64,000 bases of DNA from Flavobacteriaceae bacterium (GTDB lineage: Bacteria; Bacteroidota; Bacteroidia; Flavobacteriales; Flavobacteriaceae). Every line of letters begins with the position of its first letter. Positions within the stretch are counted from its first letter, which is position 1. A program made the translations under genes and the position numbers. The DNA lies in the NCBI GenBank assembly GCA_027082925.1, contig JALWTD010000011.1, forward strand, positions 62,001 through 126,000. Direction: 5' to 3'. Shown here in pieces: positions 1 to 64,000 of this stretch. A model generated the notes under the pieces. The model did no database searches. It saw only the letters and a list, made by a program, of their open reading frames with translations, and had not been told where the DNA came from.

Positions 1-530
1 TTTTGATAAATTTTGATTTGATGAATATTTACTTCGGTAGATAAATTTCCTATAAAATAGGTGTCTCCAAATTGCATTTGTTCAATATCGTACACAACTA
101 TCGCAAAAGAAGTTGACAGGTATAACTTATTCTCATAGGCTGTAATATTATTTATTTTTTTATTCCCTGAATAATTAAAATTAACAATGTCTCTTGCTAT
201 GGTAATATTGTTATTTTCATCAATAATTTCAAGCAAGCCTGTTTCGTAACCAACTACAAGCTTATTAAATGCTTCACTATAGTGAATACTAGCTGTTTGT
301 TCTCCCGACAATCCATTTACAGATGATAATTTTTTAATAGCACCGGTACTTGTATTGTAGTTAAATATAGCGTTGTCTACTATAGCGTATATTGTGCTAT
401 TGGTTTTTGTGAAGTTTTTTACATTGTTGTATGAGTAGAAGTCTTCCCAGTTATTTGAATAATCTTCCTGACTCCAAGATAAGTTAAGGTTAATAACTAT
501 TAATATAAATATTTGAATTGCTTTTTTCAT
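1..530 (-). CDS. porZ: PorZ-like type IX secretion protein, N-terminal part (runs off window)
   Basis: The minus-strand frame opens with ATG at 530 and is uninterrupted to the window edge, about 176 residues. A cleavable signal peptide (MKKAIQIFILIVINLNLSWS) is followed by QEDYSNNWEDFYSYNNVKNF. Beta-propeller-like repeats come next, with phrases such as IYAIVDNAIFNYNTSTGAIK, VNGLSGEQ and LVVGYETGLLEI. This pattern matches the N-terminal propeller of flavobacterial PorZ, the surface component of the type IX secretion system that handles anionic LPS for attaching secreted proteins. The C-terminal part, which normally carries the sorting domain, lies outside the window. A TATATTTG box ends 10 bases upstream of the start. 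The assignment rests on remembered family resemblance, so a different two-component-propeller-like exported protein remains possible. Confidence 0.72.
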   Translation of the reverse strand, partial: MKKAIQIFILIVINLNLSWSQEDYSNNWEDFYSYNNVKNFTKTNSTIYAIVDNAIFNYNTSTGAIKKLSSVNGLSGEQTASIHYSEAFNKLVVGYETGLLEIIDENNNITIARDIVNFNYSGNKKINNITAYENKLYLSTSFAIVVYDIEQMQFGDTYFIGNLSTEVNIHQIKIYQ

Positions 531-539
531 AAAATGAAT

Positions 540-547
540 CAAATATA
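540..547 (-). promoter_or_regulatory. Putative -7 promoter box for porZ
   Basis: On the minus strand this reads TATATTTG, an exact match to the Bacteroidota -7 consensus TAnnTTTG. It would give a very short leader of only a few bases before the ATG at 530. Confidence 0.45.
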
Positions 548-601
548 TCTATTAAATATGGATTAATAAAAGAGTATTTAGAGGTATCTTAAGTTTAGTC
601 C

Positions 602-647
602 AAAAAAAAACCTCGAACATCGTAATACGTTCTTACAATGTTCAAGG
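602..647 (-). terminator. Strong rho-independent terminator, minus strand
   Basis: Arms 611-625 and 633-647 pair over 15 base pairs around a 7-base loop. In minus-strand RNA the two imperfect positions become G-U wobbles. The stem is followed by nine consecutive U residues (602-610 on the plus strand are A). It lies between the small gene at 845 and porZ and would end the short transcript described separately. Confidence 0.8.
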
Positions 648-722
648 AATAAATAAATCAACCCCAAAGACTTATTTAATGTTTTTATGTATTGTGCCAA
701 AACCCCTCTTGACATTAATACA
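602..722 (-). ncRNA. Candidate small structured RNA (about 120 nt)
   Basis: A -7-like box (TATATTTG at 726-733, minus strand) lies about 120 bases upstream of a near-ideal terminator at 602-647. No plausible gene lies between them. The only ATG frame in the transcript (from 715) runs through the terminator hairpin and would not be completed before transcription ends. A second weak hairpin is possible near the 5' end (ATGTATT pairing with AATACAT). I do not recognise an Rfam family. The call is an inference from promoter-to-terminator architecture, and the 531-844 gap holds nothing else that I can see. Confidence 0.45.
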
Positions 723-725
723 TTA

Positions 726-733
726 CAAATATA
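726..733 (-). promoter_or_regulatory. Putative -7 box driving the candidate small RNA
   Basis: TATATTTG on the minus strand, matching TAnnTTTG. A TTTG that could serve as the -33 element lies at 759-762. The 25-base spacing is longer than usual, so the pairing is uncertain. Confidence 0.4.
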
Positions 734-844
734 CTATAGTATGTAATACATTTTTTTGCAAATAAACAAAATAAGTTAAAAAATATATAAATGGTTTGTT
801 TTTTGGAATAAACGGTTTTTATATAGCGTTTAAACTTAACTAAT

Positions 845-1075
845 CTAGAAATTAGCAACCTCAACAGACTTGAATCCCCAAGTAATTCCCTTTCTTTTGT
901 ATATTACTTTTTTAATTATATCTTCATTATTAAACTTAATCATTCTAATGTAGATTGTTTCCTTTATATTCTCACAAACACTACCTGAACCAATGAATTT
1001 AATAGAATTACTTGTGTTTTTTATATCCTTCAATATTTTCACATCCGAAGGTGTGTAGAAATTAAGTATTGACAT
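845..1075 (-). CDS. Small basic protein of unknown function (76 aa)
   Basis: This 76-residue frame starts at the ATG at 1075 (MSILNFYTPSDVKILKDIKN). An upstream ATG at 1111 would add 12 residues, but the shorter start looks more natural. The protein is rich in Lys and Ile, has one Cys and shows no signal peptide, membrane segment or motif that I recognise. The middle (IKETIYIRMIKFNNEDIIKK) and the end (KRKGITWGFKSVEVANF) look like short beta strands. It stands alone between the kinase gene and the candidate small RNA. It may be a real small gene or a chance frame; codon use looks ordinary for the region. Confidence 0.4.
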   Translation of the reverse strand: MSILNFYTPSDVKILKDIKNTSNSIKFIGSGSVCENIKETIYIRMIKFNNEDIIKKVIYKRKGITWGFKSVEVANF

Positions 1076-1205
1076 AATTTTTAATTTATTGGGAAATTTT
1101 AAGAACACCAATATAGTTAACTTTTAGAATATTTTTTTTATGAATATACTAATAAACGAAAAATACACACGAATGGTATATATAAGTTAATAAATGGGGT
1201 TTTAT

Positions 1206-2537
1206 TTACTTTAACGGAAAGCTAATTAGTACTTTAGTACCTGTTTCTGTTTCTGAAGAAATATCTTTAGTCTCTATGTGAACACCTTGATTTTGATACA
1301 AAATTCTTATGCGGTTTTCTGTGGCTTTTGCTCCAAAAAACTTACGTTTTTCAGACATCACATGTGTTTGTGCTTTAACCTTATCAATACCTACACCGTT
1401 ATCTTTAATAATAAACAACACTTTACCGTTTTCCTCTTTAATGGTTAGCTCTATTATTTTTTCACCTTCTTTCTTCATAATGCCATGCCATATTGCATTT
1501 TCAATAAAAGGTTGTAAAAACAGTGGTGGTACTTTTATATTTTCCAAGTTTAATTTCGGGTCAATATTTACAATATAGTCAAAACCTCCGTTAACACGCA
1601 TCTGCTCAAGTTTTACATAAAGCGAAAGTATCCCCAATTCTTCTGAAAGTGTTGAAGTTGGGCTTGAGGAACTATTTAAAATAACCCTTATTAGTTTAGA
1701 GAATTTTGTAATATAGTCTGAAGCTTTTTCTATTTCGTTTTTTAATACAAAATTATTAATTGAGTTTAGTGAATTGAATAAAAAGTGAGGATTCATTTGA
1801 CTTTGAAGAGCTGTCATTTTAAGTTCCTCCATCTCTTTTAACTTTACCGCTAATCTAATTTCTGCATTTTTACTTTTTTGCTCTATTCTCTTTATAATAA
1901 ATCCTATTATTACAGAAAAAATAACACACTGAAGTATTGTTCCTAGATAAACAAAAAACATAGGCTGCACTCCTAAATCTGTAAAAAAGGCCTTTCCTGT
2001 AAAAACTTCTACAAAACTTACATTTGCTAACAATACATATAAAACCGATGCTATTATGAAATAGAAAGCAGAATTATCTTTTATTTTTTTGTAAATTACT
2101 ACATACGATGCAATGGTAAATAGAGATATTATTGGTGAAATAATTGTAAAGGCTTTTTCTTGATATTCGTATCCGAGTACCATTTGAATTATCACAAATA
2201 TTGGCGCTAAAATTAAAAGTGCTGTAGTTGCTATTTCAAAATACCTGTCCCATTTTATTAAGTGACTTCTTGTATCTAATAGCTCCCTTGCAAATGAAAT
2301 ATACGCTGCGAAAGCTAGAAATTGAATGGAAAAGTTAATGTATAAGTATAAATCCTGATATATTGTTTTATAAACTACGTGCTGTAACAAGTATATAGTA
2401 ACGGCTAGTAAGTATAAGCTGTAGTATAAATATAACTTACTTTTATTTTGGAAAAAAATAAGTAAATGATATATAAACAGCACAAATATACCTCCTCGTA
2501 TCCATGAATATATTTCGGAATGAAAATCTAAAAGCAT
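1206..2537 (-). CDS. LytS/YehU-type sensor histidine kinase
   Basis: This 443-residue membrane kinase of the His_kinase (PF06580) family pairs with the adjacent LytTR response regulator. Residues 1-215 contain about seven hydrophobic helices with short loops and no large periplasmic sensor. A short coiled linker follows (about 216-245). The phosphoacceptor motif NPHFLFNSLN places His at 251. The ATP-binding part has an N-box around 341-351 (LQPFIENAIWH), the G1 motif DNGVGID at 379-385 and a GATENRI-like segment (GAKATENRIRIL). The regulator ends three bases before this start codon, so the two are surely co-transcribed. The signal sensed is unknown. Upstream genes for PBP1C and alpha-2-macroglobulin suggest an envelope role, which is inference. 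Confidence 0.9.
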   Translation of the reverse strand: MLLDFHSEIYSWIRGGIFVLFIYHLLIFFQNKSKLYLYYSLYLLAVTIYLLQHVVYKTIYQDLYLYINFSIQFLAFAAYISFARELLDTRSHLIKWDRYFEIATTALLILAPIFVIIQMVLGYEYQEKAFTIISPIISLFTIASYVVIYKKIKDNSAFYFIIASVLYVLLANVSFVEVFTGKAFFTDLGVQPMFFVYLGTILQCVIFSVIIGFIIKRIEQKSKNAEIRLAVKLKEMEELKMTALQSQMNPHFLFNSLNSINNFVLKNEIEKASDYITKFSKLIRVILNSSSSPTSTLSEELGILSLYVKLEQMRVNGGFDYIVNIDPKLNLENIKVPPLFLQPFIENAIWHGIMKKEGEKIIELTIKEENGKVLFIIKDNGVGIDKVKAQTHVMSEKRKFFGAKATENRIRILYQNQGVHIETKDISSETETGTKVLISFPLK

Positions 2538-2540
2538 TTA

Positions 2541-3278
2541 TTAATCTAGATAAAGTTTTTTAAACAATTCAGCTTTTTTATTTCTACTAATACTTGCTGT
2601 TAAGCCATTAGTCATAATTAATTCTCCTCCTAATCCTTTGAGGTATTCTTTAACATGACTTAAATTAATTAAATACGAATTGTGTACTCTAAAAAACTGA
2701 GGAAATGCAAATTTTTTCTCTACTTCTTTTAGTGTTTTAGATACTAGTATTTGTTGTTCAGACTTTAAAAATATAGTTGTATAACTTTTATCTGATTTCA
2801 GCATAATAACATCGTCTTTATCTAGTAAATACACTTTACCATCGGCAGAAATGTTTATTTTATCACTATTATCATTCAAATTATTTAATAGTAATTGCAG
2901 CTTATTTTCTAAAAGATCTCCTTTTTTTGAATCTTTAATTTTTTCCATTGACGCCAATAGTTCATCTTTATCTACCGGTTTTAGCAGGTAATCTATTGCT
3001 GAAACTTTTATCGCTTTTAAAGCAAATTCATCATGTGCTGTTGTGAAAATAAGATTAAAATCTCTATTTTCTAACTTTTCAATCATTGTAAAACCATCCA
3101 TTTCAGGCATTTGAATATCTAAAAATACCACATCAGGCTTTTCATTATTAATTAAGTCAATCGCTTCTATTGGTGAATTGCAGGTTGTAACCTCCACATT
3201 TTCAATGTAATTATTTAATTTCCATTCTAGGGCTTCTAAAGCGTCCTTTTCATCATCAACAAGTAAAATTCGTAGCAT
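2541..3278 (-). CDS. LytTR-family response regulator
   Basis: 245 residues from the ATG at 3278 (MLRILLVDDEKDALEAL). An upstream ATG at 3362 would add a non-conserved 28-residue leader overlapping pbpC, so I prefer the internal start. The receiver domain (1 to about 120) has the acidic pair D8-D9 and the phosphoacceptor D54 in VVFLDIQMPEMDG, and ends with AIDYLLKP. The C-terminal LytTR DNA-binding domain spans about 140-243 and includes the FFRVHNSYLINLSHV signature. It is followed at once by its LytS-like kinase. Regulators of this type bind direct repeats upstream of membrane or envelope genes. The 67-base gap after pbpC leaves open whether the pair also has its own promoter. Confidence 0.9.
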   Translation of the reverse strand: MLRILLVDDEKDALEALEWKLNNYIENVEVTTCNSPIEAIDLINNEKPDVVFLDIQMPEMDGFTMIEKLENRDFNLIFTTAHDEFALKAIKVSAIDYLLKPVDKDELLASMEKIKDSKKGDLLENKLQLLLNNLNDNSDKINISADGKVYLLDKDDVIMLKSDKSYTTIFLKSEQQILVSKTLKEVEKKFAFPQFFRVHNSYLINLSHVKEYLKGLGGELIMTNGLTASISRNKKAELFKKLYLD

Positions 3279-3345
3279 ATGTAAATAGGTTGATGTTAAT
3301 TGTTTTTTTTTGCAAGATACAATATTTGTATTGATGTTCAAAAGG

Positions 3346-5688
3346 TTAGTGTTTAATTTCAATTTTTCTAGTTAATTCATTTCCATATTCATCAATAACC
3401 GTGATTAAATAAACTCCTTCCTTCGGAGAAATTTCAATTTCATGACTGGTTTTTGTTGTTGTTATATACTTATTGTTTAAATACCAAAACACCTTTGATT
3501 TTGGATAAGAATGCACTAATTTTAAAACAACACTCCCTTGCTTTTCTTGGAAATCTTTTGTTAAATATATGGTGCTATTTTCTTTTGGGTATATAAACTC
3601 CATAATATTTTTATCTTCTTTTAAACATCCCTTTTTAAAAGGGGGTAATTTCTTGTAAAAAGGCATTCTTTTTTGATAGTAAAACTCCATTAAAGGCGGT
3701 AATACAAACCAACTTTTATGTTTTATATTGTTTAATGTTTCGCAAGAAGTATTTACTTGAAATGTTTCCTCTTTATTTAAATGAACCCATTTGTGATATG
3801 GACAAGGTTTGGTTTTTAAACCTGCTCGCTGGACTAAAACGGTGTCTTTTTGTTCGCATATTTCACTTGCTCTATATCCGCTTTTACTACAAACTACTAT
3901 TTCTTCAAGTTCGTCATCGGGCCGAGTAAACCAATCGCTTTTAGGCAACACCCCAAACACACTAAATAATATTGGTGCAGCGGTTGTTACTCCTACCAAA
4001 CCGGGTCTACCTTCTCCATCTGCATTTCCAACCCAAACACCTACTACGTAATCTTTTGTTGTTCCTATTGCCCAAGCGTCTCTAAATCCAAAACTTGTTC
4101 CTGTTTTCCATGCAATTTTATTTGAAGAGGTGAATAAATCCCAGTTGGTTTCATTTTCCGGTCTATTTACATTGCTTAAAGCTTTAAATGTTAAGTACAA
4201 AGACCCTGCATCAAAAATTGTTTTTTCTGAAGCTATTTTTCCAAAATTAGGATTAAAATGTTTTAAATATGAAGGCTCAATAAATTCTTTTGTGTAGTAT
4301 TTTCCTTGTGTTTCATCGTAGTGATTAATTGTTGATGCCATAGAGGCATAGCTTTTACATAAATCCCATAAATTACTCTCCGCACCTCCTAAAATTAACG
4401 ATAACCCATAATGGTTTGCTTTATATTTAATATCGTTGATATGCATTTTTTTTAGGTAGTGATAAAACCTGTCTAGCCCAAAAGATTGTAGCATTCTAAC
4501 CGCAGGAACATTTAATGACCTATACAAAGCTTCACTCGCAAATACAGCACCGTCAAATTTTTTATTGAAATTTTGCGGTTTATAACTCGCTATTTGAGTA
4601 GGTACATCAGCAATAAGTGTATTGGGTAATATATCTCCCGAATCTAGCATTGCAGCGTATAAAAAAGGTTTTAAAATGCTTCCTGTACTCCTTGGTTTGG
4701 TAATTACATCTACATCTTTTTGATGTTGATTAGAGGTTGGCGAATTTCCTATATACACCAGTACTTTTCTTGTGTTAACATCTAAAACCAAAACAGCTAT
4801 ATTGTGTATTTGATTCTGACTTAATGTATTGTAATTATTTTTAACAATTGTATTTATTTGCCGTTGTAAATTTACTTTTATTGATGTTTGAATTCGTTTC
4901 CCTAAATGCTCTTTCGAAATTTTTTGAAGCAAATGTTTTGCTATTTGCGGTATAGGAAATGGTTTATGAGGTAACTCTTCTGCAATAGCTAATTGGTAAG
5001 TTAGTTTATCTATAAATTTGTTGGTGTATAATTTTTTTAAAAGGCTGTTTCTTTTAACTATTAACTGCTTGTGGTTTTTACCCGGATATATTAATCCGGG
5101 AGCATTTGGTAATACGGCTAATGTAGCGCTTTCTGCCCAAGAAAGTGTTGTTGGAGGCCTTCCAAAATATCGCCAAGATGCCGCATCTAAACCTACTACA
5201 TTTCCGCCAAAAGGAGCGTTAGAAATGTAAAAATTAAGTATTTCTTTTTTGGTGTACTTTAACTCTAAACGTGTTGCTAAAACAAGTTCTTTTATTTTTT
5301 CAATATAAGTTCGCTTTTGATTTTTTCGCGATAAACGTATCACTTGTTGAGTGATGGTGCTCCCTCCTCGTTTTATGTGTTTTGAAGTAATATTTTGGTA
5401 AAATGCTTTTACTATAGAAACCGGATTAAATCCGGGGTGCTTGTAAAAATAGGCATCTTCAAACTGTACAATACAAGTTTCGAATTTTTTGGGTATCTCA
5501 CTACTCTTAGGAAATCTCCACTGTCCGTCACTTGCTATTTTAGCACCCAACAATTCACCTTCTGAGCTTTCAATAACCGTAGATGTTGGATTATTAAACA
5601 GCTTTTTTGGCAGCAAAAAGCAATAGAATACCAAGAAAACAAAAAGGGTATATATTTTAAGTTTATGTTTATTTAGAAATAATATCAT
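3346..5688 (-). CDS. pbpC: Penicillin-binding protein 1C (bifunctional glycosyltransferase/transpeptidase-like)
   Basis: This 780-residue class A PBP has one N-terminal membrane anchor (about 8-27). The GT51 domain carries the catalytic Glu77 in the EDAYFYKHPG motif, the GGSTITQQ motif at 108-115 and RxxYxKKEIL-like helices. The transpeptidase domain has the active-site SxxK at S337-K340 (GSILKP), SLN at 391-393 and KTGT at 528-531. The tail after about 690 fits the BiPBP_C (PBP1C C-terminal) domain. Its start codon lies one base after the stop of the alpha-2-macroglobulin gene (TAA, C, ATG), so the two are translationally linked. This pairing of pbpC with an alpha-2-macroglobulin gene is a known bacterial arrangement thought to couple peptidoglycan repair to protease defence in the periplasm. 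Confidence 0.95.
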   Translation of the reverse strand: MILFLNKHKLKIYTLFVFLVFYCFLLPKKLFNNPTSTVIESSEGELLGAKIASDGQWRFPKSSEIPKKFETCIVQFEDAYFYKHPGFNPVSIVKAFYQNITSKHIKRGGSTITQQVIRLSRKNQKRTYIEKIKELVLATRLELKYTKKEILNFYISNAPFGGNVVGLDAASWRYFGRPPTTLSWAESATLAVLPNAPGLIYPGKNHKQLIVKRNSLLKKLYTNKFIDKLTYQLAIAEELPHKPFPIPQIAKHLLQKISKEHLGKRIQTSIKVNLQRQINTIVKNNYNTLSQNQIHNIAVLVLDVNTRKVLVYIGNSPTSNQHQKDVDVITKPRSTGSILKPFLYAAMLDSGDILPNTLIADVPTQIASYKPQNFNKKFDGAVFASEALYRSLNVPAVRMLQSFGLDRFYHYLKKMHINDIKYKANHYGLSLILGGAESNLWDLCKSYASMASTINHYDETQGKYYTKEFIEPSYLKHFNPNFGKIASEKTIFDAGSLYLTFKALSNVNRPENETNWDLFTSSNKIAWKTGTSFGFRDAWAIGTTKDYVVGVWVGNADGEGRPGLVGVTTAAPILFSVFGVLPKSDWFTRPDDELEEIVVCSKSGYRASEICEQKDTVLVQRAGLKTKPCPYHKWVHLNKEETFQVNTSCETLNNIKHKSWFVLPPLMEFYYQKRMPFYKKLPPFKKGCLKEDKNIMEFIYPKENSTIYLTKDFQEKQGSVVLKLVHSYPKSKVFWYLNNKYITTTKTSHEIEISPKEGVYLITVIDEYGNELTRKIEIKH

Positions 5689-5689
5689 G

Positions 5690-8600
5690 TTACTTTATTA
5701 CCTCTATCCACTTCCCTTTGGTTCGAACAAAGTAATTGTTGTTATACATTGCTTCAGCTTGAACTCCGTATAAATAATACTTTCCTAAAAATGATGCGTT
5801 TAAAAGAATTTTAAACGTTTTGCTTTGTTGAGGTTCTAAGTCAAAATAGTAATTAACCCTATCATCTCTAATATCTGTGTAATTTGCTGAAGAAATAGCA
5901 CTTCCAAAATTGGTAAAACGTGTATTTATTATTTCCCAACCTGAAGGAAATAGTTCTGTTAAAGCGATGTTGGTTACACGTTCATGGTTTAAATTACTAA
6001 CCGTTACGTAAGCTGTAAATTCTGTTCCTTGAGAAAGTGTTGATACGTCTATTTTTTTATCATCGGTATCTTTATACATTACATTTAACTGTAAGCCTCG
6101 TTTCTCAACAACTTCTTCTCCTAAAGGTAAAATTCCTGAATTTATAATATTTACAAACACTTTGTTTGATTTATTGTTTGTGAGTGTTATTGCATTATTT
6201 CCTTCAGAAACAGTTAATTTTCGTTGCACAATAAAACGATTTGTAGTTATATTTTTAACACTTCCATTATTGAGTTTGTACTGAAGTTTTATAGATTTCC
6301 CTCCATTTATCGCTACCATTTTTGCCATTGCCAATAAGCTATATGCTGTAGTTTGAGTGCTCATCCAAGCGTTAGATGATAGTTTATTCGCAATATATTT
6401 AGCTAAATCTGTAGCTTGTTTATCTCCTATAAGCAGCATTGTTTCCATAGCCATAGCTCTATTTCTATCAACCGATCCATACGTGTAATAATCGTTGTGC
6501 TTAGACTTAAAATGAATATTTGAAACAGATGCTATATTTTTTGCTACTTCTTTTTGTCCGGCCAAGGCATAAGCAGCGGCTAATCTCCATTTTGCATTAT
6601 TTGAAATTTCATTAAACTCTCTCAATCTATTCATAGCAGATAAGTCAGGATATCCAGCTAAAGCCAAAGTGTATAACCTGTATGCTTGTGCTAAATCAGA
6701 ATTATAGCTACGATAACTTGGTCTCCAATTTCTAGCTTGCTGTTTTTGATACTTCAACCAGTTTGTCATAAAAGTTAGTGGCAGCACATATCCTTTTTTC
6801 TGAGCTTCAATCATAAAATGTCCTGCGTAACTAGTTCCCCAATCATCAGGTTGAGAAAGTCCCATCCAATAACTTAACCCTCCGCTAGGAGTTTGAAAAT
6901 CACCTAATTTTTCTATCGCTGATTTTATATTTTTAGTTATTTCTTGCTTTTTTTGAAGTGGTAAATCTAAAATATCTGTTAAATACAGTTGAGGAAAAGC
7001 ACTACTTGTTGTTTGCTCTACACAACCGTGTGGGTACTGAATTAGGTATTTTACTCTTCTGGAGAAATCCATTGGAGGTAAGGTAGAAAATTCTATTTCA
7101 GCTTGGTTACTTCCTTTTATACCAAAGGTAGAAAATGTTATTTTTTGAGTAGAATTTGGCTGTAATTCAACCGTTGTAGATTTTGTTGAAATAGGGTTTG
7201 GGTTGAAAACTGCTATTTCTACCTCATAAGTCGATTTTTCTCCATTTCCTGAAGCAATTACCTGTATTTTTCCAACTCCTTTTGCTTCAGAAACATCCAA
7301 ATCAAAGTAAACCATTTTCTCATCAGGGTTAGAGAATGTAATTTTTTGAGTGGTTGCTCCAATAATTTTAATCCCATTTGTTAGCTTTAAATGAACTTTT
7401 ACATTTTTAATTGACGGCTCCATTGCAAAAATAGTAACCGGTAATGTTACCTTTTCTCCCGGACTCAATTTTCTTGGAAGCGAAGCTAATACCATTAAAG
7501 GTTTACGTACAGGTGTTGTAACCTCTGCTTTACCATAAGCGGCATTTGATTTATCACCTGCAACAATCATTGTTCTAACAGATCCAATGTATTTTGGCAA
7601 ACGAACCTTATGTGTAGCTGTTTTTCCTTTTTGTAAATTAAACGGTCCTAAACACCTTACTACAGGCTTAAATAGGTTGGCTTTTTTATTTTTTTTAGAC
7701 TTAATATCTGCATCTCCTCCTATTGCAAAAACTTGTTCAATGCTTCCGCCAAAAGCGCCTATTACATTATCAAAAACATCCCAAGTTTTTACACCTAAAG
7801 CCTCTTTTGAATAAAAAGCGTTCCAAATATTAGGTGTTTTGTAACGTGTTAAATCTAATAATCCCTCTTCTACCACTGCAATAGTATAGGTCATTGCTTT
7901 GTTATTTTTTTCACTCACTTTTATCGCAAATGTTTCTTCCGGCTTTAGTGTTTTTGGGAGTGTTATTTTAGGCTCAAGACGTGTTTTTGGGTTTTCTACC
8001 ATTAATGGAATTACACCATACAACCGTAGTGGTAAATCGTTTTTTGTAGAAGCATGAGGTTGTAATAACGAAATATTAATGTATACATTTGGAGTCATTT
8101 CTTTTGTCAGCGCTACTTCAATTTTAGTTTCACCTTTAGTTGTTTTTTTCCAAAAAGTTTGTAGCACTTCTGTTCCGTTTTCAACACTAATAAGTGCATG
8201 TCCTTGAGCTCCGGAAGGAAATGTAATAATTGCTTTTTCACCTACATTGTATTTTTCTTTATTTGAAGAAAATACCAGCATTTTAGATGCTTCAGGGTTG
8301 TTTGAAGGGCTTTTCCACCAATTTTTGTAGAAATACATTGTTTTTCCGGTGGTATGTCCGCTTTCTAAATCTATTATTTTCATTAAAAAACGTCCGCCAT
8401 CTTTCTCCGGAATATTTAATGTAAACGTTCTTTTTCCGCTGGAATTGGTAGTTAGATTTAGTTCTTTATATGGTTTTTTATAACTACTTTGACTGTATGA
8501 CGACAGGTTATCGTATGATGAACTCCACCACCATCTCCATTTTATTTGATACAATTCTACTCTTACTTTTTTTCTAGGTAATGGTTTTCCTGTAGCGGTT

Positions 8601-11242
8601 ACTGTAACTACATCAAAACTTACATTATTATCGGTGTCGTAAGAATCGTATACTTTGGTTTTGGGAGTTCTTAAACCTACAAACGAATTGTATGGCGCGT
8701 AATTTTTAGTAATTACATCCATTGAGAAATCACCTCCTTTTTCAAATGCTTTGGTTAAAAATGTAGCTTTTAGCATTCCTGGAGCGTTTTTATCAAAATT
8801 TATTTTTTTATAAATCTTTGCATTTCCTTCGCTGTCTAATTTTCCTCTAAAAATAGATTCTTCTTTTGGGTAAAATGCGCTTGTTGGGTCTATAAAAATA
8901 TACTTAGGATATTGTTTTTTAAAGGCTGACTTGTGAACTGTAAAACTAGCATCAACTTCAGCTTTTAAATTCTTTGCTATAGCACCATGTAGCCATTTAA
9001 CATTTAAATTTCCAATAATTGGACTTTTGTTTGTTAGCACCTCTTTGTCAAAATCAATTTTAATTTTTAGTCGGTTTGGTTTTACTGTTTCTATCTTTAA
9101 TTGCTTATAAAATTTAGCACCTCCAACACTAATAGTGCTATTCCAATTTCCTGTTGGATCGGTACCAGATGTTGGTATTATAAAGCTGTAAAATCCGTTA
9201 AGGTTGTCTGTTTTTACTTGTTTAAAAGCTAGTTTTCCTCTAGCGTCTAAAACTTCTAGTTTAACAGGGTGGTTTGGTGGTAAAGGGTTGTTATTATCGT
9301 TTAAAACAAATGTAAGATGGATAGAATCTCCAGGCCTCCAAACGCCTCGTTCACCATAAATAAATCCTTTCAATCCTTTCTGAAGTTTTTTCCCAGAAAC
9401 ATTAAATTTACTTAAAGATAAAGAGTAACCGTCGTCTAGTTTAATATATGTTTTATGGTTGTCTTTTGATACTATTGCGAAATAGGCATTTTTATCCATA
9501 TCTAATCCTGTAATTCCTTCTTTATCTGTAACTGCTTTTGCAATTTCTTGTTGCTGATAGTTATAGAGTGTTACTTCAGCATTGGAAACAGGTTTGGTTG
9601 TTAAAAGATCTGTAACAATAAAGAAATAGGATTTATTAATTCCTTTTTTTACTATAACTCCTAAGTTAGATGCTAAGATATTTGTAGCAACTATTTTATC
9701 TGAATTTAAATAATACGCTTCTTTACACGGGTTATTTCTATCATTCCAACTATAATAATAATCGTTATAACTATAAATTAAATTGTCCCAGTATTCTTCT
9801 TCAAGAATATCAGAATCTTCTTCTGAAATGTTAGCTTGAGAGTTGTATTCATCCTCATAATTATTTTCTGTAGATGTTGTGGAATCTGAAGTATCGCATT
9901 TGTAAAGAGAGTACGATTGTTTCATTGTTAACTCAACTCTGTAAATAGCTCCCGGATCAGATTTTATCATTTTAGATAAATCTATAGCATATGCTTTCCA
10001 TTTTCCGTTGTCTTCAATACCATTATTAACCAGCGTAATTGTTTTTTTAGCAACGCGTCTTCCCACTCTTCTTAAATTATAACTACTAGTACTTCCTAGG
10101 TTGTTTTCTTGTAAAAATTGCAATACATTATTTTCAAAAATCTTAATAACTCTTATATCAACAGCTTTTAAATTAACGGCTTCAAAATTAATTTTTAAGT
10201 TGTTAGATGTTGGTAATATAACACCGCTAGATAGTAGTCTTATAGCAGGTTTTAATTGCTCAAACGTAATGCTTTCTGTGTACGTGTTTTTTAGTTTATA
10301 ATTTTCGGTATTTTTTATTCCCTGAAAAACAGTTACCGCTACATTTCCAGTAATTCTGGACGAAGGATATACTTTTAAAATATTTCCTTCCACTACATAT
10401 TTTAAATTTTTAGCTTTTTGAATTGCCACCAAACCCTTAAAGTTTTGTTGTCTTTTTAATGGATCTGAAAAATTAATACTTAAATGCTGTTCTGGAGACT
10501 GGAAAACATGAATACTGATAACAGAAAAATTATTTTTACCAACAACTTTTAACTGTGACTCTCCTTTATTATCAACGTTTATAGCACTTCCATCCCAGTG
10601 TAGTGTTACTTTAGATTCATTTTCAAAACGTTGCACACTATCAATAATAAACTGAAATTGTTTCGCTATAGAGTCATTATTTTCCCATTTAACAGAAAGT
10701 TTTTTATTTTTTTGAACTGCCGTAATTATTGTTTTTACCTCATTAAGTGTGATGTAATCTGCCAGCTGAACAGCTCCTTTAATATATTGCCATTCTTTAG
10801 AATAAGACTGGAAATTTTTAGCGGTAATCTTAAAGTTTTGTTCGACTGTTTTAAATTTAAAGGTGTAGTTTTTAAAGTTTTGAGGTACATTATTGTATAT
10901 TTTACTTAAGTGAACTGTTACCTTATATTCTTTATTTGAATCTAATTTATTTGATGGTTGAAAAATAAATGTTCTTGTGTTTAATGCTATTATTTTTCCT
11001 TTAACTGAAGGTGAAATTGTTATTATTTTATCGGTAATTTCTTTGTTTACACTCCAAGAATCAACAACTTTAGCTAATCCTATTTTTATAGGTTCTGAAG
11101 CTGACACTTCTCCAGAAGTAGTGTAATTTATATAATCTTTAAATTTAAATAGATTGTTAGTTTTAGAAGTTTTATCTGTTTTGTTACAAGAATAGATAAA
11201 TACACTTAAAAAGAAAATGGTTAGCAACTTTTGAAGGTTCAT
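5690..11242 (-). CDS. Bacterial alpha-2-macroglobulin family lipoprotein with thioester motif
   Basis: 1850 residues, among the largest proteins here. The N-terminus is a lipoprotein signal with lipobox FIYSC (Cys19). Successive macroglobulin-like beta domains follow, including an MG2-type stretch near GERGVWRPGDSIHLTFVL. The bait-region area is followed by an alpha-2-macroglobulin core (EEGLLDLTRYKTPN). The thioester motif YPHGCVEQ lies near residue 1400, ahead of an alpha/alpha toroid thioester domain (SYWMGLSQPDDWGTSYAGHF). GCVEQ matches the Cys-x-Glu-Gln thioester consensus, so covalent protease trapping is plausible. An unusual Tyr/Asp/Ser-rich low-complexity segment (around 440-500) has several short acidic and tyrosine runs. 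The gene heads the block with pbpC. Confidence 0.93.
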   Translation of the reverse strand: MNLQKLLTIFFLSVFIYSCNKTDKTSKTNNLFKFKDYINYTTSGEVSASEPIKIGLAKVVDSWSVNKEITDKIITISPSVKGKIIALNTRTFIFQPSNKLDSNKEYKVTVHLSKIYNNVPQNFKNYTFKFKTVEQNFKITAKNFQSYSKEWQYIKGAVQLADYITLNEVKTIITAVQKNKKLSVKWENNDSIAKQFQFIIDSVQRFENESKVTLHWDGSAINVDNKGESQLKVVGKNNFSVISIHVFQSPEQHLSINFSDPLKRQQNFKGLVAIQKAKNLKYVVEGNILKVYPSSRITGNVAVTVFQGIKNTENYKLKNTYTESITFEQLKPAIRLLSSGVILPTSNNLKINFEAVNLKAVDIRVIKIFENNVLQFLQENNLGSTSSYNLRRVGRRVAKKTITLVNNGIEDNGKWKAYAIDLSKMIKSDPGAIYRVELTMKQSYSLYKCDTSDSTTSTENNYEDEYNSQANISEEDSDILEEEYWDNLIYSYNDYYYSWNDRNNPCKEAYYLNSDKIVATNILASNLGVIVKKGINKSYFFIVTDLLTTKPVSNAEVTLYNYQQQEIAKAVTDKEGITGLDMDKNAYFAIVSKDNHKTYIKLDDGYSLSLSKFNVSGKKLQKGLKGFIYGERGVWRPGDSIHLTFVLNDNNNPLPPNHPVKLEVLDARGKLAFKQVKTDNLNGFYSFIIPTSGTDPTGNWNSTISVGGAKFYKQLKIETVKPNRLKIKIDFDKEVLTNKSPIIGNLNVKWLHGAIAKNLKAEVDASFTVHKSAFKKQYPKYIFIDPTSAFYPKEESIFRGKLDSEGNAKIYKKINFDKNAPGMLKATFLTKAFEKGGDFSMDVITKNYAPYNSFVGLRTPKTKVYDSYDTDNNVSFDVVTVTATGKPLPRKKVRVELYQIKWRWWWSSSYDNLSSYSQSSYKKPYKELNLTTNSSGKRTFTLNIPEKDGGRFLMKIIDLESGHTTGKTMYFYKNWWKSPSNNPEASKMLVFSSNKEKYNVGEKAIITFPSGAQGHALISVENGTEVLQTFWKKTTKGETKIEVALTKEMTPNVYINISLLQPHASTKNDLPLRLYGVIPLMVENPKTRLEPKITLPKTLKPEETFAIKVSEKNNKAMTYTIAVVEEGLLDLTRYKTPNIWNAFYSKEALGVKTWDVFDNVIGAFGGSIEQVFAIGGDADIKSKKNKKANLFKPVVRCLGPFNLQKGKTATHKVRLPKYIGSVRTMIVAGDKSNAAYGKAEVTTPVRKPLMVLASLPRKLSPGEKVTLPVTIFAMEPSIKNVKVHLKLTNGIKIIGATTQKITFSNPDEKMVYFDLDVSEAKGVGKIQVIASGNGEKSTYEVEIAVFNPNPISTKSTTVELQPNSTQKITFSTFGIKGSNQAEIEFSTLPPMDFSRRVKYLIQYPHGCVEQTTSSAFPQLYLTDILDLPLQKKQEITKNIKSAIEKLGDFQTPSGGLSYWMGLSQPDDWGTSYAGHFMIEAQKKGYVLPLTFMTNWLKYQKQQARNWRPSYRSYNSDLAQAYRLYTLALAGYPDLSAMNRLREFNEISNNAKWRLAAAYALAGQKEVAKNIASVSNIHFKSKHNDYYTYGSVDRNRAMAMETMLLIGDKQATDLAKYIANKLSSNAWMSTQTTAYSLLAMAKMVAINGGKSIKLQYKLNNGSVKNITTNRFIVQRKLTVSEGNNAITLTNNKSNKVFVNIINSGILPLGEEVVEKRGLQLNVMYKDTDDKKIDVSTLSQGTEFTAYVTVSNLNHERVTNIALTELFPSGWEIINTRFTNFGSAISSANYTDIRDDRVNYYFDLEPQQSKTFKILLNASFLGKYYLYGVQAEAMYNNNYFVRTKGKWIEVIK

Positions 11243-11317
11243 TTTAATAATTTATTAAGTCGTGAAAAATTTCTTTAAAGTACTAAAAATTTAAACACAA
11301 TTATTAAAATGAAAAAC

Positions 11318-11974
11318 TTATTTTTTTAAAGGTAGCACGTAATAAAATACAGCTATAAAATGGCTAAAACTCCCTAGCAAGACAAAAACATGGAAAATAG
11401 CATGGTTGTATTTTATGTTTTTTATACTATACAAAACAGCTCCTATAGTGTAAAAAACACCGCCCGCTAACAGCCACAACAATCCTTCAGAAGATAAATT
11501 ATTTAATAGCGGTTTTATCGCAAAAACAATAAGCCAACCTAAAAATAGGTAGGTAAATGTTGAGAGTTTATCGTATTTTCCTGTAAAAAATAATTTTAAA
11601 ATAACGCCTGCTATTGCTAGTCCCCAAGAAACTCCAAAAATAGTCCAGCCTACCCATCCTTTTAAAACAACTAATGTAAAGGGAGTGTATGTTCCTGCTA
11701 TTAAAACATAAATTGCCGCGTGGTCAAAAATATTTAACCGGCGTCTTAATTTTGGAGCTGTAACAGAGTGATAAAGTGTAGATGCAAGGTATAATATAAT
11801 TAAACTAGCTCCATAAATACTAAAACTTACCACATGCCAAACATTACCTTCTTTATAAGAATATACAACCAATAAAACCAATGCAAAGATGCTTAGTAAT
11901 AAACCAAAAGCATGTGTTAAAACATTTATTTTTTCTTCTGTTTTACTGTAATATGTAATGTTGTTATCTTCCAT
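11318..11974 (-). CDS. trhA: TrhA/hemolysin III-type PAQR family membrane protein
   Basis: 218 residues with seven predicted membrane helices. Diagnostic PAQR family features are visible in order: a first helix after EEKINVLTHAFGLLLS, the STLYHSV motif, FDHAAIYVLIAGTYTPF, and a final helix with HAIFHVFVLLGSFSHF. The conserved His and Asp residues form the presumed intramembrane metal site. Bacterial TrhA homologues affect membrane-lipid energetics and fatty-acid homeostasis. The old name hemolysin III is not good evidence of haemolytic activity. It lies between the alpha-2-macroglobulin gene and plsC in the same direction, with short gaps, which is consistent with a membrane-lipid theme. Confidence 0.92.
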   Translation of the reverse strand: MEDNNITYYSKTEEKINVLTHAFGLLLSIFALVLLVVYSYKEGNVWHVVSFSIYGASLIILYLASTLYHSVTAPKLRRRLNIFDHAAIYVLIAGTYTPFTLVVLKGWVGWTIFGVSWGLAIAGVILKLFFTGKYDKLSTFTYLFLGWLIVFAIKPLLNNLSSEGLLWLLAGGVFYTIGAVLYSIKNIKYNHAIFHVFVLLGSFSHFIAVFYYVLPLKK

Positions 11975-12010
11975 TTTAAATGAAACGAATAGGTGTAATT
12001 AAATAGTATA

Positions 12011-12754
12011 TTATTGCTTTATATCATTTAAAAGTTCGTTGTAAATTAAATCAAAAGTTTGTTGTTTTATTACATCTTTATCTTTTAATGTTAATCCTTC
12101 TGTATTAATAAATTTATGCACTTTTACTCTAAGTTTTCCTGGGCTTCCGCTAAAAAAAGTATACGAAAATCGTTTCTTACAATCGTAAAAAGTTATGGGT
12201 ACAATAGGTATTTGATGTTCTATAGCCAACCTAAAAGCTCCGTTTTTAAATTCGCTAAGTATTATGCTTTCATCGTCAGGAACAAGACCTTCAGGAAAAA
12301 TACACACACTTAATCCGTTTTTTAATCTTCTTCGGGCTTCTTCATATACGGCTTTTCGACTTTCAGCATCACTTCTATCAACAATAATGCAAGTTCTTTT
12401 ATATACAAACCCAAATATTGGAATTTTTGTCAGTTCTTTTTTTCCTACAAAAACAAAGGGATTTTCAGCAATAGACAACATAACCATAATATCAATCATT
12501 GATGTATGATTAGGGCAAAACATATAGCTTTTATTTTTTTCTATACGTTGCTCTTGTGTTAATTCTACTTTAAACCCCATTACAAAAAGAATAGTGTTTG
12601 CCCAGGCTTTTGCTATTTTAAAAAAAACAGGGTATAGCTTTTCTGAAGAAATGACTATTACTAAAACTGGAAATATAGCTACTATAGTGAGTAATACCCA
12701 CAAATGAAACCAAGCCTTCCAAATAATAATAAAAATATATTTTAAAATTTTCAT
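12011..12754 (-). CDS. plsC: 1-acyl-sn-glycerol-3-phosphate acyltransferase
   Basis: 247 residues from the ATG at 12754; a TTG nine bases upstream is a less likely start. A long N-terminal membrane anchor (about 5-45) precedes the acyltransferase motif NHTSMID (the H-x4-D catalytic motif). Then come the glycerol-phosphate-binding IIVDRSDAESRK region, the FPEGLVPDDES motif and the PIVPITF motif, all typical of PlsC. The enzyme makes phosphatidic acid in the inner membrane. Compared with the usual FPEGTRS motif the residues after FPEG are divergent (LVP), a variant common in one subfamily. A minus-strand TATTTTTG box at 12761-12768 lies immediately upstream. Confidence 0.9.
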   Translation of the reverse strand: MKILKYIFIIIWKAWFHLWVLLTIVAIFPVLVIVISSEKLYPVFFKIAKAWANTILFVMGFKVELTQEQRIEKNKSYMFCPNHTSMIDIMVMLSIAENPFVFVGKKELTKIPIFGFVYKRTCIIVDRSDAESRKAVYEEARRRLKNGLSVCIFPEGLVPDDESIILSEFKNGAFRLAIEHQIPIVPITFYDCKKRFSYTFFSGSPGKLRVKVHKFINTEGLTLKDKDVIKQQTFDLIYNELLNDIKQ

Positions 12755-12806
12755 AAGTTTCAAAAATAGTAATTTAAATTCTATTCTTTTTTATTTTTTA
12801 AATATG

Positions 12807-12814
12807 TATTTTTG
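12807..12814 (+). promoter_or_regulatory. Putative -7 promoter box for trpS
   Basis: TATTTTTG, an exact TAnnTTTG match ending 17 bases upstream of the trpS ATG. Confidence 0.55.
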
Positions 12815-12831
12815 CTCTCAAATACCAATAC

Positions 12832-13800
12832 ATGTCAAGAATTTTAACAGGTGTACAAAGTACAGGAACGCCACACTTAGGAAATCTGCTTGGAGCAATA
12901 ATTCCGGCCATTGAAATGGCTAATGACCCAAACAACGAGTCGTTTTTATTTATTGCAGACATGCACTCTTTAACGCAAATAAAAAATGGTGAAGAGCTAC
13001 GCCAAAATACATATAGTACTGCCGCAACTTGGCTTGCTTTTGGTTTAGATATTAATAAAACTGTTTTTTACAGACAAAGTGATGTTTCTGAAGTAACCGA
13101 GCTTTCTTGGTATTTAAGTTGTTTTTTTCCTTATCAACGACTTACGTTAGCACATAGTTTTAAAGATAAAGCAGATAGGTTAGGTGATGTAAACTCCGGA
13201 TTATTTACATATCCAATGTTAATGGCTGCAGATATCTTGTTATATGACGCAGAAATTGTTCCTGTTGGGAAAGATCAATTACAACATTTAGAAATGACTC
13301 GTGATGTTGCTAGTAGGTTTAATCATTTAATGGGTGATACGTTGGTTTTACCTGAAGCCAAAATTCAAAAAAACACTATGTATGTTCCGGGAACAGATGG
13401 TGGTAAAATGAGTAAATCGCAGGGAAATATTATAAACTTATTTTTACCAGATAAGCAACTGCGTAAACAAATCATGAAAATTAAAACCGATTCTACTCCT
13501 TTAGAAGCTCCAAAGAATCCGGAAACTTGTAATTTATTTGCCTTGTATAAACTGGTTGCTTCAGAATACCAAGTTGCTGAAATGAGGGCTAATTACGAAG
13601 GAGGAAATTATGGATACGGTCATGCAAAACAAGCTTTTTACGAGCTTTTAATAGATAAATTTTCAACCGAAAGAGAACGGTATAATTATTTTATGAATAA
13701 TTTAGATGAGATTGATAAAGCATTAGCTGTTGGTGCCGAAAGAGCAAGAGGTGTTGCTAAAAAAGTACTAAAAAGAGTTAGAAAAAAAATAGGATATTAA
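12832..13800 (+). CDS. trpS: Tryptophan--tRNA ligase
   Basis: 322 residues, the normal length for bacterial TrpRS. It is a class I synthetase charging tRNA-Trp. The N-terminus ILTGVQSTGTPHLGNLLGAI holds the HIGH-equivalent (TPHLGN). The Rossmann fold continues with FIADMHSLTQ, the tryptophan pocket region includes PVGKDQLQHLE, and the KMSKS loop is GGKMSKSQGN. The C-terminal helical tRNA-binding part ends in a basic tail. It is a single-gene plus-strand unit between two minus-strand blocks, with a TAnnTTTG box upstream and a strong bidirectional terminator overlapping its stop. Confidence 0.97.
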   Translation: MSRILTGVQSTGTPHLGNLLGAIIPAIEMANDPNNESFLFIADMHSLTQIKNGEELRQNTYSTAATWLAFGLDINKTVFYRQSDVSEVTELSWYLSCFFPYQRLTLAHSFKDKADRLGDVNSGLFTYPMLMAADILLYDAEIVPVGKDQLQHLEMTRDVASRFNHLMGDTLVLPEAKIQKNTMYVPGTDGGKMSKSQGNIINLFLPDKQLRKQIMKIKTDSTPLEAPKNPETCNLFALYKLVASEYQVAEMRANYEGGNYGYGHAKQAFYELLIDKFSTERERYNYFMNNLDEIDKALAVGAERARGVAKKVLKRVRKKIGY

Positions 13801-13824
13801 CACTTGTAATATCCTATTTTTTTA
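13782..13824. terminator. Bidirectional terminator between trpS and the aldo-keto reductase gene
   Basis: Arms 13788-13799 and 13807-13818 pair perfectly over 12 base pairs with a 7-base loop. They are flanked by an A-run on the left (13782-13789) and a T-run on the right (13817-13823). It can therefore end both convergent transcripts. The left arm overlaps the trpS stop codon. Confidence 0.88.
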
Positions 13825-14862
13825 TTAAGGTGCCGGATTAGGTTGTAGTTCTTGTATTTCATCTATTCTCTTCAGCACGTCTTCAGAAAGACTAACCTCA
13901 ATACTTTCAATATTTTCTTTTAATTGGTTTAGTGTTGTTGCTCCAATAATATTTGAGGTTACAAAAGGTTGATGATTTACAAATGCCAATGACAGTTTAG
14001 CTAAACTAATTCCTAACTCCTGAGCTAATTCAGCATATTTTTGAGTTAAAAATTGAGATTGAGTACTGTTGTATCTCGAAAAAACAGGAAACAATGTTAA
14101 ACGTGCATTTTTAGGCATTTTTCCGTTTAAATATTTACCTGATAACATTCCAAAAGCCATTGGTGAGTACGCTAATAATCCTACTTTTTCTCGCATTGCA
14201 ATTTCAGCTAAACCAATCTCAAAAGTTCTATTTAGTAACGAGTATGCATTTTGAATTGTTTTACAACGCGTTAAATTGTTTTTTGAGCTTTCGTCTAAAT
14301 GGCGCATTAATCCCCAAGGTGTTTCGTTTGAAACGCCGTAATGTCTAATTTTTCCTTCTTTTACTAGTGAGTCTAATTTTTCTATTATTTGCTTAAAGTT
14401 ATCTTCCCACTTCTCGTTAAAATTGTGTTTGTAGTTTCTAATTCCAAAAAAATTTGCTGTTCGTTCTGGCCAATGCAATTGATAAACATCAATATAATCG
14501 GTTTGCAATCGTTTTAAGCTCTTATTTATAGCATCGTCAATAGCTTCATTAGAAAACCCCATATTGTCTCTAATGTATGCCAACCCAGGACTTGGTCCGG
14601 TAATTTTAGTTGCAACAACCAATTTTTCTCTTTGTTGGTGTTTTAACCAAGAACCTATAAATTTTTCGGTGCTTCCTTGTGTTTCTTTACGCCCAGGAAC
14701 AGAGTACATTTCTGCCGTATCTATAAAATTAATTCCTTTAGAAACTGCATAATTAAGTTGTTCATGAGCCTCTTGTTCTGTATTTTGCTCACCAAATGTC
14801 ATTGTTCCTAAACAAATTTTGCTAACCTCTATGTTTGTGTTTGGTATGGTCGTATACTTCAT
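13825..14862 (-). CDS. NADP(H)-dependent aldo-keto reductase, Tas-like
   Basis: 345-residue (alpha/beta)8 oxidoreductase. The tetrad is visible: Asp and Tyr in FIDTAEMYSVPG, Lys in VVATKI and His in YQLHWPERT. The phosphate-binding end (NIIGATTLNQLKENI) is typical of the AKR family. Length and the NTEQEAHEQLNYAVSKGI region resemble E. coli Tas and its relatives. It likely reduces small aldehydes or ketones with NADPH; the physiological substrate cannot be told from sequence. It ends convergently with trpS and starts 15 bases after the pgk stop codon, so it probably shares the pgk transcript. Confidence 0.9.
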   Translation of the reverse strand: MKYTTIPNTNIEVSKICLGTMTFGEQNTEQEAHEQLNYAVSKGINFIDTAEMYSVPGRKETQGSTEKFIGSWLKHQQREKLVVATKITGPSPGLAYIRDNMGFSNEAIDDAINKSLKRLQTDYIDVYQLHWPERTANFFGIRNYKHNFNEKWEDNFKQIIEKLDSLVKEGKIRHYGVSNETPWGLMRHLDESSKNNLTRCKTIQNAYSLLNRTFEIGLAEIAMREKVGLLAYSPMAFGMLSGKYLNGKMPKNARLTLFPVFSRYNSTQSQFLTQKYAELAQELGISLAKLSLAFVNHQPFVTSNIIGATTLNQLKENIESIEVSLSEDVLKRIDEIQELQPNPAP

Positions 14863-14877
14863 TGTATTATTGTTTTT

Positions 14878-16065
14878 TTAGTTTAAAATTGCTTCAATAC
14901 CAGGCAATGTTTTTCCTTCTAACATTTCTAACATTGCTCCACCTCCGGTAGATACGTAGCTTACTTTATCTGTAAACCCAAATTGCTTAACTGCCGCTAC
15001 AGAATCGCCTCCTCCTACTAAAGAAAAAGTACCGTTTTTTGTTGCTTCAGCAATAGCATTTCCTAATTGAATTGTTCCGTTTGCAAAGCTACTTAATTCA
15101 AAAACACCTAAAGGCCCGTTCCACAAGATTGTTTTTGAATTTACAACAACTTTGTGAAAGTTTTCTATTGATTTTGGACCTGCGTCTAATCCTTGCCAAT
15201 TATCAGGTATTTTATTTATATCGTATACTTGCGTATTTGCTGTATTGCTAAAATCATCGGCAGCAATAACATCAACCGGTAAATGTATTTGTACATTTTT
15301 TGCTTTTGCTTTCTCCAGAATTGATAGTGCTAATTCTAATTTATCATCTTCGCAAATAGAATTTCCTATTGTTCCACCCATGGCTTTTATAAAAGTAAAA
15401 CTCATTCCCCCACCAAGGATTAAATGATCTACTTTATCTAAAATATGTTCAATTACCGTAATTTTTGAAGATACTTTTGCGCCTCCTAATATTGCTAAAA
15501 CCGGTTTTTCGTTTGATTCTAAGACTTTTTTAATGCTTTGTATCTCTTTACTTAATAGATCTCCAAAATACTTGTTGTTTGGAAAGTATTTTGCAATAAT
15601 TGCTGTTGAAGCATGCGCTCTGTGAGCTGTACCAAAAGCGTCGTTTATATAAGCGTCTCCTAGTTTAGCTAATTGTTTAGAAAAATTTTCATCACCTGCT
15701 TTTTCTTCTGGATAAAACCTTAAGTTTTCTAATAAAACAACTTCACCCATACTCATATTAGCAACTTCTGTCTCTACTTTTTCTCCTATACAATCTGGTA
15801 TAAATTTAACCTGAACTCCAATAACTTCAGAAATAGTATCTACAATATGCTTGAGAGAATATTTTTCTTCAATTCCTTTAGGTCTTCCTAAATGAGACAT
15901 TAAAATAACGGCTCCACCATCTTCTAAAACCTTTATAATTGTGGGTTTCGCTGCTTGAATTCTAGTAATATCGGTAACATCGTTATTTTCATTTAAAGGC
16001 ACGTTAAAATCAACTCTAATCAATGCTTTTTTGTTCTCAAAACTTACGTCGTATATTGTTTTCAT
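14878..16065 (-). CDS. pgk: Phosphoglycerate kinase
   Basis: 395 residues, the normal bacterial length. It transfers a phosphate between 1,3-bisphosphoglycerate and ADP in glycolysis. The start [20 protein letters not shown] is the substrate-binding N-domain signature. Further landmarks are [31 protein letters not shown] and the nucleotide-binding end [15 protein letters not shown], followed by [19 protein letters not shown] minus-strand TATATTTG box at 16085-16092 is a good promoter candidate. The downstream aldo-keto reductase is likely co-transcribed. Confidence 0.98.
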
Positions 16066-16084
16066 TTGTATAAATTTATGAATA

Positions 16085-16092
16085 CAAATATA
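16085..16092 (-). promoter_or_regulatory. Putative -7 promoter box for pgk
   Basis: TATATTTG on the minus strand, 20 bases upstream of the pgk start codon. Confidence 0.5.
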
Positions 16093-16183
16093 ATTTAATT
16101 TACCGTAGTTGGTTTAGTTATTTGCGAAACCGATTTCATAAAATAAAAAACCTTACACAAGGTATTAACATAAGTAAAAAAAT

Positions 16184-16191
16184 TATATTTG
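16184..16191 (+). promoter_or_regulatory. Putative -7 promoter box for holB
   Basis: TATATTTG, an exact TAnnTTTG match, 25 bases upstream of the holB start; it diverges from the pgk promoter. Confidence 0.5.
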
Positions 16192-16216
16192 CTTAAAATG
16201 TTTTACATTCGCTTTA

Positions 16217-17353
16217 ATGAATTTTTCTGAAGTTTTAGGACAAGATTATCTAAAAAATCATCTCATAAAGTCTACCGATAACGGTAGAGTTTCTCACGCA
16301 CAATTATTTGTTGGTAAAGAAGGTTCAGGTACACTTGCTATGGCTATTGCATATGCCAGTTATATTTTATGCTCTACAAGTACAAATAAAGAGGCTTGTG
16401 AGTTAAAATGTAAAAAATTAGCACATCCAGATTTACATTTTTCATTCCCGGTAGCAACCACTACTGCTATTAAAACACACCCTGTAAGCAATCAGTTTTT
16501 AGAAGAATGGCGAAATTTTGTGCTAGAAAATCCATACGCTAACTTATTTGAATGGCTTCGCTTTATTGGTATTGAAAAAAAGCAAGGACAAATAAGTGTT
16601 TATGAAGCCGAAGAAATTGTAAAGTCTTTAAAATTAAAATCTTACGAAGGTGGTTATAAAGTAATGATTATTTGGATGGCAGATAAAATGCACCTGTCAG
16701 CTGCAAATAAATTATTGAAATTAATTGAAGAACCTCCTGAGAAAACAGTCTTTATTTTAATTACCGAAAATGAAGAACATATTATTTCTACCATCAAATC
16801 TAGATGTCAAACACTTCATTTTCCAGTACTATCTGATGCAGATATTACAAAAGGTTTGGTAAATAGGGAAGGAACAGACTTACCTATTGCTGAAAAAATA
16901 GCACATCAAGTTGAAGGAAATTTTAACAAAGCTCTTCATTTATTACACAATAATAATACCGATGAACAATTTGAACAATGGTTTATAACTTGGGTGAGAG
17001 CTGCTTTTAAAGCAAAAGGAAATGCCTCTGTAATACAACTTCTTGTAGAGTGGAGCGAAACCATTGCTAAAACAGGTCGAGAAACTCAAAAGCAATTTTT
17101 AACTTACTGTCTTCAGTTTTTTAGACAGGCGTTGCTTGTAAACTACAACACCAATTCACTCGTGTTTTTAAAAACAAAAACTCCAGGATTTAAATTAGAA
17201 AACTTTGCTCCTTTTATACATAGTGGCAATATTTTAGATATTAATAATGAAATTAATGAAGCTATTTATCATATTGAACGAAATGGGAATGCTAAAATAA
17301 TTTTACTAGATTTATCTATAAAATTAACTCGGTTACTACATACTAAAGAATAA
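16217..17353 (+). CDS. holB: DNA polymerase III clamp loader, delta-prime subunit
   Basis: 378-residue AAA+ protein of the sliding-clamp loader. It opens with the VLGQDYLKNHLI segment and a degenerate P-loop VGKEGSGTLA (32-41), where the nucleotide-binding Lys is replaced by Thr, as expected for a stator-like subunit that does not hydrolyse ATP. A cysteine cluster (LCSTSTNKEACELKCKKL) fits the zinc module of clamp-loader subunits. The sensor-1 region holds the SRC motif in STIKSRCQTLHF. It is followed 17 bases later by a small DoxX-like gene in the same direction. The next stretch is ended by a strong terminator at 17781. Confidence 0.88.
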   Translation: MNFSEVLGQDYLKNHLIKSTDNGRVSHAQLFVGKEGSGTLAMAIAYASYILCSTSTNKEACELKCKKLAHPDLHFSFPVATTTAIKTHPVSNQFLEEWRNFVLENPYANLFEWLRFIGIEKKQGQISVYEAEEIVKSLKLKSYEGGYKVMIIWMADKMHLSAANKLLKLIEEPPEKTVFILITENEEHIISTIKSRCQTLHFPVLSDADITKGLVNREGTDLPIAEKIAHQVEGNFNKALHLLHNNNTDEQFEQWFITWVRAAFKAKGNASVIQLLVEWSETIAKTGRETQKQFLTYCLQFFRQALLVNYNTNSLVFLKTKTPGFKLENFAPFIHSGNILDINNEINEAIYHIERNGNAKIILLDLSIKLTRLLHTKE

Positions 17354-17370
17354 TACAAACAACTAAAAAT

Positions 17371-17772
17371 ATGTCTATTTTTAATACTCATTCAACTGAA
17401 ATACTTATACTTATATTCTTTATTTTCACCTTTTTACAATCTGGGTTTGATAAAATTTCTGATTGGAAAGGGAATGTAGATTTTATTTCAAACCATTTAA
17501 AAAATACCATTTTATCTAAAATGGTTCCTCTACTCTTAATTCAAATATTAATCTTTGAAATTGCTGCAGGTGTACTTATGGCAATTGGCTTATATCATAT
17601 TATAACTTCAGGGGAAACCATAATAGCTAAAGTAGGACTAGAAATTGCTGCAATTACACTTATATTTTTACTAATTGGACAACGGTTGGCTAAAGATTAC
17701 GCAGGAGCAATGACTATAACTGTTTATTTTATTTTAAATGTTATTGGTCTTTATATTATAAACCAAATATAA
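17371..17772 (+). CDS. DoxX-like small integral membrane protein
   Basis: 133 residues with four predicted membrane helices. The pattern LQSGFDKISDWKGNVDFI at the first helix, followed by a helix with ILIFEIAAGVLMAIGLY and a later GQRLAKDYAGA, is typical of the DoxX/DoxD-like superfamily. Function in this family is poorly defined; members are linked to respiration or redox stress in some species. It is co-directional with holB and probably shares its transcript. A second, unrelated DoxX protein is encoded at 51549. Confidence 0.75.
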   Translation: MSIFNTHSTEILILIFFIFTFLQSGFDKISDWKGNVDFISNHLKNTILSKMVPLLLIQILIFEIAAGVLMAIGLYHIITSGETIIAKVGLEIAAITLIFLLIGQRLAKDYAGAMTITVYFILNVIGLYIINQI

Positions 17773-17780
17773 CGCACAAT

Positions 17781-17810
17781 AAAAAAGACCTTAAATTAAG
17801 GTCTTTTTTA
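17781..17810. terminator. Bidirectional terminator after the DoxX-like gene
   Basis: GACCTTAA (17787-17794) pairs with TTAAGGTC (17796-17803), extended by six A residues on the left and six T residues on the right. It sits between convergent genes. Confidence 0.88.
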
Positions 17811-17833
17811 TTGATAATCAACTGTTTATGTAT

Positions 17834-18340
17834 TTATTTAGAAAAATCATTATTTAAAATTTCTAGAATTTCATCGGTAATATTAATGTTATCATCACCA
17901 TACATTACGGTTCCTTTTCCTGAAGTTCCTATAATTAAATTGTACCCTTTTTCTTTAGCATAATTAGCAACAAAACTATCGATTCGTTTTGTAATTTCTT
18001 CAGATTTTTTTTGAGTACTATTTTGAAGCTCTTGAGAAGCTTGTTGTTGCATCATTTGCAACATTTGTTGTTCTTGCTGTAAAGCTTGTTCTGTTTCAGA
18101 TCTCTTTTTTGCAGACATTTTTTTGGCGTTTTGGTAATAGTTTGCCAATTTAGTTTTAAAAGGAGCTCCCATACTATCTAATTTTTTAGCAATTTTTTCT
18201 TGCTCAGATTTATATTCATCTTCTAAAGCAACAGTTGCTTTGTAATCTTTCATTAACGCTTCAACATCTACATATGCAATTTTAGTTTGATTGCAAGACG
18301 ATAAGGTTGTTATAAAAATAATAAGTAGTACTTTTTTCAT
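17834..18340 (-). CDS. Skp/OmpH-family periplasmic chaperone-like lipoprotein
   Basis: 168 residues. The first 16 form a lipoprotein signal with lipobox LSSC (Cys16), which is unusual since classical Skp is soluble. KIAYVDVEALMKDYKA then begins the Skp/OmpH core, and a long charged and Gln-rich coiled coil (about 45-125, including QQEQQMLQMMQQQ) forms the tentacle helices. The C-terminal strand YNLIIGTSGKGTVMYGDD closes the body. Skp-type proteins hold unfolded outer-membrane proteins in the periplasm. The lipid anchor would tether it to a membrane. It stands alone between two intergenic gaps and ends at the terminator shared with the DoxX-like gene. Confidence 0.85.
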   Translation of the reverse strand: MKKVLLIIFITTLSSCNQTKIAYVDVEALMKDYKATVALEDEYKSEQEKIAKKLDSMGAPFKTKLANYYQNAKKMSAKKRSETEQALQQEQQMLQMMQQQASQELQNSTQKKSEEITKRIDSFVANYAKEKGYNLIIGTSGKGTVMYGDDNINITDEILEILNNDFSK

Positions 18341-18568
18341 GATAGGGTGTTTAGATTTATTGTAAATTATTTAGGTGCGAATATAAAACAAAAACTAACT
18401 TAATGAGATTTTTATAGTATTAATATTTTTTATTGATACTATACTTATTATAATTTATTACTATTTTAAATCGCTTTAAATAAGCCTATTTAAGCCGCTT
18501 TTTTATTTTTTGAGAGTACTTGGTTGTTTATAGGTATAAAACGCTTTTTAAACTTATTACACGTTGTT
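18341..18568. other. Intergenic gap with inverted repeat
   Basis: 228 AT-rich bases. TATAGTAT at 18413-18420 is repeated inversely as ATACTATA at 18436-18443, a possible weak hairpin downstream of the methyltransferase gene. No gene or RNA is recognised. Confidence 0.3.
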
Positions 18569-19429
18569 TTAGCTGTTTTTTAACACGTAAATTAGTGAAG
18601 AATACTCTTTTGTTTTCATTGCTTTTAAATTTGAACGCAAACCTATGTAAAAAGCTCTTATAAAATTAACGTTTCTTGATTTATACTTTTCACTTAATAG
18701 AGAAACGTAAAAAGAATCAAACTTCATAGGTTTTACATCAACAACTTTCATGTTTTCATTTTTGAATAGCAAACGAATTGCGTGTTGAGAAAAATGCCAT
18801 AAATGCCTAGGAACATCAAAAGCAGCCCAATATTTTTTGTAATACAACGCATCAAAACTCATAAAGTTTGGAACAGCAATAATTAATGTTCCTGAAGGTT
18901 TTAGATGTTTTTTTAATAACTTGATATACGATTCTAAATTATACACATGCTCTAACACATGCCAAAGTGTAATTACATCAAATGTATGATTGCTTAATTC
19001 TTCTATATCTGTAAATAGCGTATTGGTTGTGTGTGCTCCTAATTTACTTTTGGAAATACTTCTAGCTTTTTCATTTGGTTCTACCCCAACAACATTCCAT
19101 CCATTGTTTTTACAAACAAATAAAAAATCTCCTGTTCCACAACCAATATCTAAAATTTTTTTTTCTTCAAACTCAAAAGAATTTACCAACCGTAGCTTTT
19201 TCTTTAATGAGTATTTTTTTACTATTTGATAAATTTTATCTACAACCGATTTATTAGAATCGGTGTGAGAAATGTAATTTTCGCTTTGGTAATAAGAAGG
19301 TAATTTTTTTATACTTGGTTTTGGGAGTGTTTCTAACATTGTGTATTTTTTGTTATAAACAAGGTTAAACTCTTCTCCAGAAACAGTATAATCTTTACAA
19401 GTTAAATAAACTTTTTTAGCACCATTCAT
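18569..19429 (-). CDS. Class I SAM-dependent methyltransferase
   Basis: 286 residues. The SAM-binding glycine motif ILDIGCGTG lies at 92-100, followed by NVVGVEPNEKARSIS (the acidic ribose-binding end of strand 2) and VITLWHVLEHVYN (motif typical of Methyltransf_11/23). The N-terminal 50 residues (CKDYTVSGEEFNLVYN...PKPS...YYQSENYISHTDS) form a short conserved lead-in seen in Bacteroidota relatives. The substrate is unknown; a lipid, glycan or small-molecule target is possible. The start lies 61 bases after the mnmG stop, with a parS-like palindrome between, so it probably lies in the ybeY-mnmG transcript. Confidence 0.85.
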   Translation of the reverse strand: MNGAKKVYLTCKDYTVSGEEFNLVYNKKYTMLETLPKPSIKKLPSYYQSENYISHTDSNKSVVDKIYQIVKKYSLKKKLRLVNSFEFEEKKILDIGCGTGDFLFVCKNNGWNVVGVEPNEKARSISKSKLGAHTTNTLFTDIEELSNHTFDVITLWHVLEHVYNLESYIKLLKKHLKPSGTLIIAVPNFMSFDALYYKKYWAAFDVPRHLWHFSQHAIRLLFKNENMKVVDVKPMKFDSFYVSLLSEKYKSRNVNFIRAFYIGLRSNLKAMKTKEYSSLIYVLKNS

Positions 19430-19466
19430 TATTAAATATCTTTGCGTATAATATTATATATTTTAT

Positions 19467-19482
19467 TGTTTCACGTGGAACA
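19467..19482. other. parS-like palindrome (downstream of mnmG)
   Basis: TGTTTCACGTGGAACA differs at one position from the bacterial centromere consensus TGTTTCACGTGAAACA bound by ParB/Spo0J. It lies in the gap between mnmG and the methyltransferase gene. The match is seen directly; ParB binding is inference. Confidence 0.7.
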
Positions 19483-19489
19483 ATAAAAA

Positions 19490-21358
19490 TTATCTTCCCA
19501 TATAAACTAATAAAACCGAAATATCACTTGGAGAAACCCCACTTATTCTACTCGCTTGAGATATGGTTGTTGGTTGAATTTTTGTTAGTTTTTGTTTTGC
19601 TTCTATAGATAATGATTTTACTTTATTGTAATCAAAATTAGCAGGTATTTTAACATTTTCTAACCTATTTAATTTATCTGCCTGGTTTTTTTCTTTTTCA
19701 ATATAACCTGCGTACTTAACATGTATTTCAGTTTGTTCTACAATCTCGGTATCTATATTGTTTTCAGAAATAAACGTCGTTATTTTTGGTAAAACTTTAA
19801 TATCATTAAAACTTAATTGTGGTCTTGCTGCAATTTTAAACATCTTCATAGATTGATTTATTAAAGCAGTATTATTAGCCTCAAGAATAGGATTAATTTC
19901 CTCGGGTTTTACACTTAAGTCTTTTAAAAATTTTACAAATAAATCTGTTTTAACTTGCTTTTCTTCTACTCGTTTCATTCGCTCTTTAGAAGCTAATCCA
20001 ATTTTATAAGAAAGAGGTGTTAGTCGTAAATCGGCATTATCTTGACGTAATAACGTTCTATACTCAGCTCTTGAAGTAAACATTCTATAAGGCTCTTCTG
20101 TTCCTTTTGTAATTAAATCATCTATTAAAACACCAATATATGCTTCATTCCTTTTTAGTATAAATGGTGGCTTATTTGTAATATTTAACACTGCATTTAT
20201 ACCAGCCATTAAACCTTGTGCTGCAGCTTCTTCATAACCTGTTGTACCATTAATTTGACCTGCAAAATATAAATTCTTAATTCGTTTTGTTTCTAAGGTA
20301 TGCGTTAGTTGAGTGGGTGGAAAATAGTCGTATTCGATAGCGTATCCATATCTAAAAAATTTCACATTTTCAAATCCCGGTACTTTACGTAAAGCTTTAT
20401 CTTGAATATCATCAGGTAACGATGTAGAAAAACCATTTACATACACTTCAACAGTATCCCAACCTTCGGGTTCTACAAATAGTTGATGGCGCTCCTTAGA
20501 TGCAAATCTATCTATTTTATCTTCTATAGAAGGACAATAGCGAGGACCTATACTTTTAATTCTACCATTAAACATTGGAGACCTATCAAACCCTTCTCTT
20601 AGCAAATTATGCACTTCAATAGAAGTATAACTCATATAACAAGAACGTTGTTTTTGCAACGCTTTTGTTGTTGGTAAATATGAGAATTTAGCAGGTATTT
20701 CGTCTCCCGGTTGTTCAATCATTTTTGAATAATCTAACGACCTTCCATCAACTCTCGGAGGAGTACCTGTTTTCATTCTTCCTGCTTCAAAACCATATTT
20801 TACCAAATCTTCTGTAATTCCGGTCGAAGCACTTTCTCCTGCTCTTCCACCTCCAAAAGTTTTATCACCTATATGAATTAAGCCGTTTAAAAAAGTACCT
20901 GCAGTAATGATTACTGTTTTAGCTTTTATAGTAATTCCTAATGCTGTTTTAACTCCAACAATGATATTATTTTCAATCAGCAATCCATTAACCATATCTT
21001 GGTAAAAGTCTAAGTTTTTAGTCTGCTCCAACATCAATCTCCAACATTCTGAAAATCGCATACGGTCACTTTGAGCCCTTGGACTCCACATAGCAGGCCC
21101 TTTAGATTTATTCAACATCTTAAATTGAATCGCTGTTTTATCTGTTACGATACCACTGTAACCACCTAAAGCGTCAATCTCTCGAACTATTTGTCCTTTT
21201 GCAATACCTCCCATAGCAGGATTACAACTCATTTGAGCTATATTTTGTAAACTCATTGTAATGAGTAATGTTTTTCCGCCTAAATTAGCAGCCGCCGCTG
21301 CAGCTTCACTACCCGCATGACCTCCACCAACAACAATTACATCATACTGATTAAACAT
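19490..21358 (-). CDS. mnmG: tRNA uridine-5-carboxymethylaminomethyl modification enzyme MnmG (GidA)
   Basis: 622 residues, full length. With MnmE it installs the cmnm5 group at the wobble uridine of certain tRNAs. The FAD Rossmann motif VVGGGHAGSEAA is at the N-terminus, followed by MSCNPAMGGIAKGQIVREID (MnmG signature) and GTFLNGLIHIGDKTFGGGRAGE. The second signature, YFAGQINGTTGYEEAAAQGL, and the C-terminal helical MnmE-binding domain ending ISGVSPSDISVLLVYM are intact. The gene is flanked on both sides by CACGTG-centred palindromes resembling parS. mnmG is often near the replication origin in bacteria. Confidence 0.98.
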   Translation of the reverse strand: MFNQYDVIVVGGGHAGSEAAAAAANLGGKTLLITMSLQNIAQMSCNPAMGGIAKGQIVREIDALGGYSGIVTDKTAIQFKMLNKSKGPAMWSPRAQSDRMRFSECWRLMLEQTKNLDFYQDMVNGLLIENNIIVGVKTALGITIKAKTVIITAGTFLNGLIHIGDKTFGGGRAGESASTGITEDLVKYGFEAGRMKTGTPPRVDGRSLDYSKMIEQPGDEIPAKFSYLPTTKALQKQRSCYMSYTSIEVHNLLREGFDRSPMFNGRIKSIGPRYCPSIEDKIDRFASKERHQLFVEPEGWDTVEVYVNGFSTSLPDDIQDKALRKVPGFENVKFFRYGYAIEYDYFPPTQLTHTLETKRIKNLYFAGQINGTTGYEEAAAQGLMAGINAVLNITNKPPFILKRNEAYIGVLIDDLITKGTEEPYRMFTSRAEYRTLLRQDNADLRLTPLSYKIGLASKERMKRVEEKQVKTDLFVKFLKDLSVKPEEINPILEANNTALINQSMKMFKIAARPQLSFNDIKVLPKITTFISENNIDTEIVEQTEIHVKYAGYIEKEKNQADKLNRLENVKIPANFDYNKVKSLSIEAKQKLTKIQPTTISQASRISGVSPSDISVLLVYMGR

Positions 21359-21371
21359 ATCTTAATTTTTA

Positions 21372-21387
21372 TGTTCCACGTGGAACG
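21372..21387. other. parS-like palindrome (upstream of mnmG)
   Basis: TGTTCCACGTGGAACG contains a perfect 14-bp palindrome (GTTCCACGTGGAAC) and differs from the parS consensus TGTTnCACGTGAAACA at two positions. It lies in the 32-base gap between ybeY and mnmG, 1.9 kb from the first site. Confidence 0.65.
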
Positions 21388-21390
21388 GTA

Positions 21391-21798
21391 TTATATTTTA
21401 CTTAAACATTCATCTTCTTTGGCTCGCATCTGCTCTTTTTCTAGATCCGACATATCTTTGTACCCCATATAATGTAAAACACCATGAATAATTACTCTAT
21501 TTAACTCATTATCAAGTGTTTGAGTGTATTTTGTAGCGTTTTCTTTAACTCTTTCGATAGAAATAAATATATCGCCACTTAATTCCTTCCCAAGCGTATA
21601 GTCAAAGCTAATTATATCTGTAAAAGTATCATGATTTAAGTATTCCACATTTAGTTTATGTAAGTACTCATCATCACAAAACACATAATTAATCTCCCCT
21701 ACTTTATATCCTAAATCTACAATACAGCGGACAATCCAATTTGCTATTTCAGATTCATTTTCGAGTTTAAAATCCGTTTCGTAATTAAATTGAATCAT
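21391..21798 (-). CDS. ybeY: Endoribonuclease YbeY (16S rRNA maturation)
   Basis: 135 residues. YbeY is a zinc RNase for rRNA 3'-end maturation and ribosome quality control. INYVFCDDEYLHKLNVEYL and DIISFDY are the usual family segments. The metal motif reads VIIHGVLHYMGYKD, so the first two His ligands of HGxxHxxGYDH are present, while the final Asp-His is replaced by Lys-Asp. I believe this substitution recurs in Bacteroidota. It starts three bases after the stop of the DUF4175 gene and ends just ahead of mnmG, which makes a translation-related operon. Confidence 0.93.
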   Translation of the reverse strand: MIQFNYETDFKLENESEIANWIVRCIVDLGYKVGEINYVFCDDEYLHKLNVEYLNHDTFTDIISFDYTLGKELSGDIFISIERVKENATKYTQTLDNELNRVIIHGVLHYMGYKDMSDLEKEQMRAKEDECLSKI

Positions 21799-21801
21799 AA
21801 T

Positions 21802-24800
21802 CTAGTTATTGGGTTTAAAATACGTTTGTACCTTTTTCTGATAAACAGTCTGCAAAGGTAATGATTGTCTATTTAATATTTCTGTTTGATTGAAATATGC
21901 TTTTTTTAATTCCAAGTTTTTAATTTCTCTTTTATCAAAAGAAGATTGATTTGAATTTGATTTACGAGTATTATCCTCTCCTTGCTCCATTTTAGCATCT
22001 TCTAATTTAAGCAACTCATGTTGTAATTGCATCATTTTTTCAATCAGCTGATTGGTAATTCCTTTGTTAATTAAAGTCTTTTCAAGCTCGTTCATTGTAC
22101 TAATCGCTTTTCTTAATTCACCGGCATTGTTACTGTTTTTAAGATTATTCAACAGTTGACGAAGTGTTTCTTTAAGCATTTGTTGTTGCTTATAAATTTC
22201 ATAAACTTCACCATTCATTTGCTCTGTAGAATCGGTGTCACCAGGTTTGGTTTTCTTTTTCTTACCTAACCCTTCTTTCATTTGCTTTACTATATCACTT
22301 TGTTTTTTTATAACATCTGGTAAAGTAAAGTTTTTAGAGTTCCCTTTTCCCTTTCCAAAATTTGGCGAAGCATTTAATAAACTTTCTAGTAAATTGCTTA
22401 ACATATTCGCTAAATTGTTTACTGAATTAATTACAAAATGCTGATTAGAGTGTGCTAAATCTAAGTTGTTTTCATTAAAATTAAACAATACCTTATCTAG
22501 GTAATAATACGTATCAGAAACTTCTTTTTGAATTTTAGAACTCATTTTCACCAAACGTAAAGATAATGTGTACAAACTATCATCAATATGCTCAAAGTAT
22601 TCTTTTAACACATATTGCTTTTTTAAATTTTCGGGATATTTAGGGTGGTTACTACTTAATGCTGAAAAGGTATTATATAGTGATTCTTGTTTAAAAGAAA
22701 AGGTGATTAAATTTTCAACTACTTTTCTTAAATCACCAATATTTTCTTCAATCTCCTCACCTTCCATCTGCATCATTGAGGTTTTCATTGCTTCACTCAA
22801 CTGTTTCATTTTTCGCGATGCGGCCTTTTGATTTTTTTTAGATTCTGTTACTTTTTGATTGTTTAAGTTTTCTGAAGCTTTCTCTAATTCATCCTCAATA
22901 TCATGAAAAGGCTTTACATCATCAGGCAGTTTCATAGGCCGTTTTAAATCGTTATTCTGCTTTAACAAATCTTTAAAATCCTTTTGAATATTATCAAATA
23001 CTTTTTTTATAGAATCCTGTTTTTTAGCAATTGTATCTAAGTTTTTATGTGCTATGTTTTTTTGTTGTTCGGTTGCAAGTTTTGCAAGTTTTGCTTGAAT
23101 TTTTGAAGCTTTTTGCTCTACATAAAAACGCTTAGTCAATTCTAAAATTCGCTCTAAACTCTGTTGGTTTCTTTTATTATTTTTGGTGAGCTTTTGCAAT
23201 TTATCAGCCAATTTTTCTTTTTCAATCTTGTCGGTAACTTTTTTTAATTCTTCTAGCATTTTATCTCGCTTCGACAACTTTTTTATTTCGTCTAACCTTT
23301 TAAGAAGCTCCTTTTTTTTATTATTTAATAGGTTATTTTTAGCGACAGATTGTTCTAGTAAATTTTTTTGAATCTCAGACGTTTGGTTTTCTAAAATCTG
23401 ATTGTATTTTTTTTGTCGTTGTATAAGTGCTTTTATTTTTTCTGAATCATCCCAATTAAGTCGATCTTTTTTAAAAATATCCTTCTGAAGTTGATCTACT
23501 TTTTTTGTAAAATCGTTGGTATTCTTTAAAGTGTTTGAAAGTTTATTAAATGCATTTTTTTGCTTTTTTAACAACTCTTCTTCAAGTGCTTCTTTTGTTT
23601 TTTTAAAATAGCTAAACGTTTTACTCGCTGTTTTTTTACTTCCATGTATAGCATCATTATCAAATACCTCAAAATAAAATTCATAAGCTACACCACCAGT
23701 ATCAAGCGTTAATCCTTCAGGAAAAGTGTAGTAAAAATCGGTGAACGAAGTGTGTGGAATTTGAATATCGTGTGTTTTAACGTGTTCTTTTTTTCCTTTT
23801 TGGTAATAGACCAATTGAAGCTTTGTGATGCCGTAATCATCAGATACTTGCCCGTAAAACTGAACAGAACCTCGTGTTACAGAGTCAATATTAGAAGTAA
23901 GTGCAATTTTTGGATACAAATCTGGTAACACTTGCACACTAAAATGAAGTACTTCAAAATTAGTTAATTCGTTATTTGAGGAAGAAATGCCATACGCTGT
24001 TGTTGAGTTAAAAGTCTTAGTATACGAATAAGTATCGCTTTCTAATTTGTTAAAACGTACCGTATCTGTTTTTTTAGAAAAGAAATTAACCGTTGTTGTT
24101 TTTTTTGCTTCAACCAACCACTTAATAGTTGTTCCTTGTGGCACCACAACATTTCCTGTGTTTTTAATAGATTGTTTCTTTTTACCTGTATAAGAAGGGA
24201 AGTTTAATTCCATTTGAAAACTCTTAATAACAGGTGTAGAAATTACCTGAACTTTGTAATGTTTAGACCGTACTCCATTTGCTTCAAAATAAAAAGAAAA
24301 CGATTTTTTTACCGACTGGAAATGATATTCAAATACACCTAATTGCAACTGATTTAAATAATGACTCTGATCTAAAAAATATATTTTAACATCGTTAGGA
24401 ATTGGGTTTCCTATTGTTTCAACAATCAAATCAAGCGGATTCCCTTCCACAACATTAAAAGAACTCTCATTTATTTTATAATAAAAAGGTGCCGGTTGTT
24501 CATATTCTTTTTTATAGTGAACAACACGAGAAAAACTATCATTAAAAATAGAAATATTACCGGTACTGTATATTAAACCCCAAACAGCAAAAGGTAAAAC
24601 TGCATATTTTAAAAATTTTGTATTTTTAGATAAGTCAATAGCCTTTTTAAAAGATATGAAATGTAATTCTTCAGACTTTTGTTGAATACTTGCCGATATA
24701 AGTTCACTGTTATACGCTGAATTGTGTAATTGAAGCACATTTAATAACTTATCTTTTACTTCAGGAAAGTGATTTCCTATTAATTTAGAAGCTTCTATTT

Positions 24801-25068
24801 CTGAAATACCTCTCGATAATCCGAATAATTTAAATACCGGTATTAAAATGTACTTTGTAAAAAGCAGTAGTTCTATTACAATAAAAACCCAAAATAATAC
24901 CGTACGAAATAGTGGTGATAACCAAAGAAAATACTCAATAAAAATTGTAAACAAAAAGTAAGATAAACCTATAGAAAAAAACAATAGAAGCCCTTTTATA
25001 AGTTCATTGGTGTAATATTTTTTAATAAACTTATTAAGTTCTTTTTGTATGTGATTAAAATGATTCAA
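21802..25068 (-). CDS. DUF4175 family large membrane protein
   Basis: 1088 residues. Two or three membrane helices lie in the first 180 residues (GLLLFFSIGLSYFLFTIFIEYFLW and following). Immunoglobulin-like beta segments follow (about 200-500). A long, highly charged Lys/Glu/Gln coiled coil (about 500-1050) ends in a Lys/Gln-rich tail. This is the layout of the DUF4175 family of Bacteroidota, whose function is not established. No ATG is available near the family-typical N-terminus; the frame begins with TTG at 25068, with an in-frame stop 21 bases upstream. TTG is therefore the probable start. It is the first gene of the run leading to ybeY and mnmG. Confidence 0.85.
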   Translation of the reverse strand: MNHFNHIQKELNKFIKKYYTNELIKGLLLFFSIGLSYFLFTIFIEYFLWLSPLFRTVLFWVFIVIELLLFTKYILIPVFKLFGLSRGISEIEASKLIGNHFPEVKDKLLNVLQLHNSAYNSELISASIQQKSEELHFISFKKAIDLSKNTKFLKYAVLPFAVWGLIYSTGNISIFNDSFSRVVHYKKEYEQPAPFYYKINESSFNVVEGNPLDLIVETIGNPIPNDVKIYFLDQSHYLNQLQLGVFEYHFQSVKKSFSFYFEANGVRSKHYKVQVISTPVIKSFQMELNFPSYTGKKKQSIKNTGNVVVPQGTTIKWLVEAKKTTTVNFFSKKTDTVRFNKLESDTYSYTKTFNSTTAYGISSSNNELTNFEVLHFSVQVLPDLYPKIALTSNIDSVTRGSVQFYGQVSDDYGITKLQLVYYQKGKKEHVKTHDIQIPHTSFTDFYYTFPEGLTLDTGGVAYEFYFEVFDNDAIHGSKKTASKTFSYFKKTKEALEEELLKKQKNAFNKLSNTLKNTNDFTKKVDQLQKDIFKKDRLNWDDSEKIKALIQRQKKYNQILENQTSEIQKNLLEQSVAKNNLLNNKKKELLKRLDEIKKLSKRDKMLEELKKVTDKIEKEKLADKLQKLTKNNKRNQQSLERILELTKRFYVEQKASKIQAKLAKLATEQQKNIAHKNLDTIAKKQDSIKKVFDNIQKDFKDLLKQNNDLKRPMKLPDDVKPFHDIEDELEKASENLNNQKVTESKKNQKAASRKMKQLSEAMKTSMMQMEGEEIEENIGDLRKVVENLITFSFKQESLYNTFSALSSNHPKYPENLKKQYVLKEYFEHIDDSLYTLSLRLVKMSSKIQKEVSDTYYYLDKVLFNFNENNLDLAHSNQHFVINSVNNLANMLSNLLESLLNASPNFGKGKGNSKNFTLPDVIKKQSDIVKQMKEGLGKKKKTKPGDTDSTEQMNGEVYEIYKQQQMLKETLRQLLNNLKNSNNAGELRKAISTMNELEKTLINKGITNQLIEKMMQLQHELLKLEDAKMEQGEDNTRKSNSNQSSFDKREIKNLELKKAYFNQTEILNRQSLPLQTVYQKKVQTYFKPNN

Positions 25069-25181
25069 ATTATAATTTATTACTGAAGCCTAAAAATACT
25101 TAAAATTAAACGATCTCATTATTATTTTGCAAATGTTAGATAATAATTTAAATAGATGATACTATTTTAAACTTTAAAATA

Positions 25182-25189
25182 TAATTTTG
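25182..25189 (+). promoter_or_regulatory. Putative -7 promoter box for glsA
   Basis: TAATTTTG, an exact TAnnTTTG match, 19 bases upstream of the glutaminase ATG. Confidence 0.55.
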
Positions 25190-25208
25190 TACTTTTATTT
25201 TACACCAA

Positions 25209-26123
25209 ATGAACTATCAACTAGTTATAAACGAGGTTTACAATACATTTAGAAATAGTACCAATAAGGGAAAAATAGCAAATTATATTCCTGAATTAAA
25301 AAAAGTAGACGCTAATAAGTTTGGAATAGGTTTGGTTACCATTTCTGGAGACAGTTTTGGCGCTGGAGATTATAAAGATACGTTTTCTATACAAAGTATT
25401 TCTAAAGTGTTTGCACTTACGCTAGCTTTAAAAATAGTAGGTAATAAACTATGGAAACGCGTAGGTGTAGAACCTTCAGGAGACCCTTTTAACTCATTAG
25501 TTCAGTTAGAGTTTGAAAAGGGCATTCCTAGAAACCCGTTGATAAATGCCGGAGCTCTTGTTTTGTGTGATATTCTAATAAGTAAATTAAAAAATCCTAA
25601 AGATGAATTTTTAGCTTTTGTACAAAAACTAGGAAACAACAACAACATTAATTACAATTTAAATGTAGTTGCTTCTGAAAAAAAATACGGTTTTAAAAAT
25701 GCTGCACATGTTAATTTAATGAAGTCTTTCGGAAATATTAAAAATAACATTGATGATGTGTTAGACTTTTACTACCACATATGCTCTATTGAAATGAGTT
25801 GTGAAGCGTTATCAAAAGCATTTTTATTATACGCTAATAGAGGTGTTTTACCATACACCGGAGAAGAAATAATCTCACTAAGCATTACCAAAAGAATTAA
25901 TGCTACTGTACAGTTGTGTGGCCTTTATGACGAAGCGGGAACTTTTTCTTTTAAAGTTGGATTACCTGGAAAAAGTGGTGTTGGTGGAGGGATTGTAGCT
26001 ATACACCCTGGAAAATATTGTATAACTGTATGGAGTCCTAGATTAAACAAAAAAGGAAATTCCTACAAAGGAATTAACGCATTAGAATTGTTTACTACGA
26101 AAACAGAATTATCTATATTCTAA
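25209..26123 (+). CDS. glsA: Glutaminase A
   Basis: 304-residue serine-dependent glutaminase of the beta-lactamase-like fold, hydrolysing glutamine to glutamate and ammonia in the cytoplasm. FSIQSISKVFAL carries the SxxK nucleophile motif. NPLINAGALV supplies the conserved Asn, and GLPGKSGVGGGIVAIHPG near the C-terminus is the closing family signature. The length is typical. It is a single plus-strand gene with its own promoter box. Its last four bases overlap the end of the convergent NarL-type regulator gene, leaving no room for a separate terminator. Confidence 0.95.
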   Translation: MNYQLVINEVYNTFRNSTNKGKIANYIPELKKVDANKFGIGLVTISGDSFGAGDYKDTFSIQSISKVFALTLALKIVGNKLWKRVGVEPSGDPFNSLVQLEFEKGIPRNPLINAGALVLCDILISKLKNPKDEFLAFVQKLGNNNNINYNLNVVASEKKYGFKNAAHVNLMKSFGNIKNNIDDVLDFYYHICSIEMSCEALSKAFLLYANRGVLPYTGEEIISLSITKRINATVQLCGLYDEAGTFSFKVGLPGKSGVGGGIVAIHPGKYCITVWSPRLNKKGNSYKGINALELFTTKTELSIF

Positions 26124-26764
26124 AGTTTTACAATTTTTTCTTTTATAGCGTACAACACCAATCCAATACGAGTTTTAACGTTCAATTTTTCGAACAAAAC
26201 TTCTCTGTAATGATCTATTGTTTTTGGACTTAAAAACATTTTTTCAGCAATCTGTTTATAAGTCATTTCAGTACAGGTTAGCTTTAAAAATTGTAACTCT
26301 TTTTCTTTTAAAGGAATTGGTGTATTCTTTTTACTGCTATTAACTGAATTTAAAAGTGTATTTGCAATATCTTCTGTATAAAAAATGCCGGTAGTATAAA
26401 CTTCGTTTATGGCATGTTTTAAAATAGAAGGATGTATGTCTTTTAATAAATAACCTCTTGCTCCGGCTCTAAGCATTTTAATAATTGTATCCTCTTCACA
26501 TTCCATAGATAACGCTAATACTCTAACCTCAGGGTGATTTGATTTTAACCACTTTGTAGCTTCAATACCATTCATAATAGGCATTTGTATGTCCATTAAT
26601 ATCACATCAGGTTTTTTATTATTTCCTGAAAAATAATCTACCACCTCTTTACCGCTATTTAAAACAGCGATTACATTATATTCCTCAATATCAGATATTA
26701 AGCTTTCTAATGCTTGAGAAAAAAGTAAATGATCATCTACAATTATTATATTAATTTTTTTCAT
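26120..26764 (-). CDS. NarL/FixJ-type response regulator
   Basis: 214 residues. The receiver domain has D10-D11 and the phosphoacceptor D58 in VILMDIQMPIMNG, ending with ARGYLLKDIHPS. The C-terminal LuxR-type helix-turn-helix spans about 150-210, with LTCTEMTYKQIAEKMFLSPK and TIDHYREVLFEKLNVKTR as recognition segments. It starts seven bases after the stop of the partner kinase. Regulators of this class act as transcription activators or repressors after phosphorylation; the target is unknown. It is the last gene of a four-gene minus-strand cluster. Confidence 0.93.
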   Translation of the reverse strand: MKKINIIIVDDHLLFSQALESLISDIEEYNVIAVLNSGKEVVDYFSGNNKKPDVILMDIQMPIMNGIEATKWLKSNHPEVRVLALSMECEEDTIIKMLRAGARGYLLKDIHPSILKHAINEVYTTGIFYTEDIANTLLNSVNSSKKNTPIPLKEKELQFLKLTCTEMTYKQIAEKMFLSPKTIDHYREVLFEKLNVKTRIGLVLYAIKEKIVKL

Positions 26765-26771
26765 AATATGA

Positions 26772-27548
26772 TTATTTTGGACAACTGATTAGCAATTTTG
26801 TTCCTTTATTTAAAGATGATATTAAATCTATTTTAGCACCTATTAATTTAGCTCTACTTTTCATATTTACCAAACCTATTCCTGTTCTATTTGATTTGTC
26901 ATCAATATCAAAACCAACACCGTTATCTTCTGCACTAATTTCTAAACTTGAATCTGTAAATTGCAACACTACATCTAATTTATTTGCTTTTGCATGTTTT
27001 AGTGTGTTGTTAAAAAACTCTTGAAGTGTTCTAAACAAAATAATCTCTTTTTCATCGCTCAAACTATACGGTTCATGAATAACTTTTAATGTTGCGCTGA
27101 TAAAATTTAACCTATTAAACCTATTTATTTCAAGAGTTATAGACTCTATTAACCCTTTACTTTTTATCGTATCGGGGTTTAAAGATTTGGCTAAACCTCT
27201 AAGCTCTTGAAGACTTTTACCAATAATTTCTCCTGTTTCAATAACTTTTTGTTGGTGTGATTCGGGCAGACTTACTTGCATTATATTTAACTGCATTTTA
27301 GCGACAGAGAGTAATTGACCTACATTGTCATGAATTTCCCAACTAATATTTTGTAATGCTTGTTCTTGTATTTCTAATTTAGATTTAGATATTTCTTCTT
27401 CAAATTTCTTTTGAGCTTCTCGTTGCTTTAATAAATATGCTGTTTTTTTTTGTTGAAACTTAAAGAAAAACAAAATAAGTGTTAGTGCTAATACTAAAAC
27501 AATAATTGTAGTAATAAAAATTAAAATTTCAATTTCTTTATTATCCAT
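26772..27548 (-). CDS. NarX-type (HisKA_3) sensor histidine kinase
   Basis: 258 residues from the ATG at 27548. An in-frame GTG at 27575 would overlap the upstream gene and is less likely. A single membrane helix (about 8-29) is followed by a short coiled linker, the HisKA_3 dimerisation helix with His73 in NISWEIHDNVGQLLS, and a HATPase_c domain with ENT-like FFNNTLKHAKAN and EDNGVGFD motifs. There is no extracellular sensor domain, so the signal must come through the membrane or from a partner. The adjacent polytopic membrane protein is the obvious candidate, which is inference. It is co-transcribed with the NarL-type regulator. Confidence 0.9.
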   Translation of the reverse strand: MDNKEIEILIFITTIIVLVLALTLILFFFKFQQKKTAYLLKQREAQKKFEEEISKSKLEIQEQALQNISWEIHDNVGQLLSVAKMQLNIMQVSLPESHQQKVIETGEIIGKSLQELRGLAKSLNPDTIKSKGLIESITLEINRFNRLNFISATLKVIHEPYSLSDEKEIILFRTLQEFFNNTLKHAKANKLDVVLQFTDSSLEISAEDNGVGFDIDDKSNRTGIGLVNMKSRAKLIGAKIDLISSLNKGTKLLISCPK

Positions 27549-27555
27549 ATTCGTA

Positions 27556-28128
27556 TTAGTTATACTTCTTATCACTTACAATAAATCCAACTATGAAACA
27601 GCTATACATAATCACATTTAAAAAGAGTATTATATAGTGAAATATCCCATCCCAACGTATTAATTCTCCCACTATTAAAACGGGTATTAATCCTAAGTTA
27701 AATATTAAAACACCTATACTCATCCAAAATAAAAATATCTTTCTTAAAACTAGTATTTTGTCTGAATTCATTATTTCAATAAAAAACAAAATAATTGTTA
27801 TGGTTACTAAGAAAAAACCAAGAATAAAGGTGTACGACTGTAATGAAGTGAAAATATTTTGAAACAAAAATGAATTTAATAAAATAGCAATACTGTACAG
27901 TATTATAAAAATATAACTAGCTCTTTTGTAGCTTTTTTTTACGAAGACAAATGAATAAAAAACTAAGAAAAAAAGAGTGGTTATTACAGCGTATAAGTTA
28001 TTTATTATAGCTGTATTAACACCCTTTTCCATTAGTATATTTCCTATTACTTCATTGATAAAAACATAGCCCATCAGATACATAAAATACTTAAATTTAG
28101 ATCCTCTAAATTTATTGTAATAATACAA
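27556..28128 (-). CDS. Polytopic membrane protein of unknown function, possible sensor partner
   Basis: 190 residues as drawn, with about six hydrophobic helices and no soluble domain. The start is uncertain. The first usable codon here is TTG at 28128. The frame remains open upstream almost to the stop of the preceding gene and encodes another clear helix (AHIILIVIAITLVIGLYYYN), yet no ATG, GTG or TTG lies in that extension. Initiation at a rare codon such as ATT or ATA, or coupling to the upstream gene, would add a seventh helix. It lies seven bases ahead of the histidine kinase gene. I do not recognise the family beyond its recurring co-occurrence with such kinases. Confidence 0.7.
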   Translation of the reverse strand: MYYYNKFRGSKFKYFMYLMGYVFINEVIGNILMEKGVNTAIINNLYAVITTLFFLVFYSFVFVKKSYKRASYIFIILYSIAILLNSFLFQNIFTSLQSYTFILGFFLVTITIILFFIEIMNSDKILVLRKIFLFWMSIGVLIFNLGLIPVLIVGELIRWDGIFHYIILFLNVIMYSCFIVGFIVSDKKYN

Positions 28129-28192
28129 CCCGATTACTAAAGTTATAGCTATAACTATTAAAATAATATGTGCCCTTATGTCAAAAATAACA

Positions 28193-28597
28193 CTATTGTT
28201 GCGGATATGGTGCTGATGGTGGGTTTCCCATAGTACCTAAATTTAAACCATCTATAGTTTCAACGTCTGACCCTCCTCCTGCTGCAGCTGTAGCAGATTT
28301 TTGAGTAGCAATATTACTTGTTGTAGGTACAAAAAATACAGTAGATAAATTATCGTTTTTTGGATTTATTATATCCTTAGCCGGATAAGCGCCAAAATAA
28401 ACTCGAAGACCATTCACAGAAATTCCTTGTGCTTTTGCTTCGCTTTCAATGTAAGCTATGTATTTTTTAATTTCATCTAAAGAAAACCAGCTAGATATAG
28501 CATCATCTTTATTAATTGCTTTGTTAATTGCTTTAGATCTTGTGTTGATAAAATTTTGATTTAATTCTTTCGCTCTTTTAGAAGATATTCTACTCAT
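28193..28597 (-). CDS. Uncharacterised 134-aa protein, Bacteroidota type
   Basis: 134 residues, soluble, with no signal peptide. The N-terminal half is helical and basic (SSKRAKELNQNFIN, then KAINKAINKDD). A central segment, ISSWFSLDEIKKYIAYIESE, precedes the core GLRVYFGAYPAKDI. The end is a low-complexity Ala/Gly/Pro tail (SATAAAGGGSDVET ... NPPSAPYPQQ). I do not know its function. It heads the run that leads through the membrane protein to the NarL-type kinase and regulator, so it may work with that system, but this is inference from position only. The start ATG at 28597 is unambiguous. Confidence 0.72.
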   Translation of the reverse strand: MSRISSKRAKELNQNFINTRSKAINKAINKDDAISSWFSLDEIKKYIAYIESEAKAQGISVNGLRVYFGAYPAKDIINPKNDNLSTVFFVPTTSNIATQKSATAAAGGGSDVETIDGLNLGTMGNPPSAPYPQQ

Positions 28598-28714
28598 AAT
28601 AATTTTATTTTATGCGCTAAAGTTAAACTTTTAAATTGAAGTTAAAAAATGATTTGGGGATTTTCACTTTTTAAAAAGAGGGTATTTCCTAATGACCAAG
28701 ATTTGTTTTTAAGC

Positions 28715-28722
28715 TATTTTTG
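28715..28722 (+). promoter_or_regulatory. Putative -7 box upstream of a small membrane peptide gene
   Basis: TATTTTTG, an exact TAnnTTTG match, 30 bases before the ATG at 28753. Confidence 0.4.
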
Positions 28723-28752
28723 TAGTATATTTATTAAAAATTTGTTATACTG

Positions 28753-28908
28753 ATGCTTTCTGATAAAAAAATTGCAAACAAAAACATCAAACTTATTTCA
28801 ATAGGATTGATTATTTTAATCCTCACTGGTTTAAATTTTTATATGTTAAATAAAGTTATTGGTAATTCTAAAGAGAATAGAGTTTATAAAAAAAATATAC
28901 GGATTTAA
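28753..28908 (+). CDS. Possible 51-aa single-helix membrane peptide
   Basis: A 51-codon plus-strand frame with a basic N-terminus (MLSDKKIANKNIK) and one strong hydrophobic helix (LISIGLIILILTGLNFYML). A polar, basic tail ends KKNIRI. The composition is what a real small membrane protein would show, and it is preceded by a TAnnTTTG box. It is followed by hairpins and a strong terminator at 28991, so it could be a complete one-gene transcript. No homologue is known to me. A chance frame cannot be excluded, since AT-rich DNA readily encodes hydrophobic peptides. Confidence 0.45.
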   Translation: MLSDKKIANKNIKLISIGLIILILTGLNFYMLNKVIGNSKENRVYKKNIRI

Positions 28909-28939
28909 ATAAATATCTTTTAATTCCCCACGTGAACGC

Positions 28940-29024
28940 ATTCTTTGATTAGTTTCAAAGGGTATTTAAAATCATTTATTGGGCTGATTTTAAAAGGGCT
29001 ACTTCGAAGTAGCCCTTTTTTTTT
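28940..29024 (+). ncRNA. Hairpin-rich 3' region or small RNA ending in a strong terminator
   Basis: Three hairpins follow one another: CTTTGA with TCAAAG (28943-28948, 28955-28960), TTAAAATCA with TGATTTTAA (28966-28974, 28985-28993), and the terminator at 28991-29024. The last two share bases near 28991-28993 and could be alternative partners. This is more structure than a simple terminator needs. It may be the structured 3' end of the small-peptide mRNA or an independent small RNA. Confidence 0.35.
28991..29024 (+). terminator. Strong rho-independent terminator upstream of gltX
   Basis: AGGGCTACTT pairs with AAGTAGCCCT around a minimal loop, followed by a long T-run (29016-29024). It insulates gltX from upstream transcription. 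Confidence 0.85.
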
Positions 29025-29056
29025 AATCAAAATACTTTTACTAACTACCTATAAAT

Positions 29057-29064
29057 TATCTTTG
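29057..29064 (+). promoter_or_regulatory. Putative -7 promoter box for gltX
   Basis: TATCTTTG, an exact TAnnTTTG match, 20 bases before the gltX ATG and just after the upstream terminator. Confidence 0.6.
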
Positions 29065-29084
29065 CACTTTAAAATGTATTAAAA

Positions 29085-30605
29085 ATGAATGATGTTAGAG
29101 TAAGATTTGCTCCTAGTCCTACAGGTCCTTTACATATTGGTGGTGTTAGAACCGCCTTATTTAATTATCTTTTTGCTAAAAAAAATAACGGTACTTTTAT
29201 TTTAAGAATAGAAGATACAGATCAAACCCGCTATGTGAAAAATGCAGAAAAATATATTGTTGATTCCTTGAATTGGTGTCATATTCCTTTTGATGAGGGT
29301 CCAAATGTAAATGAAAAATTTGGTCCTTACCGCCAATCTGAACGTAAATATTTATATAAAAAATTTGCCGATGAATTAATAGAAAAAGGAAAAGCATATT
29401 ATGCTTTTGACACTCCTGAAGAATTAGATTTACACCGAAAAAATCACGAAGAAAAAGGAAAAACATTTATTTATAATTGGCACAATAGAGAAAAATTAAC
29501 CAATTCAATTTCTCTATCAAAAGAAGAGGTTGAACAACGCATTACTAATGGCGATAAATATGTGGTTCGATTTAAAATGTATGATAAGAATCTCGATGAA
29601 ATTACTACAACCGATTTAATTCGTGGTCATGTATCTTTTAAAACCAATTTATTAGATGATAAAATCCTATTTAAAAGTGATGGAATGCCTACATATCATT
29701 TAGCAAATATTGTAGACGATCATTTAATGAAAATAACTCACGTAATTAGAGGGGAAGAATGGTTGCCTTCACTCCCACTTCATATTGCGTTATACCAAGC
29801 ATTTGGTTGGGACATACCTAAATTTGCTCATTTACCACTAATACTAAAACCTGTTGGTAAAGGAAAATTAAGTAAAAGAGATGGTGATAAACTTGGGTTT
29901 CCTGTGTTTCCTTTAGAGTATAAAAACGAAGAAAATAATGAAATTTCAAGAGGATATAAAGAGGATGGATATTTTCCTGAAGCATTTATTAATATGCTTG
30001 CTTTACTTGGTTGGAATCCTGGTACAAAGCAAGAACTCTTTTCTCTTGAAGAACTAATTCAAGCATTCGACTTAAGTAGAGTTAGTAAAAGTGGTGCTAA
30101 ATTTAATCCAGATAAAACAAAGTGGTTTAATCAACAATATATGTTGCAAAAACCTAACGAAGAATTGGCTTCGTTATTTGTTCCTATTTTAGAAGAAAAA
30201 GGAATTAAAGTTGATAAAACATATGTTGTAAAAGTAATTTCTTTAATAAAAGAAAGAGCTACTTTTGTAAGTGATTTTTGGGAATTAAGTAATTTCTTTT
30301 TTAAAGCTCCTGAAAAATATGATGAAAAAGCCGTTAAAAAGCAATGGAAAGAAAATACTCCTGACTTAATGCTTGAATTAATAACTATATTAACTAAAAT
30401 TGAAGTGTTTACTTCTAAAAATATAGAAACTGTTGTTAAAGAATGGATTACAAGTAAAGAAATAGGTTTTGGTAAAATAATGCAACCTTTTAGATTGAGT
30501 TTAGTAGGTGCTTTAAAAGGTCCTCACTTATTTGATATTGCAGAAATGATAACAAAAGAAGAAACTATTAAAAGAATTAAAACAGCTATCAATCACCTAG
30601 CTTAA
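29085..30605 (+). CDS. gltX: Glutamate--tRNA ligase
   Basis: 506 residues. This class I synthetase charges tRNA-Glu, and tRNA-Gln as well in organisms that use the amidotransferase route. VRFAPSPTGPLHIGGVRTA carries the HIGH motif and GKLSKRDGDKLG the KMSKS equivalent. Between them are the glutamate-binding RIEDTDQTRY and the HVIRGEEWLPSLP segments. The C-terminal anticodon-binding domain is complete. It forms a single-gene plus-strand unit with its own promoter box and terminator on each side. Confidence 0.98.
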   Translation: MNDVRVRFAPSPTGPLHIGGVRTALFNYLFAKKNNGTFILRIEDTDQTRYVKNAEKYIVDSLNWCHIPFDEGPNVNEKFGPYRQSERKYLYKKFADELIEKGKAYYAFDTPEELDLHRKNHEEKGKTFIYNWHNREKLTNSISLSKEEVEQRITNGDKYVVRFKMYDKNLDEITTTDLIRGHVSFKTNLLDDKILFKSDGMPTYHLANIVDDHLMKITHVIRGEEWLPSLPLHIALYQAFGWDIPKFAHLPLILKPVGKGKLSKRDGDKLGFPVFPLEYKNEENNEISRGYKEDGYFPEAFINMLALLGWNPGTKQELFSLEELIQAFDLSRVSKSGAKFNPDKTKWFNQQYMLQKPNEELASLFVPILEEKGIKVDKTYVVKVISLIKERATFVSDFWELSNFFFKAPEKYDEKAVKKQWKENTPDLMLELITILTKIEVFTSKNIETVVKEWITSKEIGFGKIMQPFRLSLVGALKGPHLFDIAEMITKEETIKRIKTAINHLA

Positions 30606-30615
30606 TTTACAAAAC

Positions 30616-30648
30616 AAAAAATAGAGGTTAAAAAAACCTCTATTTTTT
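30616..30648. terminator. Bidirectional terminator between gltX and tatA
   Basis: A perfect 14-base inverted repeat (30616-30629 with 30635-30648) has a five-A loop, with A-run and T-run flanks built into the arms. Confidence 0.88.
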
Positions 30649-30684
30649 GTTTTACTTTTTAATATTTTATCTAACGATTTAGGA

Positions 30685-30879
30685 TTATTTTTTACCCTCT
30701 TCTAATTTTGAGTCATCATCATCGTCTTTAGTAGCTTTTTTAAACTCTTTAATACCACTTCCTAAACCTCTCATAAGCTCCGGTATTTTTTTACCACCAA
30801 ATAACAATAAAATTACAACCACAATTATAATTACTTGTGGGGCTCCAACTACTCCTAAAAAAATATATAATGCATTCAT
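30685..30879 (-). CDS. tatA: Twin-arginine translocase subunit TatA/E
   Basis: 64 residues. One membrane helix ([17 protein letters not shown]) is followed by the hinge and amphipathic helix [20 protein letters not shown], then a very acidic and charged tail ([15 protein letters not shown]). This is the standard TatA architecture: multiple copies form the export pore for folded proteins in the inner membrane. The Phe-Gly pair at the hinge is conserved. No tatC is in the window. The next gene upstream on the strand encodes an exported GIN-domain protein 43 bases away. Confidence 0.93.
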
Positions 30880-30922
30880 TTTAATAAATTTTACACGACA
30901 AAGATAATAATTAAATTATAAC

Positions 30923-31597
30923 CTAATTTTTATTTTTAATTGTACCGCCTATTATTTTTTTAATTTTCTTTACATCAGGAGTTCCTTTGTATAAAATTGT
31001 ACCTCCAAACCTTACTTTAGCATCTAATACATCTGCAACACTTACTTCAACTCTTGCGCCTGACGCTGCAGTAATTATAGCTTGTTTACTTTGTAGTTTA
31101 TAACTAAAATAGGTACCTCCTGTTGTTGCTTCTACTGTTTGGTTTTGAGTTGTACCAGTTAATTTTATAACTCCTCCTGTAACCGATTTTACAACTAAAT
31201 ATTTAACATTAATAGGTAATTTAATTTTAGCTCCTTCTTGTACTTTTACTTCTAAGTGTTTTTGTGTAACTGGTTCGTTTGAAAAAATTTTACTTCCTTC
31301 ATTAGCATCTAAAACAGCTATATTGTTTGTATAATAAAGTATTATTTTTACGTCTTCTGCGGTAAAACTATCAGGAAAACGTAATCTAACTTTTAATATT
31401 CCGTCAGAATTTTTTACAACCACATCATCTGATTGTGTTCCAAAAATTTCAATTTTAGCAGTATCGCCTTTTTTTATTTCTACAGGTAAACCATTAAAAA
31501 CTTTTAATGTATTAAAATCTCCTAATTTTTTTGTGATTTTTTCTTGTGCGTTAATTAACGAAATAGAAAAAATAAATAGTATGACTAGCTTTTTCAT
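30923..31597 (-). CDS. Exported GIN-domain (DUF2807) protein
   Basis: 224 residues with a cleavable signal peptide (MKKLVILFIFSISLINA). The mature part is a repetitive beta structure with phrases such as FNTLKVFNGLPVEIKKGD, LEVKVQEGAKIKLPINVKYL and ITAASGARVEVSVADVLDAK. This matches the head GIN / DUF2807 beta-helix-like family, common in Bacteroidota and predicted to be periplasmic or outer-membrane associated. The function is unknown; adhesin-like roles have been suggested from structure only. It lies between rnr and tatA on the same strand. Confidence 0.82.
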   Translation of the reverse strand: MKKLVILFIFSISLINAQEKITKKLGDFNTLKVFNGLPVEIKKGDTAKIEIFGTQSDDVVVKNSDGILKVRLRFPDSFTAEDVKIILYYTNNIAVLDANEGSKIFSNEPVTQKHLEVKVQEGAKIKLPINVKYLVVKSVTGGVIKLTGTTQNQTVEATTGGTYFSYKLQSKQAIITAASGARVEVSVADVLDAKVRFGGTILYKGTPDVKKIKKIIGGTIKNKN

Positions 31598-31666
31598 TTT
31601 AGTTTTAGTTTTGTTTTAACTTATACAACTTCTAAATTAAGCAATAATTGTACCTTACTAAGTTAA

Positions 31667-33877
31667 TTATTTACTAATCTTTTTTATAAGTGTAAAATCT
31701 AAGTGCTTACGTTCTAAATCTGTGTTTTTTACTTTTATTAAAACATAGTCACCTAACTGATAAATATTTTTAGTTGCTTGTCCAACTAGAGCATATTGTT
31801 TTTCATCAAAAATGTAGTAATCGTCTCTTATTTCACGTATTCTAACCATTCCTTCGCATTTATTTTCTATTATTTCAACATAAATACCCCACTCTGTTAC
31901 ACCTGAAATTACACCTTTAAATTCTTCATCTTGATGTTTTTGCATGTATTTAACTTGCATGTATTTTATTGAATCACGTTCTGCTTTGGTGGCTAACTGT
32001 TCCATTTCTGAAGCATGTTTACATTTTTCTTCGTATACAATAGCGTTTACAGATTTTCCACCATCTAAATAGTGCTGTAACAACCTATGTGTCATTACAT
32101 CAGGATAACGACGAATTGGTGATGTAAAATGGCTGTAATAATCAAAAGCTAATCCGTAATGGCCTATATTTTTAGTAGTATAAACAGCTTTACTCATAGT
32201 ACGTACTGCCAACGTTTCTATTAAATTAGCTTCTCCTTTTCCATGAACATCTTGTAATAATTTATTTAAAGATGAAGCTGTTGTTTTTTTATTTTTAGTA
32301 TCAATTTTATTTTTATAACCAAACTTACTTACAATGGTTTGTAAAGCTGTTATTTTTTCAATATCAGGTTCATCGTGTACTCTATAAATAAATGTTTTAT
32401 TTGTTGGTACTCCTTTATTACTTCCCACAAATTCAGCCACTCTCCTATTTGCTAAAAGCATAAATTCTTCAATTAGCTTATTTGCATCTTTAGATTCTTT
32501 AAAATAAACCCCAACAGGCTCATAATTTTTATCTAAATTAAATTTTACTTCTACTCTATCAAAAGTAATAGCGCCTTGTTGTAATCTTCTTTTTCTAAGT
32601 TTTTTAGCTAGCTCATCAAGTTTTACAATTGCAGATACTATTTTTAAATCAACAGTATATTCTTTACCGGTTAAAGAGTTGTTTGAAGAAATAGTTTGTA
32701 CTTTAGTTTCTATAATTTCTTGAGCTTCTTCGTAGCTAAATCGCTTATCAGAATACGTAATGGTTCTACCAAACCATTGTTTAACAACATGTGCTTTTTC
32801 ATTTATTTCAAAAATAGCTGAAAAAGTAAGTTTTTCTTCATTAGGACGAAGTGAACACACTCCATTTGATAAAACCTCGGGTAACATAGGTACCACCCTA
32901 TCAACTAAATAAACCGAAGTAGCTCTATTGTAAGCTTCTTCATCTAAAACTGATTTTTCCTGAACGTAATGTGACACATCTGCAATATGAATTCCTATTT
33001 CATAATTACCATTTTCAAGAGGTTTAAAAGATAAAGCATCATCAAAATCTTTAGCATCTTTTGGATCTATAGTAAACGTAGTTGTATCTCTTAAATCTCT
33101 CCTATTTTTAATTTCATCATCTGTTATTTTAGTAGGAATTTTTTTAGCAACATCTTCTACTTTACTAGGAAACTTATATGGTAAACCGTAATCTAATAAA
33201 ATAGAATGTATTTCTGTATGATGATCACCCGGCTTTCCTAAAACATCTATAACTTCTCCAAATGGGTTTTTAGAATTCTCGGGCCAATCTGTCATTTTTA
33301 CCAACACTTTATCACCGTCATTTGCTTTTTTAAATTTTCCTTTTGATATAAAAATATCGGTATACATTTTTTTATCATCAGGTATTACAAATCCGAAGTT
33401 TTTATTTATTTGTAGTACGCCTACAAATGTTGTTTTAGAACGTTTTATTATTTCAACTACATCTCCTTCTTCTCTACTATTTTTCTTTCTATTGTATAAA
33501 TAAATTTTTACAATATCATTATCTAATGCGTGGTTTAAATTTCTAGAAGGGATATATATATCGTGATCTAATTCATCACAAATAAAGTAAGCGTTTCCGT
33601 TAGATATTACATCTAAAGTACCTATATAATATTTTGAAAGTGGTATAATTTTAAACTTTCCTCTGGTTACTTCTTCTATTTTTTCCTCTAATTTTAAAGC
33701 TTCTAATTTTTTTATAATCTGATTTCTTCCATTAGCATCAGTAATAGCTAACTTAGAAGATATTTGTTTGTAGTTGAAACTTTTATTTGGAAACTGATTT
33801 AATAATTGAAGTATTTTTCGGGTTAAATCTTTAATAATATTTCCCTTTTTTTTATATAATTTTTTTCTTTTTGACAT
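31667..33877 (-). CDS. rnr: Ribonuclease R
   Basis: 736 residues. This 3'-to-5' exoribonuclease degrades structured RNA. An N-terminal winged-helix-like region precedes cold-shock domains (from about 70). The RNB catalytic domain carries DPKDAKDFDDALSF, whose aspartates bind magnesium, and later HIADVSHYV and HYGLAFDYYSHFTSPIRRYPD. A C-terminal S1 domain (GVISGVTEWGIYVEI) completes the order. The length suits the RNase R/VacB subfamily rather than RNase II. It is divergent from the lipid-kinase gene, with about 107 bases between them. Confidence 0.96.
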   Translation of the reverse strand: MSKRKKLYKKKGNIIKDLTRKILQLLNQFPNKSFNYKQISSKLAITDANGRNQIIKKLEALKLEEKIEEVTRGKFKIIPLSKYYIGTLDVISNGNAYFICDELDHDIYIPSRNLNHALDNDIVKIYLYNRKKNSREEGDVVEIIKRSKTTFVGVLQINKNFGFVIPDDKKMYTDIFISKGKFKKANDGDKVLVKMTDWPENSKNPFGEVIDVLGKPGDHHTEIHSILLDYGLPYKFPSKVEDVAKKIPTKITDDEIKNRRDLRDTTTFTIDPKDAKDFDDALSFKPLENGNYEIGIHIADVSHYVQEKSVLDEEAYNRATSVYLVDRVVPMLPEVLSNGVCSLRPNEEKLTFSAIFEINEKAHVVKQWFGRTITYSDKRFSYEEAQEIIETKVQTISSNNSLTGKEYTVDLKIVSAIVKLDELAKKLRKRRLQQGAITFDRVEVKFNLDKNYEPVGVYFKESKDANKLIEEFMLLANRRVAEFVGSNKGVPTNKTFIYRVHDEPDIEKITALQTIVSKFGYKNKIDTKNKKTTASSLNKLLQDVHGKGEANLIETLAVRTMSKAVYTTKNIGHYGLAFDYYSHFTSPIRRYPDVMTHRLLQHYLDGGKSVNAIVYEEKCKHASEMEQLATKAERDSIKYMQVKYMQKHQDEEFKGVISGVTEWGIYVEIIENKCEGMVRIREIRDDYYIFDEKQYALVGQATKNIYQLGDYVLIKVKNTDLERKHLDFTLIKKISK

Positions 33878-33941
33878 TATTGTATTTTAATGCTCAAAAA
33901 TACAAATATTTAAACTTGTAATGTGTTAAGAAATACTTATA

Positions 33942-33949
33942 TAAATTTG
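33942..33949 (+). promoter_or_regulatory. Putative -7 promoter box for the lipid kinase gene
   Basis: TAAATTTG, matching TAnnTTTG, 35 bases before the ATG at 33985. Confidence 0.45.
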
Positions 33950-33984
33950 TATTTGTATTTTACACAGGTATTAATATATATTTT

Positions 33985-34899
33985 ATGGTAAATAAATGGT
34001 TTGTAATTATTAATCCTACTTCAGGAAATAATGCGGCAACTAAAAACTGGGAAAATATTTACAACGAATTAAAATCACAAGGTTTTAACTTTGAATTTAA
34101 ATTTACAGAATATAAAAATCACTCTATAAAATTAGTACAAAATGCTATAAATAAAGGTTTCACAAAATTTATTTGTGTTGGAGGAGATGGTACTTTACAC
34201 AATATTGTAAATGGTGTTTTAAAAACAAAAAGCAATTTAATAGCTAATGTAATAATTGGTATTATACCTATTGGAACCGGTAACGATTGGGTTAAAACAT
34301 ATGCTATTTCTAACAATATAAAAGAAGCAGTACTTACTATTAAAAATAAAAAAATATTTAAGCAGGATATTGGTAGAATTTATATAGAATCAGAAAATAA
34401 AGAAGTATTTTTTAACAATTTAGCCGGTGTTGGATTTGATGGTTACGTAGTTAATAACATTATTAAATATAAAAAATTAGGTTCATTAGCTTACATTATT
34501 GCAGCGCTTGTAGGTATATTTAAGTTTAAAAGAAGTCTTTTACATATTGAGTTTAATAACAGTATTGTTAAAGAAAAAACTTTAATGCTTCTTATAGGTT
34601 TATGTAAATATTCAGGAGGAGGAATGCAGTTAACTAAAAATCCTTCTTTAAATGACGGATTATTTGATATTACCTTTATTAAAAAAATTACATTTTTTAC
34701 ACTTATAAAAAATATTAGAAATATTTTTAATGGTCATTTAACAAATCATAAACTTGTTAAAACCTATAAAACTTCAAAAATTACCGTAAAAAATTTAGAT
34801 ACCAAAAATGTATTTATTCAGGCTGATGGAGAACTGGTAGGTACTCATAATTTTACGGTAACAATACTTCCTGAAAAATTAAATTTTATAGTAAATTAA
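33985..34899 (+). CDS. Diacylglycerol/lipid kinase (DagK/YegS family)
   Basis: 304 residues. The NAD-kinase-like catalytic domain starts with WFVIINPTSGN, carries the nucleotide-binding GGDGTLHNIVNG and the IIPIGTGNDW motif, and continues into the beta-sandwich C-terminal domain with FIQADGEL. This family phosphorylates diacylglycerol or similar lipids, feeding phosphatidic acid into phospholipid synthesis. Whether it acts on diacylglycerol or another lipid cannot be settled from sequence. It starts the predominantly plus-strand half of the window and ends 26 bases before an ECF-type promoter. Confidence 0.9.
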   Translation: MVNKWFVIINPTSGNNAATKNWENIYNELKSQGFNFEFKFTEYKNHSIKLVQNAINKGFTKFICVGGDGTLHNIVNGVLKTKSNLIANVIIGIIPIGTGNDWVKTYAISNNIKEAVLTIKNKKIFKQDIGRIYIESENKEVFFNNLAGVGFDGYVVNNIIKYKKLGSLAYIIAALVGIFKFKRSLLHIEFNNSIVKEKTLMLLIGLCKYSGGGMQLTKNPSLNDGLFDITFIKKITFFTLIKNIRNIFNGHLTNHKLVKTYKTSKITVKNLDTKNVFIQADGELVGTHNFTVTILPEKLNFIVN

Positions 34900-34925
34900 A
34901 AATGTTAAAATTTTCTTAATATAAT

Positions 34926-34951
34926 TGTAACAACTACCTAAATACATCGTC
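34926..34951 (+). promoter_or_regulatory. Putative ECF-sigma-type promoter
   Basis: TGTAAC at 34926-34931 and CGTC at 34948-34951 are separated by 16 bases. This matches the GTAAC/CGTC pattern used by extracytoplasmic-function sigma factors and is unlike the TAnnTTTG boxes elsewhere in the window. It lies 24 bases ahead of a small membrane peptide frame. Confidence 0.45.
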
Positions 34952-34974
34952 TTTATAATAACTATCTACCTGTT

Positions 34975-35133
34975 ATGAATCGATTGTATAAAATAATCTT
35001 ATTTTTCATCTTTATTTTTATTCTAGGAATTTTTTTTTCTATTAAAGGTATTAACGCTGCATTTAACACAACAAATACACCTAATACTATTTCTTATAAT
35101 ATTTTAAAAAATATACATAAAGTTAGTTATTAA
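34975..35133 (+). CDS. Possible 52-aa membrane peptide under an ECF-type promoter
   Basis: A 52-codon frame, MNRLYKIILFFIFIFILGIF then a polar Thr/Asn-rich tail (NAAFNTTNTPNTISYN) ending HKVSY. One hydrophobic helix with two basic residues before it suggests a membrane-inserted or weakly secreted peptide. The short gap from the ECF-like promoter would give a leader of under 20 bases. Codon use is as AT-rich as the surroundings. I know of no family. It is a candidate for a stress-induced small membrane protein, but evidence for translation is only circumstantial. Confidence 0.42.
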   Translation: MNRLYKIILFFIFIFILGIFFSIKGINAAFNTTNTPNTISYNILKNIHKVSY

Positions 35134-35575
35134 CACTAATTAATATAATAAAGAAAATATATTTTTAAATTAAAAAAATATGATTGTTATTATATAGTGT
35201 TAATATCTACAATAAATTTTTAGCTATTGATTTGTATTTGTCATTTATCAATACTTATTAACACTTTTTTAAAAAGTAATAAGTTAAAAATCAATATAGA
35301 TATGGTAGTTATTAACATAATTTTAGATTACATAATTCACATTAAATTTTAATAAAAAAAAATTAATATTTGTTTATAACCTATTAAATATTTGTTTAAA
35401 ACTTCTTCTTAAAAAGGAATAAAAAAATTTGCGTATTAACTACTAATTTTTGTAATAGATAATTTTATTTAATTATCAAAAAATAGTTTTAAATTTTAAC
35501 TATAAAATTATTCACATTATGTATAAAATCTAATCTTACTGAAAATCAATACTTTGTATAAAAATATTAACAATG
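35120..35575. other. AT-rich gene-free region, candidate chromosomal replication origin
   Basis: About 450 bases without a gene. One exact DnaA box, TTATTCACA, is at 35508-35516. TTATTAACA, one mismatch from it, occurs at 35127-35135, 35255-35263 and 35309-35317. Related sequences lie at 35197-35205 (GTGTTAATA, reverse) and 35565-35572 (TATTAACA), and TAATTCACA at 35333-35341. Long A/T tracts (around 35341-35400) could serve as an unwinding element. The predominant coding strand changes here. The parts are seen directly; origin function is inference, and AT-rich DNA produces such matches by chance. Confidence 0.4.
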
Positions 35576-35606
35576 GTATTTTTATATGTTAATAGTATTG
35601 AATTTG

Positions 35607-35614
35607 TACTTTTG
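35607..35614 (+). promoter_or_regulatory. Putative -7 promoter box for rpiB
   Basis: TACTTTTG, an exact TAnnTTTG match, 30 bases before the ATG at 35645. It lies inside the possible longer reading frame from 35573, which argues that the shorter start is correct. Confidence 0.6.
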
Positions 35615-35644
35615 TACTTTATAATATATAAAATAATATACGTA

Positions 35645-36082
35645 ATGGTAATAGCAATTGGAAATGATCATGCAGGAACAAATTATAAATTTGAAATTGT
35701 AAAACATTTAGAGCATAAAGGATTTACAGTTTTAAATTTTGGAACCGACACTACAGATAGTATGGATTATCCAGATACAATTCATTTAGTAGCAAATGCA
35801 GTTGAAAATAATGAAGCAACTTTTGGAATTATTTTATGCGGAAGTGGTAATGGTGCACAAATTACAGCAAATAAACATCAAAAAATTAGAGCAGCTTTAT
35901 GTTGGAATAATGAATTAGTAGAATTAGCTAGGTTACACAACAATGCTAATATTTTAAGTATTCCTGCTAGATTTGTTTCTTTACATCAAGCACTTCATTT
36001 TGTAGATATATTTTTAAACACATCGTTTGAAGGAGGTAGACACCAAAAAAGAGTCGCTAAAATTCCTGTAAAATGTAATTAA
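35645..36082 (+). CDS. rpiB: Ribose-5-phosphate isomerase B
   Basis: 145 residues from the ATG at 35645 (MVIAIGNDHAGTNYKFEI). An upstream ATG at 35573 would add 24 hydrophobic residues not found in the family and would place the promoter inside the gene. RpiB interconverts ribose-5-phosphate and ribulose-5-phosphate. GNDHAG opens the active site, DYPDTIHLVA follows, and GIILCGSGNGAQITANKH holds the catalytic Cys and the anion hole. NNANILSIPARF completes the signature. It begins a tight plus-strand run with the cation transporter and GNAT genes. Confidence 0.95.
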   Translation: MVIAIGNDHAGTNYKFEIVKHLEHKGFTVLNFGTDTTDSMDYPDTIHLVANAVENNEATFGIILCGSGNGAQITANKHQKIRAALCWNNELVELARLHNNANILSIPARFVSLHQALHFVDIFLNTSFEGGRHQKRVAKIPVKCN

Positions 36083-36101
36083 TATTTTAAGTTAATTTAT
36101 A

Positions 36102-37010
36102 ATGGGACACAATCATACGCACCATCACCCTACAGTAACTGGAAAAAATTTACTTTTTTCAATTATTTTAAACATTATAATTACTATACTACAAGTTATT
36201 GGAGGTTTTATATCTGGAAGTTTATCTTTAATATCAGATGCAGTTCATAATTTTTCAGATGTTATTTCATTAATAATTAGTTATATAGCAAATTTACTTA
36301 CACGTAAAAAAAAACAAACATTAAAACAAACTTTTGGTTATAAGCGTGCCGAAATTATTGCTGCTTTTATTAATGGTACATCACTAATTGTAATTGCTAT
36401 TTTTTTAGGAATTGAAGCTGTTAAACGTTTTAATACACCTCATCAAATTAACAGTAATATTGTTATTTGGCTTGCAATAGTTGGTATTATTGTAAATGGA
36501 TTAAGTGTATTGTTATTAAAAAATGATGCTGAGCATAACTTAAATATGAAATCGGCATATTTACACTTACTTACCGATATGCTTACTTCAGTAGCTGTTT
36601 TAGTAGGTGGTTTACTTATGAAGTTTTACCAAGTTTTTTGGGTAGATGCTGTACTTACATTAATTATTTCGGTGTACTTAATTTATGTTAGTTGGAGTGT
36701 TTTAGTAGACTCATTAAAAATATTAATGTTATTTGCTCCAGTACACATTAAAATTAATGATGTAGAAAAAGAAGTACTAAAAGTAAAAGAAATTCGAAAT
36801 ATTCATCACGTACATATTTGGCAACTAAACGATCACGACTGTCATTTTGAAGCTCATATAGAGTTTAAAAAAGATATTAAACTATCAGAATTTGATCTTG
36901 TTTGTGAAAAAGTTGAAAAAATTCTTTTAGAAAAATTTCAAATAAATCATTGCAATTTACAGCCTGAGTATAACAGAGACGATATAAAAGATTTTATCAT
37001 TCAAGATTAA
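36102..37010 (+). CDS. Cation diffusion facilitator (zinc/cobalt/cadmium efflux type)
   Basis: 302 residues with six membrane helices. The metal site is visible as DAVHNFSDVISLI on helix 2 and HLLTDMLTSVAVL on helix 5, the HxxxD pairs of CzcD/ZnT-type transporters. A His-rich N-terminus (MGHNHTHHHP) and a C-terminal cytoplasmic domain with NIHHVHIWQLNDHDCHFEAH add metal-binding residues. It should export divalent metal ions, probably zinc, by proton antiport. It starts 19 bases after rpiB and ends one base before the GNAT gene. Confidence 0.95.
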   Translation: MGHNHTHHHPTVTGKNLLFSIILNIIITILQVIGGFISGSLSLISDAVHNFSDVISLIISYIANLLTRKKKQTLKQTFGYKRAEIIAAFINGTSLIVIAIFLGIEAVKRFNTPHQINSNIVIWLAIVGIIVNGLSVLLLKNDAEHNLNMKSAYLHLLTDMLTSVAVLVGGLLMKFYQVFWVDAVLTLIISVYLIYVSWSVLVDSLKILMLFAPVHIKINDVEKEVLKVKEIRNIHHVHIWQLNDHDCHFEAHIEFKKDIKLSEFDLVCEKVEKILLEKFQINHCNLQPEYNRDDIKDFIIQD

Positions 37011-37011
37011 A

Positions 37012-37467
37012 ATGATGCAAGTAATTATTAAAACTTTTTCAGAACTTACTTTAAACGAACTTTATAAAATTTTACAATTACGTTCTGAAGTTTTTGTTGT
37101 AGAACAAGATTGTATATATCAAGATATTGATGATAAAGACCAAAAAGCACTACATATTATAGGTTTTAAGAATAATAAAATTATAGCATATACTCGCGTG
37201 TTTAAATCGGGTGATTATTTTTCTCTCGCTAGTATTGGTAGGGTAGTAGTTAAAAAAACAGAACGAACATATGGATATGGGCACGTTATTCTTAAAGAAT
37301 CAATAAAATGTATTCAAAAAATATTTAAAGAAGATAAAATTAAAATATCTGCTCAAACGTATTTAAAAAAATTTTATGAATCTCATGGTTTTATAAAAAC
37401 AGGTGAAGAATATTTAGAAGATGGTATTCCACACATAGCAATGATATTAAATACGGAAAACTCATGA
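37012..37467 (+). CDS. GNAT family acetyltransferase, ElaA-like
   Basis: 151 residues. LRSEVFVVEQDCIYQDIDDK is the N-terminal signature of the ElaA subgroup, followed by ALHIIGF, a strand ending SIGRVVVK, the acetyl-CoA-binding turn YGYGHVILKES and the final YESHGFIKTGEEYLEDGIPH. The substrate is unknown. The first of two consecutive ATG codons lies one base after the transporter stop. The last bases overlap the next start as ATGA, so translation is coupled. Confidence 0.88.
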   Translation: MMQVIIKTFSELTLNELYKILQLRSEVFVVEQDCIYQDIDDKDQKALHIIGFKNNKIIAYTRVFKSGDYFSLASIGRVVVKKTERTYGYGHVILKESIKCIQKIFKEDKIKISAQTYLKKFYESHGFIKTGEEYLEDGIPHIAMILNTENS

Positions 37468-37949
37468 ATTTATCAAAACAGTTGGTAAAACAGTTTAAAG
37501 AAATTTATTTAACAGGTAATTGGGTAGTAGCAACAAACCTAAAAGCTCAATTATTAGATATTAACTGGGAGCAGGCCACTGTAAAAATAGGTTCTTTAAA
37601 TAATATAGCAGATCTTGTTTTTCATTTAAACTATTATATTAAAGGAGTATTAGATGTATTAAAAGGAGGTACGCTAACTATTAGAGATAAATACAGCTTT
37701 AACACTCCTTCAATTACTTCAGAAAAAGATTGGAACACCTTAAGAACTGAAATAATAAATAATGCACAAGAATTTGTTTGTATTTTAGAACAGTTTTCAG
37801 ATGAAGAGTTGAATCAAGTTTTTGTAGATAAAAAATACGGTAGTTATGAGAGAAATATTAGAGTAACTATTGAGCACGGTTATTATCATTTAGGACAGCT
37901 AGTTTTAATAAAAAAAATAATTGTAGAAAAAATTAATACACAATTTTAA
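37464..37949 (+). CDS. DinB-superfamily (DUF1572-like) protein
   Basis: 161 residues, mostly helical. Landmarks are LADLVFHLNYYIKGVLDVL with the first His, DKYSFNTPSI, and the end RVTIEHGYYHLGQLVLIKK, which carries the paired His residues of the four-helix DinB/YfiT metal-binding fold. Proteins of this superfamily include thiol-dependent transferases, but no activity can be assigned. It overlaps the GNAT gene by four bases. Its 3' end also overlaps the convergent PH-domain gene by 17 bases. Confidence 0.78.
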   Translation: MNLSKQLVKQFKEIYLTGNWVVATNLKAQLLDINWEQATVKIGSLNNIADLVFHLNYYIKGVLDVLKGGTLTIRDKYSFNTPSITSEKDWNTLRTEIINNAQEFVCILEQFSDEELNQVFVDKKYGSYERNIRVTIEHGYYHLGQLVLIKKIIVEKINTQF

Positions 37950-38361
37950 TTTCGGGATTTCTTTTTAATATTTCAGAAATAAACATTTCATTGGTTTCAG
38001 GCGAAATATAAATTTCATCATACTTATTAAATTTAACAATCAGTCCATTTCTAGCGGTAGCTGGTTTTAAACCTACCCATAAAGTTTTTCCAACTACAAT
38101 TTCTCTAATCGAGTTTATTTTAATTTTACCTCTCAACGGACCACATTTATATATTAAAAGTTCGTCAGTTAGTTTATAGTTGGTAAAATAAAAGATCCAT
38201 AAAAGAAGTACACTTACAGCGAGTGTTATTACGTGTGGAAATAACACATAAACGCCATTTTTATAAAAGTCGTAAACAATCATTAATGTAAAAACAACAA
38301 CACAAGTGTAAACAATAAAAGCAAATAAAAAACCCCTTTTACTTTTAAATAAAACAGTCAT
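37933..38361 (-). CDS. Small membrane protein with bacterial PH-like domain
   Basis: 142 residues. Two membrane helices (about 10-30 and 35-55) precede a beta-rich segment, TNYKLTDELLIYKCGPLRGK then INSIREIVVGKTL, which matches the bacterial pleckstrin-homology (bPH) layout of short membrane-anchored proteins. Its function is unknown. Its ATG shares a base with the stop codon of the cupin gene upstream (TAATG), so the two are translationally coupled. The 3' end overlaps the convergent DinB-like gene by 17 bases. Confidence 0.72.
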   Translation of the reverse strand: MTVLFKSKRGFLFAFIVYTCVVVFTLMIVYDFYKNGVYVLFPHVITLAVSVLLLWIFYFTNYKLTDELLIYKCGPLRGKIKINSIREIVVGKTLWVGLKPATARNGLIVKFNKYDEIYISPETNEMFISEILKRNPEIKIVY

Positions 38362-38699
38362 TATTCTGTTACTTTAATAACCCTATCAACAGTATCTTGT
38401 TTTGCTAAAGTTAGTCTTACAATACTATCTTTTTTCGCCACTAAATCATGAGGAATATTTGCATCTAAACTTACCAAATCTCCTTTTTTTAATTCATAAG
38501 TAACACCTTCAACACCAAAATTAATAGCACCTTCAAAAATTTCTACTGTAATAGGAAATGAGGTTTTATGTTTTTTCATAAATTGATTGTTTCTAAAAAC
38601 AATTCTAATTTCTTTAGTGGTTTCGGTTTCGAACAAAACAGAGATAGCAGGTTTAGTATCATTGTAAATAATATTATTTGTTAAAGAAGCTGTTTTCAT
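38361..38699 (-). CDS. Small cupin-domain protein
   Basis: 112 residues from the ATG at 38699 ([20 protein letters not shown]). An upstream in-frame start at 38732 would add 11 aromatic residues unlike the family. The beta-barrel signature is seen as [18 protein letters not shown], then [29 protein letters not shown], corresponding to cupin motifs 1 and 2. The usual metal-ligand His residues of motif 1 are absent; only the motif 2 His remains (NIPHDL), so metal binding is doubtful. It is coupled to the PH-like gene and divergent from recA. Confidence 0.8.
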
Positions 38700-38829
38700 A
38701 ATTAAGAAGTTAAAATAAGAATAATACCACAAAAATACGCAATAATAATTGTAACAGTAAAAGAGTTATTTTAACTCAATAGTTTTTCATAATTTAGCCA
38801 TTCACAATTTTAACTTATTATTTAGCACT

Positions 38830-39834
38830 ATGGCAGAGAATAAAGAAAAAGCAGCAAAATTAAAAGCATTACAGCTTACCTTAGATAAATTAGATAAAGC
38901 CTACGGAAAGGGAACCGTTATGAAAATGGGCGATGTAGCTATTGACGATGTAGATGCAATTTCAACAGGTTCATTAGGATTAGATTTAGCTTTAGGAGTT
39001 GGAGGATATCCTAGAGGTAGAGTTATTGAAATTTACGGTCCTGAATCTTCAGGTAAAACTACTTTAACATTACATGCAATTGCCGAAACTCAAAAGGCAG
39101 GAGGTATAGCAGCTTTTATTGATGCTGAACATGCTTTTGATCGTTTTTATGCTGAAAACCTAGGAGTTGATATAGATAATTTAATTATTTCTCAACCAGA
39201 TTACGGAGAACAAGCGTTAGAAATAGCTGATAACTTAATTAGTTCTGGAGCTATTGATATTGTTGTAATAGATTCTGTTGCTGCATTAACACCTAAAAGT
39301 GAAATAGAAGGTGAAATGGGTGATTCTAAAATGGGATTACACGCAAGATTAATGTCGCAAGCTCTTAGAAAGTTAACAGGTACAATACACAAAACAAACT
39401 GTACCGTAATTTTTATAAACCAGTTACGTGAAAAAATAGGTGTGATGTTTGGAAATCCTGAAACAACAACAGGTGGTAACGCTTTAAAATTTTACGCTTC
39501 AGTTCGTTTAGATATTAGAAGACGTACGCAAATAAAAGATGGTGATAGAGTAGTAGGAAATAGTACTAAAGTAAAAGTTGTTAAAAACAAAGTAGCTCCA
39601 CCATTTCAAACAGCAGAATTTGATATTATGTATGGCGAAGGAATTTCAAAAGTAGGTGAAATTTTAGATTTAGCTGTTGAGTTTGGAATTGTTAAAAAAA
39701 GTGGCTCATGGTTTAGTTACGGAGATACAAAATTAGGACAAGGACGCGATGCTGTTAAAACACTTATTAAAGATAATCCAGAGTTGGCAGAAGAACTGGA
39801 AACCAAAATTAAAGAAGCTATAAACAAGCAATAA
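38830..39834 (+). CDS. recA: Recombinase RecA
   Basis: 334 residues. It catalyses homologous pairing and strand exchange and triggers LexA-type self-cleavage where present. The Walker A motif is GPESSGKTT, Walker B is in [12 protein letters not shown], and [21 protein letters not shown] covers loop L2 and its entry. The sequence is complete and highly conserved. It is a single-gene unit between the divergent cupin gene and the convergent dut gene, and is closed by a strong bidirectional terminator. I found no clear LexA-type operator upstream. Confidence 0.99.
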
Positions 39835-39836
39835 AT

Positions 39837-39873
39837 AAAAAAAACCTTAGTAAAACTTACTAAGGTTTTTTTT
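39837..39873. terminator. Bidirectional terminator between recA and dut
   Basis: Arms 39837-39853 and 39857-39873 are a perfect 17-base inverted repeat with a three-base loop; the A-run and T-run are part of the arms. Confidence 0.9.
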
Positions 39874-39882
39874 ATTGGTTTT

Positions 39883-40314
39883 TTAAACTCCTGTAGAACC
39901 AAACCCTCCGGCGCCGCGCTCGGTTTCACTTAACACCTCAACTTCTTCCCAAACAGCCCGTTCGTGTTTAGCAATTATTAATTGAGCAATACGTTCACCA
40001 TCGTTTATTACAAAATCTTCATTAGATAAATTCACTAAAATAACACCTATTTCACCTCTGTAATCAGCATCAATAGTTCCAGGTGCATTTAGTACGGTAA
40101 TTCCCTTTTTTGCCGCGAGTCCGCTTCGCGGACGAACTTGAGCTTCAGCGCCAACAGGAAGCGCAATAAAAAGACCTGTTTTAACAATGGTACGTTCTAA
40201 AGGTTTTAATGTAATAGGTGCTGAAATATTAGCTCGTATATCCATACCGGCTGAAGCTACAGTTTCGTAATTAGGTAATAAATGTTTTGATTTATTTATA
40301 ATTTGAATTTTCAT
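39883..40314 (-). CDS. dut: Deoxyuridine 5'-triphosphate nucleotidohydrolase
   Basis: 143-residue trimeric dUTPase that removes dUTP and makes dUMP for thymidylate synthesis. The five conserved motifs are in order: [47 protein letters not shown] and the C-terminal GAGGFGSTG arm that closes over the active site. It ends convergently at the recA terminator and begins 17 bases after the stop of the flippase gene, so the two may share a transcript. Confidence 0.97.
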
Positions 40315-40331
40315 TAAAATATAAGATTTAA

Positions 40332-41792
40332 TTATTTTTTACTTTTTATTATTGTTAGTAAGTCTGTTTTTTCATTCCAAAAAATAAGAGATCCATACAT
40401 TAAAACAAGCCCTGTACTAACCCAGTAGTTTTCTCTAAAATATATAAAAGAGATAAAAGCTATAAATACAGCTACGGTTAAGTAAATACCAGATTTTTTT
40501 AAGTTATACGGAACCGGATAATGTTTTTTTCCAATAAAATAAGATAATAGCATCATACAACCGTATGCTAAAAGAGTTGCCCAAGCCGAAGCTATAAAAC
40601 CAATAACAGGAATTAAAACCACGTTAAAAATAATGGTAATAATAGCTCCAATTATAGAAAACCACATTCCAAATCGTGTTTTATCTGTTAACTTGTACCA
40701 AACAGCTAAATTATGGTAAATGCCCAAAAATAAATTGGCGAGTAAAATAATAGGTACAATAACAATAGCTTCCCAAAAACGCTCATTAATAAACAGTTGT
40801 TTTAGAAAATCAATAAAAACAACAATACCAACAAATACCAAAGAACCTATAATAATAAAGTAGTTTAAAATTTTAGCATACACCTCTTTAGCATTTGCTT
40901 TGCTAGAATTATTAAAAAAGAAAGGTTCAGCTCCAAGTCTAAAAGCCATAATATAAAGGTTCATAAATATAGCGAGCTTATAGCAAGCAGCATAAATACC
41001 CATCGTATTTTTATCTAGCATTCTACCTATTAAAATTTTATCTAAATTTTCGTTAATAACATAAGCAATTCCCGCAACCGCAATAGGCCAACTATAGGTT
41101 ATTATTTTTTTAAGTAATGCACCACTAAATTGCCACTTAAATTTGAGTAAATAAGGAAGTAATAATAAAAATGAAATTGCGCTACCAATAATGTTTGCTA
41201 TAAAAATAAAATTAACCTTAGCGGTACTATTATAGGCTTTTAATAAAAGAGAAGGAATGCTTTTTTCTTCTGATAAGAATTGAGGAATAAATTTTAAGAA
41301 TACCAAGTTTATGGTGACAATAATGGCAACATTTATTAATTTAATAACGGCATATTTTACAGGTTTGTTAGAAGCTCTTAAATAAGCAAAAGGAACCATC
41401 ATTAAAGTATCTATAGCTAAAATGCCAATAAGTAGTTTTAATTGAAGCGGATTGTTTTTAAAATCTAACAATTGCATAAAAGTTTCAGAAAATGTCAATC
41501 CTAAAATCACAAAAACCGAAACAGTAATTAAAATACTAATAAAAACGGTAGAAACTAAGGCATCTTTTTTTTCTTCAGATTTATAAAACCTAAAAAAAGC
41601 TGTTTCCATTCCAAAAGTAAGTAAAACAGCTAGTAACGCTATCCATATATAAAAGTTTGTATTTTCAGCATACGTATTTGTTTGCAACGCATCAGAATGT
41701 ACTTTTACCAATAAAAAATTTATAACTCTAGGTAAAACAGCTGCAATACCGTAAATTATAGTGTCTTTAAAAAAGCGTTTAAGTGTACTCAA
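40332..41792 (-). CDS. Oligosaccharide flippase / polysaccharide biosynthesis membrane protein
   Basis: 486 residues with about 12-14 membrane helices, of the MATE-like polysaccharide transporter superfamily (Wzx/RfbX or MurJ-like). Family landmarks include an N-terminal [20 protein letters not shown], a central [19 protein letters not shown], and C-terminal helices with LAAW-like turns. It probably moves a lipid-linked sugar across the inner membrane. The start is TTG at 41792: an in-frame stop lies 12 bases upstream and the sequence has the usual N-terminus from there. A minus-strand TACTTTTG box at 41828-41835 is the likely promoter. Confidence 0.85.
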
Positions 41793-41827
41793 AAGTAAGT
41801 TTTAAATAAAATGATGATATAAAAATA

Positions 41828-41835
41828 CAAAAGTA
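41828..41835 (-). promoter_or_regulatory. Putative -7 promoter box for the flippase gene
   Basis: TACTTTTG on the minus strand, 35 bases upstream of the TTG start at 41792. Confidence 0.5.
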
Positions 41836-41943
41836 AATAACGAATATAATAAATTAAGAGTTCTTTTGAATTATTAAAATTTATTTAGCGTTGCAGATTT
41901 TATAAATAGTAAATTTTTAAGAATACAATTGATTTAGTTTTTT

Positions 41944-41951
41944 TACTTTTG
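41944..41951 (+). promoter_or_regulatory. Putative -7 promoter box for gpsA
   Basis: TACTTTTG, matching TAnnTTTG, 22 bases before the gpsA ATG. Confidence 0.5.
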
Positions 41952-41973
41952 ACTTTCTAAAGGTCAATAAAAA

Positions 41974-42969
41974 ATGAGTAAAAAACCTAAAATAGCCGTT
42001 TTTGGAGGAGGAAGCTGGGCTACAGCAATTGTTAAAATGTTGTGTGAAAACTTAGAACAAGTTGGATGGTATATGAGAAATGAAAATGCAGTAGAGTATA
42101 TTAAAGAAAACGACCATAACCCAAATTATTTAAGCTCGGCACAGTTTGATGTAAAAAAATTAAATATATCAAGTAATATAAACGAGATTGTTAGTTATGC
42201 CGACATATTAATATTTGCAATTCCATCTGCTTTTATAAAAGGAGAGTTGGATAAAATTTCGGTCGATTTTTCTTCAAAAATTATTTTTTCAGCCATCAAA
42301 GGTATAATTCCGGAAAGCGGATTAATTGTAGGTGAACATTTTCATGAAAAGTTTAAAATACCATATAAAAACATAGGTGTTATTACAGGACCTTGTCATG
42401 CCGAAGAGGTTGCTATGGAGCGGTTATCTTATTTAACTATTGCTTGTCAAAATTTAGAGGTTGCTTCAAATTTAAGCAAGTGTTTATCTAGTCATTACAT
42501 AAAAACAAAAACGTCTGATGATATTATAGGTACAGAATATGCTGCGATGCTAAAAAATATATACGCAATAGCTGCCGGAATTGCTCATGGATTAGGATAT
42601 GGAGATAATTTTCAGTCTGTACTAATGTCAAATTCAATTAGAGAAATGAAGCGTTTTATTAAAAAAATTCACAAAATGAAACGCAACATTAATAACTCAG
42701 CATATTTAGGAGATTTACTGGTAACAGGATATTCTACATTTAGTAGAAATAGGATGTTTGGAAATATGATTGGTAAAGGATATACTGTTAAAAGTGCACA
42801 AATGGAAATGAGTATGATTGCCGAAGGTTATTACGCCACCAAAAGTGCTTATATTTTAAATGAAAAAAACAAAGCTAACACTCCAATAATTAATGCGGTT
42901 TATGCTATTTTATATCAGCAAAAAAACCCTAAAAAAGTAATAAAAAAACTTACCGAAAAATTAGATTAA
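41974..42969 (+). CDS. gpsA: NAD(P)H-dependent glycerol-3-phosphate dehydrogenase
   Basis: 331 residues. It reduces dihydroxyacetone phosphate to sn-glycerol-3-phosphate for phospholipid synthesis. The nucleotide-binding start is IAVFGGGSWATAIVKML. The catalytic region has GPCHAEEVAMERLS and EYAAMLKNIYAIAAGIAHGL, where the Lys is the catalytic residue. GDLLVTGYSTFSRNRMFG is the conserved C-domain signature. The length is typical. It is followed by a cold-shock gene that has its own promoter box. Confidence 0.95.
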   Translation: MSKKPKIAVFGGGSWATAIVKMLCENLEQVGWYMRNENAVEYIKENDHNPNYLSSAQFDVKKLNISSNINEIVSYADILIFAIPSAFIKGELDKISVDFSSKIIFSAIKGIIPESGLIVGEHFHEKFKIPYKNIGVITGPCHAEEVAMERLSYLTIACQNLEVASNLSKCLSSHYIKTKTSDDIIGTEYAAMLKNIYAIAAGIAHGLGYGDNFQSVLMSNSIREMKRFIKKIHKMKRNINNSAYLGDLLVTGYSTFSRNRMFGNMIGKGYTVKSAQMEMSMIAEGYYATKSAYILNEKNKANTPIINAVYAILYQQKNPKKVIKKLTEKLD

Positions 42970-43037
42970 ACGGTTGTATAGCAGACATAGAACTCGCTTT
43001 AATTTACCTAAAATTCTTCGATTGATTTTAAAATTGT

Positions 43038-43045
43038 TACCTTTG
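43038..43045 (+). promoter_or_regulatory. Putative -7 promoter box for the cold-shock gene
   Basis: TACCTTTG, an exact TAnnTTTG match, 21 bases before the ATG at 43067. It lies inside the longer alternative frame and supports the shorter start. Confidence 0.6.
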
Positions 43046-43066
43046 AGTATTATATTTAATATCAAA

Positions 43067-43258
43067 ATGAAAAAAGGAACAGTAAAATTTTTTAATGAAT
43101 CTAAGGGATTTGGATTTATTATTGATGCAGAATCAAACACAGATTATTTCGTACACATTTCAGGTTTAGTTGATGAAATTAAAGAAGGAGATGAGGTTGA
43201 GTTTGAATTAAAAGAAGGTAAAAAAGGGTTAAATGCGGTAAATGTAAGAGTAGCTTAA
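43067..43258 (+). CDS. Cold-shock domain protein (CspA family)
   Basis: 63 residues from MKKGTVKFFNESKGFGFI, the canonical cold-shock start. Both RNA-binding motifs are present: KGFGFI (RNP1) and YFVHISG (RNP2-like). It binds single-stranded RNA or DNA as a chaperone. An upstream in-frame ATG at 42974 would add 31 residues absent from the family and would place the promoter within the gene, so it is rejected. It ends 28 bases before a strong terminator. Confidence 0.95.
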   Translation: MKKGTVKFFNESKGFGFIIDAESNTDYFVHISGLVDEIKEGDEVEFELKEGKKGLNAVNVRVA

Positions 43259-43286
43259 TATTTATATTTTGACTTTTTAAGAAAAC

Positions 43287-43316
43287 AAAAGCCGGTTTAA
43301 TTAACCGGCTTTTTTA
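43287..43316. terminator. GC-rich bidirectional terminator after csp
   Basis: GCCGGTT (43291-43297) pairs with AACCGGC (43303-43309) around a five-base loop, with A residues before and T residues after. It ends the cold-shock transcript and probably the convergent gene too. Confidence 0.88.
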
Positions 43317-43715
43317 TTTTTTCAAAACACCTTTTTTGTTTAGTAAAGGAATCATACGTAAATAACGTTCTTTAATAGTTCCTTTTTCAAAAACAAATTT
43401 TTTATCGTACATCTGTTGTCCTTCAAAAAAAGAAACATTAAAAGAATTAGAAAGTTTTAGCACTTCTTCTTGTAACAATTCAACTTTGGCGTATGATTTT
43501 GCTGGGAGCTTGTCAATTTTATGGCGCATTACCGATGTTTTAGCCGAAGTATCTTTGTCAAATCCTTCAGAAACAATTAAAACCATTTCTAAATCGGTAT
43601 CTTTATTATTAATAATATATGCTACCCAATCATCACACTCATACTCGTTGTTATATTCTTTTACAACAGCGAGGTATACATGCTCAACCTTTGGAATAAA
43701 AATATCTTTTTTCAC
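43314..43715 (-). CDS. Conserved uncharacterised protein next to pheS
   Basis: 133 residues, soluble, with no signal peptide. The beginning FIPKVEHVYLAVVKEYNN and later MVLIVSEGFDKDTSAKTS, MRHKIDKLPAKSYAKVE and SFNVSFFEGQQMYDKKFVF suggest a mixed alpha/beta fold. I have the impression that relatives occur in Bacteroidota beside pheS, but no function is known to me. The only available start near the N-terminus is GTG at 43715, with an in-frame stop 12 bases upstream. It lies 21 bases after the pheS stop on the same strand and is likely co-transcribed. Confidence 0.75.
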   Translation of the reverse strand: MKKDIFIPKVEHVYLAVVKEYNNEYECDDWVAYIINNKDTDLEMVLIVSEGFDKDTSAKTSVMRHKIDKLPAKSYAKVELLQEEVLKLSNSFNVSFFEGQQMYDKKFVFEKGTIKERYLRMIPLLNKKGVLKK

Positions 43716-43736
43716 ACCTACAAACTAAGTTATTTT

Positions 43737-44756
43737 TTATAAAACAGACTTAAATTGCTCTAAAAAGCGTACGTCATTTTCATAAAACATTCTAATATCA
43801 GGTATTTGATATAACAACATTGCAATACGTTCAATACCCATACCAAATGCGTATCCAGAATATACTTCAGGATCTATATTTGCATTTCTTAACACGTTAG
43901 GGTCTACCATTCCACATCCCATAATTTCTAACCATCCTGTTCCTTTGGTAATTCGGTAATCTGTTTCTGTTTCCAATCCCCAATAAATATCAACTTCGGC
44001 GCTTGGTTCTGTAAAAGGAAAGTAAGAAGGTCGCAATCTAATTTTAGACTTTCCAAACATTTCTTTTGTAAAGTACAGCAGTGTTTGCTTTAAATCGGCA
44101 AAAGAAACATCGGTATCTATATACAGTCCTTCTACTTGGTGAAAAATACAATGTGCACGTGCAGAAATATCTTCGTTTCTAAAAACTCTTCCCGGAGAAA
44201 TAGTTCTAATAGGCGGTTTATGCGTTTCCATATAGCGCATTTGTACAGACGAAGTATGTGTACGCAGTAAGATATCTGGATTTTTTTCAATAAAAAAGGT
44301 GTCCTGCATATCTCTCGCCGGATGATATTCAGGTAAATTTAAAGCGGTAAAATTATGCCAATCGTCTTCAATTTCAGGACCTTCAGAAACGGTAAATCCA
44401 ATTCTAGAAAATACGTCTATAATTTTATTTCTAACTAAAGATATTGGATGTCTAGAACCCAACTCAATAGGTTCTGCAGGACGCGTTAAATCACCATACA
44501 TTCCTTTTTGCTCTTGAGCATTTTCTAGAGCCTCTTTTAATTCTTTAACTTTATTTTCAGCAGTATTTTTTAGCGTGTTTAAAGCTTGTCCAAAATCTTT
44601 TTTTAAATGATTTTCAACATTTTTAAACTCTGCAAACAATTCATTCAATACCCCTTTTTTACCAAGGTATTTAATTCTAAAAGCTTCTACTTCATCTTTC
44701 GTTGTAGCATTAAATGCTTTTACTTCCTCAATTAATTCTTTTGCTTTATCTAACAT
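43737..44756 (-). CDS. pheS: Phenylalanine--tRNA ligase alpha subunit
   Basis: 339 residues from the ATG at 44756 ([15 protein letters not shown]); a second ATG three codons upstream at 44765 is also possible. This class II synthetase subunit contains the N-terminal coiled coil that binds tRNA-Phe and the catalytic core. Motif 2 is seen in [20 protein letters not shown] with [10 protein letters not shown], and motif 3 in [14 protein letters not shown]. The beta subunit gene is not in the window, so pheS and pheT are unlinked, as is common in Bacteroidota. It is divergent from gdhA. Confidence 0.97.
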
Positions 44757-44853
44757 TTTCAACATAAAATTATGTTGGCAAATTTACACAAATTTATTTT
44801 GATGAAATAAATATTATTAAGTGAGATTTTAAGACTTTTTTTTAAATAAAAAG

Positions 44854-44940
44854 AGCGTTTATATAAGGACCTAAATAGGGGTGTAAACAGGTTGAACTAA
44901 AACGTTTTAGTTCACGAAAATAGTTGCGTAAATAAACGCT
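44854..44940. promoter_or_regulatory. Nested inverted repeats upstream of gdhA
   Basis: A perfect 22-bp palindrome, TGAACTAAAACG at its left half, occupies 44893-44914. It is enclosed by a second perfect inverted repeat, AGCGTTTAT (44854-44862) with ATAAACGCT (44932-44940). The inner palindrome ends 56 bases before the gdhA -7 box, which suits an activator or repressor site for a dimeric regulator. Its function is not known. Confidence 0.6.
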
Positions 44941-44970
44941 AAATTTTTAAAGTATTTTTTAAAAAATAAG

Positions 44971-44978
44971 TACCTTTG
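44971..44978 (+). promoter_or_regulatory. Putative -7 promoter box for gdhA
   Basis: TACCTTTG, an exact TAnnTTTG match, 42 bases before the gdhA ATG. Confidence 0.55.
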
Positions 44979-45020
44979 TATAGTAAATTTAAAAATATAC
45001 AAAATAACACATCGTAAATT

Positions 45021-46364
45021 ATGGAATCTAAAATAAAAGAGTTCATGAATTTGGTTAAAAAGAGAGACCAGCATGAACCAGAATTTTTACAAGCTGTACA
45101 AGAAGTAGCCGAAACAGTTATTCCTTATATCGCAAGTCAAAACATTTATAATGGTAAAAACATTTTACTAAGAATGGTAGAACCAGAGAGAGTTTTAATG
45201 TTTCGTGTTCCTTGGATTGATGACAATGGAGAAATTGTTGTAAATAGAGGGTACAGAATTGAAATGAACTCAGCAATTGGACCTTACAAAGGAGGTTTGC
45301 GTTTTCACCCTTCAGTAAACTTAAGTATTCTTAAATTTTTAGCTTTTGAACAAGTATTTAAAAATGCCTTAACTACATTACCTATGGGTGGTGGAAAAGG
45401 AGGTTCAGATTTTGATCCTAAAGGAAAGTCTGACGGTGAGATTATGCGTTTTTGTCAAAGTTTTATGAGTGAATTATTCCGTCATATTGGACCTAACACT
45501 GATGTTCCTGCGGGAGATATAGGTGTTGGAGGAAGAGAGATAGGATATTTATTTGGAATGTATAAAAAATTACGTAACGAGTTTACTGGTGTACTTACCG
45601 GTAAAGGTATGTCTTGGGGAGGTTCATTAATTCGTCCAGAAGCAACAGGTTACGGAGCCGTATATTTTGCACAAAATATGCTTGAAACAAAAAAAGATAC
45701 TATTGAAGGTAAAACAGTAGTAATTTCAGGTTCAGGAAATGTTGCACAATACGCTTGTGAAAAAGCAACACAACTTGGAGCTAAAGTAGTTACATTATCT
45801 GATTCATCAGGTTATATTTATGATGAAGATGGTATAGATGCTGAAAAATTAGCATTTGTAATGGAACTTAAAAATATAAAAAGAGGAAGAATTAGCGAAT
45901 ACGTGAAAAAATACCCATCGGCTAAATTCTTTGCAGGAGAAAAACCTTGGGGTATTGCTTGTGAAGCAGCAATGCCTTGTGCAACACAAAATGAATTAAA
46001 TGGAGATGACGCAAATACATTGTTGAAAAACGGATGTATTGTTGTTAGTGAAGGTGCAAATATGCCTTCTACTCCAGAAGCTATTGAAGCTTTTCATGCA
46101 GCTAAAATTTTATATGCACCAGGAAAAGCATCTAACGCAGGAGGTGTTGCAACATCTGGTTTAGAAATGTCTCAAAACTCTTTACGTATTAATTGGACTC
46201 GTGAAGAAGTTGACGAAAGGCTTAAGAAAATTATGAGCGACATTCATGATTCTTGTATCAAATATGGTAGACAAGATGATGGATATATTGATTATGTTAG
46301 AGGAGCTAACATTTCAGGATTTGTTAAGGTTGCTGATGCAATGTTAGCACAAGGAGTTGTTTAA
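45021..46364 (+). CDS. gdhA: Glutamate dehydrogenase (NADP-specific type)
   Basis: 447 residues, hexameric GDH of the roughly 450-residue class. It makes glutamate from 2-oxoglutarate and ammonia. GPYKGGLRFHPSVN holds the substrate-binding Lys, PMGGGKGGSDFDPKGKS the catalytic Lys, and VVISGSGNVAQYACEKA the dinucleotide-binding fold. The residue pattern after the second dinucleotide strand (LSDSSGYIYD) lacks the acidic residue of strict NAD enzymes and fits NADP preference. Nested inverted repeats lie upstream, and glutaminase is encoded 19 kb away. Confidence 0.96.
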   Translation: MESKIKEFMNLVKKRDQHEPEFLQAVQEVAETVIPYIASQNIYNGKNILLRMVEPERVLMFRVPWIDDNGEIVVNRGYRIEMNSAIGPYKGGLRFHPSVNLSILKFLAFEQVFKNALTTLPMGGGKGGSDFDPKGKSDGEIMRFCQSFMSELFRHIGPNTDVPAGDIGVGGREIGYLFGMYKKLRNEFTGVLTGKGMSWGGSLIRPEATGYGAVYFAQNMLETKKDTIEGKTVVISGSGNVAQYACEKATQLGAKVVTLSDSSGYIYDEDGIDAEKLAFVMELKNIKRGRISEYVKKYPSAKFFAGEKPWGIACEAAMPCATQNELNGDDANTLLKNGCIVVSEGANMPSTPEAIEAFHAAKILYAPGKASNAGGVATSGLEMSQNSLRINWTREEVDERLKKIMSDIHDSCIKYGRQDDGYIDYVRGANISGFVKVADAMLAQGVV

Positions 46365-46381
46365 TATTGTTCTTTATAAAT

Positions 46382-46423
46382 AAAAAAGTCTCGAGAAAGG
46401 TTATTTTTTCGAGGCTTTTTTTT
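46382..46423. terminator. Terminator after gdhA
   Basis: AAAAAAGTCTCGA (46382-46394) pairs with TCGAGGCTTTTTT with one wobble, around a 14-base loop, then a T-run. Also usable in reverse by the convergent gene. Confidence 0.82.
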
Positions 46424-46428
46424 GAATG

Positions 46429-47556
46429 CTAAATAATACTTGCTCCAATCCAAGAGCCTATAACATACGTTATTGCTCCGGCAGTTAAGCCAAAAAACAC
46501 CTGTCTAAACCCTGAATAAAAAACATTTTTACCGGTAAAAAGCGTTATGGCTGCACCTATTATGAATAATCCAAAAAAACTAGAAATGGCGCTTAAGTAA
46601 AATGCCATTTTTCCGGAAGTAAAAAAATAGGGTAGTAAAGGAATAATTGCTCCAATAGCAAATAGAAAGAATGAAACAAAGGCAGCTTCCCAAGGAGACC
46701 CACCCAGTTCGTCTTTATCTATTCCTAACTCTTCTGTTATAAGAGCTTCTAAAGCTGTTTTTTTGTTTTCAAAAATTTTATCAGCTAATTTTTTAGCATT
46801 TTCCTCGTCAATTCCTTTTGCTTGATATAGTAAAATAAGCTCCTTTTTTTCTTCTTCAGGAGATGCCTCTAATTCTTCTTCTTCTATAGCAATTTGATAC
46901 TCGTGTAATTCTCTCGAGCTTTGTACAGAAAGCCACTCACCCAAAGCCATAGATATAGCACCAGCTAATAGTCCGGCAGTACCCGTTAAAACAACAGTGG
47001 TATTAGAAACAGCTGCACCAACTACTCCCATAACCAAACTCATATTTGAAACCAACCCATCATTAGCTCCCATAACAGCAGCCCGTAAAGCATTTCCTCC
47101 AACAGATTTGTGTTTTCCTTCAAAACGAGCTAAAATACTACTAGGCATATTTACCTTTTCACTATCTCTAACGGCTTCAATTATTTTTAAGTGATTGTGC
47201 TCAAATCCAGTAAGCTTTTCGCCTTTTTGTAATTTAGATTTAACCGCACTTTTACCAACTTGAGCTTCTACATTAGCCAAACTATTAATAATACTATCGT
47301 ACCCAAAAACTTTCCCTAGTTTTAACTGTATTTTAGCTCTAGTACTAGGTGTTGCCATTTTAAAATTGGGTATAATTTCTTGTATATTTTTAAGAACCCG
47401 GTTTGCATGTCCCCATTCAATTTTAGCGAGAGCCTTTAATACTTTTTTTAAACTTTCATCATCTTGTATTTGTGCAATACTATCGTATAAATATGCTGTA
47501 TCTACTTCTATTTGCAATTGCTTTTTTAGTGAATTTAAACTAGCTGATTTTGGCAT
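46429..47556 (-). CDS. Ferritin-like/VIT1 fusion: putative membrane iron or manganese transporter
   Basis: 375 residues. The N-terminal part (about 1-140) is a four-helix ferritin-like domain with EVDTAYLYD, EWGHA (ExxH) and EHNHL (ExxH), the ligands of a diiron centre. The C-terminal part (about 155-375) is a VIT1/CCC1-type transporter with five helices: ALRAAVMGANDGLVSNMSLVMG, GAISMALGEWLSVQSS, an acidic cytosolic loop rich in Glu, and SPWEAAFVSFFLFAIGAIIPL. The arrangement matches the membrane-bound ferritin (MbfA-like) group that exports iron under oxidative or iron excess. Metal identity is inferred. It is a single gene that ends at the gdhA terminator. Confidence 0.88.
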   Translation of the reverse strand: MPKSASLNSLKKQLQIEVDTAYLYDSIAQIQDDESLKKVLKALAKIEWGHANRVLKNIQEIIPNFKMATPSTRAKIQLKLGKVFGYDSIINSLANVEAQVGKSAVKSKLQKGEKLTGFEHNHLKIIEAVRDSEKVNMPSSILARFEGKHKSVGGNALRAAVMGANDGLVSNMSLVMGVVGAAVSNTTVVLTGTAGLLAGAISMALGEWLSVQSSRELHEYQIAIEEEELEASPEEEKKELILLYQAKGIDEENAKKLADKIFENKKTALEALITEELGIDKDELGGSPWEAAFVSFFLFAIGAIIPLLPYFFTSGKMAFYLSAISSFFGLFIIGAAITLFTGKNVFYSGFRQVFFGLTAGAITYVIGSWIGASII

Positions 47557-47650
47557 AGAGTCTGTATTTTAATTAAATAAAAGGGTAGTATCACAAAGTT
47601 AATGAAAAATGAGTTGCGATTTATATTTTTTAAATAAATGGGCTGAATAA

Positions 47651-47666
47651 TACTTTTGTACTTTTG
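47651..47666 (+). promoter_or_regulatory. Tandem -7 boxes upstream of dinB
   Basis: TACTTTTG occurs twice with no gap (47651-47658 and 47659-47666), giving two overlapping promoter positions. The second ends four bases before the ATG at 47671, so transcription from it would be leaderless or nearly so. Confidence 0.5.
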
Positions 47667-47670
47667 ATTT

Positions 47671-48762
47671 ATGAGCTCACAGTTACCTATTCGAAAAATA
47701 ATTCATATAGATATGGATGCCTTTTATGCATCGGTAGAGCAGCTTGATAATCCGGAGTTGAAAGGAAAACCTATTGCTGTGGGCGGAGGAAGTAAACGGG
47801 GAGTAGTTGCTGCGGCTAGTTATGAAGCTCGAAAATACGGTGTTTATTCTGCAATGAGCGGTGCTTTGGCTAAAAAAAAGTGTCCACACCTTATTTTTGT
47901 GAAACCTAGATTTAAAAGGTACAAGCAAATATCTAAACAAATTCACGCAATATTTTTTGATTATACCAACTTGGTTGAACCACTTTCTTTAGATGAAGCT
48001 TATTTAGATGTTTCTGAAAATAAAAAAGGAAACCCTTCTGCAAGTTTAATAGCTCAGGAAATACGGCAACGAATTTTTGACAATCTTCAACTAACTGCTT
48101 CTGCCGGAATATCTATTAATAAATTTTTAGCAAAAGTAGCTTCAGACATCAATAAACCTAATGGGCAAAAAACAATTCCGCCGGAAGAGGTTATCTCTTT
48201 TTTAGAGCGTTTACCTATCGAGAAATTTTATGGTGTTGGAAAAGTAACTGCTGCAAAAATGTATAAACTAGGTATTTTTAACGGAAAACAATTGAAAGAA
48301 AAAGAGTTGGCATTTTTACAAAATCACTTTAAAAGCTCGGGAGAATATTATTACAATATTGTTAGAGGAATTCACCATAGCAGCGTAAAACCAAATCGTA
48401 TTAGAAAATCTGTGGCTACAGAACACACTTTTATAAGCAACTTAACTTCTGAAATTTTTATGCTTCAAAAATTAGAGACAATTTCAGAAGAAATAGAGCA
48501 ACGGCTTACACGCTCTAAAGTATCAGGAAAAACAATTACTTTAAAAATTAAGTACAGCGATTTTAAATTACAAACACGAAGTAAAACGCTTCCGTACTTT
48601 GTAAAAAGCAAAACAATTATTTTTGAAACGGTTAAAGAATTGTTATTTCAGGAAAAAATAATAAATTCGGTTCGCTTACTGGGAATTTCGGTAACCAATT
48701 TAAATACCCTTTCTAAAAAGAAAGAAAAACCTATTCTTGTACAATTAAAATTAGCGTTTTAA
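47671..48762 (+). CDS. dinB: DNA polymerase IV (translesion polymerase, Y family)
   Basis: 363 residues. The catalytic aspartate is in IIHIDMDAFYASVEQ, followed by AVGGGSKRGVVAAASYEARKYG, and the second catalytic motif is EPLSLDEAYLDV. The helix-hairpin-helix thumb (FYGVGKVTAAKMYKLGI) and the little-finger domain complete it. It performs error-prone bypass synthesis and is normally SOS induced; I see no obvious LexA-type operator. It ends three bases before the convergent dehydrogenase gene, with no space for a terminator. Confidence 0.96.
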   Translation: MSSQLPIRKIIHIDMDAFYASVEQLDNPELKGKPIAVGGGSKRGVVAAASYEARKYGVYSAMSGALAKKKCPHLIFVKPRFKRYKQISKQIHAIFFDYTNLVEPLSLDEAYLDVSENKKGNPSASLIAQEIRQRIFDNLQLTASAGISINKFLAKVASDINKPNGQKTIPPEEVISFLERLPIEKFYGVGKVTAAKMYKLGIFNGKQLKEKELAFLQNHFKSSGEYYYNIVRGIHHSSVKPNRIRKSVATEHTFISNLTSEIFMLQKLETISEEIEQRLTRSKVSGKTITLKIKYSDFKLQTRSKTLPYFVKSKTIIFETVKELLFQEKIINSVRLLGISVTNLNTLSKKKEKPILVQLKLAF

Positions 48763-48765
48763 TCA

Positions 48766-49899
48766 CTAAAATTCTTCTTTTAAATATAGCACATTTCTAT
48801 CTTTTAAATAATCAAAAATATAGTTAAAACACAACGGGTATTTACCTACTAATTCAGGAGGGAAAACACCTCTTTCTTTAAAAAGACCATCTAGAAACAT
48901 ATTTGCTGCAGCTGTAGCTGTATATCCTGTTGTTCTGGCCATAGATGAAGTTTGTGTTTTTTTGCAGTATTCATCATGTAAGTGATATACAATTGTTTTG
49001 TGTTCACCTTCAGTATTTTCACCTTTTAAAGTAATTCGCATAACTGTAATTTCTTTGTCTGTATCATTTAATTTCCATTCGTCAAATAGTATTTTTGAAG
49101 TGAATTCTAGAGGAGAAACAAGAGAATTACCAATTGCTATTTTTTCAGTGTTAAAAAACCCACTTTCTTTTAAAACTTTTACATACGTTACATGTCCGGG
49201 ATAGCGAAGCGTTTTTTCTTTCATATTTTGAATATGGGGCATGGTGTAAATTATAGATCTTAACCCATCTGAATTAAAAGCTTCTAAAGTACCTATATTT
49301 TTAAATTCTATAAGTTCAACATCGGTTAAAGCTTCTTTTACAACAACATTTCCGTTTTCTACATAGCGTGCAGGGCGTGTATATTCTTCAATAACATCAA
49401 CAGGCGAAAAAGGTGCTTTGTAGTTAAAAGGCCACTTTTTTAATTTAGGTAAACCACCTACCAAGCATTCAAAATGGGTAAGATTTAATAACTCGTTGTA
49501 GTATCCTAAAATAAAATTACCAACACCGGGAGCTACTCCGCAATCTACAATTGCGGTGACATTTTTTTGTTTTGCTAGGACATCAAGTTCCAATGCGTTT
49601 TCAGGAAAAAAAGAAATATCAACTACATTTTTTTTAGCTTCAATGATTGATTTTAAAGTTTCAAAACCTAAAAAACCAGGTACGGCACAAATAACTAAAT
49701 CGAACGGTTTTATGATTTTTTGAAGCTCCTTTTTATGTGTTACGTCTAGTTGTATTACAGTTAGTTTTTCGCATTTTTTTATAGCTTTTTGTAGGGCTTT
49801 TTCGCTGTAGTCAGTAATGGTAACAGTATGATTTTTTGTCATATCAATAGCTATTGTGCTACCTACCATACCAGCACCTAAAACAATAATATTGCTCAT
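48766..49899 (-). CDS. Saccharopine dehydrogenase family oxidoreductase
   Basis: 377 residues. The Rossmann start IIVLGAGMVGSTIAIDM and SIIEAKKNVVDISFFPENAL are typical of saccharopine reductase/dehydrogenase relatives, as are VDCGVAPGVGNFILGYY and the substrate-domain stretch PFSPVDVIEEYTRPARYVENG. MARTTGYTATAAANMFLDG is the C-terminal nucleotide-contacting signature. The real substrate could be saccharopine (lysine metabolism) or another amino-acid adduct; sequence alone cannot decide. It is the last gene of a minus-strand stretch beginning at 50981, after a 143-base gap. Confidence 0.85.
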   Translation of the reverse strand: MSNIIVLGAGMVGSTIAIDMTKNHTVTITDYSEKALQKAIKKCEKLTVIQLDVTHKKELQKIIKPFDLVICAVPGFLGFETLKSIIEAKKNVVDISFFPENALELDVLAKQKNVTAIVDCGVAPGVGNFILGYYNELLNLTHFECLVGGLPKLKKWPFNYKAPFSPVDVIEEYTRPARYVENGNVVVKEALTDVELIEFKNIGTLEAFNSDGLRSIIYTMPHIQNMKEKTLRYPGHVTYVKVLKESGFFNTEKIAIGNSLVSPLEFTSKILFDEWKLNDTDKEITVMRITLKGENTEGEHKTIVYHLHDEYCKKTQTSSMARTTGYTATAAANMFLDGLFKERGVFPPELVGKYPLCFNYIFDYLKDRNVLYLKEEF

Positions 49900-50042
49900 A
49901 ATTTTAAATTTAGAGAAAGAAAATAATTAGAATGTGTAATGTATAAACGAGGAAGTTATCTATAATCCCGGAATAAAAATCCAAGGCATTTCAAAAAGTT
50001 GCTTTATACAATTCATAGGTTAAACTTACAATTTATTTTGTT

Positions 50043-50981
50043 TTAGAGCGCATTTTTGTAAAATTTTCCTTGCCAAATATCTTTTTCAGCTAATTTTTTA
50101 TCGATTTTAGCAACAATCTCAAAGTTTTTTAAATTTCCCCATTTAGGAGCAATTAATAATTCTTTAGGAGTTTCACTAATAAACCGCTCTATAATAATAG
50201 AAGGGCGTAAATAACCTATAAAGTCTGTTATAAAATCAATATAACCTTCCGAGGTGAATAAATTAAAATAGTTAGGATTTCTTTTATACTGCACCGCCAT
50301 AATAGAGTGTTTTACAATTTGTAAGTGGTGCAGTTTTAAGGTGTGTATAGGAAGTTTTGATATTACTGTAGCGTGATTTAGAAGTGCTTTTTTTGTTTCA
50401 CCCGGTAAGCCAATTATTAAATGTGCACCTATATGAAATCCTTTATTTTCACACTTTTTAATAATTTTTTTAGAGTCTTCAAAAGTATGGCATCTATTTA
50501 CTTTTTCTAGAGTTTTATTTAAGGTACTTTCAATTCCAAATTCAAGAGAGATAAAATATTTTTTAGCCAAATCAGCTAAATAATCAATAACCTCATCAGA
50601 CACGCAATCGGGTCTAGTACCAATAACCAATCCAACAACGTTTGGGACACTTAAAGCCTCTTCGTACATTTTTTTTAGAGAATTTAAATCGGAATAGGTA
50701 TTTGTATATGCTTGAAAGTATGCCAAGTATTTTTTTGATTTATGCTTTTTTGAAAAAAAAGAAATACCTTGTTGTAATTGCTGTTGTATACTTTTTGAAG
50801 GTTTGCAATATTCAGGATTAAAAGTACTATTATTACAATAGGTGCAACCACCATATCCTTTAGAACCATCTCTGTTTGGACAAGAAAAACCAATATCTAA
50901 CGATATTTTTTGAACTCTCTCACCAAATGTTTGTTTGATAAAAGAAGAGTAATCTAAATACCGTTTTCCTGTAATACGCAT
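50043..50981 (-). CDS. Radical SAM protein, YhcC family (TIGR01212-like)
   Basis: 312 residues. The three [4Fe-4S] cysteines are in CPNRDGSKGYGGCTYCNN, with the wide spacing characteristic of the YhcC/Elp3-like subgroup. LVIGTRPDCVS, SLEFGIESTLNKTLEKVNR and GAHLIIGLPGET continue the partial TIM barrel, and LKLHHLQIVKH is family-specific. The substrate is not established. It carries no TRAM domain, so it is not a standard MiaB-type enzyme. It stands in a minus-strand position with no close partner; the divergent gene at 51047 is 65 bases away. Confidence 0.88.
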   Translation of the reverse strand: MRITGKRYLDYSSFIKQTFGERVQKISLDIGFSCPNRDGSKGYGGCTYCNNSTFNPEYCKPSKSIQQQLQQGISFFSKKHKSKKYLAYFQAYTNTYSDLNSLKKMYEEALSVPNVVGLVIGTRPDCVSDEVIDYLADLAKKYFISLEFGIESTLNKTLEKVNRCHTFEDSKKIIKKCENKGFHIGAHLIIGLPGETKKALLNHATVISKLPIHTLKLHHLQIVKHSIMAVQYKRNPNYFNLFTSEGYIDFITDFIGYLRPSIIIERFISETPKELLIAPKWGNLKNFEIVAKIDKKLAEKDIWQGKFYKNAL

Positions 50982-51046
50982 ATTAAAAATATATAATGCA
51001 AAACTATTAAAAGAATATATATTTAGTTACTTTCATACCTACAATT

Positions 51047-51502
51047 ATGAAAAATAAAAATAGCATTAAGAAGGAGTTGTTAGCGGCGTGTTTAAAATTT
51101 ATAGAAACTCGTAAACAAACATTGTTAATGTCGTTAAACTCTATAAAAAAGGATTTACATTCAGAAACAAAGAGCTCTGCAGGAGACAAGCATGAGACAG
51201 GAAGAGCTATGCTGCAATTAGAAATGGAAAAAATAGGAAAACAACTTCTAGAAGTTCAAAAAATGGAAGAGGTTATTGAAAAAATAACAATAGATAAAAC
51301 AACTAATATTGTTTGTTTAGGAAGCATTGTAATCACCAACAAGCAAAATTATTTTCTAGCAATAAGTGCAGGAGAAGTAATTATAAACGAAAATACATAT
51401 TATGCTATTTCTCCCCAAACACCTATAGGTAAAGAGTTATTAGGAAGTAAAAAAAATGACATTATTAAATTTAACAATGCAACAATTACTGCAGTTTTAT
51501 AA
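51047..51502 (+). CDS. GreA/GreB-like protein
   Basis: 151 residues. The N-terminal half is helical and charged (KELLAACLKFIETRKQ through LEMEKIGKQLLEVQKMEEV), like the Gre antiparallel coiled coil. The tip has an acidic loop (SSAGDKHETGRAM). The C-terminal half fits the FKBP-like Gre domain, ending ISPQTPIGKELLGSKKNDII, similar to the SPIxxALLGKxxGD signature of transcript-cleavage factors. Such proteins bind the RNA polymerase secondary channel. In databases Bacteroidota relatives are sometimes labelled 3-oxoacyl-ACP synthase, which this sequence does not support. It may be a Gre paralogue rather than GreA itself. Confidence 0.68.
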   Translation: MKNKNSIKKELLAACLKFIETRKQTLLMSLNSIKKDLHSETKSSAGDKHETGRAMLQLEMEKIGKQLLEVQKMEEVIEKITIDKTTNIVCLGSIVITNKQNYFLAISAGEVIINENTYYAISPQTPIGKELLGSKKNDIIKFNNATITAVL

Positions 51503-51537
51503 AAAAAAGCACACTTTTATTTAAGTGTGCCTTCTTT
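51501..51537. terminator. Terminator between convergent genes
   Basis: GCACACTT (51509-51516) pairs with AAGTGTGC (51523-51530). The eight A residues before it form a T-run for minus-strand transcription, while the plus-strand U tract is weaker. Confidence 0.78.
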
Positions 51538-51548
51538 ATTGTTATTTT

Positions 51549-51920
51549 TTAGAACAGTATTTTAAATTTACTCCAATTGTCGTAAATTAATACAGCGTTA
51601 ATTAGTGTTACCACTGCTGCAGGACCAATGCTTGCAGGTGCTAAAAATAAGTGAAATAAAGCCATATTTAGAGAAACGGGAGCTAATATTATTAATGCAA
51701 AAGGTGTCCATTTGTTTACCAATAGTAAAAGTCCGGCAACAATTTCAGTAATTCCTACAAGTTTTAATAAATAACCCGACTTTACCATTGCGCCCATAAG
51801 AGCCATTGCGCCTTCAGGTAATTCCATAGATGGCATAAAACCAAAAAATTTGTTAGCGCCAAAAACAACCAAAATAAGTCCTAGGAAAATACGAAGTATC
51901 ATTGTTAATTTTGAATTCAT
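51549..51920 (-). CDS. DoxX family membrane protein
   Basis: 123 residues with four membrane helices. The first is ILRIFLGLILVVFGANKFFGF, the FxxxK-containing DoxX hallmark; LLKLVGITEIVAGLLLLVNKW and LIILAPVSLNMALFHLFL follow. DoxX proteins are poorly defined; in other bacteria some join membrane-associated oxidoreductase complexes. The gene is alone on its strand, between the GreA-like gene and thioredoxin. It differs from the other DoxX-like protein in the window (17371) in sequence and helix layout. Confidence 0.85.
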   Translation of the reverse strand: MNSKLTMILRIFLGLILVVFGANKFFGFMPSMELPEGAMALMGAMVKSGYLLKLVGITEIVAGLLLLVNKWTPFALIILAPVSLNMALFHLFLAPASIGPAAVVTLINAVLIYDNWSKFKILF

Positions 51921-52085
51921 AATAAATAATGTTTTAGTTAATAATTAGTTAGTTTGGTCGTTAAGTTACAATTTTTTTTACACAGGTAACCAAAGTTACT
52001 TATTAGGTGTAAGTTTTTATGTCACTTTGTCGTCTAAAAAAATGGTATAAAAATTGCTACCTTAGTAGTATTAAAATTTAAAGAA

Positions 52086-52448
52086 ATGACAGAATTATTA
52101 ACAAAAGAAACTTTTTTAGAAAAAGTTTTCAATTACGAGAAAAATAAAGAATGGAAGTTTGAAGGTGATTTGCCTTGTATTATTGATTTTTATGCAGATT
52201 GGTGTGGTCCTTGTAAAATGGTAGCTCCTATTTTAGAAGAACTAAGCGAGGAGTATAAAGGAAAAATAAATATTTACAAAGTAGATACAGAAGCACAACA
52301 AGAATTATCTGCAGCATTTGGTATTAGAAGTATTCCTTCAATACTATTTTGCCCAAAAGACAGTGAACCTCAAATGGCTCAAGGAGCCCTTCCAAAACAT
52401 CAATTAGAACAAATTATTAACGATGTTCTTTTAAAGGTTACAACGTAA
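52086..52448 (+). CDS. trxA: Thioredoxin
   Basis: 120 residues, one thioredoxin fold. The redox motif WCGPC sits in DFYADWCGPCKMVAPILEEL, and RSIPSILFCPKD holds the cis-Pro. A short N-terminal extension (about 20 residues) precedes the fold. The absence of a signal peptide means it is cytoplasmic. It is expected to be reduced by thioredoxin reductase and to serve ribonucleotide reductase and peroxidases. A strong GC-rich terminator follows. Confidence 0.93.
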   Translation: MTELLTKETFLEKVFNYEKNKEWKFEGDLPCIIDFYADWCGPCKMVAPILEELSEEYKGKINIYKVDTEAQQELSAAFGIRSIPSILFCPKDSEPQMAQGALPKHQLEQIINDVLLKVTT

Positions 52449-52469
52449 GTAACCCCAACCTCAAAGTAG

Positions 52470-52495
52470 GCCGCACACTATGTGCGGCTTTTTTT
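52470..52495. terminator. GC-rich terminator after trxA
   Basis: GCCGCACA (52470-52477) pairs with TGTGCGGC (52481-52488), loop CTA, followed by seven T residues. It is unusually GC-rich for this genome, and its T-run overlaps the end of the convergent asd gene. Confidence 0.9.
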
Positions 52496-53483
52496 ATATA
52501 AGATTTTCAGCTACAATATATTCGGCTATTTGTACTGCGTTTGTTGCTGCACCTTTACGTAAATTATCTGCTACAATCCACATATTTAAAGTGTTTGGCT
52601 GCGATTCATCTCTTCGTATTCTTCCAACAAACACATCGTTTTTACCTTCAGCATAAATAGGCATAGGATATGTATTTATATCGGTATTATCTTGAACGGT
52701 TACACCGGGAGTTTCACTTAAAAGTTTACGCACATCGCCTTCATTAAAATCGTTAACAAATGCCACATTTACACTTTCACTATGTCCTCCAACTACCGGA
52801 ATTCTAACGGCAGTTGCAGTAATAGCAAGCGATGCATCGTTTAGAATTTTTCGAGGCTCGTTTACCAATTTCATTTCTTCTTTAGTATATCCGTTTGCTT
52901 CAAAAACATCACAGTGAGGTATGGCATTTTTATGAATTGGGTAATGATAGGCCATTTCTCCTTTTTTATTAACATACTCATTTTCAAGCTGCTGTACAGC
53001 TTTTACCCCTGTTCCGGTAATTGATTGATAGGTAGAAACCACTAAACGTTTAATGGTATATTTTTTATGAAGAGGAGCTAAAGCCATTACTAATTGAATG
53101 GTTGAGCAATTAGGATTGGCAATAATTTTATCATTTGCGGTTAGTTCTTGAGCATTTATTTCAGGAACAATTAGTTTGTGGTTTGGGTTCATTCTCCAAG
53201 CAGAAGAATTGTCAATAACAGTTGTACCTACTTCTGCAAATTTTGGAGCCCATTCAATCGAAGTATTTCCTCCTGCAGAAAACAATGCAATATCTGGACG
53301 TAAATTAACAGCATCTTGCATTCCAATAACGGTATAATTTTCTCCTTTATATAAAATTTGTTTTCCAACAGAGCGTTCAGAAGCTACAAGTAGTAATTCG
53401 GTAATTGGAAAATTACGCTCTTCCAATACTTTTAACATTACATTTCCTACCATTCCGGTAGCACCAACAACAGCTAGTTTCAT
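52494..53483 (-). CDS. asd: Aspartate-semialdehyde dehydrogenase
   Basis: 329 residues. It makes aspartate semialdehyde from aspartyl phosphate, for lysine, threonine, methionine and diaminopimelate synthesis. VVGATGMVGNVMLKVL binds NADP, NPNCSTIQLVMAL holds the catalytic Cys, and STYQSITGTGVKA is the family signature. RIPVVGGHSESVNV carries the catalytic His. It is a single-gene unit, divergent from the U32 gene, with about 175 bases between them. Confidence 0.96.
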   Translation of the reverse strand: MKLAVVGATGMVGNVMLKVLEERNFPITELLLVASERSVGKQILYKGENYTVIGMQDAVNLRPDIALFSAGGNTSIEWAPKFAEVGTTVIDNSSAWRMNPNHKLIVPEINAQELTANDKIIANPNCSTIQLVMALAPLHKKYTIKRLVVSTYQSITGTGVKAVQQLENEYVNKKGEMAYHYPIHKNAIPHCDVFEANGYTKEEMKLVNEPRKILNDASLAITATAVRIPVVGGHSESVNVAFVNDFNEGDVRKLLSETPGVTVQDNTDINTYPMPIYAEGKNDVFVGRIRRDESQPNTLNMWIVADNLRKGAATNAVQIAEYIVAENLI

Positions 53484-53634
53484 TTGTTTTTATTTTATAA
53501 TTTTTTACAATGGTGCAAATTTCATAAAAAATAAAAGAAACAACCGTTTAATTGAATAAAATTAACAAATAAAAAGAGATTTGTTAAAAAGTGTGAAACT
53601 AAAACATTATCATTCAGTTGTTGCAATAATTATG

Positions 53635-53642
53635 TAGTTTTG
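53635..53642 (+). promoter_or_regulatory. Putative -7 promoter box for the U32 gene
   Basis: TAGTTTTG, an exact TAnnTTTG match, 16 bases before the ATG at 53659. Confidence 0.55.
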
Positions 53643-53658
53643 CAAAAAATCAAAAACA

Positions 53659-54912
53659 ATGACAACTACTGGAAAAATGGAGCTAATGGCTCCTGCCGGA
53701 AATTTTGAATCGTTACAAGCGGCGTTAGATAATGGTGCAGATTCGGTTTATTTTGGTGTAGAGCAATTAAATATGAGGGCTAGAGCCTCTATAAATTTTA
53801 CATTAGACGATTTGCAAGAAATTTCTAATAGATGCAAAGCTAAAAATGTAAGAACCTATCTTACCTTAAATACCATTGTTTATGATCACGATTTATCTAT
53901 TGTAAAAACCTTACTTCAAAAAGCGAAAGAGGCTGATATTACTGCGGTAATTGCAATGGATCAAGCGGTAATTGCTTCAGCAAGAGCGATTGGAATGGAA
54001 GTTCATATTTCTACCCAAATAAATATTACCAATATAGAAACGGCTAAATTTTATGCCATGTTTGCAGACACTATGGTGTTGAGTAGAGAATTAAGTTTAC
54101 GACAAGTAAAAAAAATTACAGAACAAATAGTAAAAGATGATGTAAGAGGCCCTTCAGGAAATCTTATCGAGATTGAAATTTTTGGACATGGTGCTTTATG
54201 TATGGCTGTATCCGGAAAATGTTATATGAGTTTACATGCGTATAATTCTTCGGCAAATAGAGGAGCTTGTAAGCAAAATTGCAGAAAAAAATATACGGTA
54301 ATTGATCAAGAAACAGGAATTGAAATGGAACTTGATAATGAGTATATTATGTCTCCAAAAGATTTGTGTACTATAGATTTTTTAGATCAAATTGTTGATG
54401 CAGGAGTAAAAGTGTTAAAAATAGAAGGTAGAGGTAGAGCTCCGGAATATGTTGCTAAAGTAATAAAATGTTATAGAGACGCAATTGATAGTATTGAAGA
54501 TGGTACATATAGCAAAGAGCGTGTTATTACTTGGATGCAAGAATTAGAAAAAGTATACAATCGAGGTTTTTGGAGCGGTTACTACTTAGGTCAAAAATTA
54601 GGAGAGTGGAGTAAAGGACCGGGTAGCCATGCTACGCAAAAGAAAGTATACTTAGGAAAAGGAGTGCATTACTTCCCTAAATCAAATATAGGAGAATTTA
54701 AAATTGAAGCCTACGATATTGCCATAGGAGATACCATTTTAATTACAGGACCTACAACAGGAGCTCAAGAAATGAAAGTATCGGAAATGTACGTGAATGA
54801 TGCAAAAGGAGAAAAAGCTCAAAAAGGAGATACTGTGACCATGCCGTTAGAATTTAGAGTTCGTCCATCAGATAAACTATATAAAATAGTTTCAACTAAA
54901 GTTGAAGTTTAA
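53659..54912 (+). CDS. Peptidase U32 family protein, probable tRNA hydroxylation enzyme (TrhP/YegQ-like)
   Basis: 417 residues. The barrel begins ELMAPAGNFESLQAALDNGADSVYFG, a U32 hallmark, and the signature EIEIFGHGALCMAVSGKCYMS is complete. The cysteines of GKCYMS, NRGACKQNCRK and SPKDLCTI probably bind an iron-sulfur cluster. A C-terminal beta domain (DIAIGDTILITGPTTG) follows. YegQ/TrhP enzymes hydroxylate uridine 34 of certain tRNAs using prephenate; related U32 proteins act on 23S rRNA (RlhA) or ubiquinone. The length fits the TrhP group best. The old peptidase name is probably wrong here. The ferredoxin gene begins with no gap after the stop (TAAATG). Confidence 0.82.
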   Translation: MTTTGKMELMAPAGNFESLQAALDNGADSVYFGVEQLNMRARASINFTLDDLQEISNRCKAKNVRTYLTLNTIVYDHDLSIVKTLLQKAKEADITAVIAMDQAVIASARAIGMEVHISTQINITNIETAKFYAMFADTMVLSRELSLRQVKKITEQIVKDDVRGPSGNLIEIEIFGHGALCMAVSGKCYMSLHAYNSSANRGACKQNCRKKYTVIDQETGIEMELDNEYIMSPKDLCTIDFLDQIVDAGVKVLKIEGRGRAPEYVAKVIKCYRDAIDSIEDGTYSKERVITWMQELEKVYNRGFWSGYYLGQKLGEWSKGPGSHATQKKVYLGKGVHYFPKSNIGEFKIEAYDIAIGDTILITGPTTGAQEMKVSEMYVNDAKGEKAQKGDTVTMPLEFRVRPSDKLYKIVSTKVEV

Positions 54913-55143
54913 ATGGTAATTATAACTTTACAAAGAGCTAAATGCATAGGGTGTAATTATTGTGTAGAACTTGCCCCATCTCAATTTCAAATGTCTAAAA
55001 AAGACGGCAAGTCTGTATTGCTTCACGCCAAAGAAAAAAAAGGATTTTTTACCCTAAAATCTCCCGATGAAACTATTTTTAACGATAGCATAAAAGCTAA
55101 AGAAGCATGTCCTGTTAAAATTATTGATGTAAAACAAACGTAA
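54913..55143 (+). CDS. Small ferredoxin with single Fe-S cluster
   Basis: 76 residues. CIGCNYCVELAP supplies C11, C14 and C17 and KEACPVKII supplies C66, which is one classical CxxCxxC...CP cluster. A two-cluster ferredoxin would need a second set, so this is a single-cluster (4Fe-4S or 3Fe-4S) protein. The start codon follows the stop of the U32 gene without a gap, so the two are co-translated. An electron-donor role for the U32 enzyme is a reasonable inference, not a known fact. Confidence 0.88.
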   Translation: MVIITLQRAKCIGCNYCVELAPSQFQMSKKDGKSVLLHAKEKKGFFTLKSPDETIFNDSIKAKEACPVKIIDVKQT

Positions 55144-55201
55144 ATACGTTTTTTATCGTTTTAATTTAGTAATATTAATTATATCTTTACAGATTAGTGA
55201 A

Positions 55202-55217
55202 GGTTGTTAGGACAACC
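55202..55217 (+). repeat. Small hairpin in the ricT leader
   Basis: GGTTGT pairs with ACAACC around a four-base TAGG loop, about 40 bases upstream of the ricT start and without a following T-run, so it is not a terminator. A near-consensus TATCTTTA lies at about 55182. Confidence 0.4.
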
Positions 55218-55257
55218 ATTCCTCAATTTTTTATAAGTAAATAAAAATTAGAAACAT

Positions 55258-56490
55258 ATGAGCTGTAATACTTGCTCTTCAGATATAAATACCTTACCAA
55301 AAGGATGTAAAAGTAACGGAAGTTGTACAACCGGAGGTTGTGAAAAACTTTCTGTGTTTGATTGGTTGGCAAATATGACATTACCCGCAGGACAAAAACC
55401 TGTTAATGTTGTTGAAGTTAGATTTAAAAACGGACGAAAACATTTTTACAGAAATGTAGATAATCTTCAAATAGCAATTGGTGATATTGTTGCTGTTGAA
55501 GGAAACCCCGGCCATGATATAGGCACAGTGTCTTTAACAGGAGAGTTGATAAAAATTCAACTAAAGAAAAAAGGTATCGATATTAATAGCGAAGAAATTA
55601 AAAAAATTTATAGAAAAGCCACTCAAAAAGATATAGATATTTGGAAGGCTGCTAGAGAAAAAGAATACGACACACAATACCGAGGAAGAGAAATTATTAG
55701 TCGGCTTGGTTTAAAAATGAAACTTTCTGATGTGGAGTATCAAGGCGATGGAAACAAAGCTACGTTTTATTATACAGCCGATGAGCGCGTAGATTTTAGA
55801 CAGCTTATTAGAGATTTAGCAAGTGCTTTTAAAATTAGAGTAGAAATGAAACAAGTTGGTTTACGCCAAGAGGCAGCACGACTCGGAGGTGTAGGCTCTT
55901 GCGGAAGAGAATTGTGTTGTTCTACTTGGTTAACCGATTTACGTAAAGTAAACACAAGCGCAGCACGCTACCAACAACTATCTTTAAATCCTCAAAAATT
56001 AGCAGGACAATGCGGTAAGTTAAAATGTTGTTTAAACTACGAATTAGATACCTATCTAGATGCACTCACCGGATTTCCAAAGCAAGATACCGTTCTTAAA
56101 ACAGAAAAAGGAGATGGTGTATTTGTAAAAATGGATATTTTTAAAGAGCTACTGTGGTATACCTACAAAGAAAATAGAACAAAATGGTATAAGCTCACGG
56201 TAGATCAAGTTAAAGAAATTATTGAAACAAATAAAAATGGAGAAAAAGTACCTTCATTAGAAGATTATGAATCTGATTTGATTGAAGAAGCTAAAGTTGA
56301 TTTTGAAAATGTAGTTGGTCAAGATAGCTTAACAAGATTTGATGTGCCTAAACGAAAAAAGAAAAGAAGATCAAAAAACAGAAATCGTAAAAACACCAAT
56401 CAAAATTCAAATCAAAAAAGCAATCACAATCAAAAAAAGAAAAAAAGAAAGCCTGCCAACAAAGGGACAAACAATAAAAAAAATGCATAA
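55258..56490 (+). CDS. ricT: RicT/YaaT-family (PSP1 domain) protein with Cys-rich N-terminus
   Basis: 410 residues. The PSP1 core is seen in VVEVRFKNGRKHFYRN, QYRGREIISRLGLKMKLSDVE, ADERVDFRQLIRDLASAFK and LGGVGSCGRELCCSTWL with QCGKLKCCLNYE. The paired cysteines fit a Fe-S site. An N-terminal extension has five cysteines (C3, C6, C17, C23, C28) absent from Bacillus RicT. The tail (about 360-410) is a Lys/Asn/Gln-rich low-complexity stretch. In Bacillus, RicT acts with RicA and RicF to promote mRNA processing by RNase Y. I see neither partner in the window. The gldH ATG lies within its last eight bases. Confidence 0.9.
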   Translation: MSCNTCSSDINTLPKGCKSNGSCTTGGCEKLSVFDWLANMTLPAGQKPVNVVEVRFKNGRKHFYRNVDNLQIAIGDIVAVEGNPGHDIGTVSLTGELIKIQLKKKGIDINSEEIKKIYRKATQKDIDIWKAAREKEYDTQYRGREIISRLGLKMKLSDVEYQGDGNKATFYYTADERVDFRQLIRDLASAFKIRVEMKQVGLRQEAARLGGVGSCGRELCCSTWLTDLRKVNTSAARYQQLSLNPQKLAGQCGKLKCCLNYELDTYLDALTGFPKQDTVLKTEKGDGVFVKMDIFKELLWYTYKENRTKWYKLTVDQVKEIIETNKNGEKVPSLEDYESDLIEEAKVDFENVVGQDSLTRFDVPKRKKKRRSKNRNRKNTNQNSNQKSNHNQKKKKRKPANKGTNNKKNA

Positions 56491-56968
56491 ACAACTAGGT
56501 TTACTATTTTTATTTTTAGTGTTGCTATCATGCAATACAAATACGGTGTACAACAACTATAAACCTATAAAAAACAACAAATGGGCTTCAGAAGATAAAA
56601 TTGTTTTTGAAGTAGAAAATACCGACACCATATCAAAAAACAATATTTTTATTACTATTAGAAACAATAAAGACTATAAGTTTAGTTCTATTTTTTTAAT
56701 AGCAAACATTAAGTTTCCAAGCGGTTTTCAAGTTGTTGATACCTTAGAATATGAAATGGCTGACGCCTCAGGAAGATGGTTAGGAGTTGGATTTACAGAC
56801 ATTAAAGAAAATAAACTTTTTTATAAAGAAGATGTCGTCTTTTCTGAAAAAGGACGCTATAAATTCAGCATTCAACATGCGACAAGAAGCATAAACGATG
56901 TTGAAGGTACAAACCCGCTAGAAGGGATAACAGATGTGGGTTTAAGAATTGAAAAAATATCGAAATGA
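56483..56968 (+). CDS. gldH: Gliding motility lipoprotein GldH
   Basis: 161 residues from the ATG at 56483, overlapping the ricT end by eight bases. MHKQLGLLFLFLVLLSCNT is a lipoprotein signal with lipobox at Cys17. The body has the GldH pattern WASEDKIVFEVENTDT, IFITIRNNKDYKFSSIFL, VDTLEYEMADASGRWLGVGF and KGRYKFSIQHATR. GldH is required for gliding in Flavobacterium johnsoniae and is linked to the type IX secretion and gliding machinery. A longer frame from 56339 inside ricT is rejected. The stop overlaps the next start as ATGA. Confidence 0.92.
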   Translation: MHKQLGLLFLFLVLLSCNTNTVYNNYKPIKNNKWASEDKIVFEVENTDTISKNNIFITIRNNKDYKFSSIFLIANIKFPSGFQVVDTLEYEMADASGRWLGVGFTDIKENKLFYKEDVVFSEKGRYKFSIQHATRSINDVEGTNPLEGITDVGLRIEKISK

Positions 56969-59253
56969 AAAAAAACAAAACCTCTAAAAAACAATATTCA
57001 AAATACATTAAATGGTTTTGGCTTCTTATTTTAGGCGGAATCACAAGTGTAATATTCATTTTTTTACTAGCTTCTTGGGGTGCTTTTGGGCCACTTCCAA
57101 CATTTGAGGAGCTAGAAAATCCGGAAAAAAACTTAGCATCTGAAGTTATTTCTATTGACGGACAAACATTGGGTAAATACGCCTACGAAAACAGAACGCC
57201 GGTTAAATACAAAGATCTTCCTCAAAATTTAATCAACGCATTGGTTGCTACCGAAGACGAGCGCTTTTTTGAACACTCAGGAATCGATTTTAAATCGTCG
57301 TTTAGAGCTGTTGTAAAATTAGGTAGAGATGGAGGAGGAAGCACCATTACACAACAATTAGCAAAATTGCTTTTTCATGGCGAAGGATCTAAAAACTTAG
57401 TGAAGCGTATATTACAAAAAGTGAAAGAATACGTAATAGCTATTCAGTTAGAACGCCAGTACACAAAGCAAGAAATTATAACAATGTACCTCAATAAATA
57501 CGATTTTTTAAATCGTGCTGTAGGTATTCGGTCAGCGTCTCGTATTTACTTCGGAAAAGAACCAAAAGATCTCGATATAGAAGAGTCGGCTATGTTGGTT
57601 GGAATGCTTAAAAACTCATCATATTTTAATCCGCTTCGAAGAGAAGAAAAGGTTAGAAAAAGAAGAAATGTAGTACTTAAACAAATGACACGAAGTAAAT
57701 TTATTACCGAAAAGGTTAAAGATTCACTTCAAAAAACAGATTTAGGTTTAGATATTCACCGAGAAGGTCATAGCGACGGACTTGCAACATACTTTAGAGA
57801 ATACTTGCGTGATTTTATGAAGAAATGGATTAAAAAGAATCCGAAGCCAGATGGGTCTTACTACAATTTACATCGTGATGGTTTAAAAATATACGTTACG
57901 CTAGATGCTCGTATGCAAAAATATGCCGAAGAAGCTATGCAAGAGCATATGGAAAACTTGCAACGTATCTTTTTTAAAGAACAAAAATATAACAAAACAG
58001 CGCCTTTTTATGATTTAGACAGAACGGAAATTGCGAATACAATGAAACAAGCAATGAAACGTTCCAATCGTTGGAGACGAATGAAAAAGCAAGGAAAATC
58101 TACCAAAGAAATAAGAGCTTCTTTTAAGAAAAAAGTGAAGATGAAAGTGTTTTCTTGGAAAGGAGAAATAGATACTTTAATGACACCTTACGACTCTATT
58201 AAATATTACAAACATTTTTTAAGAGCAGGATTACTTTCTATAGAACCTCAATCGGGTCATGTAAAAGCGTGGGTTGGAGGTATTAATTACAAACACTTTC
58301 AGTTTGATGCGGTAAAACAGCAAAAGCGTCAGGTAGGATCTACGTTTAAACCATTCGTGTACGCTTCTGCAATAAACCAATTAAACCTATCGCCTTGTGC
58401 TAAATTTCCAAATACAAAATATACCATTCCGAAAGAAAAATACGGAATGCCTGAAGATTGGACACCTAAAAATTCAAGTGACAAGTACGGAGGAGAACTT
58501 ACATTAAAACAAGCACTAGCGGGCTCTGTAAATGTAATTACCGCAAAATTAATAGATATGGTTCATCCAAAAACCGTAGTTAGTTTAGCAAAAAGTGCAG
58601 GAATAAAAAGTAGAATACCTGCAGTTCCTGCAATTGCTTTAGGAACAGTTGATTTATCTTTATTTGAAATGGTAGGAGCTTATTCAACATTTGCAAATAA
58701 AGGACTTCAAGTAGAACCAATGATGGTGGTTAAAATTGAAGATAAAAACGGAACGGTTTTAGAACAATTTATACCAACCTCAAAAGAGGTTTTAAGTGAA
58801 GAATCGGCCTATGTTGTAATTAACTTATTAGAAGGTGTTACGCAAGCTGGTTCAGGAATTCGGTTGCGTACCAAAAACGCAAAATACCCCGATAATGTAG
58901 CAACAGGTTACCCGTATGAATTTACAAATCCAATTGCCGGTAAAACAGGAACTACACAAAACCAATCTGATGGTTGGTTTATGGGAATTGTTCCAAATTT
59001 AGCTACAGGTGTTTGGGTAGGTGGTGAAGATAGAGCAACACACTTTTCAGGCATCGCTAAAGGACAAGGCGCTTCTATGGCGTTACCTATTTGGGCATTG
59101 TACTATAAAAAACTATATGCAGATACAACACTACAAGTTAGTAAAGAAGATTTTGAGCGACCGGAAAATTTAAGTATTGAAGTAGATTGCGACAAAATGA
59201 GCGATGAAGAAGGTGAAAATCCGGAAATTATAGAAGAAGAACCTGACTTTTAA
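56965..59253 (+). CDS. mrcA: Penicillin-binding protein 1A (class A, bifunctional)
   Basis: 762 residues. One membrane anchor (about 15-38) leads to the GT51 glycosyltransferase with the catalytic Glu97 in EDERFFEHSG and GGSTITQQLAKLL at 124-136. The transpeptidase domain has S459-T-F-K462 in QVGSTFKPFVYASA, AGSVNVITA as the SxN motif and GKTGTTQNQ with Lys660. An insertion with a charged Met/Lys/Arg-rich stretch (around 350-400) lies between the domains. It polymerises and cross-links peptidoglycan in the periplasm. It overlaps gldH by four bases. The window thus holds two class A PBPs, this and PBP1C. Confidence 0.95.
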   Translation: MKKNKTSKKQYSKYIKWFWLLILGGITSVIFIFLLASWGAFGPLPTFEELENPEKNLASEVISIDGQTLGKYAYENRTPVKYKDLPQNLINALVATEDERFFEHSGIDFKSSFRAVVKLGRDGGGSTITQQLAKLLFHGEGSKNLVKRILQKVKEYVIAIQLERQYTKQEIITMYLNKYDFLNRAVGIRSASRIYFGKEPKDLDIEESAMLVGMLKNSSYFNPLRREEKVRKRRNVVLKQMTRSKFITEKVKDSLQKTDLGLDIHREGHSDGLATYFREYLRDFMKKWIKKNPKPDGSYYNLHRDGLKIYVTLDARMQKYAEEAMQEHMENLQRIFFKEQKYNKTAPFYDLDRTEIANTMKQAMKRSNRWRRMKKQGKSTKEIRASFKKKVKMKVFSWKGEIDTLMTPYDSIKYYKHFLRAGLLSIEPQSGHVKAWVGGINYKHFQFDAVKQQKRQVGSTFKPFVYASAINQLNLSPCAKFPNTKYTIPKEKYGMPEDWTPKNSSDKYGGELTLKQALAGSVNVITAKLIDMVHPKTVVSLAKSAGIKSRIPAVPAIALGTVDLSLFEMVGAYSTFANKGLQVEPMMVVKIEDKNGTVLEQFIPTSKEVLSEESAYVVINLLEGVTQAGSGIRLRTKNAKYPDNVATGYPYEFTNPIAGKTGTTQNQSDGWFMGIVPNLATGVWVGGEDRATHFSGIAKGQGASMALPIWALYYKKLYADTTLQVSKEDFERPENLSIEVDCDKMSDEEGENPEIIEEEPDF

Positions 59254-59264
59254 AGACTGTTAAA

Positions 59265-61088
59265 ATGACCGATAAATTTGTTTGGAATCCACCGGAAGAC
59301 GTTGTAAAAAAAAGCAACATTTATAAAATGATGCAGCAAGTTGGGCTTAATAATTATCTTGATTTTTGGAAGTGGTCTGTAAATAATAAAGAAGACTTTT
59401 GGGAACAGACAGTTCAAAATTTAGGGATAAAACAACATAAAAAACACACGTCAATAGTTGATGTTTCTAAAGGAGTTGAAAATGCTCAATGGCTGTTTAA
59501 TTCGAAATTAAATATTGTCGATTCTTGTTTTCAAAATAACCAAAACGCTACAGCTGTAATTTATCAGGAAGAAGGAAAATCCATTCAAAAAGTAACGCAA
59601 GAAGAATTGCTGCTGTTGGTAAATAAAATTGCAAACGGATTGGTGAAAATCGGGTTAAAAGAAGGAGATAGAATAGCTATAGATTTACCAATGACTTTAG
59701 AAGCGGTTGCAATTTATTTAGCCGCAATAAAAGCAGGAATGCCTGTTGTTACCATTGCCGATAGTTTTACTTCAAATGAAATAGCAGTACGACTTAAAAT
59801 AACAAAACCTAAGCTAATAATTACACAAGATTTTTTATTAAGAGGTGGAAAAGAATTACCTCTTTTTTCTAAAGTAGCTGAAGCAAATGCACCAAAAGCA
59901 ATTGTTATTAAAGTGTCAAACAATAACATTTCTTTACGAGAAAACGATTTGTATTGGGAGCAGTTTTTAAGTTCAAAAACAACTTTTTCTTCAGTAATTC
60001 AAAATCCGGATGAGGTGATAACGGTTTTGTTTTCTTCAGGAACTACCGGAGAACCAAAAGCAATTCCTTGGACTCACACAACACCAATTAAAGGAGCTAG
60101 TGATGGTTATTACCACCAAGATATTCATAAAAATGATGTAGTTTGTTGGCCTACCAATTTAGGTTGGATGATGGGCCCGTGGTTGGTGTTTGCCGCATTA
60201 ATTAACAAAGCATCAATAGCGTTGTATTACGGAACACCGGTTGATGAGAATTTTGGAGCATTTGTGCAAAATACAGAAGTAACTATGTTAGGAGTTATTC
60301 CAAGCTTTGTAAAGTATTGGAAAAACACAGCTTGTATGGAACGTTTTAATTGGGATAAAATAAAATGTTATAGCTCTACCGGAGAAGTTTCCAACCCTTC
60401 AGAAATGGAATATCTAATGAAGTTAGCCAACAACAAGCCGGTTATAGAGTACTGTGGAGGAACAGAAATTGGCGGAGGTTATGTTGCAAGTACTGTGGTG
60501 CAACCAAATATACCAAGTACGTTTTCTACACAAGCCTTAGGTGGCAAATTTGTGTTGTTAAACGAGGAACACAAAGTAAGTAATAAAGGAGAACTATTTC
60601 TTCTTCCACCAATAATGGGACTTTCAAATACACTGCTTAATAGAGACCATTTTGAAGTGTATTACAAAGGAACACCAAGCTTGGATGGAAGATTATTGCG
60701 TAGGCACGGAGACCAATTAGCTCAACTAAAAAACGGATATTACATAGCGCAAGGTAGAGTTGATGATGCAATGAATTTAGGCGGAATTAAAGTGAGTTCT
60801 GTACAAATTGAAGCCGTTTTAAATAAACTAAATTTTATTAAAGAATCTGCCGCAATAGCAGTATCTCCAAAAGGAGGAGGACCAAGTAAATTGGTTGTTT
60901 ATTATGTTGAAAATTCTTCAGAATTAACAGATGATGAACGGTTTAAGAAAGTAAAAAATAGTGTAAGCAAACAATTAAATCCTCTTTTTAAAGTTTCAGA
61001 TTTAGTTAAAATAAAAACATTGCCTCGTACAGCTTCAAACAAAGTAATGAGAAGAAAACTACGAGATGATTACGAAGCTCGTTCGTAA
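59265..61088 (+). CDS. AMP-forming acyl-CoA synthetase, ACS-like
   Basis: 607 residues of the adenylate-forming superfamily. The P-loop TVLFSSGTTGEPKAIPWTH, the A5-like segment SSTGEVSNPSEMEYL and the YIAQGRVDDAMNLGGIKVSS hinge are intact. Near the end, RTASNKVMRRKLR carries the catalytic Lys. The N-terminal WKWSVNNKEDFWEQTVQ is the acetyl-CoA synthetase-type ACAS_N region. The substrate is not clear: acetate, propionate or acetoacetate are the nearest family options. It starts 11 bases after the PBP1A stop, so it may be transcribed with it. Confidence 0.82.
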   Translation: MTDKFVWNPPEDVVKKSNIYKMMQQVGLNNYLDFWKWSVNNKEDFWEQTVQNLGIKQHKKHTSIVDVSKGVENAQWLFNSKLNIVDSCFQNNQNATAVIYQEEGKSIQKVTQEELLLLVNKIANGLVKIGLKEGDRIAIDLPMTLEAVAIYLAAIKAGMPVVTIADSFTSNEIAVRLKITKPKLIITQDFLLRGGKELPLFSKVAEANAPKAIVIKVSNNNISLRENDLYWEQFLSSKTTFSSVIQNPDEVITVLFSSGTTGEPKAIPWTHTTPIKGASDGYYHQDIHKNDVVCWPTNLGWMMGPWLVFAALINKASIALYYGTPVDENFGAFVQNTEVTMLGVIPSFVKYWKNTACMERFNWDKIKCYSSTGEVSNPSEMEYLMKLANNKPVIEYCGGTEIGGGYVASTVVQPNIPSTFSTQALGGKFVLLNEEHKVSNKGELFLLPPIMGLSNTLLNRDHFEVYYKGTPSLDGRLLRRHGDQLAQLKNGYYIAQGRVDDAMNLGGIKVSSVQIEAVLNKLNFIKESAAIAVSPKGGGPSKLVVYYVENSSELTDDERFKKVKNSVSKQLNPLFKVSDLVKIKTLPRTASNKVMRRKLRDDYEARS

Positions 61089-61108
61089 AAAACAATAAAA
61101 AGTAAAAG

Positions 61109-61870
61109 ATGAAAATAATATCATACAATGTAAATGGAATTAGAGCTGCTGTAAAAAAAGGATTTTTATCGTGGTTACAAGCGGCAAATCCTGATATTAT
61201 TTGTATTCAAGAAACAAAAGCTCAAAAAGATCAACTTGATTTAGAAGCTTTTGTTGAAGCAGGTTATCCGTACCATTATTGGTTTTCTGCGCAAAAAAAA
61301 GGGTACAGCGGTGTGGCAATACTTTCTAAAATAAAACCCAATAATGTTGTTTACGGTACGGGTATTGAGTCTATGGATTTTGAAGGAAGAAACCTACGAT
61401 TGGATTTTGACGATTTTTCGGTAATGAGCCTGTATTTACCTTCAGGAACAAACGACCAAAGATTGGCTTTTAAATTTAATTATATGGCTCAATTTCAAAC
61501 ATATGTAAACGAACTAAAAAAGCAACTACCCAACTTAATTATTTGTGGAGATTACAATATTTGTCATACCGAAATAGACATTCACAACCCAAAACAAAAC
61601 AAAAATACTTCAGGTTTTTTACCCGTTGAAAGAGAGTGGTTAGGAAACTTCATAGATAGTGGATTTGTAGATTCGTTTCGGTATTTAAATAAAGAACCAC
61701 ACCATTATACTTGGTGGAGTTATAGAGCAAACGCAAGAAACAATAATAAGGGTTGGCGAATAGATTACCATATGGTAAGCGAACCTATGCGAGATAGAAT
61801 TAAAAGAGCCTATATACTTCCTGAAGCCAAGCACTCAGACCATTGTCCAATAGTAATCGAAATAGATTAA
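61109..61870 (+). CDS. xth: Exodeoxyribonuclease III (AP endonuclease)
   Basis: 253 residues. ISYNVNGIRAAVKKGFLSWL, CIQETKAQ (metal-binding Glu), LIICGDYNICHTEIDIHNP, WRIDYHMVS and AKHSDHCPIVIEID make up the exonuclease III fold and catalytic set. It cleaves abasic sites and blocked 3' ends in base-excision repair. The length is typical. It starts 20 bases after the AMP-ligase gene and precedes the OmpA lipoprotein gene by 12 bases, so the whole plus-strand run could be one long transcript. Confidence 0.95.
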   Translation: MKIISYNVNGIRAAVKKGFLSWLQAANPDIICIQETKAQKDQLDLEAFVEAGYPYHYWFSAQKKGYSGVAILSKIKPNNVVYGTGIESMDFEGRNLRLDFDDFSVMSLYLPSGTNDQRLAFKFNYMAQFQTYVNELKKQLPNLIICGDYNICHTEIDIHNPKQNKNTSGFLPVEREWLGNFIDSGFVDSFRYLNKEPHHYTWWSYRANARNNNKGWRIDYHMVSEPMRDRIKRAYILPEAKHSDHCPIVIEID

Positions 61871-61882
61871 AAAAGAAAAATC

Positions 61883-62833
61883 ATGTTAAAAAAATCAATA
61901 CAACTATTTTTTATAGTACTAACGCTGAATTCGTGTGTTTCTAAAAAGTTATACGAAGAGTTGGAAGAAAAATACAACAAACTGCACAACTCTAATTCAG
62001 AGTTAATACAAGATAAAGACGACTTGTTAGCAGCCAAAAAACAAATCGAAACAGAATTAGAAGAATTAATACAAAAGCACCAAGAGCTAGAAACCCAAAA
62101 AACAATTTTAGACAACAATTTTGCTTCTCTTCAAAATAAGTACAGTAACTTAGATGAATCTTATAAATTACTTTCTACACAAAGCTCTCAAAAATTAAGA
62201 GCACAATCGGAAAAAAATCAAGAATTGTTGGCCAAACTAGACGAAAAAGAAAAGCGTTTAGAGTTAGAAAGTAGCAGATTAGAAAAACTTCAAAAAGAAT
62301 TAGACGCGCGTTCTCAGCAAATAACAGAGCTAGAAAATTTAATTGCAGCAAAAGAAGCACAAATGCAAGAACTTAAAAATGTAATTGCAAAAGCTTTGCA
62401 CAAATTTGAAGGATTAGGGTTAACGGTAGAACAAAGAAATGGTAAAATATACGTTTCAATAGATAATAAGCTACTATTCAACTCCGGAAGTTGGGCTGTG
62501 GGTTTAGAAGGAAAAAATGCTATTGAAAAATTAGCAAAAGTACTCGCAAAAAACACCGATATTAATGTACTAATTGAAGGCCATACAGATAATGTTCCTT
62601 ACAAAGGAACAACACTTTTAGATAACTGGGATTTATCTGTAAAAAGGGCTACGGCAATTGTTAGAATTTTACAAAACAAAGGAGTAAATCCTACTCAAAT
62701 TACTGCCGCAGGAAGAAGCGAGTACGTTCCTATAGAAACAAATAAAACAGCTAAAGGAAGAGCTAAAAACAGAAGAATTGAAATTATTTTAACACCAAAT
62801 TTAGACGAAATAACCAATTTGCTAAACAATTAA
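61883..62833 (+). CDS. OmpA-family lipoprotein with long coiled coil
   Basis: 316 residues. The lipoprotein signal has lipobox LNSC (Cys18). A long Glu/Lys/Gln-rich coiled coil (about 22-175) follows, then an OmpA C-terminal domain (about 190-310) with VLIEGHTDNVPYKG, NWDLSVKRATAIVRIL, ITAAGRSEYVPI and RAKNRRIEIIL, the residues that contact diaminopimelate in peptidoglycan. It probably bridges the outer membrane and the cell wall. It lies directly before a lytic transglycosylase gene, a logical partner in cell-wall work. Confidence 0.92.
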   Translation: MLKKSIQLFFIVLTLNSCVSKKLYEELEEKYNKLHNSNSELIQDKDDLLAAKKQIETELEELIQKHQELETQKTILDNNFASLQNKYSNLDESYKLLSTQSSQKLRAQSEKNQELLAKLDEKEKRLELESSRLEKLQKELDARSQQITELENLIAAKEAQMQELKNVIAKALHKFEGLGLTVEQRNGKIYVSIDNKLLFNSGSWAVGLEGKNAIEKLAKVLAKNTDINVLIEGHTDNVPYKGTTLLDNWDLSVKRATAIVRILQNKGVNPTQITAAGRSEYVPIETNKTAKGRAKNRRIEIILTPNLDEITNLLNN

Positions 62834-62837
62834 AACG

Positions 62838-64000
62838 ATGAAGAAGAAGCTATTATATATTATTTTTTTAGTGCTAACACAAGTTGGTTTCTCGCAATCA
62901 AAAACGGATACGATTAAACCTCAAAAGTTAGAAGACACTAAAGAATTGTTTTCAGAAACAGATACTGTTTTATTTAAAGTAGTAGATTCTTTAACATTTA
63001 AAATATATAAAAAAGCAAAACAAATAGATAGTTTATGGTTAGCAGAACTTGTAAAATCACCGTTATACGATACAATTCCTTATGTTTTAGAAGATGATGA
63101 GGTTTTGGTAACAGACCTAGAAGAGCTACCTACTTCCTTATTAAAAGAGCGATTGAAAATATTGGATAGTAAAACGCCTTTTCATATAGAGTACAATCCG
63201 CACTTAGAACAAATAATAAAGACTTACTTAAAACGAAGAAAATCGGCTTTTTCTAACTTAATGGAGCGAGCTCGATATTTTTTTCCAATGTTTGAAGAGC
63301 AGTTAGACAAATACAATATCCCTCTAGAAATAAAATATTTAGCAATAGTTGAATCGGCATTAAAACCAAGAGCGAGATCAAGAGTTGGCGCAACAGGATT
63401 GTGGCAGTTTATGTATCAAACAGGAAAACAATTTAACTTAAATGTAAGTTCGTATGTTGATGAAAGATCAGACCCTTATAGGTCTACTGAAGCTGCTTGT
63501 AAATACCTGTCTAACTTGTATAAAATTTTTGGAGATTGGGATTTGGCATTGGCAGCGTACAATTCAGGACCTGGAAACGTAACAAAAGCAATTAGGCGTT
63601 CAGGAGGAAGTACAAATTATTGGAATATACGACACTATTTACCTAGAGAAACCGCCGGATATGTTCCTTCCTTTTACGCTACGCTGTACATTTTCGAATA
63701 TGCAAATGAGCATAAAATTAAGGCGAAAAAAAGCGCATTACCTTATTTTAAAACAGATACAGTTCAAATAAAAAGACAACTTACTTTTGAACAAATTAAT
63801 AAAACACTTAATGTAGATATAGCACTACTCCAGTTTTTAAATCCGCAATACAAATTAGACATAATACCTTATGTAAAAGGGAAAAACTACACACTAACAT
63901 TACCAATAGAAGCTATAGGTACATTTTTGAGTAATGAAAAAAATATTTATGCTTATGTAGATAAGCAAGAAGCAAAGCGAGAAAAACCATTGCCAAAATA
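62838..64000 (+). CDS. Lytic murein transglycosylase, MltD-like (runs off window)
   Basis: About 387 residues are visible. A signal peptide MKKKLLYIIFLVLTQVGFSQ leads an SLT domain with the catalytic Glu in YLAIVESALKPRA, then SRVGATGLWQFM, ALAAYNSGPGNV and HYLPRETAGYVPSFYATLYI, all characteristic of MltD/family 1D transglycosylases. The visible end (LTFEQINKTLNVDIALLQFL) looks like the start of a LysM-type or linker region. It begins four bases after the OmpA gene. It cleaves the glycan strands of peptidoglycan. The C-terminal cell-wall-binding repeats, if present, are beyond the window. Confidence 0.92.
   Translation, partial: MKKKLLYIIFLVLTQVGFSQSKTDTIKPQKLEDTKELFSETDTVLFKVVDSLTFKIYKKAKQIDSLWLAELVKSPLYDTIPYVLEDDEVLVTDLEELPTSLLKERLKILDSKTPFHIEYNPHLEQIIKTYLKRRKSAFSNLMERARYFFPMFEEQLDKYNIPLEIKYLAIVESALKPRARSRVGATGLWQFMYQTGKQFNLNVSSYVDERSDPYRSTEAACKYLSNLYKIFGDWDLALAAYNSGPGNVTKAIRRSGGSTNYWNIRHYLPRETAGYVPSFYATLYIFEYANEHKIKAKKSALPYFKTDTVQIKRQLTFEQINKTLNVDIALLQFLNPQYKLDIIPYVKGKNYTLTLPIEAIGTFLSNEKNIYAYVDKQEAKREKPLPK

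Follow-up and report, generated by a model that had tools for sequence, protein, structure and literature searches.

A probable chromosomal replication origin in the AT-rich gap upstream of rpiB in a marine Flavobacteriaceae bacterium

Genomic context of the candidate origin

The AT-rich intergenic gap between yegS and rpiB is very probably oriC, the bidirectional chromosomal replication origin, of a marine bacterium of the family Flavobacteriaceae that falls within the genus holding Lutibacter. Judged by RpiB, Lutibacter litoralis and a Lutibacter MAG are the closest named relatives of this bacterium. An earlier note on this DNA had proposed an origin in this gap, and the proposal was supported by the enrichment of DnaA boxes, the position of the gap in a GC-skew switch zone, the fixed spacing of the boxes and the proximity of parS sites, the last two lending independent support to the origin reading. 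The window referred to below is the whole 64-kb stretch analysed, i.e., bases 62001-126000 of the 200,163-bp contig C11, and belongs to a draft genome of 2.47 Mb in 21 unordered contigs. The coordinates of all features are compiled in Table 1.

No ORF of at least 80 aa was found inside the gap, barring a 5' extension of rpiB from 35573, and an Rfam scan of the window yielded zero families at the gathering score. To the right, rpiB is followed by recA; to the left, rnr is situated beyond yegS, gltX lies ~5 kb and mnmG ~14 kb from the gap. When gene neighbours were counted in 62 named loci of relatives, each longer than 15 kb, yegS was present in just 10, and rnr in 47, in 43 of which it lay 2.5-6.8 kb upstream of rpiB and was encoded on the minus strand.

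Table 1. Features of the predicted origin region (window coordinates; fractions refer to aligned congeneric loci).
Feature	Position	Strand	Details
parS (predicted), GTTTCACGTGGAAC, downstream of mnmG	19468..19481	.	
mnmG (gidA)	19490..21358	-	PF01134, 3.9e-162
parS (predicted), GTTCCACGTGGAAC, upstream of mnmG	21373..21386	.	
Glutamyl-tRNA synthetase (gltX)	29085..30605	+	PF00749 + PF19269
rnr-like RNB exoribonuclease, divergent from rpiB	31667..33877	-	PF00773
YegS/diacylglycerol-kinase-like gene	33985..34899	+	PF00781 + PF19279
Gap between yegS and rpiB, probable oriC	34900..35644	.	745 bp, GC ~0.16
Candidate unwinding element (100-bp stability minimum of window)	35095..35194	.	Nearest-neighbour scan; putative role
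DnaA box 1 (predicted), TTATTAACA	35127..35135	+	TTATNMACA in 30/30
DnaA-box-like site 2, ATATTAACA	35198..35206	-	Exact 7/30; <=1 mismatch 27/30
DnaA-box-like site 3, TTATTAACA, poorly conserved	35255..35263	+	Exact 1/30; <=1 mismatch 23/30
DnaA box 4 (predicted), TTATTAACA	35309..35317	+	TTATNMACA in 30/30
DnaA box 5 (predicted), TTATAAACA	35371..35379	-	TTATNMACA in 28/30
DnaA box 7 (predicted), classical type TTATTCACA	35508..35516	+	TTATNMACA in 27/30
Site 8, ATATTAACA (genus consensus CTATTAACA, 26/30)	35564..35572	+	Exact 1/30; <=1 mismatch 28/30
Site 9, CTATTAACA (genus consensus TTATTAACA)	35587..35595	-	Exact 20/30; <=1 mismatch 30/30
rpiB, ribose-5-phosphate isomerase B	35645..36082	+	PF02502, 9.6e-55

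DnaA boxes and duplex stability in the gap

The exact DnaA box TTATTCACA that the earlier note had placed at 35508 is indeed there and occurs once in the window. The three copies of TTATTAACA named alongside it were also found, out of five in the window; the copies at 35127 and 35309 are kept throughout the aligned congeneric loci, but the one at 35255 is not (Table 1). Within the gap, four matches to TTAT[TC][AC]ACA were counted against a shuffle mean of 0.21, and six matches to TATTAACA against a mean of 0.36, counts that none of 2000 dinucleotide shuffles reached in either case. By itself, TTATNCACA was represented in the gap by a single copy, which is not significant (129 of 2000 shuffles reached 1). 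The window contains seven TTAT[TC][AC]ACA boxes in all, four of them in the rpiB gap and the others scattered. The 14 other gaps of the contig with a length of at least 100 bp and a GC content of at most 0.22 held one such box in a total of 2371 bp, and all other contig gaps pooled held seven in 9852 bp, three of these within one 233-bp gap. A box frequency no higher than in comparable gaps had been named as grounds for dropping the proposal; the frequency in the rpiB gap was far higher. The gap thus bears a cluster of DnaA-like boxes beyond chance, as is expected of a DnaA-dependent oriC, and these form an array of ~470 bp with fixed spacing and boxes on both strands.

Regarding duplex stability, a nearest-neighbour scan located the stability minima of the window for segments of 100, 300, and 600 bp at 35095-35194, 35093-35392, and 35040-35639, i.e., all in the gap or nearly so, and an AT-rich, easily unwound segment of the kind required at an oriC is accordingly predicted there. 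The least stable 100 bp overlap box 1 and would be the best candidate for the unwinding site. The block closest to rpiB (35530-35615) shows strong conservation. It includes TACTTTTG at 35607-35614, which we take to fit the Bacteroidota -7 promoter motif, and the rpiB promoter may for this reason overlap the right end of the origin.

Conservation of the box array within and beyond the genus

An RpiB match was obtained in 35 congeneric genomes, and the rpiB-upstream loci of 30 of them were aligned. Among 1352 aligned 9-mer positions/strands, just six carried a box in at least 10 of the 30 loci, namely 35127, 35309, 35371, 35508, 35587, and 35624. The last of these holds a box in 12 of 30 loci and none in the window; at 35587 the window carries a variant, the pattern TTATNMACA being present in 20 of 30 loci. 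A whole-genome search for boxes 1, 4, and 5 at their observed spacing returned a single match per genome in 32 of 38 congeneric genomes and zero with reversed controls, and all 32 matches were on the strand of rpiB, 207-269 bp before the rpiB match. The pattern was missing in six of the 38 genomes, three of which have rpiB (G002, G016, and G030) and three of which gave no rpiB match. A stricter three-box pattern that includes box 7 was recovered from 2 of 199 family genomes, which were the two congeneric members of that sample, and from 0 of the 197 others. Box positions are thus conserved inside the genus, and the exact pattern is absent from the 197 genomes of other genera.

For the wider Bacteroidota, 80 named loci were retrieved and 63 were kept for box counts (rpiB start read as ATG, length of at least 10 kb). 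Together, these contained 143 boxes in the 800 bp upstream of rpiB, where 7.6 would be expected judging from the remaining 800-bp windows of these loci and 9.3 judging from shuffles. The rpiB-upstream segment was the box-richest 800-bp window in 41 of the 63 loci and tied in 10; in 8 of the 63 it contained zero boxes. Aquimarina agarivorans is one locus with a boxless rpiB-upstream segment, yet another of its 800-bp windows has five boxes. Among the examined pieces of four single-contig genomes from other genera, the densest box cluster was situated at rpiB in G107 and G195 (three boxes in 1.2 kb), the rpiB cluster was not distinct in G161 (two boxes, equalled at other places), and in G097 the densest cluster comprised five boxes within 1.1 kb, situated ~2 kb downstream of rpiB (G097:C1:1646048-1647115, L245), perhaps reflecting a shifted origin in that genus. 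Beyond the genus the array is thus thinner or displaced, and we claim the exact origin site for the genus holding Lutibacter, not for the whole family.

GC skew and coding strand

Skew was measured at fourfold-degenerate sites because plain GC skew tracks coding direction; plain GC skew over sampled stretches of G010 was dropped as too noisy. In three single-contig relatives of the same genus, the fourfold skew changed from minus to plus in a zone that holds rpiB: 1.80-2.10 Mb in G010 (rpiB at 1.924), 2.2-2.6 Mb in G027 (rpiB at 2.599, at the zone edge), and 2.6-3.0 Mb in G026 (rpiB at 2.910). The reverse switch was found about half a genome away, at ~0.5, 0.6-0.8, and 1.0-1.2 Mb, respectively. 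In G010, for which 40 stretches totalling 600 kb were sampled, the skew was minus in 19 of 19 stretches between 0.53 and 1.88 Mb; outside that range it was plus in 20 of 21 stretches, with weak mixed values between 1.88 and 2.03 Mb (-0.07, +0.06, +0.10, -0.07, +0.02, +0.07). With 400 kb sampled in each of the other two, it was minus at 2.2 Mb, about zero at 2.40 and 2.58 Mb, and plus at 2.6 Mb in G027, and minus at 2.6 Mb, about zero at 2.8 Mb, and plus at 3.0 Mb in G026.

On the contig under study, ten-kb bins were minus in eight of nine to the left of the gap bin and plus in nine of ten to its right. The cumulative fourfold skew formed a shallow trough (-180 to -198) at about 25-46 kb of the window, its lowest value lying at 44.8-46.4 kb, ~9 kb to the right of the gap. 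A skew minimum far from the gap had been named in advance as a finding that would speak against the proposal; both this trough and the switch zones of the three relatives agree with it. The minus-to-plus switch that marks an oriC was found at a resolution of some 50-100 kb at best, and skew alone gives no discrimination of the rpiB gap from mnmG or gltX.

For other genera, the analysis drew on 25 of the single-contig family genomes, those with a reported rpiB position, 10 of them for skew at the rpiB flanks and antipodes and 4 for the interval between mnmG and rpiB. In the 10 genomes, each of a different genus, 19 of the 20 stretches 150 kb either side of rpiB had the expected sign, 13 of them reaching a z of at least 2, and the lone contrary stretch was from G058 (z -3.0). 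The antipodal stretches of the same genomes had the expected sign in 15 of 20 and the contrary sign in 5. In G097, G107, G161, and G195, mnmG and rpiB are 51-55 kb apart, and the pooled fourfold skew from mnmG to rpiB was +0.009, +0.135, and +0.164, with genes nearly all on the minus strand; the flank on the mnmG side had a pooled skew of +0.077 and was positive in three of the four. A sign change inside the interval was seen in G097 only (-0.12, +0.01, +0.21). Taken at face value, these numbers would, for three of the four genera, point to an origin at mnmG or to its left. The interval skew is apparently biased upward because minus-strand genes dominate there, as the sense-strand fourfold values suggest.

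The switch in coding strand, on which the earlier note had leaned, is roughly as described (counted by hand, ~26 kb minus and 5 kb plus on the left, ~17-18 kb plus and 8.7 kb minus on the right), but it is a weak argument, since only 46% of the sampled coding bases of G010 run with the predicted fork; the values for G027 and G026 are 64% and 59%. Head-on coding bases accordingly amount to 54% in G010 (L112-L131, L179-L198) versus 36% and 41% in G027 and G026.

parS sites and dnaA

A predicted parS pair flanks mnmG at a distance of ~1.9 kb from each other and 14 kb from the gap. The motif GTTYCACGTGRAAC was detected in 37 of 38 congeneric genomes, with exactly two copies in 34, and reversed controls gave 0. 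An earlier parS pattern allowing at most two mismatches had missed G027 and was replaced, its matches in G026 being non-palindromic and the controls equally many. The two sites lie 1.8-1.9 kb apart in 35 of 38 congeneric genomes, and from this spacing mnmG is probably located between them there too. In all 25 congeneric genomes with both elements on one contig, rpiB and parS are separated by 11.0-38.5 kb. All 25 single-contig genomes of the other genera carried the motif, 24 of them with two sites separated by 1.9-2.4 kb, and in the 24 genomes that were measured parS and rpiB were 6.0-55.4 kb apart. In the one left out, G062, the region crosses the start of the record (with rpiB at 3.533 Mb, parS at 16 and 18 kb, and a length of ~3.5 Mb), and the distances exclude some extra copies, such as that at 2683862 in G157. 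The parS sites were located 5' of rpiB in 24 of 25 congeneric and 23 of 24 other-genus genomes. The proximity of parS expected of an oriC was thus found, within tens of kb, and the parS pair around mnmG may be the reason why this gene serves as an origin indicator.

The gene for the initiator protein DnaA often marks replication origins. As the earlier note had stated, dnaA is absent from the window; its single match genome-wide lies on contig C17, and the DnaA on which such an origin depends is thus encoded. The expectation that the origin would not be linked to dnaA also held in the relatives: dnaA is located at base 1 of records G010, G026, and G027, and its distance from rpiB is 1.04, 1.12, and 1.33 Mb, respectively, if the contigs are closed circles. 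The candidate is therefore not a dnaA-linked oriC with dnaA next to it. Domain IV of this DnaA aligns with E. coli 1J1V, the recognition segment reading KRDHATVLHA versus GRDHTTVLHA, and the Ala/Thr residue of RDHA/RDHT presumably helps to read the DnaA box.

Proposed mechanism and comparison with known origins

In the mechanism that we propose, DnaA made at a distant locus would bind the classical box TTATTCACA at 35508, would also fill the fixed-spacing TTATNAACA-type boxes on both strands, and would oligomerise. The arrangement suggests that TTATTCACA is a strong anchor and that the TTATNAACA boxes are weaker sites filled cooperatively. The DnaA oligomer would then open the unusually unstable DNA around the boxes, presumably near box 1, after which the helicase would be loaded and forks would depart both ways. 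The parS pair at mnmG, 14 kb to the left, would mark the origin region for segregation driven by ParB. A broader version of this reading holds that the preference of DnaA shifted family-wide from TTATNCACA to TTATNAACA with the Thr-to-Ala change (RDHT to RDHA), that the classical box persists as the anchor of a rigid array, and that the rpiB gap is the ancestral origin of much of the family, apart from the parS centromere at mnmG. We put this version forward tentatively and consider it rather doubtful as a whole; its family-wide part is weakened because 8 of 63 loci are boxless and the G161 cluster is not distinct.

The origin of E. coli is an AT-rich gap with DnaA boxes on both strands, is not beside dnaA, and has mnmG (gidA) in its region. 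The rpiB gap resembles it in all of these respects, but most of its conserved boxes have A, not C, at position 6. Origins of the Bacillus subtilis type are situated at dnaA and have parS near the origin. The rpiB gap likewise has parS close by, but in the three single-contig relatives more than 1 Mb separates rpiB from dnaA.

Published predictions for Flavobacteriaceae point to the same neighbourhood. In the pertinent sections of the respective reports, oriC is predicted beside mnmG in Mariniflexile litorale (PMC11278836) and Algorimicrobium (PMC12843772) and beside gltX in Flavobacterium enshiense (PMC9867689), in agreement with GC skew according to those reports. The text of PMC11278836 describes dnaA as out of line with the skew plot, and one of its figure legends, contradicting that text, assigns ter to mnmG and oriC to dnaA. 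For Tenacibaculum, sections of PMC4759079 and PMC9864904 describe the application of Ori-Finder and state no position for the origin. As far as these passages go, the published predictions name a nearby gene, whereas here the box array is placed in the rpiB gap and mnmG is found flanked by a parS pair. Our search of the open literature found no paper naming the rpiB gap as oriC or mapping these boxes. Flavobacterial origins had thus already been placed near mnmG or gltX, and the probable precise site in the rpiB gap is what is added here.

This location matters for sequence records. The three closed congeneric records examined start at dnaA, over 1 Mb away from the predicted origin, and taking base 1 as the origin would therefore make coverage-based growth-rate estimates, replichore maps, and strand-bias studies wrong for such records. 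A base-exact map of conserved boxes makes a flavobacterial origin directly testable, and the prevalence of boxes with A at position 6 provides a testable hypothesis on DnaA specificity.

Alternative explanations and other box clusters

The most serious alternative is that the true origin lies at mnmG or gltX and that the rpiB gap is a neighbouring DnaA-binding region. It can draw on the published flavobacterial predictions, which in the sections concerned favour mnmG (PMC11278836, PMC12843772) and gltX (PMC9867689), and on the skew of the mnmG-rpiB interval, which in the four genera has mostly the sign of the rpiB side, the genes there being nearly all on one strand. We nevertheless consider it improbable. 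The gaps beside mnmG measure 60 and 32 bp and contain parS and zero boxes, and the 487-bp gap before gltX is also devoid of boxes, the nearest one being at 28543, whereas four of the seven boxes of the window are in the rpiB gap, in an array of conserved spacing.

That extent and regularity (~470 bp with fixed spacing), together with the position of the array within the skew-switch zone and near parS, also make it very unlikely that the boxes are operators through which DnaA or another regulator controls transcription of rpiB or yegS with no origin role, a reading to which the TACTTTTG-containing conserved block near rpiB would otherwise lend itself. Least credible of all is a chance cluster in highly AT-rich DNA: the lack of significance of TTATNCACA alone and the unconserved copy at 35255 speak for such a cluster, but no shuffle out of 2000 matched the observed count, and the spacing is common to 32 of 38 congeneric genomes. 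The rpiB gap as oriC remains our preferred reading.

A second cluster of TTATTAACA is present on the same contig, with four copies in ~210 bp on both strands (C11 31814-32024; L173 11814-12024). It was rejected as a conserved origin, its paired arrangement occurring in 1 of 38 congeneric genomes. Three of its four copies are situated in the gap before the gene for a 1561-aa protein, which by eye resembles a secreted metallopeptidase with fibronectin-like repeats.
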